DNA from: a virus
Length of the DNA: 50,057 nt
Reading direction: 5' to 3' (one strand)
Virus record (IMG/VR): IMGVR_UViG_3300035698_002599
Span: 1-50,057 of that record
The notes below the pieces were generated by a model. It had not been told where the DNA came from. It made no database searches and was given only the letters and a program-made list of their open reading frames with translations. Below, in pieces: positions 1 through 50,057 of this stretch (positions within the stretch are counted from its first letter, which is position 1; every line of letters starts with the position of its first letter). Both the position numbers and the translations under genes were made by a program.

Positions 1-127
1 AAACAGCAAAATTGATACGGAAGACCGGGTGGACATTGCCCGGCGCATTGCCTTTACGCTGCGTGAAGCTGCTGAGATTGAGAAGAAACAGAAAAAAGCT
101 GCTGCTGCCGCCCCGGTTGCAGAAAAG
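1..127. repeat. Terminal direct repeat, copy 1
   Basis: These 127 bases are identical to positions 49931-50057. The same terminase reading frame crosses the join without a break, so the repeat is the overlap of a circular assembly. An odd length of exactly 127 is a common assembler k-mer size, so it more probably reflects assembly overlap than a real packaged terminal repeat. The unique genome is then 49,930 bp. Confidence 0.95.
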
Positions 128-133
128 ACGTGA
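1..133 (+). CDS. terS: Small terminase subunit, C-terminal end (continues from 49356)
   Basis: This is the tail of the small terminase gene that begins at 49356 and is cut by linearisation. Position 1 is the last base of a codon. The frame reads to a TGA at 131-133 and ends in a Lys/Ala-rich stretch. Joined across the circle, the protein is 235 residues. Only one codon (Thr) and the stop lie outside the repeated 127 bases. The small subunit selects phage DNA for packaging and works with the large subunit at 7283. Confidence 0.9.
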   Translation, partial: NSKIDTEDRVDIARRIAFTLREAAEIEKKQKKAAAAAPVAEKT

Positions 134-134
134 C

Positions 135-163
135 TTGCCGTTCTCTATAATTTATGAGATATT
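135..163 (+). promoter_or_regulatory. Candidate late promoter before 239
   Basis: TTGCCG at 135-140, a 17-base spacer and GATATT at 158-163. Start of transcription would be near 170, just before the paired 14-nt repeats at 182-209. The -35 box is the same as in the candidate at 14091, which is also followed by the repeats. Both boxes are only 4 of 6 to consensus, so this is tentative. Confidence 0.4.
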
Positions 164-181
164 AGAACAAGTCAAAAATAC

Positions 182-209
182 GCTCACCTGAACATGCTTA
201 CCTGAACAC
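182..209 (+). repeat. Paired 14-nt late-leader repeats (GCYCACCTGAACAY)
   Basis: Two head-to-tail copies, GCTCACCTGAACAT (182-195) and GCTTACCTGAACAC (196-209), in the untranslated leader of the gene at 239. Matching pairs lie at 14131-14158 and 26966-26995, in each case between a candidate promoter and a virion gene. Function unknown; a late-expression or RNA-leader element is inferred from placement. Confidence 0.75.
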
Positions 210-238
210 CTAAACTTAATCGTAAAGGATAAGCCCCC

Positions 239-595
239 ATGGCAGTTGTAGAAACCATTACCCCTGATGTATCCGGCAAGTATCAGACCGTCAATTTAAC
301 GGGCTTTGTTACTTCTGGTGATGTTAGCTTGGGCCACGTCCTTGCTGGTTTTAATGACCGCAGCGTGCAGGTATTGGGCACATTCGCAGGTTCTTTGGGC
401 ATAACAATTGAAGGCAGTAATGATGGTGGTACCACTTGGGCCACGCTTACTGACCATACAGGCGCCGCGCTGGTATTCACAGCCGCTGGCATTAAAGCAA
501 TTGCAGAATTACCCGGACAGATTCGGGCACGCGCCACCGCAGGTTCTGGTGGTGCTGATGTAGATGTACACATTTTCATGCGGGGGGTTCGCTAA
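239..595 (+). CDS. Putative small virion protein
   Basis: A 118-residue protein with no membrane segment and a pattern of short beta strands. The central GSNDGGTTWATL stretch is of the kind seen in small phage structural proteins. AAAGGA upstream of the ATG supports the start. It is the first gene after the terminase small subunit and opens a block of virion-type genes, behind a leader with paired 14-nt repeats. The position suggests a head or tail accessory protein, but no family with a known role is recognised. Inference from composition and context only. Confidence 0.6.
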   Translation: MAVVETITPDVSGKYQTVNLTGFVTSGDVSLGHVLAGFNDRSVQVLGTFAGSLGITIEGSNDGGTTWATLTDHTGAALVFTAAGIKAIAELPGQIRARATAGSGGADVDVHIFMRGVR

Positions 596-596
596 C

Positions 597-1124
597 ATGG
601 CTGATAAATCAAAACGTGAAGTAGTTGAGCAGGTAAAACTTGCCGGGCGTATGTTCCAAGCAGTGATTGACGCTGCCGCCATGATTGAAAACCTTGATAC
701 GCTGGAAGCGGAAGCCAACACAGCGCAGGGCACATTGAATAAGATGGCCACTGAATATGATACGCTGGAAGGCAAAACAGAAGAATTAGTGCGCAAGCAC
801 GAAGCATTGGATGAAGCGCGTATCAAGGAAGTGAAGCTTGCTGGTACCCGTATTGAGACAGCCAAGGCAGAAACAAAGCGAATCGTTGATATTGCTAACG
901 CTCAGGCCAAGAACATTACGGATGAAGCACGCCAAGGCGCCATAGTTTATGCACAGGAGCAAAAAGAAAGTGTTGCTGGTCTGACCAGTACCATTGAAGC
1001 GCTCCAAGCACAGGAAACCACTTTGACCAAAAGCATTGCTGACGGCCAAGCTGAACTTGACCAAATTGAAACCCGCGTTGCGAATGCTAAGAAGCAGGCA
1101 ATAGACGCTATAAACAAACTTTAA
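597..1124 (+). CDS. Coiled-coil protein, unknown role
   Basis: 175 residues, almost wholly helical, rich in Glu, Lys, Ala and Gln with heptad-like spacing from about residue 10 to the end. No Cys cluster, membrane segment or catalytic motif is visible. The ATG at 597 is chosen over an upstream in-frame Met at 564 because the earlier start lies inside the preceding gene, which ends at 595. The near-contiguous genes on both sides suggest one transcript. Placed among virion genes, it may be a structural or assembly factor; this is inferred. Confidence 0.65.
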   Translation: MADKSKREVVEQVKLAGRMFQAVIDAAAMIENLDTLEAEANTAQGTLNKMATEYDTLEGKTEELVRKHEALDEARIKEVKLAGTRIETAKAETKRIVDIANAQAKNITDEARQGAIVYAQEQKESVAGLTSTIEALQAQETTLTKSIADGQAELDQIETRVANAKKQAIDAINKL

Positions 1125-1136
1125 GGAGCCTTTAAC

Positions 1137-1562
1137 ATGGTTGCATTTAATAAATTTAATCAGTTTTCAGAAGACCTGATGAATGGAGAACATGATTTAG
1201 CGGCTGACACTTTGAAGGTTGCGCTGACAAACACAATACCCATTGCGACTAACAGCATTCTGGCCAATATCACGCAGATTTCTGCGGGTAACGGTTACAC
1301 CACAGGCGGTGCGACTATTACCACCACGTCTTCCACGCAGACCACCGGGGTGGGTAAGCTAATCCTTGTGGATGAAGTATTCACAGCTTCTGGTGGCGCT
1401 ATTGCCCAATTCAGGTATGTTGTGCTGTACAATGACACGTCCACTTCTCCTGCTGACCCGCTAATAGGCTGGTATGACAATGGCTCTGCCGTTGATTTGG
1501 CTGATGGTGAGACATTCACCATTGACTTTGACGCTTCCGGTGGCGTTTTGACATTAACTTAA
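1137..1562 (+). CDS. Conserved phage virion-associated protein
   Basis: 141 residues beginning with FNKFNQFSEDLMNG. Internal features are a DTLKVALTNT strand, an AGNGYTTGG turn, an FRYVVLYND strand, a WYDNGS stretch and a C-terminal FTIDFDASGG. I recognise this as a protein type common in tailed phages near head and tail genes; its exact role is not established to my knowledge. AAGGAG precedes the ATG by a normal distance. The beta-rich, Thr/Ala-rich composition fits a surface or decoration role, which is an inference. Confidence 0.7.
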   Translation: MVAFNKFNQFSEDLMNGEHDLAADTLKVALTNTIPIATNSILANITQISAGNGYTTGGATITTTSSTQTTGVGKLILVDEVFTASGGAIAQFRYVVLYNDTSTSPADPLIGWYDNGSAVDLADGETFTIDFDASGGVLTLT

Positions 1563-1577
1563 AATTGAGGTGATACC

Positions 1578-1850
1578 ATGAGCGATATAACAAAACGATT
1601 AAGAGGCCTTTATCAAGAGGTCAAAACCAAGGTGGATGATAAGAATGCAGCCACAGCACCTATCCGCGCCAAGATGGACGCCCTGCAAGAAAAGATTGCA
1701 GTGCTTAATGCTGAGAAGCAGGCACTTGCGGCTGATATCGCAGCGTCTGAAACAGGTATTGCTGATGATAAGAAAGAACTGGCTGGCATTGCACGCGCAC
1801 TTGGTGGCAAAACTCTTTCACAAGGTGTTGCGGGAACACCCAGCGCATAG
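1578..1850 (+). CDS. Small coiled-coil protein
   Basis: 90 residues, helical, rich in Ala, Lys and Asp, with heptad spacing between about residues 5 and 75. GAGGTGA lies just upstream of the ATG. It sits between a conserved virion protein and the giant repeat protein with short gaps, so it is probably co-transcribed with them. It could be a chaperone or assembly partner of the large protein that follows, as small coiled-coil proteins often are, but nothing in the sequence proves it. It ends in TAG, showing that TAG is used as an ordinary stop here. Confidence 0.6.
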   Translation: MSDITKRLRGLYQEVKTKVDDKNAATAPIRAKMDALQEKIAVLNAEKQALAADIAASETGIADDKKELAGIARALGGKTLSQGVAGTPSA

Positions 1851-1865
1851 GGGGTCTAACCGCCT

Positions 1866-4800
1866 ATGACCGCCTTTATATTTGAAACAGACAACGCCCC
1901 TTCATATACAGCGTTTATATCTTCTGCGGACACGTGGACTGACCTTGATGTGTCTGCTGACGTGTCTGCGACTGCCACAGGCGTTGCATTCCTGCTTGTG
2001 GGCGGTACAGGCTTTGAATATGCCTTCCGTGCCAAGGGCAGCACTGACGACCCAGCGCTGCGCATTGATGAAGCCAATACACCCGTATATGTGAAGCTTG
2101 ATGGTTCTGGTGTATGCCAAGTCAAATGTGATACGGCCACGGGCGAAAGCCTGACCTTGTTGGCGTATTTTGAAGATGAATGCTATTTCCCCACCAATTT
2201 CCTTGAAGAAGACGGCGTGGCTGGCACTGGTGACGAATGGCGCACCATTGATATATCCAGCATTGTGCAGGCAGGTGACACGGCTGTGGCTGCAATCGTC
2301 AATTCATACCCTGAAATTGTAAGCGGTACAGGCCCGGCTGATGTTCTGGCTGGTTATCGCCTGCCTTCTGAAAGCACTGAACGTAAGACGTTTACGCAGC
2401 GTGGGCAGCAAGGAATTATCTGCCCCGTTGAATACAATGGCATCACGCCTGAAATTGAACTTTATGTGGATGAACAAAGCCCCGGTGATGTTTACCGCCA
2501 GTCCTATCATATTGTAGGTTATTTCAAGGGCGGTATCACGTATCTGGGGTCTTCCCTTGGTGGTGCGCCTATGGCTTCAAATGATTATGATGTGGGCGCC
2601 ACGGGTGCGGTAATGACTTCCCTTTCTGGTGCGCCGCCCAATAGTTACAGCACCAAGGGTGATACCTTATTGGGTCTGGAAGACGGTTATTACGCCCAAT
2701 GGATTGGCCGTGGTGACAGCGTTGATAATGAAATAACATACGCAGCCAATAGTGGTTCTGATGTATATGCGGAATGGTTTAGATTCGGGCCGTACATTGC
2801 TGATGGTCTTATAGCTGAAACGGGTGAATTCACGATTGCAGGCCCTGACACGGGGCTGGTGGATAGCGGCAAGGTGAGTTGGACGCTGGAAGAAGTCACA
2901 GGCGTCACCAGCCCGGACAATCCCAGCTTTGATGCAGGCAGCGGTACCAACCGCAAGCTTATTGTTTGCTTGTCCATGGAAAGCAGCGTCAGCGGTAACA
3001 TTGGTGATGCCCATACTGTGACGTGGGACGGCAATGCTATGACCAAATTGGTGGATAGGCAAAGCGGCCCGTCCACTGCTTTTCAGAATTTCTGTTCTAT
3101 TTGGGAGTATGACAACCCCAGCGGCACCGCTGTCATTAACGTGACAGTGTTTGAAGGTGAAGCTGCGCCCTTTATCACCACGGCTTTTGTGCTGGAAAAT
3201 GTGAAGACAGGCGTGGGCGCCAATGAAACGGCTGTGGATTCTAACGAATTGACGGCGCAGACAAGCGAAAGCGTGGGATATACCACCGCAAAAGCTAATC
3301 AGGCAGCGGTTATGGCCACGTCTGTTGGTGATGATGTTACAAGCTGGACAGCGCCTTCTGGCTTTGAGCCAGTCACAGAGGTGGTTTCTGGTGCTGGTGG
3401 GTCTTCACAAGGTGTGCATTTCATTGGTGACTTGGGTGCTGCTGGCTCTGAAACCACCACAGTTACATTTACCAGCGCCCGGCGCCCAACCTGTTGTATT
3501 GCCACGTTTGAAGCATTCAGTGACGTTGATACGCCCATTGTGGCTGGCACTGGTGCGTTCACGCTGGATATGGTGGACGCTGACTTGATTGTGCCTGCGG
3601 GTGAAACGCCTATTGAAAGCACCTGTGCGCATTTCCGTGATAGCGCCGGGGCACAAACACCAACGGCCACTTATGCCGCCATGGCCTTTGCCACGGAAGT
3701 CAGCAATGACGCAGGCAGTTTAGTCACCCAGCCCAATACAAGCACCATGCAGATTGGTGAAGCGCTGGCGTCTGGTAAGGCCAAGCTGTTCATTGCTAAT
3801 ATAAAATTTGATGATACGAGTAATGACCGCTGTACGCCGCAAGCAAAGTTTGTTTTGTCCAGTGGAACGGGTGATTTATTCACAACCCATGCCAGCGGAT
3901 TTCTAAGGAATACCGGAAACCGGACATGCTGGGTGCGTGCCATTGGTGTGCTGGTGGGCAATTCATTGAATGCGCAAGTGCAGCTTCAAATTAAATCTGA
4001 CACTGACCTGCTGGCTGGCGGTAGCATTGTGAATGCTTCTGATGTGCAGGTATGTGACCTGTATTATGACGCCATTGGGATTTATACCGATAACACCGGG
4101 GCGCAGGCATTATCAGGAACCACCAGCTATGACACGGTGAATTTGGATAATAACGTGCTGGAATCGGACACGGCAAAAATCCAAAGAACGGGTGACGCCG
4201 TTGCCATGAAGACGGATAATAAGAAATATCTAATATTTGGCAGCATTACAGGGACTGGTGGCGGTATAAGAACCATGCGCCGGGGGGTATTTGCTTATGA
4301 CGGCACGGAAGATGTTGGCACGGAATCCTATTTTTACCAGCGCAGCTCAACCAATGACACAGCGGGAATGCTGATTACAGACCTTTATCAAACCGCCACG
4401 GCTGATGTGACTGTGGAAATGAAGGCCAAAATGGGCCAAGGTATCAATGCCGGGGGCGGCGCGGAAAGCGCTGGGACATGGACAAGCAACGCCACGGAAA
4501 CAACCTTGTGCGTGATTGAATTGCCTGATACCGCAGAAGGCTTCCGCAGCCATGACAGCACCGGGGCACAAGACATTGCAGGCGGTGTCACAGTCACAGT
4601 GAATGCCATGCGTGATGTTGATTTTAATGATGCTGATAGTTACACCGCAGCCAGCAACACCGTGATGAATGTGGAAAAAGCCCATACGATGCTTTGTATA
4701 GGATCGCTGTATGCTTCCCGGCCCCTTATCACAGGCACGGTGCGGGGAACAATTGGCGCACGCATTACCGTTGGTGGTGTTGATCAGACGGTGGGCGAAC

Positions 4801-6455
4801 ACGGGAATTATTCACGGGGGGATCAATCCACCTCTGGGACATTTGGTTGGGGTGCTAACCCCGGCGCCTTTTATGACGTGGCGCTGAATGATGATATTGG
4901 AATTGAATGCTTTGATGCTGGCGATAACGGCAATGATGATACCACTGACGTGGGCGGCGTAGCCTTCTGGGCGCTGAATATGGATACATTGAAGGTGACG
5001 GCCCCGGCTGTCCTCACGGCTGACGCTGGTGCCTTTGTGCTGTCCGGCGTTGATGTTGTTTTTGCAGAAGGCAGCAATAATGTGGTTATGGCTGCTGGCA
5101 CTGGCGACTTTGCGCTGGGTGAAACAGAAGCTGGATTGCTCCTTGGGTACCAAGTGGATGCTGCTGCGGGTGCCTTTGTTCTTGAATTCAGGGACGCCAC
5201 GCTGGTTACGCTGTCAAATGAGACAATGGCAGCGGATACAGGTGCTTTCACTCTCTCCGGGCAAGCTACGGGCTTATTGACCAGTGTTGTGATGCCTGCC
5301 AACGCAGGTGCATTTGTGCTGGACTTCGTGGATGCTGACCTGATTGCCATTGATAACGTGATTATGACGGCTGATGCAGGCGCTTTCACGCTGGATTATG
5401 TGGATGCTGGGTTGCTTATAGGCCAAATGATAGCCGCTGACACTGGTGCATTCGTGCTGGATTACGTGGGTGCAACGCTTATTGCCACTGAAAACGTCAC
5501 CATGACCGCTGCTGTGGGTGCATTCGTGCTTGATGGTATTGCTGTTGAATTGATTGAAGCGCAATTAATGGCCGCTGGTACCGGGTCATTTGTGCTGGAC
5601 TTCGTGGATGCTGACCTTATCGCCATTGATAACGTCACCATGACCGCTGATACGGGTGAATTCATTTTGTCCGGACAGGCTGCAACCCTTACTGAGAGCC
5701 AATTAATCGTGGCCGGCACGGGCGCATTTATTCTGGATATGGTGGACGCAATCCTGATTGCCACTGAAAATGTCAGCATGGTTGCTGGTACCGGGGCGTT
5801 TGTATTGTCCGGGCAGGCTTCAACGCTTCTGCATGATGAAATACTAACCGCGGATTTGGGTACCTTTGTGCTGGACTTCGTGGATGCCAACTTAACCAGC
5901 ACGGATAATGTGAGTATGGCCGCTGCCGCTGGTGCTTTTGTTATTGATGGCCAGCCTATCACCCTGACATTGATTGAAATTTTAGATGCTGGTACCGGGG
6001 CTTTTGTTCTGGATGGTAATGATGCAGGCTTATCCAGCACCAGCAACGTGTTAATGACCGCAGGCACTGGTGCATTCGTGCTTGATATGCGTGATGCCAC
6101 GCTGGTTCACATTGATAATGAACTGATGGCAGCCAATACCGGGGCGTTTGTTCTGGATGGTGTGGCGCTGGCATTGATTGAAGACAAGAAATTGGTGGCT
6201 GGTACCGGGCCATTCACTCTGGATATGATTGATGCAGGCTTAATCAGCACGGATAATGTCAGTATTGCCGCTAATACCGGGGTGTTTATCCTGAACGGCC
6301 AGTCAGCCGGGCTTCTCACAAATGAAATCCTGGAGTCGGAAACAGGCGTTTTCATTATTGATGGCATTAACGTGGACTTCACGGAAGGTGGCACGCCAGT
6401 GGGCGGTGGTGGTGGCTGGTGGCCAATTTGGTGCAGGCGCAGGGGCCGTAGATAA
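1866..6455 (+). CDS. Giant repeat-containing virion protein
   Basis: 1529 residues. The N-terminal two thirds is a beta-rich region without a motif I can name. It contains one isolated copy (about residue 560) of the unit AGTGAFTLDMVDADL. From about residue 1050 to 1505 there are 20 tandem units of 23 to 25 residues, each with an (A)xxGxFxL core followed by a variable loop. The C-terminus ends in a Gly run, a Trp pair and an Arg-rich tail. The repeats resemble beta-strand repeats of phage surface proteins. Length, repeats and the neighbouring virion genes suggest a tail or head appendage, perhaps host-binding. No signal peptide or membrane segment is seen. The role is inferred. Confidence 0.7.
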   Translation: MTAFIFETDNAPSYTAFISSADTWTDLDVSADVSATATGVAFLLVGGTGFEYAFRAKGSTDDPALRIDEANTPVYVKLDGSGVCQVKCDTATGESLTLLAYFEDECYFPTNFLEEDGVAGTGDEWRTIDISSIVQAGDTAVAAIVNSYPEIVSGTGPADVLAGYRLPSESTERKTFTQRGQQGIICPVEYNGITPEIELYVDEQSPGDVYRQSYHIVGYFKGGITYLGSSLGGAPMASNDYDVGATGAVMTSLSGAPPNSYSTKGDTLLGLEDGYYAQWIGRGDSVDNEITYAANSGSDVYAEWFRFGPYIADGLIAETGEFTIAGPDTGLVDSGKVSWTLEEVTGVTSPDNPSFDAGSGTNRKLIVCLSMESSVSGNIGDAHTVTWDGNAMTKLVDRQSGPSTAFQNFCSIWEYDNPSGTAVINVTVFEGEAAPFITTAFVLENVKTGVGANETAVDSNELTAQTSESVGYTTAKANQAAVMATSVGDDVTSWTAPSGFEPVTEVVSGAGGSSQGVHFIGDLGAAGSETTTVTFTSARRPTCCIATFEAFSDVDTPIVAGTGAFTLDMVDADLIVPAGETPIESTCAHFRDSAGAQTPTATYAAMAFATEVSNDAGSLVTQPNTSTMQIGEALASGKAKLFIANIKFDDTSNDRCTPQAKFVLSSGTGDLFTTHASGFLRNTGNRTCWVRAIGVLVGNSLNAQVQLQIKSDTDLLAGGSIVNASDVQVCDLYYDAIGIYTDNTGAQALSGTTSYDTVNLDNNVLESDTAKIQRTGDAVAMKTDNKKYLIFGSITGTGGGIRTMRRGVFAYDGTEDVGTESYFYQRSSTNDTAGMLITDLYQTATADVTVEMKAKMGQGINAGGGAESAGTWTSNATETTLCVIELPDTAEGFRSHDSTGAQDIAGGVTVTVNAMRDVDFNDADSYTAASNTVMNVEKAHTMLCIGSLYASRPLITGTVRGTIGARITVGGVDQTVGEHGNYSRGDQSTSGTFGWGANPGAFYDVALNDDIGIECFDAGDNGNDDTTDVGGVAFWALNMDTLKVTAPAVLTADAGAFVLSGVDVVFAEGSNNVVMAAGTGDFALGETEAGLLLGYQVDAAAGAFVLEFRDATLVTLSNETMAADTGAFTLSGQATGLLTSVVMPANAGAFVLDFVDADLIAIDNVIMTADAGAFTLDYVDAGLLIGQMIAADTGAFVLDYVGATLIATENVTMTAAVGAFVLDGIAVELIEAQLMAAGTGSFVLDFVDADLIAIDNVTMTADTGEFILSGQAATLTESQLIVAGTGAFILDMVDAILIATENVSMVAGTGAFVLSGQASTLLHDEILTADLGTFVLDFVDANLTSTDNVSMAAAAGAFVIDGQPITLTLIEILDAGTGAFVLDGNDAGLSSTSNVLMTAGTGAFVLDMRDATLVHIDNELMAANTGAFVLDGVALALIEDKKLVAGTGPFTLDMIDAGLISTDNVSIAANTGVFILNGQSAGLLTNEILESETGVFIIDGINVDFTEGGTPVGGGGGWWPIWCRRRGRR
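5018..6378 (+). repeat. 20 tandem coding repeats, about 69-75 nt each
   Basis: In-frame degenerate repeats encoding units of the form ADTGAFVLDGVDADL plus a short loop. Some loops are nearly identical at the DNA level, for example around 5316, 5587 and 5871 (CTGGACTTCGTGGATGC). This points to duplication or gene conversion within the array. Unit length alternates between about 23 and 25 codons. Confidence 0.85.
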
Positions 6456-6462
6456 TCGCGGC

Positions 6463-6491
6463 TTGATATTATATCTATGATGCGTCACAAT
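6463..6491 (+). promoter_or_regulatory. Weak candidate promoter before 6550
   Basis: TTGATA at 6463-6468, 17 bases, CACAAT at 6486-6491, in the 94-bp gap after the giant repeat gene. The -35 box is 5 of 6 and the -10 box 4 of 6. No late-leader repeat pair follows it, so support is limited. Confidence 0.3.
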
Positions 6492-6549
6492 GTGGCATTA
6501 ACCTTAAACCCATTCACGGGTTATCAATCAATAAACAAGGAGTCATATC

Positions 6550-6999
6550 ATGGCAAAACTAAAAACTTCTCTGCACGGCGGCCTTGTAGGCTTAGGTGCT
6601 GACGGTAGCTTGGTGAATAAAGACGACAAGCAACTATCCCCACGCGTTGCAGGTGCAACAATCACGGTTGGCGCAGAATCCACAAACGTGCGTGCAATCA
6701 CAATTCAACTGACAGACCCAAGCGGTGATGATATTGCCGCTGTTGGTGTTGTCAAAGCCCATTTATTCTTGGATGCTGCTGCTGCTGCCTTTGCAGCCAC
6801 AGGCGGTTCAACGGGCATTGAAATTGGTACGGACGGTGCGCTTTTACCAGTCGTGGCCAAAAAATCCTTTATCCTGACCAGTGAAGCTGATGGTGACATT
6901 GACTTGACGTGGACAGATAGTGGAACAGAAGCTGCTTATTTGGGTATTGAGTTACCAAATGGTGAACTGATTATCAGTGACGCATTGACCAACGCCTAA
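6550..6999 (+). CDS. Putative virion structural protein
   Basis: 149 residues, Ala/Thr/Gly-rich, beta-patterned, with conserved-looking stretches TIQLTDPSGDD, IGTDGALLPV and SEADGDIDLTWTD. AAGGAG precedes the ATG. It stands alone between a gap with a weak promoter candidate and a strong hairpin terminator at 7024, so it may be made from its own short transcript in large amounts, as decoration proteins are. I recognise the EADGDIDL style from phage structural proteins but cannot name the family. Role inferred. Confidence 0.65.
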   Translation: MAKLKTSLHGGLVGLGADGSLVNKDDKQLSPRVAGATITVGAESTNVRAITIQLTDPSGDDIAAVGVVKAHLFLDAAAAAFAATGGSTGIEIGTDGALLPVVAKKSFILTSEADGDIDLTWTDSGTEAAYLGIELPNGELIISDALTNA

Positions 7000-7023
7000 T
7001 AGCACGCCCACAATAATGCTAAT

Positions 7024-7055
7024 AAAAAGGCTCGGTGAGAATCGGGCCTTTTTTT
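7024..7055 (+). terminator. Rho-independent terminator
   Basis: Stem AAAGGCTCG (7026-7034) pairs with CGGGCCTTT (7043-7051), with one G-U pair, around an 8-base loop, and is followed by a T run. It ends the 6550 transcript. Confidence 0.85.
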
Positions 7056-7077
7056 CTAAACACAGGAGAACAGGAAC

Positions 7078-7332
7078 ATGAATACAGTAAGTAAAGAAGA
7101 CCTTCTTGAAGACCTTCTTGAAGCTTTGGGTGAGTACCAAAACCAGCGTGTTGCATTCCTGCAAGGCGCTGAGAAGCTAAGACAGCAAGCGCAACAAATG
7201 ATTGACCAAGCCAACGGTAGCGCCGGGGCGATTAAATACATTGAAGACACGCTTGCAACCTTAGAGGAAATCCCCCCGGCTGATGAACCGGAAGGGGATG
7301 CCAGTGACGGGCCAGCCAATAAATCTGCTTGA
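7078..7332 (+). CDS. Small helical protein upstream of large terminase
   Basis: 84 residues with a heptad-rich N-terminal two thirds (LLEDLLEAL, then Gln/Ala-rich helices) and an acidic C-terminus. AGGAG lies upstream of the ATG. The gene follows a terminator and overlaps the large terminase start by 50 bases, so the two are translationally linked. It may help packaging, but no family is recognised. The small terminase itself is the gene at 49356, identified by its own motifs. Confidence 0.6.
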   Translation: MNTVSKEDLLEDLLEALGEYQNQRVAFLQGAEKLRQQAQQMIDQANGSAGAIKYIEDTLATLEEIPPADEPEGDASDGPANKSA

Positions 7333-8923
7333 TGATTTAGTCAACCGTCTGGCTGTCATGCCAGAAGATGAAGTCCAAAGCCTTGCAAAGAACGCGCTGG
7401 AAAGTACCGCTGGCCGTATCTGGATACCAACACCCGGCCCACAAACGGAAGCATTTTTCAGTGAAGCTGATGAACTGTTTTACGGTGGTTCCGCAGGTGG
7501 TGGTAAGACAGAATTGGGGTTGGGCCTTGGCCTTACCCAGCATGAGCGCTCTTTATTCCTTCGCCGTGAACGTGAACAGGCGCTGGACGCATTTGAGCGC
7601 GTAGAAGAAATCATTGATACCACCAAGGGCCGTAATGGCCAGCAACTGCGCTGGGATTACAATGACAGTATGCTGCGCTTTGGCGGGTGTAAGAACGAAA
7701 AGGACAAGCAAAAATATAAAGGCCGTCCTTATGACCTGTTTGTGTTTGATGAAATCGGTGACTTCTTAAAATCTCAGTATCAATTTATTAAAACATGGAA
7801 CCGTTCAACCACGGAAGGCCAGCGCTGCCGCGTGTTATGCACAGGAAATCCACCCACCACCGCAGAAGGTTTATGGGTGATTGAATATTGGGGCGCATGG
7901 CTTGACCCGAAACACCCGAATCCTGCCAAGGATGGTGAACTGCGCTGGTACACCACAGATAAATACGGTGTACAAATTGAGGTGGACGGCGCCGGGCCGC
8001 ATAAACTTACCCATGAAGACGGCACCACTGAGAGTGTCCGCGCACGTTCACGCACATTTATCCGGGCATGGCTTAAAGATAACCCGTACCTGATGAAAAC
8101 AGATTACGGCTCATTGATGGACAGCCTGCCTGCTGAATTGCGTGCAGCATATCGTGATGGCCGTTTTGACCTTCAACTGGAAGACAACCCAAAGCAGGTT
8201 ATACCCACAGACTGGATTATGCAGGCGCAGAACCGCTGGCGTGACAAGTTTGGTGGTAAGCGTCCACAGGGCGTACCAATGTGCGCCATAGGCGTTGATA
8301 TCGCCATGGGCGGTAAAGATGAACTGGTGCTGGCCCCACGGTATGATGGCTTCTTTGACAAGCTGGTGAAGGTGCCGGGCAAAGATATACACAAAGGCAG
8401 TGATGTTGTGGCCCATATCGTTGCGACTCGCCGGGATAGGGCGCTGCCAATATTGGACATGGGGGGTGGTTTTGGCTCTGGTGTGTCTGAAAAGCTTGAT
8501 GATAACGGTGTACCGCACGCAAAGTATAAGGGTGCAACGTCCAGCGTTGAAAAATCCAAATGCAAAAACTTTACATTCTTCAATAAACGGGGCGCTTCCT
8601 ACTGGAAAATCAGGGAAGCGCTTGACCCTGAGCAGGAAGGGGGCAGTGATATGGCCCTGCCTGACGACCCATATTTAGTGGCAGATTTAGCTGCGCCAAA
8701 ATATGACGTGAAAAGAGGGAAGAATAGCGCTACAATGGAAGTGAAGATAACTACCAAGGAAGATGTTTGTGCTGCCTTGGGACGTTCGCCGGATGCTGGT
8801 GATGCTGTAGTAATGGCATGGACTGACGGGCAAAAGGCTGATAGTCATGGTAATATCTGGCATAAAAAGGGCGGCAATCGTCCCGGTGTCAGTATGGGTC
8901 ATTCAGCCCAACGCCGCAAATAA
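7283..8923 (+). CDS. terL: Large terminase subunit (packaging ATPase/nuclease)
   Basis: 546 residues. The N-terminal ATPase has a Walker A motif GGSAGGGKT (68-76), Walker B LFVFDE (152-157) and a coupling motif CTGNP (186-190). The C-terminal RNase H-like nuclease shows acidic residues D339 (GVDIA), D392 (LDMGGG) and D507 (DAGDA). It pumps DNA into the prohead through the portal at 9182 and cuts concatemers. The start is uncertain: ATG 7283 overlaps the previous gene by 50 bases, while M6 (7298) and M26 are later options. All leave the ATPase intact. Family assignment is firm from the motifs. Confidence 0.93.
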   Translation: MNRKGMPVTGQPINLLDDLVNRLAVMPEDEVQSLAKNALESTAGRIWIPTPGPQTEAFFSEADELFYGGSAGGGKTELGLGLGLTQHERSLFLRREREQALDAFERVEEIIDTTKGRNGQQLRWDYNDSMLRFGGCKNEKDKQKYKGRPYDLFVFDEIGDFLKSQYQFIKTWNRSTTEGQRCRVLCTGNPPTTAEGLWVIEYWGAWLDPKHPNPAKDGELRWYTTDKYGVQIEVDGAGPHKLTHEDGTTESVRARSRTFIRAWLKDNPYLMKTDYGSLMDSLPAELRAAYRDGRFDLQLEDNPKQVIPTDWIMQAQNRWRDKFGGKRPQGVPMCAIGVDIAMGGKDELVLAPRYDGFFDKLVKVPGKDIHKGSDVVAHIVATRRDRALPILDMGGGFGSGVSEKLDDNGVPHAKYKGATSSVEKSKCKNFTFFNKRGASYWKIREALDPEQEGGSDMALPDDPYLVADLAAPKYDVKRGKNSATMEVKITTKEDVCAALGRSPDAGDAVVMAWTDGQKADSHGNIWHKKGGNRPGVSMGHSAQRRK

Positions 8924-8932
8924 TACGCCCAC

Positions 8933-8963
8933 GCTCAATGAACATGAATACGCGCATGAACAT
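8933..8963 (+). repeat. Degenerate late-leader repeat pair
   Basis: GCTCAATGAACAT (8933-8945) and GCGCATGAACAT (8952-8963) in the 67-bp leader of the gene at 8991. They resemble the 14-nt repeats at 182, 14131 and 26966 but diverge in the middle. Possibly a decayed copy of the same element. Confidence 0.4.
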
Positions 8964-8990
8964 TCAATCAATTTTGATAGGAGTAAAACT

Positions 8991-9179
8991 ATGGGCAACC
9001 CATTTAAAAAACCCAAGGCGCCTGCGCCACCACCAAAAGCACCTGAGCCACCACCGCCCGCCCCTTTGCCTGATACAGCGCAACTGGAAACTGTTGGTAA
9101 GCGCAAAGCTGCGAAACGGGCAAAAGGTTCTGGCCGTTTATCCACTATTCTGTCTGGTGGCAGTGAAAGTCTTGGTTAA
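8991..9179 (+). CDS. Small proline-rich protein between terminase and portal
   Basis: 62 residues. The first half is a Pro/Ala/Lys-rich stretch (KAPAPPPKAPEPPPPAP); the second half is basic and ends in a Gly/Ser-rich segment. The ATG at 8991 has AGGAG at a good distance; a longer in-frame start at 8847 would overlap the terminase and is rejected. It abuts the portal gene. A packaging or portal-associated linker protein would fit, but that is only context. Confidence 0.7.
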   Translation: MGNPFKKPKAPAPPPKAPEPPPPAPLPDTAQLETVGKRKAAKRAKGSGRLSTILSGGSESLG

Positions 9180-9181
9180 TC

Positions 9182-10861
9182 ATGGATTTACGCGCTAAAG
9201 AACTGGTAAAGCAGGGGGAACACCTCTTTATGAAACGCACTTCGCTTCTGTCGTTATGGCAGGAACAAGGTGATCATTTCTATCCACAGCGTGCTGACTT
9301 CACAACAACGCGTGACTTGGGTGATGATTTCGCAAGCAATTTAACGACTTCATACCCCGTTCTGATAGCCCGGCAATTGGGGAATTCGCTTTCCTCAATG
9401 CTGCGGCCCACTCAAAAAGATTGGTATCAGATATCTGTGGCGCGTGAAGACCGCCTTGATGGTGCTGGTAAGGCATGGTTGCAGGAGAAAAGCACAGTGA
9501 TGCGCCGTGCAATGTATGATCGCGCTGCGTTGTTCACCCGTGCCGTCAAAGAAGGCGATATGGATTTCACTGTATTTGGCCAGTGCGCCATATCTGTGGA
9601 AATGAACCGTGCCCGTACCAACCTGCTTTATCGTTGCTGGCACCTGCGTGACCTCGCATGGTCAGAAAACAATGAAGGTAAGATTGAGATTATCCACCGC
9701 AAGTGGAAGCCCACAGCGCGTGAAATGCAGCAAACATTTGGTGATGAAAACCTGCACGCTAAGGTCAAGGAACATTTAAGCGACCCTTCCAAGAATCCAT
9801 ACCAGCAAATCAATTGCCGCCATATCATTGTGCCGTCTGATTCTTACGAATCCAGCGCCAAGGATGAAGACGGTAAATACACAGGCAAGAAATTCCGCAC
9901 GCCATACGTCAGCATTTATCTTGATGTTGAAAATGAACATGTGATGGAAGAAGAAGGCCTATGGTACCCATTCTATTCAATCCCACGCTGGCAGACTGTA
10001 TCTGGCAGCCAGTATGCGTATTCACCTGCCACAATCGCAGCGCTTCCTGATGCACGCCTTATCCAAGCCATGAGCCTTACGCTGCTTGAAGCTGGTGAAA
10101 AGGCTGTGAACCCGCCAATGATCGCCACGGAAGACGTGGTGCGCTCTGATATCAGTATCTTTGCTGGTGGCGTCACATGGGTTGGCGAAGACTATGATGA
10201 ACGTGGCGGCGCTTCCCTGCGCGCTATTGACCAGAATTATAGTGGTCTACCCTTCGGTATTGATCTGCGCGAAGACGTAAAAGAAACAATCAATGAAGCG
10301 TTTTTCATTAATCAGCTAAATATGCCGCCCACTGATGGCGGTGATATGACGGCGTTTGAAGTCGGACAGCGCGTGCAGGAATATGTGCGTAATGCCCTGC
10401 CGTTATTTGAGCCAATGGAAATGGAATATAATGGCTCGCTTTGTGAAAACACATTTGAAGTGTTGTTCCGCAACGGTGCCTTTGGTTCCGTGTATGACAT
10501 GCCCGAGTCCTTAAAGGGGCAGGAAGTCCAGTTTAAGTTTGAATCCCCTCTACATGAGGCCGTTGAAAGACAGAAAAGCAGCACCTTTGCAGAAACAGGT
10601 CAATTACTCGCACAAGCCGCTGAATTAGACCCCGGTGCAAGAAATATGATTGACGCAAGAGTCGCCCTTCGTGATGTGCTGGATGGTATTGGGACGCCAG
10701 CGCAATGGGTACGTGAGCCAGAACAATTACAGGAGATGGACGCTGCGGCTGCTGAGAAGCAAGCACAGGCTGAAAAATTGGCAACCATGGAGCAGGGCGC
10801 AAGCGCTGGTGCTGATATGGGCAAAGCAGTCAAGGATTTAGCCGCCGCAACGTCTGAATAG
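9182..10861 (+). CDS. Portal protein (T7-type head-tail connector)
   Basis: 559 residues with the layout of the podovirus head-to-tail connecting family. The N-terminal part contains SLLSLWQEQGDHFYPQ and an SSMLRPTQKDWY stretch. The middle has a wing and stem region including QYAYSPATIAALPDARLIQ. The C-terminal barrel region is helical, and the end is Ala/Gln-rich. As a dodecamer it forms the DNA entry channel, docks the terminase and carries the tail. It lies directly after the terminase and the Pro-rich gene and before the scaffold, as in T7-like phages. Length is close to the family norm. It ends in TAG. Confidence 0.9.
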   Translation: MDLRAKELVKQGEHLFMKRTSLLSLWQEQGDHFYPQRADFTTTRDLGDDFASNLTTSYPVLIARQLGNSLSSMLRPTQKDWYQISVAREDRLDGAGKAWLQEKSTVMRRAMYDRAALFTRAVKEGDMDFTVFGQCAISVEMNRARTNLLYRCWHLRDLAWSENNEGKIEIIHRKWKPTAREMQQTFGDENLHAKVKEHLSDPSKNPYQQINCRHIIVPSDSYESSAKDEDGKYTGKKFRTPYVSIYLDVENEHVMEEEGLWYPFYSIPRWQTVSGSQYAYSPATIAALPDARLIQAMSLTLLEAGEKAVNPPMIATEDVVRSDISIFAGGVTWVGEDYDERGGASLRAIDQNYSGLPFGIDLREDVKETINEAFFINQLNMPPTDGGDMTAFEVGQRVQEYVRNALPLFEPMEMEYNGSLCENTFEVLFRNGAFGSVYDMPESLKGQEVQFKFESPLHEAVERQKSSTFAETGQLLAQAAELDPGARNMIDARVALRDVLDGIGTPAQWVREPEQLQEMDAAAAEKQAQAEKLATMEQGASAGADMGKAVKDLAAATSE

Positions 10862-10866
10862 GAAAA

Positions 10867-11190
10867 ATGACAGAACAAACGAAAAAGAAAAAGGGCTTAA
10901 AGCCTAAACCGCCGTCACTGGCATACGAGCCTGCGAAGGCCACGGTGGCTGATGTGAACGCATTGCAGGCTGTGTATGAAGGCCGGGCGAATGAACGCCA
11001 GCAACAACGCGCCATGACATTTATCATTAATCAAGCTTCGGGTGCTTATGATCCATCCTTTAGGCCGGGTGGGCCAGAAGGCGCTAGGGAAACTGACTTT
11101 GCGCTGGGCCGTGCATTCGTTGGTCAACAATTAATCGGCCTAATTAAAATCAACTTACTTTCAATACAGGAGAAAGATAATGAGCATTAA
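10867..11190 (+). CDS. Bbp19-like phage protein
   Basis: 107 residues. The N-terminus is basic. The rest matches by eye the small Bbp19-like domain found in phage head clusters: an ALQAVYEGRANERQQQ helix, an SGAYDPSF turn and a final DFALGRAFVGQQLIGLI helix. AGGAAAA precedes the ATG. It lies between portal and scaffold and overlaps the scaffold start by 11 bases. Function of the family is not established; a head-assembly role is inferred from position. Confidence 0.6.
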   Translation: MTEQTKKKKGLKPKPPSLAYEPAKATVADVNALQAVYEGRANERQQQRAMTFIINQASGAYDPSFRPGGPEGARETDFALGRAFVGQQLIGLIKINLLSIQEKDNEH

Positions 11191-12361
11191 AGACCTATTG
11201 GGCGGGACAGCCTTGAATATGATTATGGATGAAGCAGCCGATGATACGGGTGCTGGCGCAGGCGCAGGTGGCGCAGGTGATAACGCTGGTGATAAAGGAG
11301 ACACAGGCAATGGAGACAATGGCAACAGTGGTGGAAATGACGCTGGCGGGGACGCTGGTGATGGTGGAAAAGATGGCGGTGCTGGTGATGGTGCCGCTGA
11401 CGCTGGCAATGCCGCTGGTGCTGCTGATGGTGCTGGTGATGCGGGTGCTGGGGATGGTGCAGGGGTAAAGCCCGGTGCCAAAGACCTGAACAAAGCTGGT
11501 TCCAAAATCACTGACAAAGGCGCTGGTGAAGGCGGTGACGGTGCAAAACCCACTGGCATGTTTGGTGAAGAATGGCGCCAAGACTACGCCAAAGAAGATA
11601 CGAAAATGCTGGCATACCTTGAACGCTTTACCTCGCCAAGCGCTATGATTGATAAACTGGTTGAGCAAGACAAGCTTATCCGCAGCGGTGGGCATAAGTC
11701 TGCTGCGCCGGGTGACGATGCCACGGATGAAGAAAAAGCCGCATACCGTAAGGAATTGGGTGTGCCTGATACACCAGAAGGTTATTTGGATGCGCTTCCT
11801 GATGGTTTAGTGCTGGGTGACGAACAAGTGGAGGGCGCCAAACCCTTCCTTGATAAGATGCATGCGGCCAATGCTTCGCCTGAATTAACGGCGATTGGTC
11901 TTGAAGCCTTCAATGAGCATGTTGAAAGCTACACCACAATGGTGTCAACGCAGGATAAGGCCGCCGCTGATAATGCAGTACAGGTCTTGAAAGAGAAGTG
12001 GGGTAATGATTACGAACCGAACGTCACGGCGTTGGAAAACTTCGTAGTCAACAATTTCCCTTCTGATATTCAGGAGCATATCTTGAATGGTCGCCTTGGT
12101 GATGAATTGGGAACGCCTCTTATGGCTCACCCCGGCGTCATTGAAAGTTTTGCTGCACTAGAGCGTGAATTAAACCCACGCGGTTCTGTGACTTCTGCCA
12201 AGGGCATTGATACACTTGACAGTGTGACTGACCAGATTACCGCTTATGAAGGCCGCATGTCTTCTGACCGTAACGCATGGTTTAAAGATGATAAGGCGCA
12301 GAAGCACTTACAAGAGTTGTACCGCGCCCGTGAACGTATGCAGTCACGCGGCGGCTCATAA
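11180..12361 (+). CDS. Scaffolding / capsid assembly protein
   Basis: 393 residues. Residues about 15-110 form a low-complexity Gly/Ala/Asp tract. Then comes an acidic helical body with GMFGEEWRQDYAKED, a KELGVPDTPEGY segment and an LDKMHAANASPE helix, and a C-terminal helical region. Placement between portal and capsid, acidity and lack of enzyme motifs fit a scaffold that guides capsid assembly and then leaves. AGGAGA precedes the ATG. The low-complexity tract reads as degenerate repeats of GCTGGTGAT-type DNA and may vary in length between relatives. A hairpin terminator follows. Confidence 0.75.
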   Translation: MSIKDLLGGTALNMIMDEAADDTGAGAGAGGAGDNAGDKGDTGNGDNGNSGGNDAGGDAGDGGKDGGAGDGAADAGNAAGAADGAGDAGAGDGAGVKPGAKDLNKAGSKITDKGAGEGGDGAKPTGMFGEEWRQDYAKEDTKMLAYLERFTSPSAMIDKLVEQDKLIRSGGHKSAAPGDDATDEEKAAYRKELGVPDTPEGYLDALPDGLVLGDEQVEGAKPFLDKMHAANASPELTAIGLEAFNEHVESYTTMVSTQDKAAADNAVQVLKEKWGNDYEPNVTALENFVVNNFPSDIQEHILNGRLGDELGTPLMAHPGVIESFAALERELNPRGSVTSAKGIDTLDSVTDQITAYEGRMSSDRNAWFKDDKAQKHLQELYRARERMQSRGGS

Positions 12362-12388
12362 CTCACTGGTGTCCTACAGTGTTAAACT

Positions 12389-12416
12389 TGAAGGCGGCTG
12401 TAATGGTCGCCTTTTT
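12389..12416 (+). terminator. Rho-independent terminator after scaffold
   Basis: AAGGCG (12391-12396) pairs with CGCCTT (12408-12413) around an 11-base loop, followed by T residues. The 6-bp stem is short but the T run is good. Confidence 0.65.
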
Positions 12417-12796
12417 CATGTTAAATAATCTTACATATCAAGGGTGTCATGTTAAAAAAACGCCAAAAACTTAACATGTTTGTATTATTTTTTTTGTATA
12501 AGTTTTTCCCCAACAGGGTAAGAACCGCAGAAAAGCTATGACTCCGCTGTAGAATGGTATCTGCTGCGCACAAGCTTGCATGTGGATTGTTTATATGGGA
12601 CAATCGTTATCAGAAGGCCACCCTGCTTTGCAGCCCCTTCTATCAACATGAACACCCCGAATTTAGACATTGGCCCTGCCGATTATAAGAAGCCCCGTTT
12701 ACGGCCACCCTTCTGAATAATCATACCGCAGCCACCCCGATGCCAAAAATTTCCCCGATATATATTTATTTTAATTTTTACAATGGGAGTTTAACC
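12417..12796. other. 380-bp noncoding region upstream of the capsid gene
   Basis: No convincing gene. It holds CATGTTAA at 12417-12424 and 12448-12455 and the inverted copy TTAACATG at 12471-12478, the last two forming an 8-bp inverted repeat. GGCCACCC occurs at 12616-12623 and 12703-12710, with GCCACCCC at 12731-12738. An ATG-started 22-codon frame at 12648-12716 has no ribosome site. The final 30 bases are AT-rich and lead to GGGAG before the capsid ATG. A promoter or leader for the capsid is expected here because a terminator lies upstream, but no strong sigma-70 boxes are visible. Confidence 0.6.
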
Positions 12797-13648
12797 ATGG
12801 CTGATACAGCATATCAAATTCAATTCCGTCAAGAATTCATTGCCGGGTTTGAACAAAGACAATCCTTGCTCCGCGAATCTGTGACTACAGAAGCGGTTGT
12901 TAAAGGTAATCAAGCTACTTTCCTTGTTGCAGATAGTGGGAACGCTGAGGCGGTAACCCGTGGAACTAACGGGCGTATTCCGGGCAGGCCAGACAATCTG
13001 GAACAAAAAACAGCAACACTCAAAGAATGGCATGATGTTCCTGAGCGCACAGGCTTTAACCTGTTTGCGTCACAGGGTGATGGTCGCCGGATTATGCAGG
13101 AAACTGCGCTATCCGTCATTAATCGCAAGATTGACCAAGATATCATTGACCAGCTTGAGCAAGCCACCACTACAACTGGTGCCGCACAAACGGCTGACCT
13201 TCAATTGGTTCTGAAAGCACAAACTATTTTGGGTGTGAATGAAGTACCGATGGACGGCCAAATTTGCGCGGTTGTCACTCCTGCCTTTATGGCATACCTC
13301 CATCAAGTTAATGAGTTTACTTCTGCGGACTATATCCAGAAGAAGCCTATGGACGGTGGTGACGGTTTCTGGAATGACGCACCGGGTTATTACATGTGGC
13401 TTGGCATCAAGTGGATGGTTCACTCTCGCCTTCCGGGCGTAGGTACTCCCTCTGAGAAGTGCTATATGTACCATAAATCTGCGGTGGGCCATGCTTCACC
13501 TGCTGATTTAATCCAGACTTACGCAGACTATGACAAGCGTGATGATTTCTCTTACTGCCGTTGCACAGCCTATATGGGCGGTGTTCTGATGCAGAATAGC
13601 GGTGTTATCGTGATGAACCATGACGGTTCTGCTTTCGTAGGAAGCTAA
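12797..13648 (+). CDS. Major capsid protein
   Basis: 283 residues from the ATG at 12797, which has GGGAG upstream; a longer frame from 12740 has no ribosome site. The sequence looks like the HK97-fold capsid type found in podoviruses: a QFRQEFIAGFEQRQSLLRESV start, a VKGNQATFLVADS strand, a GRRIMQETALSVINRKIDQ spine helix, a MDGQICAVVTPAFMAYL stretch and a C-terminal GVIVMNHDGSAFVGS. It forms the head shell. Noncoding DNA and a terminator precede it and a strong terminator follows it, consistent with a separate abundant transcript. Confidence 0.85.
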   Translation: MADTAYQIQFRQEFIAGFEQRQSLLRESVTTEAVVKGNQATFLVADSGNAEAVTRGTNGRIPGRPDNLEQKTATLKEWHDVPERTGFNLFASQGDGRRIMQETALSVINRKIDQDIIDQLEQATTTTGAAQTADLQLVLKAQTILGVNEVPMDGQICAVVTPAFMAYLHQVNEFTSADYIQKKPMDGGDGFWNDAPGYYMWLGIKWMVHSRLPGVGTPSEKCYMYHKSAVGHASPADLIQTYADYDKRDDFSYCRCTAYMGGVLMQNSGVIVMNHDGSAFVGS

Positions 13649-13655
13649 TCCACAT

Positions 13656-13686
13656 AGGGAAAGCCCTGTAACGGGGCTTTCCTTTA
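13656..13686 (+). terminator. Rho-independent terminator after capsid
   Basis: GGAAAGCCC (13658-13666) pairs with GGGCTTTCC (13674-13682), 9 perfect pairs, then TTT. Strong hairpin. Confidence 0.85.
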
Positions 13687-13737
13687 CTACCTTGAACATG
13701 AATAATTTTTCTTTAACTCTTATTGGTGAGGTGAACC

Positions 13738-14022
13738 ATGGCATATGTAACTACAAATCCGCCCAAGCTTATTAGCGTAGGTATCGCTGGCAAGGGCAAA
13801 CTCTGGTTTTATGAATCTACAGATCCGACTGCAACAGTTGACGGTGATGGATATATCTCTGACGCGAAGGCCCTTGGCATGACCGTTGGTGATGTTGTTT
13901 TTGTCGCTGACACTGATGCGGTACCGTATACAACCACTATTCACACTGTTAGCGCGATTAACGCTGATGGCTCTGGTGACTTGAATGATGCGGCTGCAAC
14001 GTCTGGTACAGATTCAGACTAA
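13738..14022 (+). CDS. Small head protein, candidate decoration protein
   Basis: 94 residues, beta-patterned, with KLWFYESTDPTATVDGDGYI, ALGMTVGDVVFVAD and a Ser/Asp-rich end. Its own terminators on both sides and its place directly after the capsid suggest high expression, as for a head decoration or fibre protein. GAGGTGA precedes the ATG. I recognise the VGDVV pattern from small proteins beside phage capsids but cannot name a family. Confidence 0.65.
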   Translation: MAYVTTNPPKLISVGIAGKGKLWFYESTDPTATVDGDGYISDAKALGMTVGDVVFVADTDAVPYTTTIHTVSAINADGSGDLNDAAATSGTDSD

Positions 14023-14050
14023 AGTTTTCCATTCTCCTGTGTTTGGAATA

Positions 14051-14084
14051 GGAAAGGCCCTGCTTCACGGTGGGGCCTTTTTTT
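14051..14084 (+). terminator. Rho-independent terminator
   Basis: AAAGGCCC (14053-14060) pairs with GGGCCTTT (14073-14080), followed by a run of T residues. Strong. Confidence 0.85.
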
Positions 14085-14090
14085 GTGTTC

Positions 14091-14119
14091 TTGCCGTCTT
14101 GGTTCATTTAAAGCATAAT
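14091..14119 (+). promoter_or_regulatory. Candidate late promoter before 14213
   Basis: TTGCCG (14091-14096), 17 bases, CATAAT (14114-14119). It lies directly after a terminator, and the paired 14-nt repeats start 11 bases downstream of the -10 box. The same -35 box occurs at 135. Placement makes it more credible than its match alone. Confidence 0.5.
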
Positions 14120-14130
14120 GGTGGCAACAT

Positions 14131-14158
14131 GCTCACACGAACATGCTCACCCCAACAT
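14131..14158 (+). repeat. Paired 14-nt late-leader repeats
   Basis: GCTCACACGAACAT (14131-14144) followed directly by GCTCACCCCAACAT (14145-14158). Same family as 182-209 and 26966-26995. Confidence 0.7.
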
Positions 14159-14212
14159 ACCAAATAATTGCGCTACACAGCGCATATCAACATTTACAGG
14201 AGAATATCACCC

Positions 14213-14770
14213 ATGACAAACGCACAAAAAAGACAGGCTGTAACGCCTGAGATTACCAAGGCGCCAGTAAAGCTGCGCCCAAATGCCATGCAACGCGCTG
14301 ACTTTTCACGCCCTGATTATCGCGTGATCATCACAGACCTTCACACAACCAAGGCTGATGTATTGCGGCCTGAGTATTGGGCACACCACGGCATCACATT
14401 CAAAGGTGATGGGCGCCACCCATTCCCACGCGTGGAATTAATCTGGGCTGATGGCAGTAAAATGCTGGAAGTCGTTATCCTTGGCGCTGACCGTCTATGG
14501 GCTAAAGCCAAAGAGCTTCATTATTGGGAGTTTGGCGCGCAAAAGGCATTGGTGGAAAAGCTGAAAGGCCAGCCGCCAGTACCAGAAGAAGACCAAAAAG
14601 AGCTGACAGCGGACGGGTTTGAGCAGCACCCTGATTACTATGTAAGATATATCCCATCTGTGGAATATTGTGTTTATAGAAAATCTGACAAGGAACAACT
14701 TGTGGATAAGCTAAAAACCAAAGAACAAGCATTCACATGGATGTGGGATTTTGTGAAGGGGCTGGATTAA
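14213..14770 (+). CDS. Conserved phage protein of the head-tail region
   Basis: 185 residues, no membrane segment. Notable are an aromatic-rich middle (LRPEYWAHHGITFKGDGRHPF, shown here as its core) and a C-terminal region rich in Glu/Lys/Tyr ending in WMWDFVKGLD. The ATG at 14213 has AGGAGA upstream; the earlier in-frame Met at 14168 has none. It is the first gene after the insulated capsid unit and directly precedes tail tube A. An adaptor or head-completion role would fit, but nothing proves it. Confidence 0.65.
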   Translation: MTNAQKRQAVTPEITKAPVKLRPNAMQRADFSRPDYRVIITDLHTTKADVLRPEYWAHHGITFKGDGRHPFPRVELIWADGSKMLEVVILGADRLWAKAKELHYWEFGAQKALVEKLKGQPPVPEEDQKELTADGFEQHPDYYVRYIPSVEYCVYRKSDKEQLVDKLKTKEQAFTWMWDFVKGLD

Positions 14771-14797
14771 CCACCACCCCGGCGAAAGGAAAAGCGC

Positions 14798-15427
14798 ATG
14801 ACGATAACACAGCTACAGCTTTACAACGGCGCACTGCGCCTGATGGGAGAAAGAAAACTTGCTGATTTAGGCGAAGTACAGGAGTCGCGCTTTATTCTGG
14901 ATGATATCTGGAATGAAGACGCAATCCAATATTGTCTGGAACAAGGCCAGTGGACTTTTGCCACGCGCACGCAAAAGCTTGTGTATGACCCTGCGGTAGA
15001 ACCCACCTTCGGATATTCACGCGCATTTGAGCAGCCAACGGATTACGTGCGCACCGTGGCCCTCTCTGCAAATGAATATTTCCACGAACCTATGACGCAA
15101 ATGGCCTTTGAAAATGGCTGGATATTCTGCGATTTGGAAGAAATATATATGCGCTTCGTCAGCAATGACGCGCTGTATGGTAACAATCTGGGCTTATGGC
15201 CCACCTTATTTTCAAAGTATGTGCAGTCTTATCTGGCGTTTGAAGCGGCGCCACGCCTTGTTGGTGTGAAAACAGACCTTGAAAAGCTTGAAGGCGTGAT
15301 GGATAAGCGGCTTTCCAAGGCACAATCAATTGACGGCATGAATCGGCCCACCAGATTTATGCACCAAGGAGCATGGAACCATTCACGTCATGGCCGTGAT
15401 AGCAGATACACGGACAGGAGCAGATAA
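14798..15427 (+). CDS. Tail tubular protein A (T7 gp11-like)
   Basis: 209 residues, close to the size of T7 gp11 (about 196). The N-terminal helices LYNGALRLMGERKL and the LDDIWNEDAIQYCLEQGQW segment are typical of the tubular A / gatekeeper family. Its place before the large tubular B gene is also typical. It forms the ring between portal and nozzle. AAAGGAAA precedes the ATG. The gene ends directly at the next start. Confidence 0.85.
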   Translation: MTITQLQLYNGALRLMGERKLADLGEVQESRFILDDIWNEDAIQYCLEQGQWTFATRTQKLVYDPAVEPTFGYSRAFEQPTDYVRTVALSANEYFHEPMTQMAFENGWIFCDLEEIYMRFVSNDALYGNNLGLWPTLFSKYVQSYLAFEAAPRLVGVKTDLEKLEGVMDKRLSKAQSIDGMNRPTRFMHQGAWNHSRHGRDSRYTDRSR

Positions 15428-18115
15428 ATGGCACGCGGTGATATACCCCTAATTGCGTTTAATCGTGGCCTTATCAGCCCATTGGCCCTTGCCCGTGTAG
15501 ATTTAAAGCGCACAGCGCTGTCTGCGCAGGTGCAATCCAACTGGATGCCACGCGTGCTTGGCAGCATGATGCTGCGCCCCGGCTTTATGTTTCTATCCTC
15601 AACACTGAGTGATGATAAAGCATTCCACCTTCCATTTGTTTTCTCCCGTGATGATACGGCAATCCTTGAATTTACTGATACGAACCTGCGCGTGCGCGTG
15701 GCTGATGAAGTCATTGTGCGCCCAACCGTGGCCACAGCTATTACCAATGGTGATTTTGCCAGCGGTACCGGGTGGACTGATATTGATGAAGCAGGTGCAG
15801 TGCAGACAATCACTGGCGGTGCGCTGGAATTAGTGGGCACAGGCTTTAATGGCGCAGGCGTCAAACGTGAAGTTACCGTTGCTGCACCAGACCAAGGCAC
15901 AGAACATGGCGTGCGCATTACTGTTTCTCGCGGCCCTGTGACGTTCAGGTGCGGTTCAACCGATGGCGGGGATGAATATGTAGGCCAGACCGTTTTGGGC
16001 ACTGGTGTGCATTCTCTGTCCATTACACCCACAGGAAACTTCTGGGTACAAATACAGGGCTTCACGCAGGCCAAAAGCGTTGTGGACAGCATTGAGGTGG
16101 AAGCGGCTGGCGATATGACGCTGACCACCACTTACGCAGAATCTGACCTGCCTTTAATTCGTTATGATGAATCTGCTGACGTGGTTTACCTTGCCGTCAC
16201 CGGGCATATCCAAAAGAAAATTGAGCGCCGGGCCACCCGTTCATGGTCGTTTGTTGATTATCAGCCTGATGATGGGCCATTCCGCGTGCTGAATACCGAT
16301 AAGACCACCATTGCGGCCAGCGCTATTTCAGGCGATATCACCCTGACGGCCAGCCAAAACATATTCAAAGCCTCTAATGTAGGCAGCCTTTATGAAATCA
16401 CCAGTGTTGGGCAGCAAGTTGAAAGCATTATTTCCGGCCAAGACCAATTCACAAATGATATCCGCGTCACAGGTGTTGGGTCTTCCCAGCGCTCGTTCAC
16501 TATTACCCGGACAGGCACATGGTCTGGAACAGTCACCCTGCAACGCTCAGTGGGTGAACCGGGTGCATGGGTAGATATCACCACTTACACCACCAACGCG
16601 TCCATAAGCTACAATGACGCGCTGGATAATCAGGAAATTTATTACCGAATCGGTATCAAGTCTGGTGATTACACCAGCGGAAATGCCACGCTTAATCTCA
16701 CGTATGCCAACGGAAACATAATTGGCGTGTGCCGGGTCACTGGCTTCACCAATGAAAAGGTGGTCAGCGCAGCCGTGCTGGTACCGCTGGGTGGAACTGA
16801 TGCCACAAGTGACTTCTCAGAAGGTGAATGGTCAACGCGCCGGGGCTTCCCGTCTGCCGTGGTGCTATTCCAAGGCCGCGTCTGGTGGGGTGGTAAAACC
16901 AAAATCATTGGTTCTGTATCCGATGCCTACGAATCCTTTTCTTCCGATGTGGAAGGTGACAGCGGGGTGATTAACCGTTCCATTGGTTCTGGCCCTGTTG
17001 ATAATATTAATTTCCTTGAACGCTTGAAGCGCCTGATTATTGGGACTGATGGTTCTGAATGGGTGGCACAGTCGTCTTCCCTTGATGAACCGCTGACGCC
17101 TTCTAATTTCAGCCTTGACGACCCAAGCACGCAAGGGTCAACGTCTGTGGACAGTTTGAAAGTGGATAACCGCTGTATCTTTGTTCAATCGTCTGGCAGT
17201 AGATTATATCAAATGTCTCCTGATAAAGTGGACGTTTATGGTGAATATGCCAGCGCTGATTTGACTGAATTGGCCCCGGAAGTTGGCACGTCTGGATTTG
17301 TGAAGCTTGCAGTGCAGCGCCAGCCTGATACGCGGGTGCATTGCGTACGTGCTGATGGCAAAGTAGCGGTTCTGATAAGCCAGCCAGCGGAAGAAGTTTT
17401 ATGCTGGGTAATGGTGGAAACTGATGGCTTCGTGGAAGATGTTGTGGTGTTGCCGGGCACTCAAGAAGATCAAGTATATTATTCCATAAAGCGGACAATT
17501 GATGGCGTCACTAAGCGCTACCTTGAACGCTGGGCGCTGGAAAGCGACTGCCAAGGCGGTTTGCTGAATAAGCAGGCTGACAGCTTCGTGGTTTATGATG
17601 GTGCGCCCACTGATACATTCACGGGGCTTGACCATCTTGAAGGTGAAGAAGTCGTTATTTGGGGGGATGGCGTAGCGCTGGGCACCCAGATTGTCAGTGG
17701 TGGTTCAATCACAGTTAGCGGCGTTAGTGTGCAGAAAGCGGTTATTGGCCTGTTCTATGAGGCTCAATTTCAAAGTGCTAAAATGGCTTATGCTGCCAGC
17801 GGTGGTACTGCCCTTACACAACGCAAGAAAATAGACCATCTTGGCCTTATTCTTTACAACACATATTACCAAGGCCTTCTTATCGGGGATTCGTTGGAAA
17901 AAGACGGTGGTGGCGCATATGTAACTCTGCAAGGTCTTCCGAGGGTAGAGAAGGGCCAAGTAACACCTGACGGCACACTGTGGGATGAATTGGATATGGA
18001 CTTACATCCATTTAATGATAATTGGACAACGGACAGCCGCGTATGCCTTGTGGCACAGGCGCCTAATCCATGCACAGTGTTGGGGGCGGTAGCTAGTATA
18101 CAAACCAATGGCTGA
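15428..18115 (+). CDS. Tail tubular protein B / nozzle (T7 gp12-like)
   Basis: 895 residues, larger than T7 gp12 (about 794). The start has FNRGLISPLALARVDLKR and an NWMPRVLGSMMLRPGF stretch, the usual opening of the nozzle family. Residues about 100-215 look like an inserted beta-sandwich, possibly carbohydrate-binding, which could explain the extra length. Later parts have RGFPSAVVLFQGRVWWGG and repeated propeller-like strands. It builds the distal tail tube that contacts the fibres. It overlaps the next gene by 8 bases. Confidence 0.85.
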   Translation: MARGDIPLIAFNRGLISPLALARVDLKRTALSAQVQSNWMPRVLGSMMLRPGFMFLSSTLSDDKAFHLPFVFSRDDTAILEFTDTNLRVRVADEVIVRPTVATAITNGDFASGTGWTDIDEAGAVQTITGGALELVGTGFNGAGVKREVTVAAPDQGTEHGVRITVSRGPVTFRCGSTDGGDEYVGQTVLGTGVHSLSITPTGNFWVQIQGFTQAKSVVDSIEVEAAGDMTLTTTYAESDLPLIRYDESADVVYLAVTGHIQKKIERRATRSWSFVDYQPDDGPFRVLNTDKTTIAASAISGDITLTASQNIFKASNVGSLYEITSVGQQVESIISGQDQFTNDIRVTGVGSSQRSFTITRTGTWSGTVTLQRSVGEPGAWVDITTYTTNASISYNDALDNQEIYYRIGIKSGDYTSGNATLNLTYANGNIIGVCRVTGFTNEKVVSAAVLVPLGGTDATSDFSEGEWSTRRGFPSAVVLFQGRVWWGGKTKIIGSVSDAYESFSSDVEGDSGVINRSIGSGPVDNINFLERLKRLIIGTDGSEWVAQSSSLDEPLTPSNFSLDDPSTQGSTSVDSLKVDNRCIFVQSSGSRLYQMSPDKVDVYGEYASADLTELAPEVGTSGFVKLAVQRQPDTRVHCVRADGKVAVLISQPAEEVLCWVMVETDGFVEDVVVLPGTQEDQVYYSIKRTIDGVTKRYLERWALESDCQGGLLNKQADSFVVYDGAPTDTFTGLDHLEGEEVVIWGDGVALGTQIVSGGSITVSGVSVQKAVIGLFYEAQFQSAKMAYAASGGTALTQRKKIDHLGLILYNTYYQGLLIGDSLEKDGGGAYVTLQGLPRVEKGQVTPDGTLWDELDMDLHPFNDNWTTDSRVCLVAQAPNPCTVLGAVASIQTNG

Positions 18116-18488
18116 CAAAATTGAAATAAAACCTGCAACACGGCATGACGTTAAAGAAATCTTTGATGGAAAAATGCAAGATACATGCCGGGCATGGTCG
18201 GTCTTTATCAATGAAGAATTGGTGGCCGTATCTGGTGTATCCATAACGGGCACGCTTATGTTAGCATTCAGTGAGATTAAAGCTGGTTCGGAATACAGCA
18301 AAATCACCTGCTGGCGTGCCACCAAAAAAATATGGGAAAACATGAAGGGTCTTGGCTATCCTATGCTATATGCAGTGGCTGCGCCCGGTCTATTAACAGC
18401 ACCAGCGTTTTTAAAGCGTCTGGGATTTATACATAAAGAATCCTCTGTACGGGGCGAAATTTACTTATGGGAGAAACATTATGGCTGA
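18108..18488 (+). CDS. T7 gp13-like / acetyltransferase-like protein
   Basis: 126 residues with a GNAT-like layout: an opening IEIKPATRHDVKEIF, a strand pair around ELVAVSGVSITG, and a C-terminal AFLKRLGFIHKESSVRGEIYLW. T7 gp13 (138 residues) belongs to a family with this type of fold and sits at the same place. The acetyl-CoA loop typical of active enzymes is not clear, so catalysis should not be assumed. It overlaps genes on both sides by 8 bases and is probably an assembly factor for the internal core. Confidence 0.7.
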   Translation: MADKIEIKPATRHDVKEIFDGKMQDTCRAWSVFINEELVAVSGVSITGTLMLAFSEIKAGSEYSKITCWRATKKIWENMKGLGYPMLYAVAAPGLLTAPAFLKRLGFIHKESSVRGEIYLWEKHYG

Positions 18489-19083
18489 CCCTTTAACCAT
18501 TGGACTTATGGTTGGCGGCACAATCTTGCAGGCAGTGGGACAGCGTAATGCTGGGATTGCTGCGAAACAAGAAGCTGATGCGCAGGCCCAATTCCAAGAA
18601 AATGTTGCTGACTCTCAATCAAAACAATTAAAACAAAAGGCAGGGCAAGAGCGTGCCGTGGCCCAGCAACGTGCGATTGCCAAGCGCAAAGAAAGCACGC
18701 TGGCGCAATCCCGCGCCACAGCCGTGGCAGCCGCAAGTGGTGGTGGAGCGTTTGACCCCACTGTGGTTGGTATCCTTGGTGATTTGGAAGCGGAAGGTGA
18801 TTACAATGTGCTAGCCGCCCTTTATGAAGGCGATACAGTCGCGCAGGATTTGGAATATGATGCTGACCTTAAAGTTATGTCAGCGGGATACTCTGGGGAA
18901 TTGCTCAGAACCGCTGGTAAAAATGAGAAGAAAGCCGGGCAATTGGCTGCCTTCTCTACTATTCTTAGTGGTGCTGGCTCTGCCGCAGGCAGCAAAGCAG
19001 GCCAATCCCTCGCAACAAAATACGGCGGTGGAAGAGAAACATGGGCAAACGGCGATTCATTCAAATCAACAAAATACGGATAA
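18481..19083 (+). CDS. Internal virion protein (T7 gp14-like)
   Basis: 200 residues; T7 gp14 is 196. A short hydrophobic N-terminus (LTIGLMVGGTILQAVG) is followed by a long helical Ala/Gln/Lys-rich body and a Gly/Ser/Ala-rich C-terminus. In T7 the equivalent protein is ejected first and inserts in the outer membrane. GGGAGAAA precedes the ATG. Order gp13-, gp14-, then two large core proteins is kept. Assigned from order, length and composition. Confidence 0.75.
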   Translation: MADPLTIGLMVGGTILQAVGQRNAGIAAKQEADAQAQFQENVADSQSKQLKQKAGQERAVAQQRAIAKRKESTLAQSRATAVAAASGGGAFDPTVVGILGDLEAEGDYNVLAALYEGDTVAQDLEYDADLKVMSAGYSGELLRTAGKNEKKAGQLAAFSTILSGAGSAAGSKAGQSLATKYGGGRETWANGDSFKSTKYG

Positions 19084-19087
19084 TATT

Positions 19088-21376
19088 ATGCCAACATTAC
19101 CAACCACAGTAGGAAAAAGTTTACCCAGCGCAACGCCGGGCGTGCAATCGCTTGATGTTGGGCAGATATCCAGCGCCATATCACGGGTTGGTTCTTCTAA
19201 TCAGGCATTGGCACGCGCCACGCAGGATTCAGGGGAAAGTTTGTCAAGGGCAGGCGAAGACCGCAACAACACAAGAATTAAAGCAGAAGCGGAAGCCAAG
19301 GATAAACAGGACAGATATGAGCGTGCATTAGCAAAATCAAATATGCGAAACGGCGTGAAGGAAGCGCAGGACAGGCTTGAAGACAGCCCTGATTATATAA
19401 AATATGAAGAAGATTACGCCAAGGGCGCCAGCCAAACATTTGAAACTGCTGCCGCTGGTATCTCTGATCCAAGCGTGCGTCAAATGTTTGAGATTGAAGG
19501 CCGTGATATGTATAACGATGGCCTCTTTAATGTGCGTGAAAAGATGCGCGGCAAAGAGCGTGACGCTGGGAAGGCGACAACTGAAACCGTATTGGAGCGC
19601 AACCAAGATAATTACCTGAACGCTGTAGCCGCTGGTGATGAAGCCGGGGCCAGCAAATGGATGCAGGATTCAGTCAGTGTGCTTGATGCCGCTGAAAACA
19701 AGCAATATTACAAAAAATCTGAGGCCCGGAAGAAGCGCCAAGACTATGTGAAGGGCACGCTTTCTGCGCGTCTTGACCAAATGTCACCTGTTGAGAAAAT
19801 CAAAATATTAAAGCCGGATGATATCACCACGCCTGCGGAATTCTTCAAGCCATTGGCCAAGGATAGTGGCGTATCAAAAACTTACCTGATGAAAACGGCT
19901 TCCATAGAATCCCGCTTTGATCCTAATGCTAAAAATCCAGTGTCCAGTGCCACCGGCCTTTTCCAATTTACCAAGGGCACCGCCAAGCATTATAATCTGG
20001 AAGACCCCACTGACCCGGTAGAATCCACCAAAGCTGCGATTGCTCTGGCAAAAGATAATCAGAAAGCAATTACCAAAGCGCTGGGCCGTCCTGCCACTGA
20101 CGCTGAATTGTACTTGGCCCACCAGCAAGGCGGCGCAGGCGCCGCTGCATTGCTGCGTGACCCAACAATGTCTGCTGTTGAAGCATTGACGCCTGTGTAT
20201 AAAAACAATAAAGCGCTGGCAACCAAAGCTGTGGAAAACAACGGCGGCGATATCCGCATGACGGCGGGAGAATTCTCCAGCAAATGGATAAACAAATATG
20301 ATGCGGAGCCAGTGGGCAAAGATACTGACGTGTCTTTCTACGGGAAAACTGGCACATGGACGGATATGCTGAGTAATAAGCAGCGTGCTGATGAATATGA
20401 AAGCGCCCTATCAGAATTGGATAAGATGGGTGAAACCGCCCAAAATGAACGCTTTGCCAATATGTCGCTGGAACAAGATGAAATGTTCACTCAAACAATT
20501 GGCGGGGGCATGACCTATAAGCAGGTGGCTGACTATGAAGAAGCCAACCGCCATGACCCAAAGGCTGCGGAATTTGCTGCTGGTCTGAAAGATTTGCTGT
20601 CACCAACGCAAAAAGACCTTGGCAAAGTGATTGATCAGAACGCGTCCAATGCTGAATACCTGAAATTGTGGGATACATTCCGTAAATTTGAAATTTCTGT
20701 GGGCAAGGTCAAAGGGCTTGATAAGGTCAAAGGCGGCGGTGAGGCTGAAATATCAGAACTTCTGGCATTTCAGCGTGACGTTGTGAAGGCTTCAAAGCAC
20801 CTGACGCCTGCACAATCCACCAATTTTCAAAAGATGGTACCGATATTGCGCCAAAAAATTAACGGCGCTGTGGCACCGGGCTTCTGGACAAACAATGCGG
20901 AAGCCATGACCGATGATATTTATGCGGAAGGCTATGATATGGCCACGGACTTCTTCGCAAATAACCCAGAAATCAATACAGAAGAAGCACAATTGCAGGT
21001 GTTTGAAGACATTTTCAACGTGGCAGAAGTAGCGCAGGCTAAGGGTGACCCAGAAGAATTGGGTAAAATAGGTACCAAGGTGGTCAACCGTTATGTGCGC
21101 AGCCTGTTTCCACAATTCAATGGCGTGCCTGACGACCAAATGCCCACCACGATTTTCAAAGCAGATGGCACCAGCTTGAATTTACCAGCGGCGGGGGCAA
21201 TCAACACCAAGGCTGACGGCAAGACAAAGATACCGCTTGAACCGTTGCGCAAGGAATATACTGCCAAAGGCGGCAATAAAATCACCCTGCAACAAATACA
21301 GGATACTGCGGCTGACACTAACAGCACGCCGCATGAGGTTTTGCGCCAATTGAAATTGAAGGGGATTATTGAATAA
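19088..21376 (+). CDS. Internal virion protein with lytic transglycosylase domain
   Basis: 762 residues from the ATG at 19088. A soluble lytic transglycosylase domain lies at about residues 255-370. The likely catalytic Glu274 sits in ASIESRFDPNAKNP and is followed by SATGLFQFT and a later LAHQQGG motif. The flanking regions are long and helical. During infection such proteins open the peptidoglycan for DNA entry. In T7 the transglycosylase is part of gp16, the largest core protein; here it is in the smaller one at the gp15 position. It overlaps the next gene by one base (TAATG). Confidence 0.85.
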   Translation: MPTLPTTVGKSLPSATPGVQSLDVGQISSAISRVGSSNQALARATQDSGESLSRAGEDRNNTRIKAEAEAKDKQDRYERALAKSNMRNGVKEAQDRLEDSPDYIKYEEDYAKGASQTFETAAAGISDPSVRQMFEIEGRDMYNDGLFNVREKMRGKERDAGKATTETVLERNQDNYLNAVAAGDEAGASKWMQDSVSVLDAAENKQYYKKSEARKKRQDYVKGTLSARLDQMSPVEKIKILKPDDITTPAEFFKPLAKDSGVSKTYLMKTASIESRFDPNAKNPVSSATGLFQFTKGTAKHYNLEDPTDPVESTKAAIALAKDNQKAITKALGRPATDAELYLAHQQGGAGAAALLRDPTMSAVEALTPVYKNNKALATKAVENNGGDIRMTAGEFSSKWINKYDAEPVGKDTDVSFYGKTGTWTDMLSNKQRADEYESALSELDKMGETAQNERFANMSLEQDEMFTQTIGGGMTYKQVADYEEANRHDPKAAEFAAGLKDLLSPTQKDLGKVIDQNASNAEYLKLWDTFRKFEISVGKVKGLDKVKGGGEAEISELLAFQRDVVKASKHLTPAQSTNFQKMVPILRQKINGAVAPGFWTNNAEAMTDDIYAEGYDMATDFFANNPEINTEEAQLQVFEDIFNVAEVAQAKGDPEELGKIGTKVVNRYVRSLFPQFNGVPDDQMPTTIFKADGTSLNLPAAGAINTKADGKTKIPLEPLRKEYTAKGGNKITLQQIQDTAADTNSTPHEVLRQLKLKGIIE

Positions 21377-24300
21377 TGCCCAATTTATATGATGAATATG
21401 ACATTGAACCAGAAGCACCAAAGGGCAATCTGTTTGACCAATATGGCGTTAATCCGTCCAACCCTGATACTGAGCAAAAGCAAAAGATTTTTGACCAAGA
21501 TTCGGGCCGCACGATTGAAGCCCCCACTGGCGTTGCGCCGGAAGAAGCTGTTTATAGTGACCGGGTGAACAACCGTGGTGAAGACCCCAGCAAGTTTATT
21601 GGGTTTGTTGATATGGGCGCTGACCATGCTGCTGCCCTTGGCAAAGGTGCCGCTGCTTTTGGTGCGTCCGTTCCAACAACGCTGACCACAAGCAGCCAAG
21701 TGCTGACCGCAGAAGCTACAAAGCAGGGCCTATTATCACGCCGCACGCAAGAAGATAAACGCGCCCGGCGCAAAGCATTGACCATTGGCACGGATGGAAA
21801 GCGCAAGGCAATCACCAATGAAGAAATGATGGCCAATAAAGATTTATTCCAGCCTATTGGTGGATTTGGTTTTGAAGCGCTGGTCACCTCACGGGGCCGG
21901 ACAATTACAGGCGCAAGACTTCACAGCCTTTTCCTGAATGATAAGGAAATTGACCAGAAGGTGGCGAAGCAGGACAAAATTATCAACGCCGCGCACCGGG
22001 TACGCGCAAAGAACCAGCGCTGGATTGAACGCAATATCCCACGCGGTGAAGGCTCATTGGGCTTTATGTACGATGTTGGGGGCACAGGTGCTTCCGTTGT
22101 CACGTCCATTGCTGTGGCCGCCATTACAAAGCAGCCTGCCGCTGCTGCAATTCTCTTTGGTGAGATTACAAAATCAGAAGCATATCTGGATTATCGTGAA
22201 GCAGGATTCAGCCCGGATGATGCTGCTGGCATTGCCAATTTGCGCGGTGTTATTGAAGGTGGGCTGGAATTTGTGGGCGTTTCCACGTTCTTCAAGCTGG
22301 CCACAAAGAATAAAGGCGTGCGCTTAATCGTTGCCCGTGCTGTGGAAGAAGCTTTGCAGGAAGGGTCACAAACGCTGGCCGGGGAAATCATTGACCAGTC
22401 CACTGGCTTGATTGATTTGGATATCAAAGGCGGCTTGGGCCGTGTTGCCTACTCTATGGTGCTTGGCTCTATTGGTGGCGGTGGAACAGCCAGCGTCATG
22501 GAAATTGGTAAAAAGCTGGCCAAAGAAGAAAAGATTGAAATTACTGACCCTGAATTGCTGGCTATTGCTGAGGCTTTGGAGAATAACAAAGATGCGCTGG
22601 ATACTGAGATAGCCAAGGCGCTGGAACAGGAAGCCACTGAGCGCAGCGCTAATCCGCAGGCTGAACAGCGCGTCCTGAATATCGTTAAAAAATTCCAAGC
22701 TGGTGACGTGATTGATGTGCAGAAGGAAATTGCTGCCAGCAAGGAACTGAGCGACATTGAAAAACAAGAATTGATGGAAGTGGTTGCGCAGACTGAGAAT
22801 GCGCAGCGCGGCGCCGTGGAACATGCTGTGAAGGAAGGCCGCATTAATGAATTGGAAAAGCAGGTATCCGGCATTGATGAACAATTGGCCGATGCCCAAA
22901 ACGCATTTGATAATGCCAGTGAAGCCCTGACACAATTTGATGCCGGGAAAGAAAGCACCATACCGGGCACTGTGGAAGCGCAGGAGCAGGACAAAGAACG
23001 CAAGCGCCTTGATAAGATGGTGCGCAATACAGAACGCCGCATAGGTGCGCTGGGCAAGAAGCGCGTGAAGGTTGATGAAGAATTGGGCTTCCTGATTGAA
23101 CAAGGCGTGGATGAAGTCACGCTGGATAAAGGACAAAAGGTACCAAAGGGTGCGCAGACCATTGTTGATTTTCTGGTGGAACGTGGTGGCGTCAATGCAG
23201 CCGGGGAATTATCCGGTATGGATTTAGAAAAAGCCAAGGGCGCTGGTTCTCGCACGCTGCGCCAGCTTGTGAATGATGGTGGCCAAACGCTTGATTATGC
23301 GCGTGAAGCTGCTGAGGAAGCCGGGTACCTGCCAGAAGGCAGTGATATCAATGACCTGCTGAATATCATTACAGACACTGTGGGTGGCAATCCTGCTTAC
23401 AGCCAGAATGACATTGATAATGTTTTTGCTGTGGATAGCGCTGTGGAAGCTAATGCCAATACCGAAGCACTGAATGAAAAGATGATTGAAGTGCGTGATG
23501 AAATAATGGTATCTGACCTGCCACGCCAGCGCCGCGTGACGCGTGATGATATCCGCGCCATTGCAGAAGAAGCCATGCTGCGTGAAGCGCAGGGTGAAAC
23601 TGTGGATGATGGGCCGCTGGAAGAACGTGGTGAAAATTCCCCTATCAAGGCATTTGAAGGTGTCACAAGGGATGAATTTTTAGGCTCACCCAAAATAGTT
23701 TCACCAAAAGACGGCGCGGATTTAACGCCCACAGATTTTAAAAGCGTTGCTGACAGTGCTGGCGAACCATTTTTAGATGGTCAGTATGAAATAAAATACG
23801 GTGATAATACCGCCGTTGTTTATGACGATGGCACTGCGATTGCCTCTTATGGCCCCGGCGTTCTTACTGTAGCCAAAGGGCACAGAAAACAGGGGATTGC
23901 AGAAGAACTTGTCTACCAAGCGCGGGCTAAATTTCCAAACTTCCCTATAGCTGAAACACGCAATAAGACTTCCCAGAAAATACAAGAAAAAGTTTGGGAT
24001 AGAATACAGCGTGAATTAAAAGCACCCGTACAAGAAGCTGCACCTGCGCCAAAACAGGCCGCACAGCCAGCACGTAGCGCCGTGGTGGAGGTTATCGGTG
24101 AATTGGAAGGAATGTTCCATACATTGGACAACGCCGCCACAGTGCCCTTTAAACGCATTTTATCAGAAGGCACAGGTGCGCGTGCAGCATTTGAGCCTAA
24201 AAAGATATCCAGCGCCAAGCAGGTATCCACAAAAGCAGGTACCTTACGCAAGCTGGGCATTAAGATTAATAAAAAATCTCTACGCGCCACACAGCAATCA

Positions 24301-26934
24301 TTGAGAAAAGCACAGAAGCTGGCCCTGACTGACGCCAAGGCAGCACAGACAGCCGTGATTAAAGCGCTGGATACCAGCGGATTACTGGCTGCGGACAAAG
24401 CAAAGTTTTTGAAGACGGTTAAAAATATCCAGACCACCGCGCAGGCGCAGAAGCAAATGCCCAAAATTGCGTCACGCATTAACGCTCTGGCAGAAAAGCA
24501 GCAACGCCGCCAGCTTGTGGTTGGTATCAATAAGGTGTTGAAACGTAAGCTTAAAAAGCAATCCGGTAAAGTGGTGGGCACGCTGTCACCTGAAACGCAC
24601 CAAATTCTGGAAGAATTAAAGCGCATAAATAAATTCACAAAAGACCAAGCTGCTGAGGAATTAGGCAAGCGCACCGGGGATATTGACCATGTGCCTGATG
24701 AACAAGAGCGCATGGAAAATGTCATATTATCACTAAAAGCTGACTTGAACGCCGTGTCCGTGCAGGACGTTATGCAGCTTGCGCTGGATATCAATGACGT
24801 GATTACGTCTGGTAAAAAAGAAGCTGAACTGCGGGGCCTCAAGAAAAAGCACGCTGCGGATAAATCAAAAGAAGAATTTATTGAATTGATAGGTGACGTA
24901 AAGCCGCTGGATGAAGGCCAATACTTCCGGCGCGTATCGCGTGCGCTTAAACGTGGCGCTGCCAATGGGTTCAATTCATGGTCTGGCGTGCTGCGCACCC
25001 GGCTGGAATTCATCATGGACAGCAAAGATAATGACCGGGTAAAGGACTTCTTACAAAATGATGCTTCCGTATTTGAGGAAACGCGGATTTATGAAGAAGG
25101 CAAAATGGCCATGGTCAATAAGATTGGCACAAGCATTGGCAAAATCACTGGACTTTCCCAGCGCAAGCTGGTGCGTAAATTCTTAAAAGATAGCGCTGAT
25201 AAAATACACCTTGGGGTGTTTACCCATTCTGATGGCGTGCGCCGGGAAGTCACAATGAGCCGCGCTGAACTGCGGAAGCGCTGGATGGAATACCAAGACC
25301 CGAATATAGCGGAAGCGCTGGAACATGAGCAGGGCAATGCCTACACGGAAGAAATTTTCAGTGCAATCACCAATGAATTGAGTGAAGAAGATATCCAGAT
25401 AGCCAAGGCACAGCTTGAATTTTACAATGAATATTACCAGCGCATAAATGACAAGTACCGCAAAATCTACGGTATTGATTTGCCCAAGGTGGAATTTTAC
25501 AGCCCGATTCGCCGGGAGATTGCCACAGGTGAAATTGATCCATTCCTGCAAGGCATTTTGTATCAGGGTGGTGTTGCGCCTTCCTCATTCAAGTCCAGAA
25601 CGCCCAACGTATTACCGCTGCGCCAAATGGGTGATTTTGAAGTGCTTATGTCTCACATTCAGGAAATGGAATATTTCATAGCTTATGCTGAGAAGGTGCG
25701 CCATATGGAACGCGTGTTCAAAGATAAGGATGTGCAGCGCCTTATCCATGACAAGGCTGGTGAAAACGCCCTGAAACAGATTAACCGGGATATTGATTAC
25801 TTCACCAAGAAGGGCCGTGATATGGGCATAATTGGTGGCGAGTCCCTGCGTGCGCTGGTCAGAAACTTTGGATTTGCACAACTGGCAGCCAAGCCACAGA
25901 TTGGATTGAAGCAGCTTACGTCCTTTCCGGCGTTTATGAGTGGCGTTAAATCTGCTGACTTCATGGAAGGTCTGGCTGTTCTGGCCAAGAATCCTAAAGC
26001 GGCCATGGAAGTTATGAAGCCGTCAAAATTCTGGCAGCAACGTGGTATCAATCTTGACCGTGATTTGGTTGATGTTGTGAATGATAAATCAAAATTGAAC
26101 TTCCTTGGTAAGCGCCCGGACGTGGCCAGAATCCTTATGATGCCCATTACCATTGGGGATAAGGGCGCCATTTTTGTTGGCGGTTATGCGCATTATTACG
26201 CAGCCAAAAAAGGTTTTATTGCCAAGGGCATGAGCGAAAAAGAAGCGCACGCCAAGGCTATGAAGTCATGGGAACGTCATGCCGCCAATACGCAACAATC
26301 CACAGACCCTGACCAAATGAGTGAATTACAGCGCAGCAATAACGTGCTGGCCCGGTTGTTGACGCAGTTTATGTCTTCACCCAATGCGCTGGCGCGTGCG
26401 GAATATTCAGCCATTGTCAATTTTTCCAAGGGACGCCTGAGCAAACGCGAATTTGCCAAGCAATTCTTTATTTTCCACCTGCTTATCCCCAACATGTTCA
26501 TGCTGGCAAGCAATGGATTTACTTGGGATGATGAAGGCCAAGCGCAGGCGTCACTACTGGGTACGCTTAATGGCTTCTTTGTTCTGGGTAATTTGATGGA
26601 AGCTGCCGTATCCACTGCCATATCTGGTGATTTCTTTGAAAGCAGTATCCGTCACCCGGCTGATTTTTATGAACCGCTTTTAAGATTTGCAAAAGACTTT
26701 GCAGAAGACGGTGTGCTGTTTGATGATGTGATGGAAGCAGGCAGTAACCTTGATGATTTGCTGGAAGGTACCAGCATGGCCACAGGCATACCGCTGCGCA
26801 CGCTTTACATGGAAGTTTATGGCCTTAACCAGCTTATAAACGCCCCCAATAGTGAAGAAAAAGTGGGTGGTGGATATCTTATGTTGGGGTATAGTCCGTA
26901 CACAGTGAAGAATAAAGTTTTTGGTGACGATTAA
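21376..26934 (+). CDS. Giant internal virion protein (T7 gp16 position)
   Basis: 1852 residues, compared with about 1318 for T7 gp16. It is mostly helical, with a Gly/Ala-rich hydrophobic region at about residues 230-265 and a long coiled-coil section at about 370-560. A short patch near residues 800-870 resembles part of a GNAT fold (VAKGHRKQGIAEELVYQAR). Lys/Ala-rich helices and a large C-terminal helical domain follow. No transglycosylase motif is visible. Such large phage proteins are ejected into the cell and form the DNA channel. Start is coupled to the upstream stop. The next 94 bp carry a promoter candidate and leader repeats. Confidence 0.75.
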   Translation: MPNLYDEYDIEPEAPKGNLFDQYGVNPSNPDTEQKQKIFDQDSGRTIEAPTGVAPEEAVYSDRVNNRGEDPSKFIGFVDMGADHAAALGKGAAAFGASVPTTLTTSSQVLTAEATKQGLLSRRTQEDKRARRKALTIGTDGKRKAITNEEMMANKDLFQPIGGFGFEALVTSRGRTITGARLHSLFLNDKEIDQKVAKQDKIINAAHRVRAKNQRWIERNIPRGEGSLGFMYDVGGTGASVVTSIAVAAITKQPAAAAILFGEITKSEAYLDYREAGFSPDDAAGIANLRGVIEGGLEFVGVSTFFKLATKNKGVRLIVARAVEEALQEGSQTLAGEIIDQSTGLIDLDIKGGLGRVAYSMVLGSIGGGGTASVMEIGKKLAKEEKIEITDPELLAIAEALENNKDALDTEIAKALEQEATERSANPQAEQRVLNIVKKFQAGDVIDVQKEIAASKELSDIEKQELMEVVAQTENAQRGAVEHAVKEGRINELEKQVSGIDEQLADAQNAFDNASEALTQFDAGKESTIPGTVEAQEQDKERKRLDKMVRNTERRIGALGKKRVKVDEELGFLIEQGVDEVTLDKGQKVPKGAQTIVDFLVERGGVNAAGELSGMDLEKAKGAGSRTLRQLVNDGGQTLDYAREAAEEAGYLPEGSDINDLLNIITDTVGGNPAYSQNDIDNVFAVDSAVEANANTEALNEKMIEVRDEIMVSDLPRQRRVTRDDIRAIAEEAMLREAQGETVDDGPLEERGENSPIKAFEGVTRDEFLGSPKIVSPKDGADLTPTDFKSVADSAGEPFLDGQYEIKYGDNTAVVYDDGTAIASYGPGVLTVAKGHRKQGIAEELVYQARAKFPNFPIAETRNKTSQKIQEKVWDRIQRELKAPVQEAAPAPKQAAQPARSAVVEVIGELEGMFHTLDNAATVPFKRILSEGTGARAAFEPKKISSAKQVSTKAGTLRKLGIKINKKSLRATQQSLRKAQKLALTDAKAAQTAVIKALDTSGLLAADKAKFLKTVKNIQTTAQAQKQMPKIASRINALAEKQQRRQLVVGINKVLKRKLKKQSGKVVGTLSPETHQILEELKRINKFTKDQAAEELGKRTGDIDHVPDEQERMENVILSLKADLNAVSVQDVMQLALDINDVITSGKKEAELRGLKKKHAADKSKEEFIELIGDVKPLDEGQYFRRVSRALKRGAANGFNSWSGVLRTRLEFIMDSKDNDRVKDFLQNDASVFEETRIYEEGKMAMVNKIGTSIGKITGLSQRKLVRKFLKDSADKIHLGVFTHSDGVRREVTMSRAELRKRWMEYQDPNIAEALEHEQGNAYTEEIFSAITNELSEEDIQIAKAQLEFYNEYYQRINDKYRKIYGIDLPKVEFYSPIRREIATGEIDPFLQGILYQGGVAPSSFKSRTPNVLPLRQMGDFEVLMSHIQEMEYFIAYAEKVRHMERVFKDKDVQRLIHDKAGENALKQINRDIDYFTKKGRDMGIIGGESLRALVRNFGFAQLAAKPQIGLKQLTSFPAFMSGVKSADFMEGLAVLAKNPKAAMEVMKPSKFWQQRGINLDRDLVDVVNDKSKLNFLGKRPDVARILMMPITIGDKGAIFVGGYAHYYAAKKGFIAKGMSEKEAHAKAMKSWERHAANTQQSTDPDQMSELQRSNNVLARLLTQFMSSPNALARAEYSAIVNFSKGRLSKREFAKQFFIFHLLIPNMFMLASNGFTWDDEGQAQASLLGTLNGFFVLGNLMEAAVSTAISGDFFESSIRHPADFYEPLLRFAKDFAEDGVLFDDVMEAGSNLDDLLEGTSMATGIPLRTLYMEVYGLNQLINAPNSEEKVGGGYLMLGYSPYTVKNKVFGDD

Positions 26935-26950
26935 ACAAAACCATAAAACC

Positions 26951-26959
26951 TGATATAGT
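26951..26959 (+). promoter_or_regulatory. Candidate extended -10 promoter before the fibre gene
   Basis: TGATATAGT: a TGn extension with TATAGT (5 of 6). There is no good -35 box 17 bases upstream. The paired leader repeats start 7 bases downstream, so they would lie at the very 5' end of the mRNA. Confidence 0.4.
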
Positions 26960-26965
26960 GAAGCT

Positions 26966-26995
26966 GCCCACCTGAACACCCGCCCACCTGAACAT
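26966..26995 (+). repeat. Paired 14-nt late-leader repeats
   Basis: GCCCACCTGAACAC (26966-26979) and GCCCACCTGAACAT (26982-26995), 2 bases apart, followed by GCTTA as at 196. Same family as 182-209 and 14131-14158. Confidence 0.75.
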
Positions 26996-27028
26996 GCTTA
27001 AAAATCTTTAAATATTTGGAGCAAAGCC

Positions 27029-29272
27029 ATGAGTGGAGTTGATAGATTTACCGGATTATCACAAGGGGTTGCCATTAAGGCGCCTGTTCGTGTCGCCACC
27101 ACAGCAAATATTGCGCTGTCAGCGGTGCCGACCATTGATGATATTATGCTTTTTGTAGGTGATAGGGTGTTGGTTAAGAGCCAGACTGACGATAAACAAA
27201 ACGGCATTTATCAGGTGAATGCTTCTGGCTGGACTCGTACATTAGATTTTAATAATAACCGTGACGTGACCAAGGGTACGTTGGTATTCGTCCTTGAAGG
27301 GACTGCCAATGGAGAAAATTTTTACCGCGTTGCGACAACAGACAATCCAATTGTTTTTGATACGTCTGAAATTACATTCACTATTACGCCGGGCGCAGGC
27401 ACCGTGGGAGCAACGGGGCCAGCGGGTGCAACCGGGGCAACAGGCGCAGCCGGGCCAACCGGGTCAACAGGGTCTGCTGGCGCAAAAGGCGATGATGGTA
27501 ACACGGGGGCGCAAGGCCCAACGGGTCTGACAGGTGCTGGTGGTTCGCAAGGGCCGCAAGGCGTCCAAGGAATTACAGGGAATACAGGCGCAGGCGGCGC
27601 CAAGGGTGACACTGGTGATGCAGGAATAAATTGGCGCGGTGGCTGGGCTAACACCACAGCATACGCAGTCAATGATACGGTTTATGAAGCTGGTGGTACC
27701 TATATTTGCGTTTCTGCCCATACGTCTGACCCAGCCACCCGCCCGGTGACTGGCGCTGGATGGACGGGTGAATGGGAAATTTTGGCTGTGGGCGGTGAAG
27801 ATGGTGCTGATGGTGCCACAGGGCCAGCGGGTTCCACGGGGCCGCAAGGTTCACCCGGCGCTGGTATCAATTGGCGTTCTGCATGGAATAGCCCTGTGAC
27901 ATACGCAGTGGCTGACGGTGTAAGCCGTGGTGGCGCTTCATACGTTTGTACAAGCGCACACACTTCTGGCGCGTCCACTGAACCGGGCGTGGGTGGAAGC
28001 TGGACAGGCTCATGGGATATTATTGCTGCCGCTGGTACCGCAGGCGCAGGCGCGTTGATTGACGTGAACAACCTTTCAGATTTAGATAATGCCGGGACGG
28101 CACGCACCAACCTTGGTCTTGTTATCGGCACCAACGTGCAGGCACAAGACGCTGGCTTGGCTTCAATCGCCGGGCTGACCACGCTGGCTGATAGAATGAT
28201 TTATACAACGGCTTCTGACACGTATGCCGTGGCCACCCTGACCGCTGCTGGCCGGGCATTAATTGATGATGCCAGCGCAAGTGCCCAGCGCACAACGCTT
28301 GGTCTTGCTATTGGCTCAAACGTGCAGGCTTTCAGCGCGAATACGGCGCTGACCAGCGCAATTCAAACATGGACAGCCGCGCAGACTTTCGCCGGATTAA
28401 GCACAAATACAGATAGAATCGTGCTTGATTCTGCTGGAAATGTGACCACCCTGATATCAACGTCTTCTGGTACCCGGAATATTAACCTTCCGAATAATAA
28501 CGGTACCATTGCGCTTACGTCTAACGTGGCCACCCTGACGAATAAGACGATTGATGGAAATAATAACACCCTGACAGTTTTGGCGGCCAGCCAATTGTCT
28601 GGTGTTGCGCCAATTGCAAATGGTGGTACAGGTGGCAGCACAGCTACCGCTGCACGCACAGCTTTGGGCCTTGCTATCGGCACTAATGTGCAGGCGCAAA
28701 GCGCTGCCTTGGCTTCCATTGTAGGCTTAACCACGCTGGCTGACCGTATGATTTACACCACGGCCAGTAATACTTACGCTGTGGCCACCCTGACTTCCGC
28801 TGGCCGGGCATTATTAGATGATGCTAATGCAGCCGCGCAGCTTGTTACGCTGGGCGCTGTCCCATTGGCAGGCGGTACCATGTCTGGTGCCTTGATAATG
28901 GCTGACCAACAATTAACCCGCCCGGAAATTAAAGATTATGCAATCACGCATAGCACGCCTGCAATTTCCACCGGGGCCATTACATTTAATCATGTGACCA
29001 GTCAATCCTTTGAAGTTGATTTGGACGAAAATATCACGGCTATTACATTAAGCAATCCACCAGCCACAGGTAAGTATGGTGAAATTGTTATCAGATTTGT
29101 ACAGGACGCCACAGGAAGCCGCACCATTGCGGGTTGGCCTGCGTCCGTTAAATGGGCAGGCGGGGACGCATACGCGCCAACCGCAGCCGCCAATTCAGTT
29201 GACCGTGTTGTGTTATCTACCGTTGATGGTGGGACAACATGGGAAGGTGATTTCAGCTTAGGATATGCATAA
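27029..29272 (+). CDS. Tail fibre with collagen-like and carbohydrate-binding-like modules
   Basis: 747 residues. Residues 1-120 are a fibre N-terminal domain with a VGDRVLVKSQTDDKQNGIY motif. Residues 122-198 and about 253-279 are collagen-like Gly-X-Y repeats. Two WRxxWN...YxxxDxVxxGGxxYxCxxAH modules (about 201-252 and 281-332) resemble small chitin-binding (CBM5/12) domains. A region of about 65 residues (around 364-425) is duplicated around 546-610. The C-terminal domain is beta-rich. It probably trimerises and binds a surface glycan. GGAG precedes the ATG. It overlaps the propeller gene by one base. Confidence 0.85.
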   Translation: MSGVDRFTGLSQGVAIKAPVRVATTANIALSAVPTIDDIMLFVGDRVLVKSQTDDKQNGIYQVNASGWTRTLDFNNNRDVTKGTLVFVLEGTANGENFYRVATTDNPIVFDTSEITFTITPGAGTVGATGPAGATGATGAAGPTGSTGSAGAKGDDGNTGAQGPTGLTGAGGSQGPQGVQGITGNTGAGGAKGDTGDAGINWRGGWANTTAYAVNDTVYEAGGTYICVSAHTSDPATRPVTGAGWTGEWEILAVGGEDGADGATGPAGSTGPQGSPGAGINWRSAWNSPVTYAVADGVSRGGASYVCTSAHTSGASTEPGVGGSWTGSWDIIAAAGTAGAGALIDVNNLSDLDNAGTARTNLGLVIGTNVQAQDAGLASIAGLTTLADRMIYTTASDTYAVATLTAAGRALIDDASASAQRTTLGLAIGSNVQAFSANTALTSAIQTWTAAQTFAGLSTNTDRIVLDSAGNVTTLISTSSGTRNINLPNNNGTIALTSNVATLTNKTIDGNNNTLTVLAASQLSGVAPIANGGTGGSTATAARTALGLAIGTNVQAQSAALASIVGLTTLADRMIYTTASNTYAVATLTSAGRALLDDANAAAQLVTLGAVPLAGGTMSGALIMADQQLTRPEIKDYAITHSTPAISTGAITFNHVTSQSFEVDLDENITAITLSNPPATGKYGEIVIRFVQDATGSRTIAGWPASVKWAGGDAYAPTAAANSVDRVVLSTVDGGTTWEGDFSLGYA

Positions 29273-31239
29273 TGCTTTTAGGTAAATCAATGGCGCGTCA
29301 GCGCGGGGCTTTTGAAGGTAAGATGATGGCTGTGGGAAACTATGGCCGTATCTTATATTCTATTGATGGCGCGGAATGGCTGGATAAAAGCAATCTTCCC
29401 GGGGAGCCAACGGGCCTAGAAGTTACTGTCGGGTCTTATACTCTGCGCGGCGGTTGTGATGATAGCGGCACGTTTATGATGGTCACCAGTGGAGGCTTGA
29501 TTTTTAAAACAACGGACGGCGGCACAACTTGGACAGATGCGGCCCACCCCGGATATTATACGCCAGCCTTTATTAAGTATGTAAATGGTGCTTGGTTTAT
29601 GGGTAATTTTAACGGTGAGCTTTTCAGATCTGGTGACGGCGGTGATACGTGGACTCTTGAAGCAGCTTTATCTTCTGGAGCCGTCAGAACCATGGCGGAT
29701 ATTGTATGGACGGGCACTTATTTCATGGCTGTGGGCGAAGCAGACGTAAGCTTAAAATGTTTTAGATCAACGGATGGCACCACATGGACGGAATATACAG
29801 GATCATCTTTAATATCTTTTGATGAAAGCATAGTGGCTGTTGATTATGGCGGCACTTTTAACCGGACTGTAGCCGTTGGTTACGGCGGGTTTGTGGCAAC
29901 CTCTTCTGTCGGCACAAGTTGGAGTGAGACAAGCGTTTCTGGTTCGCCTGATTTTGTTGATTTAAAATTTGCTAACGACATTTTTATGGCTGTGGCGCGT
30001 GATGGAAGCGTCTTTACTTCGTCTTCTGGCTTATCATGGTCAGCCGTCACCACGCCTACGGGCATTTCAGAAGGCGTTAGCATTGAATATTATGACGATG
30101 CTACGGATAAAACATGGGTATACGCAGGCGACACAACTGGAAATATTAACGCTGTCTGGACTTCTACGGATGATGGTGTGACATGGACGCAGCGCACATT
30201 GGATATCCCGTATGTTGAATCTACGGAAGCTGAATATGGTGATTTGGTCTGGGATAGTGACGCGTCAGAATTTATCTTGATAGGCCCGGCTGAAATTCGG
30301 GTGGGCACTCTTGGGCTGCATATTCAGCGCGGGAACGCTAAGGGCGTAACGTGGACAAAGGAAACAATTACAGGGGCGTCTGTTTCTGACACCAGCAAAG
30401 CCCTGTTTGATGTAACTGCGAGTTCAAGCCGTTGGGTGGTTGCTGGCGTAGATGGTTATATGGCCTCATCTGATGATGATGGCGATACATGGACTGATCG
30501 CAGTGTGGCCACCACATTGGATTTTAATGCTGTGCATTATGATGCCAGCATGGCGCCAGCATGGATAGCAGTGGGTAATAATGGTTTGGTGGCCACGTCA
30601 ACGGATGGCGCTACATGGACTGACAGAACAATCAGCCCTGCGATTACGGAAGATTTCAGTGATATTGTCAGTGACGGGACAACATGGGTTGCTTGCGGCG
30701 AAAGCGGCACAATTTATACTTCAACGGATGGGACAACATGGACGCAGCGCACACCGGGCAATTCATCAATAGAGTTTTTCCTAAGCATTACTTTTGGTAA
30801 TAGCTTATTTGTTATCAGCGATTCCAGCGGCAATGTTCAAACCTCTCCTGATGGCACAGGGACATGGACGGAACGCACTGTGTCTGGCGGCACGGAAGAT
30901 TTACAGCCTGTTCTTTGGAACGCAGACGATTCTAAATTTTATCTTTTTGACCAAAGTGAAGATATTTGGACTTCTTCTGATGGCCTTACATGGTCGCAGA
31001 CTACAACAAATATTGGGTTTAATTCGCAGCAGGGCGAAATATTGCCCCATTGCGTGGGATATGCATCTGACGGGTCAAATAGCCTTTGGCTTTCGGCTCC
31101 GTATGATACTAACGCGACTAATCCAGCCCATGTCTATACATCAAGAGGCCCGGCATCGTGGAAGGGGCTTACAATTAATGGATATTCAAATGATGCGGAA
31201 GGCCGGATATTAAGGGCTGTGCATATTCATGCGCCATAA
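29272..31239 (+). CDS. Asp-box beta-propeller protein, candidate receptor-binding protein
   Basis: 655 residues made of about 12 Asp-box/BNR-type motifs (for example STDGTTWTE, SDDDGDTWTD, SSDGLTWSQ) spaced through the whole length, as in sialidase-like or Ycf48-like propellers. No catalytic sialidase arginine triad can be judged by eye, so enzyme activity is not claimed. It directly follows and is coupled to the tail fibre gene, so it is probably a tail-tip or fibre partner in host recognition. Composition is Thr/Ser/Gly/Trp-rich. No signal peptide. Confidence 0.75.
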   Translation: MLLGKSMARQRGAFEGKMMAVGNYGRILYSIDGAEWLDKSNLPGEPTGLEVTVGSYTLRGGCDDSGTFMMVTSGGLIFKTTDGGTTWTDAAHPGYYTPAFIKYVNGAWFMGNFNGELFRSGDGGDTWTLEAALSSGAVRTMADIVWTGTYFMAVGEADVSLKCFRSTDGTTWTEYTGSSLISFDESIVAVDYGGTFNRTVAVGYGGFVATSSVGTSWSETSVSGSPDFVDLKFANDIFMAVARDGSVFTSSSGLSWSAVTTPTGISEGVSIEYYDDATDKTWVYAGDTTGNINAVWTSTDDGVTWTQRTLDIPYVESTEAEYGDLVWDSDASEFILIGPAEIRVGTLGLHIQRGNAKGVTWTKETITGASVSDTSKALFDVTASSSRWVVAGVDGYMASSDDDGDTWTDRSVATTLDFNAVHYDASMAPAWIAVGNNGLVATSTDGATWTDRTISPAITEDFSDIVSDGTTWVACGESGTIYTSTDGTTWTQRTPGNSSIEFFLSITFGNSLFVISDSSGNVQTSPDGTGTWTERTVSGGTEDLQPVLWNADDSKFYLFDQSEDIWTSSDGLTWSQTTTNIGFNSQQGEILPHCVGYASDGSNSLWLSAPYDTNATNPAHVYTSRGPASWKGLTINGYSNDAEGRILRAVHIHAP

Positions 31240-31269
31240 CTATAATTGAAAAAGAAAAAGGACTGCAAG

Positions 31270-31602
31270 ATGGAAGAACAAATGGTGCAACAAGTAAACG
31301 AAGCGTTCGCTTCAAAAGGTCTCTGGTACGCAATATCTACACTCACAACCATAATTCTGGGAGCGATAGGATTTGCCATGCGAAATGAAATGGGGCATAG
31401 AAAAGTCATATCAAAAAAAATCGCTGGGCTACACGGTAAGGTTGATGATGTCAACCTGCGGCTGAGTGACCATAAACAGCATGTGCTGCAACAACACCCG
31501 GACAAGGATGATTTTAAGCAACTGCTTGATAGGATAGATAGCGGCTTTCAGGATTTAAAAACGGATATACGCGATATTCGCAACGGAAAAAAGAAGGATT
31601 GA
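31270..31602 (+). CDS. Membrane-anchored coiled-coil protein of the lysis region
   Basis: 110 residues with one membrane segment (about 17-35, LWYAISTLTTIILGAIGFA) followed by a charged coiled coil. The ATG at 31270 has AAAGGA upstream; an in-frame TTG at 31246 is possible but unlikely. It opens the lysis cassette, 2 bases before the holin candidate. It could be a second holin or an antiholin. Confidence 0.65.
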   Translation: MEEQMVQQVNEAFASKGLWYAISTLTTIILGAIGFAMRNEMGHRKVISKKIAGLHGKVDDVNLRLSDHKQHVLQQHPDKDDFKQLLDRIDSGFQDLKTDIRDIRNGKKKD

Positions 31603-31603
31603 T

Positions 31604-31867
31604 ATGTTGGGATTTAAACAAAAAGATGAAGACCCGCTGTATAATCGCCGCCGTATGATGGTGTGCGCTGCTCTCTATTTTGTTGTTTGGGGATTTGTGA
31701 TACTCTTTTGCACAGTAGCGTTTAAACTTGAAACGGGGATGGTCATTGCATTTTTGGGATACATTACAACAATATCTGGCACGGGCATTGGGGCGTACCT
31801 CTTTGCAGCCAAAGTCAATAAACAGGAGAAAATCAATGCCGAAAAGGAAAATAAACCTACCGAGTAG
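31604..31867 (+). CDS. Holin candidate, two membrane segments
   Basis: 87 residues with two predicted membrane helices (about 18-40 and 46-70) separated by a short turn, and a charged C-terminus (KVNKQEKINAEKENKP). Size, topology and position immediately before the endolysin fit a class II holin, which makes the lethal membrane lesion. AAGGAT precedes the ATG. The endolysin start lies inside this gene (32-base overlap), so timing of both is linked. Confidence 0.7.
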   Translation: MLGFKQKDEDPLYNRRRMMVCAALYFVVWGFVILFCTVAFKLETGMVIAFLGYITTISGTGIGAYLFAAKVNKQEKINAEKENKPTE

Positions 31868-32387
31868 CTATCGCTGGCTTGATGATGAATCCGGCCCACG
31901 CATTCTGAATGAAGCGCTGGCCTTTTATGGCACGGTGGAATTGCCCGGCGAAGCAAACAACCCATTGATACTTGAATGGGCCAAGGAAGTCGGTGGCTGG
32001 ATTGGCTCATGGTACAAAGCCGATAGCGTCCCATGGTGCGGTTTATTCATTGCTGTCTGCGCCAAGCGTGCAGGCTTTCCTTTCACACAGGAAGCGCTGG
32101 GTGCCCTTAATTGGGCTAAGTGGGGTGTTGGTAAGCAAAAGCCCATGCTCGGTGATGTGATGGTGTTTAAACGCAAAGGCGGTGGCCATGTGGGATTGTA
32201 TGTTGGCGAAGACCAAAACGCATATCATATCTTGGGCGGCAATCAGGGTGATGCAGTAAACATACGCAGAATGGGCAAGGAACGCCTTGTGGCTATCCGT
32301 AGGTGTCCATGGAGATATTCACAGCCCGGCAATGTCCGTCCTCTTCAACTGGCCGCTATAGGCGAATTTTCAAGGAATGAGGCGTAG
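31836..32387 (+). CDS. Endolysin, NlpC/P60-CHAP-like (TIGR02594 type)
   Basis: 183 residues from the ATG at 31836, which has AGGAGAAAA upstream; the longer frame from 31728 lies inside the holin gene. The catalytic set is visible: Cys68 in SVPWCGLF, His118 in GGGHVGLY and a polar residue near GGNQ (136). These mark a cysteine peptidase or amidase of the TIGR02594 family, which cleaves peptidoglycan cross-links at lysis. No signal peptide, so it needs the holin. Confidence 0.88.
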   Translation: MPKRKINLPSSYRWLDDESGPRILNEALAFYGTVELPGEANNPLILEWAKEVGGWIGSWYKADSVPWCGLFIAVCAKRAGFPFTQEALGALNWAKWGVGKQKPMLGDVMVFKRKGGGHVGLYVGEDQNAYHILGGNQGDAVNIRRMGKERLVAIRRCPWRYSQPGNVRPLQLAAIGEFSRNEA

Positions 32388-32388
32388 C

Positions 32389-32742
32389 ATGATAGCTTTA
32401 CCAGCATTATCTGTAGTTAAGGGCGTGATATTCAGCAAATGGGGCAAACGCGCCATGGCTGGAATCGGTGTTCTGGTAGTTATTGGCCTGTTTTATTGGT
32501 GGGCATATGATCGTGGGTACGATAAGGCGGCTGAAAAGTTTGCCAGTGCCGCCTTGATAGCTGAACGTGAAAGCGGGGAAGCCAACCGTGGTGCGCTGGG
32601 CCGTGAAATGGAAGACAGCACACGCCGTGCTGTGGAAGAAAACGATATAGAACACGGAATAGAGGGAAACAATGAAGAAGGTGCTGACACTCCTGCTCAT
32701 GGCGTCATTCAGTCTGTCTTTGACGGCCTGCGGAACCGCTAA
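32389..32742 (+). CDS. Inner-membrane spanin candidate (Rz-like)
   Basis: 117 residues. One N-terminal membrane segment (about 21-40) is followed by a charged periplasmic helix, the layout of i-spanins. ATG 32389 has GAGG at good distance; ATG 32377 in the same frame is a weaker option. Its 3' part contains the start of the lipoprotein gene at 32672 in another frame, the overlapped Rz/Rz1 arrangement. With the o-spanin it would fuse the two membranes at lysis. Confidence 0.7.
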   Translation: MIALPALSVVKGVIFSKWGKRAMAGIGVLVVIGLFYWWAYDRGYDKAAEKFASAALIAERESGEANRGALGREMEDSTRRAVEENDIEHGIEGNNEEGADTPAHGVIQSVFDGLRNR

Positions 32743-32926
32743 AATAGCAATACACAAAACGGAAGTAGATGAAAATTTGCTGGTGTGCCGCGAAGCGTGC
32801 GCCGTTCCTGATTCGCCTGTCACCAAAAGACAAACGGCCACGTATCTTAAATGCGCCACCTTTGCCCATGCTGATTGTTACAGCAAATTAAAGCGCGTGC
32901 GCGAAGTCCAGAAGGAAGTTAATTAA
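32672..32926 (+). CDS. Outer-membrane spanin candidate (Rz1-like lipoprotein)
   Basis: 84 residues with a signal peptide and lipobox LTAC (17-20), so Cys20 would be lipid-modified after cleavage. The mature part has a few Cys residues and a basic C-terminal helix. It starts inside the i-spanin gene in a different frame. Less Pro-rich than classical Rz1, but topology and overlap support an o-spanin. Confidence 0.75.
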   Translation: MKKVLTLLLMASFSLSLTACGTAKIAIHKTEVDENLLVCREACAVPDSPVTKRQTATYLKCATFAHADCYSKLKRVREVQKEVN

Positions 32927-33114
32927 TGCCTAGCACAAGACCATTTGAACCGCCCAACACGCCGGGGCCAAAGCGCAGGCGCACTGACCGCAATATACCA
33001 GTACCGAAGGAAAAAAAGCCCCGCAAAAAACGGGGCTTTTCCGCGCTTGCAACGAAAGGATGCCTGAACGGCATGGCTTTCAGCGCTAAGACGTTCAGAA
33101 CGTCTATTCTTTAA
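32926..33114 (+). CDS. Short basic Pro/Arg/Lys-rich frame, doubtful
   Basis: 62 codons starting one base into the previous stop (TAATG). The N-terminal half is Pro/Lys/Arg-rich. The frame runs through the terminator at 33014-33040 and overlaps the SSB stop region on the other strand. If translated, most transcripts would end within it. Listed because the start is coupled; it may not be a real gene. Confidence 0.3.
   Translation: MPSTRPFEPPNTPGPKRRRTDRNIPVPKEKKPRKKRGFSALATKGCLNGMAFSAKTFRTSIL
33014..33040. terminator. Bidirectional Rho-independent terminator
   Basis: AAAAGCCCCG (33014-33023) and CGGGGCTTTT (33031-33040) form a perfect 10-bp stem with a 7-base loop, with A and T runs giving a T tail on either strand. 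It separates the rightward late genes from the leftward recombination operon. Confidence 0.9.
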
Positions 33115-33596
33115 AACGGGATTTCGTCTTCCAGTTCTTCAACGGGCGCCTGACTTGCTGGTGCCGCTGAATCCTGATTGTATGACCCAGCGCCGCTGTC
33201 CTGATTATAGCCACCATCATTCTGCGGTGGGCGTTCACCGCCACCACCTTGGCTGGAAAGCATGGTCAATTCACCACGGTACGGGCGCAGCACCACTTCT
33301 GTGGTGTATTTCTTCACGCCGTCCTGCTCCCATGACCGGGTTTCAAGCTGCCCTTCAATGTAGATTTTGGAACCTTTTTTCAGGTAATTTTCACAGACTT
33401 TAACAATGCCCTGATTGAAAACCACCACCCGGTGCCACTGCGTGTTTTCTTTTTTCTCGCCTGTGGTCTTGTCCTTCCAGCTTTCGCTGGTCGCCAAGCT
33501 AAGATTTACAACCTTGTCACCTGACTGCATGGTGCGCACGTCCGGGTCATTACCCAGATTGCCCACCAATATTACTTTATTCACTGAACCAGCCAT
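33111..33596 (-). CDS. ssb: Single-stranded DNA-binding protein
   Basis: 161 residues from the start at 33596, which has AAGGAGGA upstream; a longer in-frame extension is rejected. An OB-fold domain covers about 1-108 with SVNKVILVGNLGNDPDVR, the QWHRVVVFN strand and GSKIYIEGQLETRSW. A Gln/Gly/Asn-rich linker follows, then an acidic tip ending EDEIPF, the motif that recruits partner proteins. It coats single-stranded DNA in recombination and replication. Last gene of the leftward operon, beside the terminator. Confidence 0.95.
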   Translation of the reverse strand: MAGSVNKVILVGNLGNDPDVRTMQSGDKVVNLSLATSESWKDKTTGEKKENTQWHRVVVFNQGIVKVCENYLKKGSKIYIEGQLETRSWEQDGVKKYTTEVVLRPYRGELTMLSSQGGGGERPPQNDGGYNQDSGAGSYNQDSAAPASQAPVEELEDEIPF

Positions 33597-33630
33597 GCTG
33601 AATCCTCCTTGTGTTTTGTTGCAGGGATAA

Positions 33631-33852
33631 TTACGCGGCGTGGGCCACGCAATTACCGTTTTTATCACGGGCATACCAGATTGTGTCTTGTCCGTTTTTC
33701 TTCGCTGGCGCTTTGTCGCAGTATCCCAGACGTTCGTGGGTCTGGTGCGGCTCCATGCCATTGATTTCATACAGTGCTTTCTTTTCCTCCGGCTGCACGG
33801 CTGTGCAGGCAGATACCAAAAGTATGGCTGATAATAAGATAAAATTACGCAT
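33631..33852 (-). CDS. Small lipoprotein
   Basis: 73 residues from the start at 33852, with AAAGGAAG upstream; the Met five codons earlier is a weaker option. A signal peptide ends in the lipobox LVSAC with Cys16. The mature part is short, polar and has two further Cys. Secreted lipoproteins in early phage operons sometimes block superinfection, but that is only a possibility here. It lies between SSB and the acidic zinc-knuckle gene. Confidence 0.7.
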   Translation of the reverse strand: MRNFILLSAILLVSACTAVQPEEKKALYEINGMEPHQTHERLGYCDKAPAKKNGQDTIWYARDKNGNCVAHAA

Positions 33853-33868
33853 TGGTCTTCCTTTCATT

Positions 33869-34522
33869 TTAACAGTCCGGGCATATCATTGTGTCCAATG
33901 GGTCGTCCGAATCTGGGTCTTCTACCGTCCCTGCACCATTGCAGGTTGGGCAATCACTTTGCTGCTCTCTCGCACGCTGGCGCGTTTCAGCGGCTGCCAG
34001 CTTGGCTTCAATCTCGTCTTCTGTTGGGGCCACCACGTCTGATGCTTTGACCAGCCCGTGCTGCGCCACAATATCTTCCAGCTTTGGCGGTGGGCCTTCG
34101 TCTTCTTCCAATATAGGGGCCAGCGCTTCTTTTATCACGTCCACCAATATTTCTGCGGTGCCTTCTGGTTCATCTTCAATAACTTCTTCATTTTCCATGG
34201 CGTCCTTACCCAGCGCTGTCATGGTGAATTCGTCAAAATCTTCTTCATGCTCCAATTCTTTTACGGGCACGCGTTCTTCCGCAGGCTCACCATAGTCCAG
34301 CGGTTCATTCTTCGCAGGCGTGAAGTCCACAGGTGCATTAGAAATTGAGGCGCTGAAATTATCTTCATTGCGCTGGATGGCGTTGTCCACCATGCCCTTC
34401 AATGCCAGCATTTCTGCTTCTGGGTCTTCGTTGAATGAGATATCAGCCACCATTTCATAGCTTTCATTTTCGTACTGTCTGGTGCTGATAAGTCTTGAAT
34501 AACGTATTGTTTTAACTTGCAT
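33869..34522 (-). CDS. Acidic protein with C-terminal zinc knuckle
   Basis: 217 residues, very acidic in the middle (many Glu/Asp), with a C-terminal CPTCNGAGT...ICPDC pair of CxxC motifs like a DnaJ-type zinc centre. AGGAG precedes the start. It lies between the exonuclease and SSB genes, so a role in recombination or as a partner of the exonuclease is likely by context. The usual single-strand annealing protein is missing from this operon and this gene sits where one might be expected, but no annealase motif is visible. Confidence 0.65.
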   Translation of the reverse strand: MQVKTIRYSRLISTRQYENESYEMVADISFNEDPEAEMLALKGMVDNAIQRNEDNFSASISNAPVDFTPAKNEPLDYGEPAEERVPVKELEHEEDFDEFTMTALGKDAMENEEVIEDEPEGTAEILVDVIKEALAPILEEDEGPPPKLEDIVAQHGLVKASDVVAPTEDEIEAKLAAAETRQRAREQQSDCPTCNGAGTVEDPDSDDPLDTMICPDC

Positions 34523-34533
34523 TTTATTTACTC

Positions 34534-35607
34534 CTATAAATCATTTACAAAGCTTGGCAGGCTTTGGTAATCAATATGGCTGGGTTTAGACATGCCAACC
34601 CATGGGATATCACCGCCAAAATGTTGGTACGCGGACAGGAAGCGGTCTGCTGCTTTATCCAGCCGGGCCTTGCCCTGCGCCATTAATTCAGTATTTTTGC
34701 GGCTGTATATTCTGCCATCTGTGACAATCGCTTGGCCCTTCTGCTGGAATATAAACCTGAATTCCTCCACAGGCTGGGCAATAAAAGCTTCAAGCCATTT
34801 GGTTGGTATCTTGTCAGCGCCATATATGCGCCCGTTCTTGATATGCTCCTGTGCCGCCACAGCGCCCCGTAGGTACAGGGAAGGCTGGATGATGTACTTG
34901 CGGCTGGCTATTTCATGGTCAATGGCCTTGGTGAAGTCTCTGCCGCGCTCATTGGCAATTGTTTTTAAATCTGCGCAGGCCCCAATTTTGAGATAATCAA
35001 AACGGCACTTGAACCACAGGCCCAATTCTTCTTCATACCAGACAATGCTGACTTCTGGATAACCGCCCACCAGCCATGACCGCAGGTATTCATTGCTTTC
35101 AATGGCACGGGCGCCCATTTCAACGTCCCATATCAATTCTGACGGCAGCAATTCCCTGCCCGGATTGGCGCGGCGGTGCTTCTCTTTCAAAACTTCCAGC
35201 ACTTTTGCTGGTGGGTACGCCTTCATCAAGCGTTCAATGCCCTGCCCTTTATTGGTGAAGGTCACCTTTTCGCCAAGTTCACGCAGCTTGGCTTTCAATT
35301 CGGTGCTGGTTCTGATTACGTTTTTATCTGCGAGGTCGTCACAATATTCTTCTGCATAGGTTTCATAGAATGACTCCTTGCCCTCCAATATTCTGTGGTG
35401 ATACACCCGCCCGTCACGGAAGGCAGTGGTGTCCCGTTTCTTCAAGCGTGGATTAAGCCAGCTATTGGCCCAAAAATTTGAATGGTGGATAAGTAAATCC
35501 TTCACCCCGCTGTTAGACAGGCATTTAATACCAAGGTATTCAGGGAAGGGCATATCAAAATAGATACCGGGCTGTGGCATTGCCCATGGCCATTTGTTCA
35601 TTTTCAT
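34534..35607 (-). CDS. RecE-like PD-(D/E)XK exonuclease (DUF3799 type)
   Basis: 357 residues. The N-terminal segment has CLSNSGVKDLL (29-39), GRVYHH (66-71), then PEVSIVWY with Glu185. The core D204...ADLKT (D213, K215) and Q241...Y245 follow. These are the marks of the RecE/DUF3799 nuclease family, which resects double-stranded ends for recombination. AAAGGA lies upstream. A promoter of the shared early module lies directly before it, at the end of the preceding gene. Confidence 0.85.
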   Translation of the reverse strand: MKMNKWPWAMPQPGIYFDMPFPEYLGIKCLSNSGVKDLLIHHSNFWANSWLNPRLKKRDTTAFRDGRVYHHRILEGKESFYETYAEEYCDDLADKNVIRTSTELKAKLRELGEKVTFTNKGQGIERLMKAYPPAKVLEVLKEKHRRANPGRELLPSELIWDVEMGARAIESNEYLRSWLVGGYPEVSIVWYEEELGLWFKCRFDYLKIGACADLKTIANERGRDFTKAIDHEIASRKYIIQPSLYLRGAVAAQEHIKNGRIYGADKIPTKWLEAFIAQPVEEFRFIFQQKGQAIVTDGRIYSRKNTELMAQGKARLDKAADRFLSAYQHFGGDIPWVGMSKPSHIDYQSLPSFVNDL

Positions 35608-35633
35608 GTTCGTGTTCCTTTCGTTGCACCCTC

Positions 35634-35662
35634 TTTATAAGAAGTTGTGCGCTGGGTGTCAA
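35634..35662 (-). promoter_or_regulatory. Early-module promoter before the exonuclease
   Basis: On the minus strand TTGACA (complement of 35657-35662), a 17-base spacer containing CGCACAAC, then TATAAA (complement of 35634-35639). The leader TGCAACGAAAGG follows. Same module as at 37717-37745 and 39799-39827. Perfect -35, 5 of 6 at -10. Confidence 0.8.
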
Positions 35663-36135
35663 CTAAATAAATCTTTTATAGGCTCTTTTTTCTTCTTCTC
35701 ACCGTATTTGGTGGTGAAGTCCGGCGTGAAGAATCCCAGCGCACCCTTGCACACCTTCTTGTCAAAGGCTGTTGCGTTCTCAAGCTGGAAGCCATAGTCA
35801 CCAAAAAACCATGGGCTTTTGCTGTCGTTCACGCAGCCAACAATATCAACGGCGCCAATAATCCCGCCACGTTCTAACTCTTTGAAGCCCGGCATTTTTG
35901 TGCCATCTGGGAAGGGCCGCGTTTGCGCAACAACCCGGCAGGCGCCTATGCAATATTCATATCTGGCTGCTGGGCATTTGTTTTTCCGTTTAATACGGTG
36001 ATAAACGGCACGCTTCTGGCGCGGTATCATTGACCAGTGTTTCTGGCATATCCATTCATCATGTTTAGTGGGCAGCCGTATTTTCCCTATTGTATAATGG
36101 CAGCCGCCCACACAGCATTTAACCCGGTCTTCCAT
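35659..36135 (-). CDS. ASCH-like domain protein with N-terminal Cys/His motif
   Basis: 158 residues. The N-terminal part has Cys and His pairs that may bind zinc. The C-terminal half reads RGGIIGAVDIVGCVND, SPWFFGDYGFQLENA and KGALGFF, a layout I associate with phage ASCH (PUA-like) proteins, thought to bind RNA. No clear ribosome site; the start lies 2 bases after the upstream stop, so translation may be coupled. Its 3' end overlaps the early promoter at 35634. Confidence 0.6.
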   Translation of the reverse strand: MEDRVKCCVGGCHYTIGKIRLPTKHDEWICQKHWSMIPRQKRAVYHRIKRKNKCPAARYEYCIGACRVVAQTRPFPDGTKMPGFKELERGGIIGAVDIVGCVNDSKSPWFFGDYGFQLENATAFDKKVCKGALGFFTPDFTTKYGEKKKKEPIKDLFS

Positions 36136-36137
36136 AT

Positions 36138-37121
36138 TTAATATGTGATTTTGATGTGGTTGACCTTACCGTGGACAATGGCTTGCAGTAACGCTTTACC
36201 CATTGTTTCGTCCACGCCAGCGGTCATTAAATCACCTAATGCTTCACGGTGAATTTTCGCCCGGTGGTTTTTGTCCTGCTCCCGCGCAGCGTCCGCAGCT
36301 TCTGTGGCAGCCTTTTCCTTGGCAATCTTGTCACGCTCTGCCTGCGCTGCATCGTCAGCCTTCTTCTGGGCTTGGTTTTCAGCAAACTTTGTGGCTGCTT
36401 CTGCGTCCGCGATACGCTTGGCGCCAGCGTTACGCTCTGCCTGCGCTGCATCGTCCGCAGCTTTCTTCCGGGCGTCCTTCTGGTCACGCTCTGCTGCTTG
36501 TGCCTGTAACTGCTCTATTTCAGCTTTCTGGGCTTCTGCGGCCTTAGCTGCTTCAATATGTCTGGCCAATTCAGTTACGGCATGCTGGTGGGCTTCATTT
36601 GCCGTTTCTTCATAGTCGTTCCATTCCAATTCCAGCATTTCATTTGCACGGGCCATGCGGGTTTCCATTTCAGCGGACGTGGTGCCAATGGTTACAACAG
36701 CCAGTCCCTTCAATTCTTCCAGCCAAGCGTTAAGATTCGCCACACGGTTCTTCTCGCGCTGGTCATACTTATGCAGGGGCACCTTGATTTCATCACGCCA
36801 TATGTCCAGCGTGTCACGGATACTTTTGCGCTCTCCATCAACAATGGCAATTTTGCTTTTAACGTCAGCCACAATGGCCTTGCCCATGTCGTCCAGTTCA
36901 ACCTTGGTGGTCGCCACCAGTTGATACAGCGCCCGGCCCTCTAAACGGCTTTCTTCATCTTCAACGTCCAGCTTGAATTTATCCAGCTTGGCGCGTATTT
37001 CTTCCAGCAACGGCTGTGCGCCGCCCTTTTGGAATACGGTTTGCACCGGGTAATTTGCCATTGGGATAATAAGGTCTTTGCCGGGTGTTGGTTCCACAAC
37101 GGCCACTGAGTTCATGTTCAT
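36138..37121 (-). CDS. Coiled-coil recombination-associated protein
   Basis: 327 residues. The N-terminal half is helical. Residues about 175-280 form a long Ala/Lys/Glu/Gln coiled coil with repeated KKAADDAAQAER units. A small globular end reads GDLMTAGVDETMGKALLQAI...HIKITY, an ending I know from phage proteins encoded next to RecE/RecT-type genes (DUF1351-like). AGGA precedes the start. It may act as a recombination helper. Its repeats make frame-shifted open frames on both strands that are not genes. Confidence 0.65.
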   Translation of the reverse strand: MNMNSVAVVEPTPGKDLIIPMANYPVQTVFQKGGAQPLLEEIRAKLDKFKLDVEDEESRLEGRALYQLVATTKVELDDMGKAIVADVKSKIAIVDGERKSIRDTLDIWRDEIKVPLHKYDQREKNRVANLNAWLEELKGLAVVTIGTTSAEMETRMARANEMLELEWNDYEETANEAHQHAVTELARHIEAAKAAEAQKAEIEQLQAQAAERDQKDARKKAADDAAQAERNAGAKRIADAEAATKFAENQAQKKADDAAQAERDKIAKEKAATEAADAAREQDKNHRAKIHREALGDLMTAGVDETMGKALLQAIVHGKVNHIKITY

Positions 37122-37123
37122 AA

Positions 37124-37309
37124 TTATAGTCCTTTTTTCTCTTTAAATTGCTGGATTGCTTTTTCATTAAGCTTGGCGATATATTCCAGCGCTTCTATCG
37201 CTTCACTGTTGTCAAGCTGGTTAAGCTCATTAAAAACCCACGCCGTTGCCTGTATGACTTTTTCAATTTGTGGGTGATTATCATTAGCTATCATTGGCAG
37301 GGCAATCAT
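37124..37309 (-). CDS. Small helical protein
   Basis: 61 residues, mostly helical, ending in a Lys-rich tail. Start overlaps the upstream stop (ATGA). Part of the leftward operon; unknown function. Confidence 0.6.
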   Translation of the reverse strand: MIALPMIANDNHPQIEKVIQATAWVFNELNQLDNSEAIEALEYIAKLNEKAIQQFKEKKGL

Positions 37310-37527
37310 ATCTTCACCCCGCGCTTACACAGTATTTTCACAGCTTCACGGGCATACCAGCCTTGGTCACGGATGCCCCATGCTGTGCGCTGCACTGGGC
37401 GGCCTACGCCGTAATCTCTTTCATAGCGTTCCCAATTGTCGCTGTTGGCGTATGTCTGAATGACCATGACCATTAGCTGTTCATTGGTCATTTTCGCTAT
37501 ATTAATGTCTGATAATACTAACGGCAT
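37306..37527 (-). CDS. Small early protein
   Basis: 73 residues with WERYERDYGVGRPVQRTAWG and a basic C-terminus (ILCKRGVKI). AAGGA precedes the start at 37527. Overlaps both neighbours by a few bases, which supports it as a real operon member. No family recognised. Confidence 0.6.
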   Translation of the reverse strand: MPLVLSDINIAKMTNEQLMVMVIQTYANSDNWERYERDYGVGRPVQRTAWGIRDQGWYAREAVKILCKRGVKI

Positions 37528-37691
37528 TTTACGGTTCCTTGTTTCATTGTGACAATCACAACCTGTTCTGTGAGTTCGTCAATTTGAGTTTGAAGGGATT
37601 CTATCTGAAAGCGCAGGTCTTTTATGACTGGCAAGCTGTTTTGCTCGTCCGATTCGGGGGCGAAATCATAGAAGGGTACTGCGGTGTTCAT
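37518..37691 (-). CDS. First small gene of the leftward operon
   Basis: 57 codons with an ATG at 37691 and TAG at 37518-37520. The product has an acidic N-terminus (FYDFAPESDEQNS) and a coiled-coil middle (IESLQTQIDELTEQV). AAAGGA lies at a good distance, in the conserved leader. It overlaps the next gene by 10 bases. Position right after the leftward promoter supports expression. Function unknown. Confidence 0.6.
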   Translation of the reverse strand: MNTAVPFYDFAPESDEQNSLPVIKDLRFQIESLQTQIDELTEQVVIVTMKQGTVKCR

Positions 37692-37716
37692 AGGGTGTTC
37701 CTTTCATTGCATCTTC

Positions 37717-37745
37717 AAGATATAAAATTGCGTACAACATGTCAA
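37717..37745 (-). promoter_or_regulatory. Leftward early promoter
   Basis: Minus strand: TTGACA (complement of 37740-37745), 17 bases, TATCTT (complement of 37717-37722), then GAA and the leader TGCAATGAAAGG. Drives the recombination operon. Shares boxes and leader with 39799-39827. Confidence 0.8.
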
Positions 37746-37758
37746 TAAAAAATTGACA
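37740..37758. promoter_or_regulatory. Candidate operator between divergent promoters
   Basis: TGTCAA, 7 bases, TTGACA: a perfect 6-bp inverted repeat formed by the two -35 boxes of the divergent promoters. A dimeric repressor bound here would shut both. The HTH gene at 37807 is the obvious candidate, by inference. Confidence 0.6.
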
Positions 37759-37780
37759 TCTAACGCACAACTATTATAAG
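37753..37780 (+). promoter_or_regulatory. Rightward early promoter
   Basis: TTGACA (37753-37758), 16 bases with CGCACAAC, TATAAG (37775-37780). Drives the HTH gene and the right operon. Confidence 0.8.
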
Positions 37781-37806
37781 GTGACCCAATAACCAAAGGG
37801 AAAACC

Positions 37807-38043
37807 ATGAGCGTAGAAGCTAAGATTAAAGAGATACGGGTTGTTGAAGCGCGTAAATTTGCCATGAGGTCGTGGAAGAAAAGATTTGCTGCTTTGAAGA
37901 AGCAGGGCATGACATTGACGCAATTTGCTGAAAAATACAAATTTAATATCACGCATTTATCCCACCAATATAATGGGAGGCGGGGGGCCAGTAAGGAATA
38001 TTTTGATAGGGTGGAAAAGCTCTTGGCAAAGCTGGGTGTATAA
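37807..38043 (+). CDS. Cro-like helix-turn-helix regulator
   Basis: 78 residues, basic. A helix-turn-helix of the Cro/XRE kind is visible at about residues 35-57 (MTLTQFAEKYKFNITHLSHQ), followed by a YFDRVEKLL helix. AAGGG precedes the ATG. First gene rightward of a divergent promoter pair with a symmetric site, so it probably controls early transcription. No repressor partner with a cleavable C-terminus lies beside it. Confidence 0.75.
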   Translation: MSVEAKIKEIRVVEARKFAMRSWKKRFAALKKQGMTLTQFAEKYKFNITHLSHQYNGRRGASKEYFDRVEKLLAKLGV

Positions 38044-38059
38044 GCTTGTGAGTAAGATG

Positions 38060-38260
38060 TTTATAAACCTGTGTGCGTTTATGTGGATAACTTGGCTGTG
38101 TATAAGTGACCCACTTATCAGAAGAATATACACAGAATATTGGCACTTATTAACAGGGAGCAATCGCTTACTGACTGCGGTGCGCGGCCTATTTAATGGC
38201 GAGTTATCCCGCGTACTATAACTACTACAACCTTATTTAAATACTTATATTATAATAGTA
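38060..38260. other. Candidate replication origin with DnaA boxes
   Basis: A 228-bp gap without a gene. TGTGGATAA (38082-38090) is a perfect DnaA box on the minus strand. TGTGTATAA (38097-38105) is a TTATACACA-type box, and ATATACACA (38126-38134) is one base off. CTGTGTATA (38096-38104) and TATACACAG (38127-38135) form a 9-bp inverted repeat. ATAAGTG/CACTTAT (38102-38118) form another, with a third CACTTAT at 38144. An AT-rich stretch follows (38231-38257) and could serve as the unwinding region. Confidence 0.6.
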
Positions 38261-38271
38261 GAGAAGCAAAC

Positions 38272-38694
38272 ATGACCGGAAAAAAGAGTTTTTACGCCAC
38301 CCCGAAACGTAAGAAAAAAATGAAGAGGCCTGAACAGCTTTTGCAAATTGCGATATTTAATTTCGCGCGTGGGTTGATGAGATATCAGAAGAACAGACAA
38401 TTTTTCTGTTATCATCCGGCTAATGGGGGGTATCGCACGCCAATGGAAGGTTCAATATTCAAATCTATGGGGGTTATGGCTGGTGTTGCTGATATATGTA
38501 TTCTTCTTAATGGTGGAAAGTGTTTGTATATTGAGTTGAAGTGTGGCAAGGGTAAATTAACAGATAAACAAAAAGAGTTTCGTGAAATTATATTGGGTCT
38601 TGGTTTTGGTTATGAGTTACTTGAAGCAAAAGATACAAGCGATGCTGTTAATCAATTTAAGGATATATTAAAAAAATATGGGGTCACTTGCTAG
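38272..38694 (+). CDS. VRR-NUC domain nuclease
   Basis: 140 residues with the compact PD-(D/E)XK layout of VRR-NUC proteins: RPEQLLQIAIFNF at the start, AGVADICIL (D74), YIELKCGKG (E88, K90), then TDKQKEF (Q100). Such nucleases act on branched DNA, for example junction resolution. The gene is visibly more AT-rich than its neighbours, as is the HNH gene that overlaps its end by 17 bases. The ribosome site (GAGAAG) is weak. First gene after the candidate origin. Confidence 0.8.
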   Translation: MTGKKSFYATPKRKKKMKRPEQLLQIAIFNFARGLMRYQKNRQFFCYHPANGGYRTPMEGSIFKSMGVMAGVADICILLNGGKCLYIELKCGKGKLTDKQKEFREIILGLGFGYELLEAKDTSDAVNQFKDILKKYGVTC

Positions 38695-39187
38695 GACATT
38701 TGAAGAATTTGTAATTCATTTTTGGTCAAGGGTGGATACATCTGGTGGGCCGAAGTCTTGTTGGATTTGGTCAGGGGCAAAGAATGAAAGGGGGTATGGT
38801 CGTGCTCGGTATCCGAAAAGCAAAAAGAATGAATATACTCATAGGATTGCATTGAAAATTAGTGGGGTCATTGTTCCTGATGATCTTAACTGCTGTCACA
38901 TTTGTGATAATCCTTCATGTGTGAATCCCGCGCATATTTTTGTAGGCAGCCAAAAACAGAATATAGATGATTGCATTCAAAAAGGACGGAAACACAGGCC
39001 ACCAAGGCTGGTAAGAAAAAATGGTGCCTTGGTTCCTCCTCGTTCGGTTTTATCACATGAACAAGTTAAAACCATTAAATCTATGCTTGAAAATTCAACG
39101 ATAGCGCATGTGGCGCGTGTCTTTTCTGTCGGGGAATCAACTATACGCCACATCAAACAAGGCAACACATGGAAGGGCGTCTTATGA
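38678..39187 (+). CDS. HNH endonuclease with C-terminal HTH
   Basis: 169 residues. A central HNH core is visible: THRIALK, then NCCHICDNPSCVNPAHIFVG (71-90), with His74 as likely catalytic residue and the Cys residues as zinc ligands. The N-terminal part has an SCWIWSGAKNERGYGR motif usual in this homing-type family. Residues about 118-165 look like a DNA-binding HTH (HVARVFSVGESTIRHIKQG). AT-rich like the previous gene. Probably a mobile homing endonuclease. Confidence 0.85.
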   Translation: MGSLARTFEEFVIHFWSRVDTSGGPKSCWIWSGAKNERGYGRARYPKSKKNEYTHRIALKISGVIVPDDLNCCHICDNPSCVNPAHIFVGSQKQNIDDCIQKGRKHRPPRLVRKNGALVPPRSVLSHEQVKTIKSMLENSTIAHVARVFSVGESTIRHIKQGNTWKGVL

Positions 39188-39795
39188 GTAGCATTTTTAC
39201 CTTAACCACGCCGGATAAATGCGGGGATTACCGAGAAGATGCGCTTTACCCAACGCCGTGGGACGCCACAGAAGCCGCCATGATTGCGGAAGAAAAATGG
39301 CTGCGCCAATTTGAGCGCGTGGATGAACCTGCGTGCGGTGAAGGCGATATGGCTGAGGTGATTTTAGGCCATGGCAAAATTGTCCGGGCCACTGATCTTG
39401 TGTACCGTGGGTATGGCCTTGGTGATACCAACTTCCTTGACCCCAATTTCAAAAAGACTGCGCGGTGTTTGATAACCAACCCGCCGTTTAGCGATAATGA
39501 CAAAAAGCCGCTGGCTGCGCCGTTCATTGAACAGGCCCACAGGCTTGGGTATGAATACATTGGCATGATTTTGAAAGCAAATTACTGGAACGCGATATCA
39601 CGAATCCCCCTTTTCCGTGATTTTAAGCCTGTCCGGGTGCGCCCATTTTCGTGGAGGATTGACTTTACCGGGGATGGCAGGAACCATTTTGATTGTATCT
39701 TCGTTGTTTGGATGCCACGCGAAACCCAAGGCCACTGTGAATATTGTGACCAACTTGAACGCCCCAAATTTTTATCCCAGCAAAAACTATTTTAA
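39184..39795 (+). CDS. Putative DNA adenine methyltransferase (orphan)
   Basis: 203 residues from the ATG at 39184, which overlaps the upstream stop (ATGA) and has GGAAGG upstream. A class I SAM-binding motif EPACGEGDM (48-56) and the catalytic NPPF (99-102) mark an N6-adenine or N4-cytosine methyltransferase. A Cys-rich motif lies near the C-terminus (HCEYCDQ). No matching restriction enzyme is seen beside it, so it may protect phage DNA or modulate expression. Target sequence cannot be read from the protein. Confidence 0.75.
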   Translation: MSSIFTLTTPDKCGDYREDALYPTPWDATEAAMIAEEKWLRQFERVDEPACGEGDMAEVILGHGKIVRATDLVYRGYGLGDTNFLDPNFKKTARCLITNPPFSDNDKKPLAAPFIEQAHRLGYEYIGMILKANYWNAISRIPLFRDFKPVRVRPFSWRIDFTGDGRNHFDCIFVVWMPRETQGHCEYCDQLERPKFLSQQKLF

Positions 39796-39798
39796 TTG

Positions 39799-39827
39799 TT
39801 GACAGGGGTTGCACAACTTTGTATCTT
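39799..39827 (+). promoter_or_regulatory. Internal early-module promoter
   Basis: TTGACA (39799-39804), 17 bases with TTGCACAAC, TATCTT (39822-39827), then GAA and the leader TGCAACGAAAGG. Nearly the same module as 37717-37745 on the other strand. Confidence 0.8.
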
Positions 39828-39852
39828 GAAATTGCAACGAAAGGCGAACACC

Positions 39853-39999
39853 ATGAAAAATCAAAAATATAAAACCTCAGCTATACTTTCTGACGCACTG
39901 GTGGAACACCACCGCAGATTGTTTTGGATTGATGTAAAATTCTGGGCGGGGGTTGCACTGATTATAGCAATCACATTAGGGGCGATATTCTATGCCTAA
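39853..39999 (+). CDS. Small single-pass membrane protein
   Basis: 48 residues from the ATG at 39853 with GAAAGG upstream; an earlier in-frame start overlaps the promoter and is rejected. A basic N-terminus is followed by one membrane helix (about 29-46, FWAGVALIIAITLGAIF). First gene of the transcript from 39799. Unknown role. Confidence 0.65.
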   Translation: MKNQKYKTSAILSDALVEHHRRLFWIDVKFWAGVALIIAITLGAIFYA

Positions 40000-40345
40000 A
40001 ACTAAAAACTGCACCGCGCCGAATTGCACAGAAACAATCAAATTTAAGCACGCTTTCTGTCCGTCATGCTTTGCCTTTTTGCCACGCGATATCAAGACAG
40101 ATTTGATACAGGTGTACAAACACGGTATGGGCAAGCAATTGGTGGATACGCTGGCGGCGGCATGGGAATTATTGAAACAAAAACGACCAAAAGAGGAAGA
40201 AAAACCAATGGCTACAGGACAATCAGATATAATTGATATCGCGCTGGAAAAGCGCAAGGATAGCGCCAGCGGCTTGGCCACGGCATTTTGGAACGGCGAT
40301 ACGGAAGAAGACCGTGACGGCAATTACCGTGAAATATGGCTATAG
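39992..40345 (+). CDS. Zinc-finger-like protein, apparently fused in frame to next gene
   Basis: 117 codons to the TAG at 40343. Residues 1-72 carry Cys and His spaced as in a small zinc finger (C8, C12, H20, C23, C26) and resemble small phage zinc proteins. From Met73 (40208) the sequence looks like the start of a separate gene with its own ribosome site AGAGGAAG. There is no stop between the two, so the ORF reads as a fusion. See the amber-interrupted entry 40208-40444. Confidence 0.6.
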   Translation: MPKTKNCTAPNCTETIKFKHAFCPSCFAFLPRDIKTDLIQVYKHGMGKQLVDTLAAAWELLKQKRPKEEEKPMATGQSDIIDIALEKRKDSASGLATAFWNGDTEEDRDGNYREIWL

Positions 40346-40444
40346 CTGCCCAAAAGTAAAATTGAAGTTGAAGAAACTGGTAAGGGCAGCGTTTGTGAAG
40401 TGTCAATGCCTGAGTGGCTTGCGCTGGAAAAGGGGCTGATATGA
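40208..40444 (+). pseudogene. Early gene interrupted by in-frame amber (TAG) at 40343
   Basis: From the ATG at 40208 (ribosome site AGAGGAAG) the frame reads 45 codons, then TAG, then a further 32 sense codons to a TGA at 40442-40444. The part after the amber (LPKSKIEVEE...MPEWLALEKGLI) looks like coding sequence, and its stop overlaps the next ATG (40441) as ATGA, the usual junction in this operon. Removing six bases CTATAG would give an unbroken EIWLPKSK stretch. Either a broken gene, a readthrough product or a suppressor-dependent gene. Confidence 0.6.
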
Positions 40445-40845
40445 GACACAACGGATGCGAAAACAAAGAAGAATATGAAGCGTGGCTGGCCGGGCTGAAA
40501 ATCGGTGATGAAGTAAGAACTAGCACCAGATATGACAGCATACAGATTGCACGTATCATAGGGGAAACCCCAACGCGCTGGCGCATAGCGCATGAAATGT
40601 TCCGCAAAAAAGACGGCCAGATAATGGGGTCATACGGTAAAATTTACCGCCCGTCCTCGTATGATTATCATGCTGTTAAAATGGCTGAACTGCGTATGAT
40701 ATTAAGCGCTTACACCACGGAAGTTGACCGCAGGCGCAAGGAATTCCATACGGAAGAATTGGAAGCCATGGTGAAGGCCCTGAAATTGGGCGTGAAGAAA
40801 ATTGATAAGCGGAAGGAAGATAAAAAATGTCTGACCAAAAAGTAA
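40441..40845 (+). CDS. Hypothetical early protein
   Basis: 134 residues. N-terminal part WLAGLKIGDEVRTSTRYDSI and IGETPTRWRI suggest a small beta-barrel; the C-terminal half is a Lys/Glu/Arg-rich helix. The ATG overlaps the upstream readthrough stop. No family recognised. Confidence 0.65.
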   Translation: MRHNGCENKEEYEAWLAGLKIGDEVRTSTRYDSIQIARIIGETPTRWRIAHEMFRKKDGQIMGSYGKIYRPSSYDYHAVKMAELRMILSAYTTEVDRRRKEFHTEELEAMVKALKLGVKKIDKRKEDKKCLTKK

Positions 40846-41126
40846 AAGAACGCAAGCCTGATGTGATTATTGAGGACAAGGATGATGCGCTGGAAAATTA
40901 CCAAGGCCAGTGGGGTATCACGTTTGTTTCTAATGAGGGCAGCCACCACATTGACCTTGATGAACAGCATGACACTGAGGAAATCGCTGAAAACCGTATC
41001 AGCGAAGCGCTGGAATTGGTGCAGAACAGCGTCATGCACGTCCGCACAAAATCCGGGCTGAAAACATTTACCGTTGAAACGCTGGGGTATGCGTACCCAA
41101 TACCGCTGGGGGGTTCTAATGATTAA
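40827..41126 (+). CDS. Hypothetical early protein
   Basis: 99 residues, acidic in the first half, without Cys motifs or membrane segments. GGAAGG precedes the ATG. Overlaps the previous gene by 19 bases and the next by 8. Unknown function. Confidence 0.6.
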   Translation: MSDQKVKERKPDVIIEDKDDALENYQGQWGITFVSNEGSHHIDLDEQHDTEEIAENRISEALELVQNSVMHVRTKSGLKTFTVETLGYAYPIPLGGSND

Positions 41127-41241
41127 GAAAATCAAAGATTTTATTACCGCCTGCGCGATTATTGCCGCTATTCTGGCTTTTATCGGGATTATTGTGATGG
41201 TGTTTCTTGCTGAAATTGGCTTCCGCTGGGGGGCTTGCTGA
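41119..41241 (+). CDS. Small membrane peptide
   Basis: 40 codons with a basic start (IKKIKDF) and one hydrophobic helix (TACAIIAAILAFIGIIVMVF) followed by a short tail. It overlaps both neighbours. Its TGA overlaps the next ATG (41241). Unknown role; small phage membrane peptides can inhibit host functions. Confidence 0.55.
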   Translation: MIKKIKDFITACAIIAAILAFIGIIVMVFLAEIGFRWGAC

Positions 41242-41489
41242 TGCCAGTGCAATATTCACACATAGTACGTTTTTAGAAGACAGAAGACGGCGAGAAAGAA
41301 GATAATAACGGCTGGCACCATGTACACAGCATTGATGATAACCGCGCCCTATGTAACGGCCAAGTGTATGGCTTTGGTGGAAGCGATTTAACCAATGAGG
41401 ACGGCCATGATTATGATGAAGGCGTGGGGAAAGTGACGTGCAAGGACTGCCGCGCAATAATCAAAGATATTAAAAATATTAAGCTTTAA
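41241..41489 (+). pseudogene. Second early gene interrupted by in-frame amber at 41274
   Basis: ATG at 41241, 11 codons (MPVQYSHIVRF), TAG at 41274-41276, then 70 sense codons to TAA at 41487-41489. The part after the amber (KTEDGEKEDNNGWHHVHS, ...GKVTCKDCRAII) is typical coding sequence with a CxxC motif; ALCNGQVYGFG adds another Cys. It is followed by AGGAGA and the next ATG at 41501. A single codon is affected, so readthrough or suppression would restore an 82-residue protein. Confidence 0.65.
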
Positions 41490-41500
41490 GGAGAACACCG

Positions 41501-41665
41501 ATGCCTGATGAAGAATTGACAAAAGAAGAAGTGTTGGAAATCGCCGCCAAAAAGGCGGCCAATGAATTTTACATGGTTTACCCGGCAGCAAAAAACCAGC
41601 TACCACAGGGCGCGAAAAAGGGGCTTGAAGATTTGATTGCCCGGCACATGAAGGGAATTTCATAA
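41501..41665 (+). CDS. Small hypothetical protein
   Basis: 54 residues, helical and charged, with AAGGAGA upstream. Its TAA overlaps the next ATG (TAATG). Too short for a confident family call. Confidence 0.6.
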   Translation: MPDEELTKEEVLEIAAKKAANEFYMVYPAAKNQLPQGAKKGLEDLIARHMKGIS

Positions 41666-42030
41666 TGACCAAAGATGTTGAAATAATAAAACAGGAGATT
41701 GTGGCTGATATTTCAAAAGGCCGTGAACTGATAAACAAGGATGTTCTTTACCAAATTATCAGTGAAGGCGTGAATTATATGAAGCACCGGGGCTATATTG
41801 CTGACGCCAGCAATAATACCAACACAGCGGCGTTGGAAGCTTTGAAATCTTGGCCGTGCGCAGGCATGGGTGATAATAAAGTAAAAGAGGTTATGCGCTT
41901 TGTGAATACACACCAGACCGCTTTGATAGCAGGGCTAGAGGTGCTTTGCGGTAAGACACACATGGACGTTTTGGATGAAAAATTTGAAAAATCGGTAGCT
42001 AAAGCCAAAATATTAGGAGGTAAGGCATGA
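41665..42030 (+). CDS. Hypothetical early protein
   Basis: 121 residues, helical, with a conserved-looking middle (SWPCAGMGDNKVKEVMRF). No zinc or enzyme motif visible. Coupled by overlap to neighbours on both sides. Unknown function. Confidence 0.6.
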   Translation: MTKDVEIIKQEIVADISKGRELINKDVLYQIISEGVNYMKHRGYIADASNNTNTAALEALKSWPCAGMGDNKVKEVMRFVNTHQTALIAGLEVLCGKTHMDVLDEKFEKSVAKAKILGGKA

Positions 42031-42497
42031 CACAGAAAATAAAACAAGGGGCACCGTTCTATGGTGGAGACTATGACCATGGACGCGACCACAAGCGCCT
42101 GACAGGCCAGCTTTTGAAAATCTGGGACACATTCAGGGACGGGCAGTGGCATACGCTTCAAACGCTCTCAAGGGACACAGGGGCACCAGAAGCTTCCGTA
42201 TCTGCTGGACTGCGCACTTTGCGCCGGGCAGATTATGGTGGGCATACCGTGGTGAAAGAATTTATTAAGGACGGCAATGGCCAATATCGTTACCGACTCG
42301 GTGCAGCCACTAAGCCTGAGCCGATTAAACCAACTGCCAGTGCCTATGAACGCGCAGTGGATTCTTTGAAGCGCAAGGGGCATGGCCATGTGGTGGAAAA
42401 GCCAAATGGCAATAAAATGAAATGCGGTGGCATATCAATCTGCCGGATTTGTAAGAAAGAACAGCAATTTTTAGAAATGCAGAAAGGCAGATTATAA
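42027..42497 (+). CDS. Winged-helix protein with C-terminal Cys motif
   Basis: 156 residues. Residues about 20-95 read as a winged helix (WDTFRDGQWHTLQTLSRDTG, then SAGLRTLRRADYGG and a strand pair). A C-terminal SICRICKKEQQ adds a CxxC. It probably binds DNA and may regulate early genes. Overlaps the previous gene (ATGA). Confidence 0.65.
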   Translation: MTQKIKQGAPFYGGDYDHGRDHKRLTGQLLKIWDTFRDGQWHTLQTLSRDTGAPEASVSAGLRTLRRADYGGHTVVKEFIKDGNGQYRYRLGAATKPEPIKPTASAYERAVDSLKRKGHGHVVEKPNGNKMKCGGISICRICKKEQQFLEMQKGRL

Positions 42498-42874
42498 TGT
42501 TACACCCATATTCAACATCATTCAGTTGGAAGTGCTTTTTAACCCCGCTGGTCATAGTGATTGGCATAGTTTCAATCCCCGTCACCTTTGCCGTACGGCA
42601 TGAGGCGGCCCGTGATGCCAAGACGCAGGCGCACAGGGACGCGGCCCCGTTTGAAGCGGGTGATTTGGTGCGCATGAAAGCCTTTGGGCATATCGGCATG
42701 GTTGTCCGGGCGCCGTGTTATTGGCGGGGATGCACCTATACCGTGCGCTTCTCTGCTCTGAAATCGTCCACGCAGCACCATGTATTTGGCAGCGGTGGTG
42801 ATATTGATGTGGCGCCAGTCACGCTGGTTGGCAACATTAAGGAATTTGAACTAGAAATCTTTGAAAGGAAATAA
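42497..42874 (+). CDS. Membrane-anchored protein with small beta-barrel
   Basis: 125 residues. One membrane helix (about 14-33) near the N-terminus, then a region (DLVRMKAFGHIGMVVRAPCYW) with the pattern of a KOW/SH3-like barrel. No signal cleavage site is clear. Unknown role. Confidence 0.55.
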   Translation: MLHPYSTSFSWKCFLTPLVIVIGIVSIPVTFAVRHEAARDAKTQAHRDAAPFEAGDLVRMKAFGHIGMVVRAPCYWRGCTYTVRFSALKSSTQHHVFGSGGDIDVAPVTLVGNIKEFELEIFERK

Positions 42875-42876
42875 TC

Positions 42877-43134
42877 GTGAGTTACAAGCTAAATTTAAAA
42901 GACCCTATCCGTAAGTCCAACCTTGCCCTGCGCCGCGTGCGCCAGCGCTCTTACACTGCCACAGTGCCGTATCTGCACCCCGGCAAGTATAACGGGGAAG
43001 ACCTGCGGAAAATACGCCAGAAGAACGGCGTGGGCGGCCCACCTGCCAAATGTAATTGGGCGCAGGCCGGGCAAATGAACCGTTTACACACTGAAATCAT
43101 GCAAAAAAGAAAGGAACGCCATGAAGTCCAATAG
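42877..43134 (+). CDS. Small basic protein, GTG start
   Basis: 85 residues from a GTG at 42877, which has GAAAGGAA upstream. Arg/Lys-rich, so a nucleic-acid contact is possible. No family recognised. Overlaps the next gene by 14 bases. Confidence 0.55.
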   Translation: MSYKLNLKDPIRKSNLALRRVRQRSYTATVPYLHPGKYNGEDLRKIRQKNGVGGPPAKCNWAQAGQMNRLHTEIMQKRKERHEVQ

Positions 43135-43426
43135 AATAGAGAAAAAGAATCTGCGCAGTCGGCTTAAGTCAGCCGCGGCACGGGCCAGAACCGCAGGTGA
43201 AAATTTAGCAAGCTGGCTGATGCGCCGCAAAGCGCAGGCAGAAGACAGGGCTAAGCACTCTGAAATGTACGCCAAGTTTGATACGCGCAACCGCCTGATA
43301 AACGCGCTTTCAGGCTGGCAGCGTAATCAAGCTGGCCGTCACTGCAAAGGCAATTGGAACAGCCTGACCAATGAACAGCTTGAACACTTCGGCAAACTTC
43401 CGCATTGGAAGCAAGGCTGTGGTTGA
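43121..43426 (+). CDS. Small basic helical protein
   Basis: 101 residues, Arg/Lys/Ala-rich helices then a Trp-containing C-terminal segment (LPHWKQGCG). AAAGGAA precedes the ATG. Unknown. Confidence 0.6.
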   Translation: MKSNRIEKKNLRSRLKSAAARARTAGENLASWLMRRKAQAEDRAKHSEMYAKFDTRNRLINALSGWQRNQAGRHCKGNWNSLTNEQLEHFGKLPHWKQGCG

Positions 43427-43619
43427 TGTATCTATCAATGGCCCGGATAAATCGCCATTGAATCTGGGCTGCCATGTCTGTGGGCATGAATGGTGTAAAA
43501 AGCTATCCATGCCCATGGAGCTTGGGAAATTTGCCGACTTATTGCGTAATCAATCCTGCCCAAAGTGCAGCGCTGCGTCAAATTTCACATACATAGGCCA
43601 TAAGGAGAAAAAGCCATGA
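43419..43619 (+). CDS. Zinc-ribbon protein (start uncertain)
   Basis: 66 residues if it starts at the GTG at 43419, which fits the operon spacing; an in-frame ATG at 43371 is an alternative. CHVCGHEW and CPKCSA form two CxxC pairs, a zinc ribbon of the kind found in small phage proteins. Its stop overlaps the LexA-like gene (ATGA). Confidence 0.6.
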   Translation: MVDVSINGPDKSPLNLGCHVCGHEWCKKLSMPMELGKFADLLRNQSCPKCSAASNFTYIGHKEKKP

Positions 43620-43984
43620 GACACGGATTAACCAAACGTCAAAGAGCGCTATTTAATATCATTGAGTTATATGTTGAAAAACACGGTGTGTCTCCGTCCT
43701 ACAGGGAACTGATGGTGCTGGCTAATTATACGTCATTGGGTTGTGTGGCGCGGCTGCTTAATGCCTTGGTTGAGCGCGGCTGGATTGCCAAACGCCTGAA
43801 CAGAAAGCGCTGCATTACAATTTTACCAGAAGATGATTTGATAAGTCCGGGTGATAAACTGGTGGATGAAAATGGAAATTATTTTACTTACTCTGGACAA
43901 AAACTGATTACGCGTGGTTTCATAGACAAACAAACGAATCGGAATTTGAATAGGAACGCAGAACATGACCATGAACATTTTTAA
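43616..43984 (+). CDS. LexA-like winged-helix regulator
   Basis: 122 residues. Residues 5-65 match the LexA DNA-binding domain pattern: LTKRQRALFNIIELYVEKHG, SPSYREL, then GCVARLLNALVERGWI. The C-terminal part is short and lacks the LexA self-cleavage domain, so it would not be SOS-cleavable itself. AAGGAGA precedes the ATG. A likely early or host-gene regulator. Confidence 0.75.
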   Translation: MRHGLTKRQRALFNIIELYVEKHGVSPSYRELMVLANYTSLGCVARLLNALVERGWIAKRLNRKRCITILPEDDLISPGDKLVDENGNYFTYSGQKLITRGFIDKQTNRNLNRNAEHDHEHF

Positions 43985-44198
43985 AAAAGAAATCAGACTC
44001 CCCCGCTTATACAGCGCCGCATTCCTTAAAAATCATATAACACAAAGCCGCACTATACTTTCAGTGGAGCGCCTTAATTTTGCCCCGCCTGCATCAGATA
44101 CCAATAAATTCTGGCGCGGTATCGGGTACCGTTTCCGCGTGACGTGGAAGGTTTTTACTGGTGAATATGACGTAATTTCATGGGAGTCGGGCAGATGA
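43965..44198 (+). CDS. Hypothetical early protein
   Basis: 77 residues, basic, with FWRGIGYRFRVTWKVFTGEY at the C-terminal end. AGGA precedes the ATG at 43965. Overlaps the previous gene by 20 bases. Unknown. Confidence 0.5.
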   Translation: MTMNIFKKEIRLPRLYSAAFLKNHITQSRTILSVERLNFAPPASDTNKFWRGIGYRFRVTWKVFTGEYDVISWESGR

Positions 44199-44425
44199 TG
44201 AGCGAGCCAGAAAAAGTTGAAGTGAGTGTTGATAGTATTCAAGCGCTGGCTGATAATATTGACGAAATATCAAAATCAATACGCAAGCTTTACAGCTTCT
44301 TCAATGAGCGTGCTATTATTGCGTTGGTGCATGAATTCTCTGGCCGCAGTATTAATAAAACACAGATTAAAGAGGTGTTGCACGCCCTTCATAACCTTGA
44401 CGCAAATATTGAAATAGGAAAATAA
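44195..44425 (+). CDS. Hypothetical early protein
   Basis: 76 residues, helical, from the ATG at 44195 with GGGAG upstream. No motif. Directly precedes the GapR-like gene. Confidence 0.55.
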   Translation: MMSEPEKVEVSVDSIQALADNIDEISKSIRKLYSFFNERAIIALVHEFSGRSINKTQIKEVLHALHNLDANIEIGK

Positions 44426-44427
44426 TT

Positions 44428-45006
44428 ATGACCCAGACCGCAGAAAAAAATACAATCAGTACGCCAATAGAAGCTGTTGCCTTGGCTAATTATTTATCAA
44501 TAACAAGGGCGGCGGGGTTGCCAGATAGTTTGGCAGAAGAAACCTATGCAGACAATAAGGAATCAGCAGACAAGTTGGCTGAATTTACTTTGAATCATGA
44601 TATGAGTCGTGGGGATAGGGCGCATAATATAATGAAAGTAAATTCAGCCCCTAAGCGCGGAAAAGCAGACCAAGAACGCGCAAAAATTCAAGCCAAAAAA
44701 GATAAAGCCACAGCTGATAAGAAAGCTGCCGAGGATACAAACGCCGCTGTTGTTGATCTTGGCGGTGTGGCAGGCAAGCGTTTGCTGTCATTCATTGAGC
44801 GTGTGGAACGCCTTGAAGAAGAAAAGGCAGCGCTGGCTGAGGATATCAAAGAGATTTACGCTGAATTAAAAGGCGTTGGCTATGATGCCAAAACAACCCG
44901 TAAAATTGTCAAGCTGCGGGGAACGGATTCTGAGAAGCGCAGAGAAGACGCAGAATTATTGGACTTGTATATGTCCGCAATCGGCATGCAGCCAAGCCTG
45001 CTTTAA
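44428..45006 (+). CDS. GapR/DUF2312-like DNA-binding protein with extra N-terminal domain
   Basis: 192 residues. The C-terminal 80 (about 109-189) match the GapR/DUF2312 pattern: LLSFIERVERLEEEKAALAEDIKEIYAE (in part), GYDAKTTRKIVKLRG, and a final LLDLYMSAIGM. GapR is a nucleoid protein of alphaproteobacteria that binds overtwisted AT-rich DNA and aids replication. The N-terminal 105 residues are unrelated to GapR and of unknown role. It may act in phage replication or manipulate the host nucleoid. AGGAAAAT precedes the ATG. Confidence 0.8.
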   Translation: MTQTAEKNTISTPIEAVALANYLSITRAAGLPDSLAEETYADNKESADKLAEFTLNHDMSRGDRAHNIMKVNSAPKRGKADQERAKIQAKKDKATADKKAAEDTNAAVVDLGGVAGKRLLSFIERVERLEEEKAALAEDIKEIYAELKGVGYDAKTTRKIVKLRGTDSEKRREDAELLDLYMSAIGMQPSLL

Positions 45007-45029
45007 TTTAACCAAGGGAGACTATGAAC

Positions 45030-45509
45030 ATGAAATCTTTTTACGGAACAAAGCGCATTGATGCGCAGCCAATAACCCGCGCAGCCTACAATGAGCATAA
45101 GGGCTGGACAATGCCTGCTGATGAAAACGGCGCTGATGAAGGTTACTTGGTGGAATATGAAGGTGGTTACCAGTCGTGGTCACCCAAAGATGTATTTGAA
45201 AAGGCTTATCTGCCTGAAACTGCCATGACATTTGGCGGTGCGCTTGAAGCGCTGCAATCAGGAAAGCGCGTAAGACGTGCGCATTGGAAAAATGTGAATT
45301 ACGTTTATCTTGTGATGGGTAGCCAATTTCAAGTCAACCGCCCACCATTGTTGGGATTATACAATGAGGGCACGGAAGTCCAGTACGCGGCGCACATTGA
45401 TGCGTGCCTTGTTCCGCCAGAGGGTGATTTGGATAAGGTTCACACAGGAGTCTGGACAGCCAGCATGGGCGATATTCTCGCCAATGACTGGTGCGTAGCT
45501 GACCATTAA
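45030..45509 (+). CDS. Protein with C-terminal Tad2/DUF2829-like domain (possible anti-Thoeris)
   Basis: 159 residues from the ATG at 45030 (GGGAG at good distance); ATG 45024 is an alternative. Residues about 1-60 form a separate phage domain with AYNEHKGWTMPADENGADEG and SWSPKDVFEKAYLP. Residues about 67-157 fit DUF2829: MTFGGALEALQSGKRVRRAHW, a YVYLVMG strand and an ending ILANDWCV. Some DUF2829 proteins (Tad2) bind the Thoeris signal molecule and block that defence. The binding residues cannot be verified by eye, so anti-defence activity is an inference. Confidence 0.65.
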   Translation: MKSFYGTKRIDAQPITRAAYNEHKGWTMPADENGADEGYLVEYEGGYQSWSPKDVFEKAYLPETAMTFGGALEALQSGKRVRRAHWKNVNYVYLVMGSQFQVNRPPLLGLYNEGTEVQYAAHIDACLVPPEGDLDKVHTGVWTASMGDILANDWCVADH

Positions 45510-45523
45510 AAGTCACTTCGCCT

Positions 45524-45553
45524 AACCATTTTGTGGGGATACACAAAATGGTT
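45524..45553. repeat. Perfect 12-bp inverted repeat
   Basis: AACCATTTTGTG (45524-45535) and CACAAAATGGTT (45542-45553) with a 6-base loop (GGGATA), in the 110-bp gap before the cold-shock gene. No T run follows, so it is not a standard terminator. An operator or mRNA hairpin is more likely. Confidence 0.75.
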
Positions 45554-45619
45554 TAGTGAGTTGATACAAACACGCGCATGAATAAAAAAATAAAATTAAT
45601 AAATTAGAGGATGATAATT

Positions 45620-45823
45620 ATGGCTACAGGCAAAGTAAAATGGTTCAACGAGGACAAGGGATACGGATTTATCGTGCCCGATGATGGCACAGAAGATGCT
45701 TTCGTGCATATCACAGCCGTCAAGGACAGTGGTGCGCACCCAATTGCAGAAGGTGACAACGTGTCATTTGATGTTGAGGATAGCCGTGGCCGCAATTGCG
45801 CCGTGAATTTGGCGAAGGTGTAA
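45620..45823 (+). CDS. csp: Cold-shock domain protein
   Basis: 67 residues from the ATG at 45620 with GAGGATG upstream; an upstream ATG at 45611 is less likely. VKWFNEDKGYGFIVP carries RNP1 (KGYGFI) and DAFVHI is RNP2, the RNA-binding face of CspA-type proteins. It probably keeps RNA single-stranded or affects transcript termination. An AT-rich leader and an inverted repeat precede it. Confidence 0.95.
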   Translation: MATGKVKWFNEDKGYGFIVPDDGTEDAFVHITAVKDSGAHPIAEGDNVSFDVEDSRGRNCAVNLAKV

Positions 45824-45824
45824 C

Positions 45825-46100
45825 ATGGCAGACCCAGCATTCATTCAGCACATTGAAGAAGTCCACTGTGACGGTGGCAAAACAGTTTACCGCAGGGGCC
45901 AGCCTATTATTGAAGGCGGCCCACCAGTCAAGCATGTTGGGGAACACCGCCCAAGCGGCCCCGGTGATTGCTGGGTATATGAAATTGGCTTAGAAGACCA
46001 AAGCAGCATAATGGTTTTCAACATGACCAAGGTTATTTTTGGAAAGCCAAAGAAGAATAAAGCGCTAATAGTCCCCGGTGGTGGGCTGATAACGCCATAA
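45825..46100 (+). CDS. Hypothetical early protein
   Basis: 91 residues with Gly/Pro-rich turns (IIEGGPPVKHVGEH, LIVPGGGLITP). No recognised domain. Starts 2 bases after the cold-shock stop region and ends before a terminator. Confidence 0.6.
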   Translation: MADPAFIQHIEEVHCDGGKTVYRRGQPIIEGGPPVKHVGEHRPSGPGDCWVYEIGLEDQSSIMVFNMTKVIFGKPKKNKALIVPGGGLITP

Positions 46101-46149
46101 GAATTCAGAAGCGTGCAGCGCGTATGCACAAACTGATAGGCCTAAAGCC

Positions 46150-46185
46150 GCGCTGGGGTGGCGTAAAACCTGCCCCAGCTTTTTT
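46150..46185 (+). terminator. Rho-independent terminator / attenuator before KTSC gene
   Basis: GCTGGGG (46152-46158) pairs with CCCCAGC (46173-46179) around a 14-base loop, followed by a T run (46180-46185). It lies in the leader of the gene at 46214. Confidence 0.85.
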
Positions 46186-46213
46186 AAACACTAAACACAG
46201 AAAGACTAAAATT

Positions 46214-47089
46214 ATGGAAGCACAAGCAAAAGTACCAGAAGACGAAGCGCAAGCGGAAACTTCAAGCCCTGCGGACATGGTTGCCGTTGAAAGCAGCAAT
46301 ATTGCCCACGTAGGATACAACCCTGCCAATGAAGGCCTTTATATCAATTTTAAAGATGGCTCGATTTGGGAGTATTTGGGCGTCACCAAGGCTACCTATG
46401 ACGAATTATTGGCCGCTGATAGCGTAGGGAAGTATTACCACGCGCATATTAAGGGCCAAGACTATCTTTCAAAGCGAATTGATATTGAACCGCCTACACC
46501 TGAAAATGCGGACACGGTTGAATCTTCCCCGGAAGTGCGGGAAGGCCAGCCAACACCTGTTGGTGAAGCGCCTGCTGCAATCGCTGATGATAGCGGTAAT
46601 CCCCACCCCATGACGGCTGGTGAAGCTGTTGGTGGTAAAATTACCGATGAAGACCCGTTGGGTGTTGCTGACGGTGCTGAAACGGCTGATTTCCATACTG
46701 GCAGTCATGCTGATATGGCAGAAGGCAGTGCTGGCGTGGGTCATAATGGCGGCCCTGCATTGGATGAAAACGATGCGCCAGAAGCCCCGGAAGCCCCTGA
46801 TGCTGTGGATAATAGCGGTGATAACACTGTGGATACTCCCGCAGAAACATCACCAGACACCACGGAAGCTGACGGTGGACAAGTTGCGGATAACGCCTTG
46901 GGCAATCCCCTTGACGTTGCTGCATGGTCGCATGATGAAGGCGGCCTTGTTGTTGCGCTGGTAAATGGTGACTCGTTCACTTACCCAGACGCACCAAAAG
47001 AACTGTGTGACGGTATGGCAGCGGCTGGTAGCCCAACGCGCTATTACCAAGCACAGGTGGTGCCCCATTATGAGGGCGTCCAAGCTTAG
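46214..47089 (+). CDS. KTSC-domain protein with GHNGGP motif
   Basis: 291 residues from the ATG at 46214, chosen because an earlier in-frame ATG (46124) would place the terminator inside the gene. A KTSC domain covers about 26-82 (SNIAHVGYNPANEGLYINF, then SVGKYYHAHIK). A long Asp/Glu/Pro/Ala-rich linker follows with GHNGGPALDE at 176-185, a motif I know from alphaproteobacterial phage proteins. The C-terminal 60 residues look like a decayed second KTSC unit. Hairpin terminators lie on both sides. Function unknown. Confidence 0.75.
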   Translation: MEAQAKVPEDEAQAETSSPADMVAVESSNIAHVGYNPANEGLYINFKDGSIWEYLGVTKATYDELLAADSVGKYYHAHIKGQDYLSKRIDIEPPTPENADTVESSPEVREGQPTPVGEAPAAIADDSGNPHPMTAGEAVGGKITDEDPLGVADGAETADFHTGSHADMAEGSAGVGHNGGPALDENDAPEAPEAPDAVDNSGDNTVDTPAETSPDTTEADGGQVADNALGNPLDVAAWSHDEGGLVVALVNGDSFTYPDAPKELCDGMAAAGSPTRYYQAQVVPHYEGVQA

Positions 47090-47116
47090 TACCACTGTGT
47101 TACTGTGTATCTATGG

Positions 47117-47150
47117 CCCGGCTGCATTTAACCGTGTGGCCGGGTTTTTT
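47117..47150 (+). terminator. Rho-independent terminator
   Basis: CCCGGC (47117-47122) pairs with GCCGGG (47139-47144), then six T residues. Confidence 0.8.
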
Positions 47151-47167
47151 ACACAGGGGAATATGAA

Positions 47168-47458
47168 ATGACAACGCTGCCCAAAACAAAGCTGCTTGAC
47201 CCGGAAGAAATATGGTACCCGGCACGCTGTACACGCTCAGAAATGATTGAACGGCTGGAAGGCCATGGGTGGACGCTTAAGGGCACAACGCACACTGAAG
47301 GAAGGCCCATGCTGGTTATTACTGGCCCCTTCCCCGGCACATGCAATATTCCTTTGCCACCAAACGAAAATGAAGACCACGGCCCTGCGCTGGATGATGT
47401 GTATATGGTTTTAGGTTATATCCTAGAATCTCACATGGGATTGTCTGGCCGGGCGTAG
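47168..47458 (+). CDS. Hypothetical early protein
   Basis: 96 residues with RSEMIERLEGHGWTLKG and a Pro-rich middle. AGGGGA precedes the ATG. No motif recognised. Confidence 0.6.
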   Translation: MTTLPKTKLLDPEEIWYPARCTRSEMIERLEGHGWTLKGTTHTEGRPMLVITGPFPGTCNIPLPPNENEDHGPALDDVYMVLGYILESHMGLSGRA

Positions 47459-47472
47459 AAAGGTAGGCGCTA

Positions 47473-47685
47473 ATGCCCTGTGACAATCACTGTGATGATT
47501 GCGGAAAGGTGCAGTACGACACGGAAAGCCAAGCAATCAAATGCGCCAAGCACTTGGGCAGAATATTCAAAGGCAGGCGCCAAAGAGCATATTTATGCAA
47601 ATGTAAAAGGTGGTGTTTGACCACTGAGAAGAAACCCAACAAAACAAGGAAAAGAAGAAAATGTCACAAGAACCAGAAGAAGTAA
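47473..47685 (+). CDS. Cys-rich zinc-binding protein
   Basis: 70 residues. C-x-H-C-x2-C at the start and YLCKCKRWCLTTE suggest a small zinc ribbon. The C-terminal 20 residues are very basic (RKRRKCHKNQKK). It probably binds nucleic acid. Overlaps the next gene by 25 bases. Confidence 0.65.
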   Translation: MPCDNHCDDCGKVQYDTESQAIKCAKHLGRIFKGRRQRAYLCKCKRWCLTTEKKPNKTRKRRKCHKNQKK

Positions 47686-48158
47686 GAACCATACCTGTCA
47701 CGGTGGAAGAATACAGCCGCCTGATACGCGATAACCAACAAATGATGGGGTTGCTTGACCGTATCATGGATATAGCCGTCAGCAAGGCTGTGGGGGCAAA
47801 TAACCCTTTCAACGCGCATAAGGATATAATCATGGCTGTTGGCATGGCTGTGGATAAGATTAAAAACCCAATTATCCAAATTCCTGACCGCAAAACTGGC
47901 ATGACGCCGTATGAAACAATGATATCCAGCGTGGCATTGCAGCCCAAAGTGATGTTTGGTATGAAGTTTTATATTCACCCGGACATGCCTGACGGCCAGA
48001 TATGGGTTAATCACAAAAGTTATGATAAGGTTGTGCTTGAAAAGGAGAAAGCCGATGCCAACGCCACCAAAAAGAAATCCGCAGGCAGCAAGCCTAAGAA
48101 GTCCGCACCTGCGCCAACAAAAGATAAAGGACGCAAAGAAGGAAGCGGCAAAGCTTGA
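47661..48158 (+). CDS. Hypothetical early protein with basic tail
   Basis: 165 residues. A globular N-terminal part (VTVEEYSRLIRDNQQMMGLL, then HKDIIMAVGMAVDKI) is followed by a Lys/Ala/Pro-rich tail from about residue 135. The 3' 104 bases are shared with an overlapping gene in another frame (48055). AAGGAAAAG precedes the ATG. Confidence 0.6.
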   Translation: MSQEPEEVRTIPVTVEEYSRLIRDNQQMMGLLDRIMDIAVSKAVGANNPFNAHKDIIMAVGMAVDKIKNPIIQIPDRKTGMTPYETMISSVALQPKVMFGMKFYIHPDMPDGQIWVNHKSYDKVVLEKEKADANATKKKSAGSKPKKSAPAPTKDKGRKEGSGKA

Positions 48159-48228
48159 ATGCCGTAAAACCATTGTGCCTGCTGCTGACCGCACCGGGTA
48201 TTTAAACCATAAGGAAGCCAATGATTGA
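48055..48228 (+). CDS. Small basic protein overlapping 47661-48158
   Basis: 57 residues from the ATG at 48055, which has a strong site AAAGGAGA. Pro/Arg/Lys-rich start, helical middle (KIKDAKKEAAKLECRK). It shares 104 bases in a different frame with the previous gene and overlaps the next by 8, so it bridges both. The ribosome site supports it as real. Confidence 0.6.
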   Translation: MPTPPKRNPQAASLRSPHLRQQKIKDAKKEAAKLECRKTIVPAADRTGYLNHKEAND

Positions 48229-48508
48229 TATTACAGAGATTGCAGATAAAGCCACGTTTGTGAACGTGGAAGACGCCACCATAGCCAGCGTGGGATATAA
48301 CGCTGAACACGGTGACCTGTTTATCCGTCTTGGCAATTCACTGCTGCTTTATTTCACCAGCATTGCGCAGGAAACGTATGACGGCATTATGGATGCACCA
48401 ACAAAGTTTGAAGGGTTATTCAAGCTGGTGCAGGAAAACTATACTGGCCGCGTGGTTCAAGATGTGCGCCAAGAAAATTGTACAACCAAAAAGTTTATAG
48501 GAGACTGA
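48221..48508 (+). CDS. Second KTSC-like domain protein
   Basis: 95 residues, nearly all one KTSC-like unit: ATIASVGYNAEHGDLFIRL and ETYDGIMDAPTKFEGLFKLV. It matches the domain at 46214 in layout but lacks its linker. Function of the family is unknown. Confidence 0.65.
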   Translation: MIDITEIADKATFVNVEDATIASVGYNAEHGDLFIRLGNSLLLYFTSIAQETYDGIMDAPTKFEGLFKLVQENYTGRVVQDVRQENCTTKKFIGD

Positions 48509-48510
48509 CC

Positions 48511-48687
48511 ATGGAAAAGCAGGGCCGCGATTTAACGCATATTTACAAGAACATATCAGCAATCACTGATATTAAGCTTACGGCCCTATTTACAAGGCAG
48601 AAGAAAGAATTAACACCCAAAACACAGGAGAATACCCATGCCGGAAGATGGAATAAAGAAGTGGCACCCAGAAGAATTTGCGAATGA
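48511..48687 (+). CDS. Small hypothetical protein
   Basis: 58 residues from the ATG at 48511, with AGGAG upstream; helical and basic. Overlaps the next gene by 50 bases. An in-frame start at 48478 is inside the KTSC gene and rejected. Confidence 0.5.
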   Translation: MEKQGRDLTHIYKNISAITDIKLTALFTRQKKELTPKTQENTHAGRWNKEVAPRRICE

Positions 48688-49036
48688 CCGCGCCAAAGAC
48701 GCTATGAACAACGCGCTGATGAAGCGCAATGATGCGCTGGCAAAGCTTAATCATTCGCAAGAGCAATTAAAAAACATGACAGCACAGCACGCGCAGATTA
48801 TGACGCTGCTGGGTGAAGTTGTTGGTATGGCCACCAATGACCCTGCACGCCTTACTGCGTTTAATTCACCGCTGCTGCAAAAGGCTGCGCTTGAAATATA
48901 TGAGCATAACAACCCAAAGCTTGACCCTGACTGGAATACACGGGCCAAGCTTGATGAATTGATAAAGCTGCAACGCAAGGCTGCCAACATGGCACAGCAC
49001 GGCCCTATCCATATCATTGATGAAAAGGTGGGCTAA
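48638..49036 (+). CDS. Helical protein upstream of small terminase
   Basis: 132 residues, helical. It begins with DGIKKWHPEEFANDRAKD; Met/Gln/Asn-rich helices follow. AGGAGA precedes the ATG. Coupled to the next gene by one base. Unknown. Confidence 0.65.
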   Translation: MPEDGIKKWHPEEFANDRAKDAMNNALMKRNDALAKLNHSQEQLKNMTAQHAQIMTLLGEVVGMATNDPARLTAFNSPLLQKAALEIYEHNNPKLDPDWNTRAKLDELIKLQRKAANMAQHGPIHIIDEKVG

Positions 49037-49359
49037 TGCCTGACGATAAAGACAATATTGAAAAGATACCTATTCGCTTTAAGCACAAAGAAAAAGGCGA
49101 AAAGATGTTGACGCTGGTGCCTTCCTACAAAGGGTGCCTGTATCATTCTTATGTTATAGACGCTGAGGCCAGCCAAGTTACCTGTAAAAATTGCGACAAG
49201 ATATTCAACCCCATGGCAGTGCTTGTTGAATTAGCACGTAAGGAAAGCCGCTGGATGATGAACCTTGAAGATTATGAAGACCGTATGAAGCGCCTATCAG
49301 AGAAGAAGCGTGTTAAATGCAAGCATTGTAAGCAATTCACGCCTGTGAGGGAAAAATGA
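49036..49359 (+). CDS. Zinc-ribbon protein upstream of small terminase
   Basis: 107 residues with two CxxC pairs, CKNCDK in the middle and CKHCKQ at the end, which may form one or two zinc sites. It overlaps the terminase start (ATGA). Possibly a packaging or late-switch factor by position only. Confidence 0.65.
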   Translation: MPDDKDNIEKIPIRFKHKEKGEKMLTLVPSYKGCLYHSYVIDAEASQVTCKNCDKIFNPMAVLVELARKESRWMMNLEDYEDRMKRLSEKKRVKCKHCKQFTPVREK

Positions 49360-50057
49360 CCAACGCTAAAAGCAACGTATCAGGATTGACTGAGAAGCAG
49401 GAAGGCTTTGCACGCCAGTATGTTGCGCCTCACGTCACCAATGCTTACAAAACCCTGTTACCGGAAGACCTGCCCTTCAATGGCACAAGGGCCGTCATAC
49501 GCGCTGGGTACAGTGAGAAGGGGGCGAGTGCTGCGGCCAGCCGTTTGTTAGCAAATGTTAATGTTCAACAATTTATGGCGACACTGCAAAAACCAGTGCT
49601 TGAACGCTATGAGGCAACCCATGATGAATTGATATCTAAGCTGAACCGGATGGCCATGGCTAACATAGGCAACTTTATGCACCGGGATGAAGCCAGTGGT
49701 GAAGCGTGGATTGACGTTACCAAGGCAACGCATGATGAATTGCAGGTGGTTGGGCAGTTTGAGGTGACAGAATTGCCGCCACAGAAGTACGTGGAAGACG
49801 GTGAAGAAGTCGTGCGCGAAGTTATCCGCACCAAAATCAAGCTGAAAGACGATTGGAAACCATTGGAAGCGCTGCTGCGTCACCATAAGCTGTGCAATAT
49901 CCCTGATGGTGAAGCTGCCAGCATTAATATAAACAGCAAAATTGATACGGAAGACCGGGTGGACATTGCCCGGCGCATTGCCTTTACGCTGCGTGAAGCT
50001 GCTGAGATTGAGAAGAAACAGAAAAAAGCTGCTGCTGCCGCCCCGGTTGCAGAAAAG
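49356..50057 (+). CDS. terS: Small terminase subunit (N-terminal part, continues at 1-133)
   Basis: 234 codons to the window end; the last codon and stop are at 128-133. The N-terminal SGLTEKQEGFARQYV, a TRAVIRAGYSEKGASAAASRLL helix-turn-helix (shown in part) and VQQFMATL follow the Terminase_2 pattern. A central helical oligomerisation region and a charged Ala/Lys-rich tail follow. It recognises phage DNA for packaging with the large subunit at 7283. The two terminase genes are separated by about 8 kb of virion genes, which is unusual. Confidence 0.88.
   Translation, partial: MTNAKSNVSGLTEKQEGFARQYVAPHVTNAYKTLLPEDLPFNGTRAVIRAGYSEKGASAAASRLLANVNVQQFMATLQKPVLERYEATHDELISKLNRMAMANIGNFMHRDEASGEAWIDVTKATHDELQVVGQFEVTELPPQKYVEDGEEVVREVIRTKIKLKDDWKPLEALLRHHKLCNIPDGEAASININSKIDTEDRVDIARRIAFTLREAAEIEKKQKKAAAAAPVAEK
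49931..50057. repeat. Terminal direct repeat, copy 2
   Basis: Exact copy of positions 1-127. It shows that the window is circular, or circularly permuted, and was cut inside the small terminase gene. Confidence 0.95.

Follow-up and report, generated by a model that had tools for sequence, protein, structure and literature searches.

Does an in-frame amber codon near the start of a small viral gene mark a broken gene, a gene that is read through, or an error in the sequence? The question is raised by gene 2 in the early region of a virus record (IMGVR_UViG_3300035698_002599), the whole of which, 50,057 bases, was analysed and is referred to here as the window. The original prediction, made from the sequence alone, had pointed out that codon 12 of this gene is TAG, that another early gene under 1 kb away (gene 1) carries a single in-frame amber as well, and that two such genes side by side are hard to explain by chance. 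The features concerned are collected in Table 1.

Table 1. Positions in the window of the two interrupted genes, their neighbours and the terminal repeats
Feature	Position	Strand	Remarks
Left terminal repeat copy	1..127	+	exact 127 bp
Gene 1, 150-codon frame, interrupted at codon 118	39992..40444	+	homology
In-frame TAG of gene 1	40343..40345	+	aligned relatives (see text)
First ORF between the ambers; ATG overlaps the gene 1 TGA (ATGA)	40441..40845	+	read directly
Second ORF between the ambers	40827..41126		
Third ORF between the ambers, small membrane protein; its TGA shares bases with the start of gene 2 (TGATG)	41119..41241	+	
Gene 2, 82-codon frame, phrog_15583 family, broken at codon 12	41241..41489	+	homology, coding score
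In-frame TAG of gene 2	41274..41276	+	codon 12
AAGGAG and ATG of the gene downstream of gene 2	41488..41503	+	ATG at 41501
Right terminal repeat copy	49931..50057	+	exact 127 bp

The phage and its likely host

The exact 127-bp repeat at the two ends of the window implies a circular, complete assembly; the terminase small subunit gene, from 49356, extends into this repeat. Genes for head, connector and tail proteins are present (phrog_332, phrog_3437, phrog_376 and phrog_979) and, by these genes, the window falls with many IMG/VR contigs and with tailed phages that are distant kin of Pelagibacter phage HTVC010P. Compared with the window, the nearest relative scores 69% for the portal and 77% for the head protein. 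Since prophage-like relatives of this phage are held by proteobacterial genomes and a GapR-like protein is encoded in the window, the host is probably a proteobacterium and perhaps an alphaproteobacterium. The GapR-like DNA-binding domain (PF10073, E 3e-27) lies at 44428-45006, is 73-77% identical in two relatives (G025 and G002), and belongs to a family typical of Alphaproteobacteria.

Gene 2 is interrupted within a conserved frame

The description of gene 2 in the original prediction was borne out in each part: the TAG at codon 12 is followed by 70 open codons containing a CxxC motif (TCKDC), by a normal stop (TAA, 41487-41489) and by the ribosome site of the downstream gene. The ATG of gene 2 (41241-41243) shares bases with the TGA of the upstream ORF in a TGATG coupling. 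An open frame of 70 codons would by itself arise by chance with p ~0.02-0.03; that the frame is more than chance follows from its coding score beyond the TAG, about +18 to +19 bits in frame (the two remaining forward frames score +0.5 and -30), and from the homology of the read-through protein. In this protein residues 7-82, which flank the TAG, align with phrog_15583 (E 5.8e-15), and residues 3-82 with a gene of Aeromonas phage 59.1 (E 3e-7); Cellulophaga phages also match. At the amber column the residue is lysine in Aeromonas phage 59.1 and isoleucine, within an I/L region, in Cellulophaga, the comparison resting on three sequences only; the sense codon at this site is seen in Aeromonas and Cellulophaga phages only, and no further homologues were found in bacterial genomes or plasmids.

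In common with phrog_15583, Aeromonas phage 59.1 APU00868 and Cellulophaga phage phi12:1 gp15, gene 2 carries CxxC and IIxxIKxxKL C-terminally, so that the C-terminal motif and the cysteine pair are preserved behind its TAG. These homologues, in contrast, are uninterrupted, with K or I close to the position of the amber.

Gene 1 is interrupted at a conserved tryptophan

Gene 1 is as had been described earlier, with a TAG at 40343 and then 32 codons to a TGA. It consists of a Cys-rich N-terminal domain (phrog_36250) fused to a phrog_8389-like C-terminal domain, and it matches both Rhodobacter phage RcZahn gp85 and phrog_8389 across the TAG. Uninterrupted counterparts are found in IMGVR_UViG_3300010430_000066 (full length, 150 residues, 45% identity) and IMGVR_UViG_3300032212_000510 (146 residues, 43% identity). 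The C-terminal LPxSQIE...MPEWLA..KGLI of the latter, of phrog_8389 and of RcZahn gp85 is homologous to that of gene 1, but all three are uninterrupted and have tryptophan (asparagine in RcZahn) where gene 1 has TAG. In an alignment of 25 relatives, window excluded and several of them near-copies of each other, the amber column holds tryptophan in 24, threonine in one and a stop in none.

The residues of gene 1 beyond the amber are identical to those of relatives at 20/31, 18/32 and 20/32 positions, and the uninterrupted relatives are identical among themselves at 19/31, 22/31 and 19/32; since the two sets are equal, there has been no time for the tail to decay. The case for gene 1 is the firmer of the two. 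Because the TGA of gene 1 and the ATG of the next ORF overlap, the amber could also be polar on that ORF. In many other phages the phrog_36250 and phrog_8389 domains are not joined, and at the domain junction of gene 1 (codon 73) an ATG with a purine-rich leader persists.

It is clear that homology spans the TAG in each case, and both interrupted frames are thus real genes, as had been supposed; comparison with relatives at both amber sites, the check that had been proposed, gave sense codons throughout and TAG in none.

Spacing and rarity of the two ambers

The two TAGs are 931 bp apart, within the 1 kb first given, and the two genes are indeed close; they are not side by side, however, as three ORFs lie between the ambers (Table 1). 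A genome-wide scan gave exactly two interrupted frames, both with TAG. In the unannotated gaps clearly positive coding after a stop amounted only to +8 bits over 32 codons (gene 1) and +19 bits over 70 codons (gene 2), the sole other such segment being an uninterrupted gene at 7078. In an all-against-all translated comparison with relatives, the two ambers were the only recognised mid-gene stops between stretches of conserved sense sequence. The other candidate stops that this comparison raised, in relatives, were rejected: on inspection they mostly fell in antisense frames, ahead of start codons or at the ends of genes, with a few not settled individually. Matches of >=50 bits to relatives account for only ~20 kb of the window and, because of this limited coverage, the search for interrupted genes is strongest for structural genes. 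Comparison with these relatives showed no frameshift in the window, and no near-identical strains were found in IMG/VR by exact DNA around either amber.

Chance was also assessed. The codon make-up of the early genes is such that ~34-37% of the single-base changes that create a stop yield TAG; given two nonsense mutations, the probability that both are TAG is ~0.12-0.14, and simple arithmetic puts the probability of so close a spacing within the 11.6-kb accessory region at roughly 0.15. The pair is therefore unusual, as was claimed, but it is not inexplicable by chance.

TAG is a working stop elsewhere in the window

The original prediction had TAG as an ordinary stop at 1850, 10861 and 32387; this holds for the first two and plausibly for the third. 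Further genes terminated by TAG are found at 34534 and 37518 (both on the minus strand), 38694, 43134, 47089 and 47458, and about ten genes end in this way, with the next genes beginning at once. For five of them relatives stop with TAA or TGA at the same place or within a few codons. Global reassignment of TAG was rejected on these grounds, in keeping with what had been proposed: because TAG terminates genes at conserved ends, the code is not reassigned as it is in table-15 phages. In-frame back-up stops lie 1-13 codons past the TAG-ended genes, and similar distances are seen for TGA-ended genes.

Search for a suppressor tRNA and read-through signals

No tRNA was found in the window by ARAGORN, or by Rfam up to E 1, and a custom scan gave no cloverleaf with a CTA anticodon; the hundreds of hits from ARAGORN at relaxed settings were noise and were discarded. 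A phage-encoded suppressor tRNA was rejected on these three empty searches and, the genome being complete, no recognisable suppressor is supplied by the phage. Nor was a suppressor tRNA found in the 11 relatives scanned, nine of them over their whole records, where the only tRNAs were tRNA-Met and tRNA-Arg. In the nearest relative a tRNA-Met (L114:13246-13322) lies between two structural genes; the equivalent gap in the window (14023-14209) contains a terminator-like hairpin only.

RNA structure 3' of the two TAGs was not beyond chance when compared with shuffled sequences (z -1.01 and 0.48). Among 385 genomes from the class to which the alphaproteobacterium Chelativorans belongs, a class tentatively suggested for the host, none gave a match to pyrrolysyl-tRNA synthetase; the positive control, Methanosarcina acetivorans, was detected.

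Origin of the two ambers

The simplest account is that two dispensable early genes each carry a nonsense allele that is recent or polymorphic, an explanation with about an even chance of being correct. Genes 1 and 2 would then be genuine small early accessory genes, with one recently arisen amber each. Ribosomes of an ordinary host would halt at the TAG of gene 2 to leave an 11-residue peptide, in effect a null, and gene 1 would yield a 117-residue protein that keeps the N-terminal Cys-rich domain and loses the conserved C-terminal tail; as the genes would not be essential, such alleles may briefly reach the consensus of the phage population. We infer dispensability, recent origin and inefficient reading of TAG as sense. 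The sense codons at both amber columns in relatives support nonsense alleles and, because gene 1 is undecayed after its TAG and the motifs of gene 2 are kept, the ambers are young, or suppressed, or not real. Furthermore, the nearest relative (G025) has an intact gene 1 but not the block 41119-43120, which holds the gene 2 cassette; the lack of this whole block argues for gene 2 as an accessory gene and fits dispensability. In a published analysis (Belinky et al. 2021, PMC7918605), most in-frame stops of bacterial genes were short-lived, on a polymorphism time scale, and the mobilome category was enriched in them. Against nonsense alleles, both stops are TAG, with no TAA or TGA, and lie very close together, and the genome is an outlier, no other such mid-gene stop having appeared in a comparison mainly of conserved structural genes.

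Alternatively, a UAG suppressor tRNA in the host or in a co-infecting element may partly decode UAG and make the ambers nearly neutral, which is possible though on balance unlikely. Both genes would be made at a reduced level, and TAG would still terminate, suppression being partial and back-up stops nearby. Such host suppression would fit the sequence about as well as recent nonsense alleles do: TAG is the sole interrupting stop in both cases, the frames beyond the ambers are intact and conserved, and the back-up stops would make weak suppression little harmful, although those of the TGA-ended genes are similar. It requires an unseen tRNA, however, when the complete phage genome and the scanned relatives hold no suppressor, the pyrrolysyl-tRNA synthetase was found in none of the 385 genomes from a class hinted at for the host, and TAG has not accumulated in other genes. 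It is also conceivable, if rather improbable, that the phage is adapted to a natural amber-suppressing host and that its full-length accessory products are conditional on host genotype; such a phage would have no tRNA of its own and would carry ambers in accessory early genes, here one at a conserved tryptophan.

An assembly or sequencing error, in which two consensus bases would be incorrect and the population would have sense codons, is less likely than either nonsense alleles or host suppression, and is improbable in itself. The window is a single contig with no near-identical record found for comparison, which leaves room for error; yet the assembly is circular and complete with its 127-bp overlap, frameshifts and other interrupted genes are lacking, and two random substitutions that were both nonsense would imply many more errors. 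True recoding, with TAG as sense (code 15), or programmed, site-specific stimulated read-through would agree with the protein conservation that flanks each TAG, but is very unlikely given the genes that normally end in TAG, the lack of a suppressor tRNA and of RNA structure after either TAG, and the fact that the amber is kept in no relative; further, an 11-residue gene 2 product is unlikely as a regulated form, and recoded phages have many in-frame TAGs where here there are two. Finally, a true start of gene 2 located 3' of the TAG, raised beforehand as a possible objection, was rejected and can be dismissed as extremely improbable: a GTG at 41364 does begin a 41-codon ORF, but it is codon 42 and the first candidate, no ATG, GTG or TTG occurring within 41277-41363; a start there would lose the conserved N-terminal VVRI and WH segments and, because the match and the annotated starts of the homologues precede the amber column, it is excluded as the ancestral form.

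Relation to known systems

Single in-frame stops in conserved, non-decaying frames, often TAG and enriched in the mobilome, have been described (Belinky et al. 2021, PMC7918605) and are alike to those seen here; those stops, however, are orthologous and common to several genomes, whereas the TAGs of the window are found in one genome only. Table-15 phages (crAss-like, Lak; PMC9523058, PMC11210395) likewise have TAG within conserved phage genes, but in many of them, whereas the window has two, no tRNA, and TAG still in use as a stop. A CTA suppressor tRNA is encoded by about half of TAG-recoded phages (52%, PMC11210395).

If the ambers are read through, an environmental phage that encodes no suppressor tRNA would here depend on its host for natural amber suppression, an early stage toward stop-codon recoding. 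If they are not, they would be null alleles of two accessory genes in a phage population, and a caution, as gene callers drop or truncate both genes.

Other genes of the window

A Tad2-like protein (PF11195, E 2.8e-15) at 45024-45509, in the early region, is a candidate anti-Thoeris protein. A LexA-type DNA-binding domain occurs alone (PF01726) at 43616-43984, and a KTSC domain protein (PF13619, E 5e-26) at 46124-47089 is found in the same gene order in relatives. The phage also bears a cold-shock protein (PF00313) at 45611-45823, the coding sequence of which gives a weak Rfam match to cspA.
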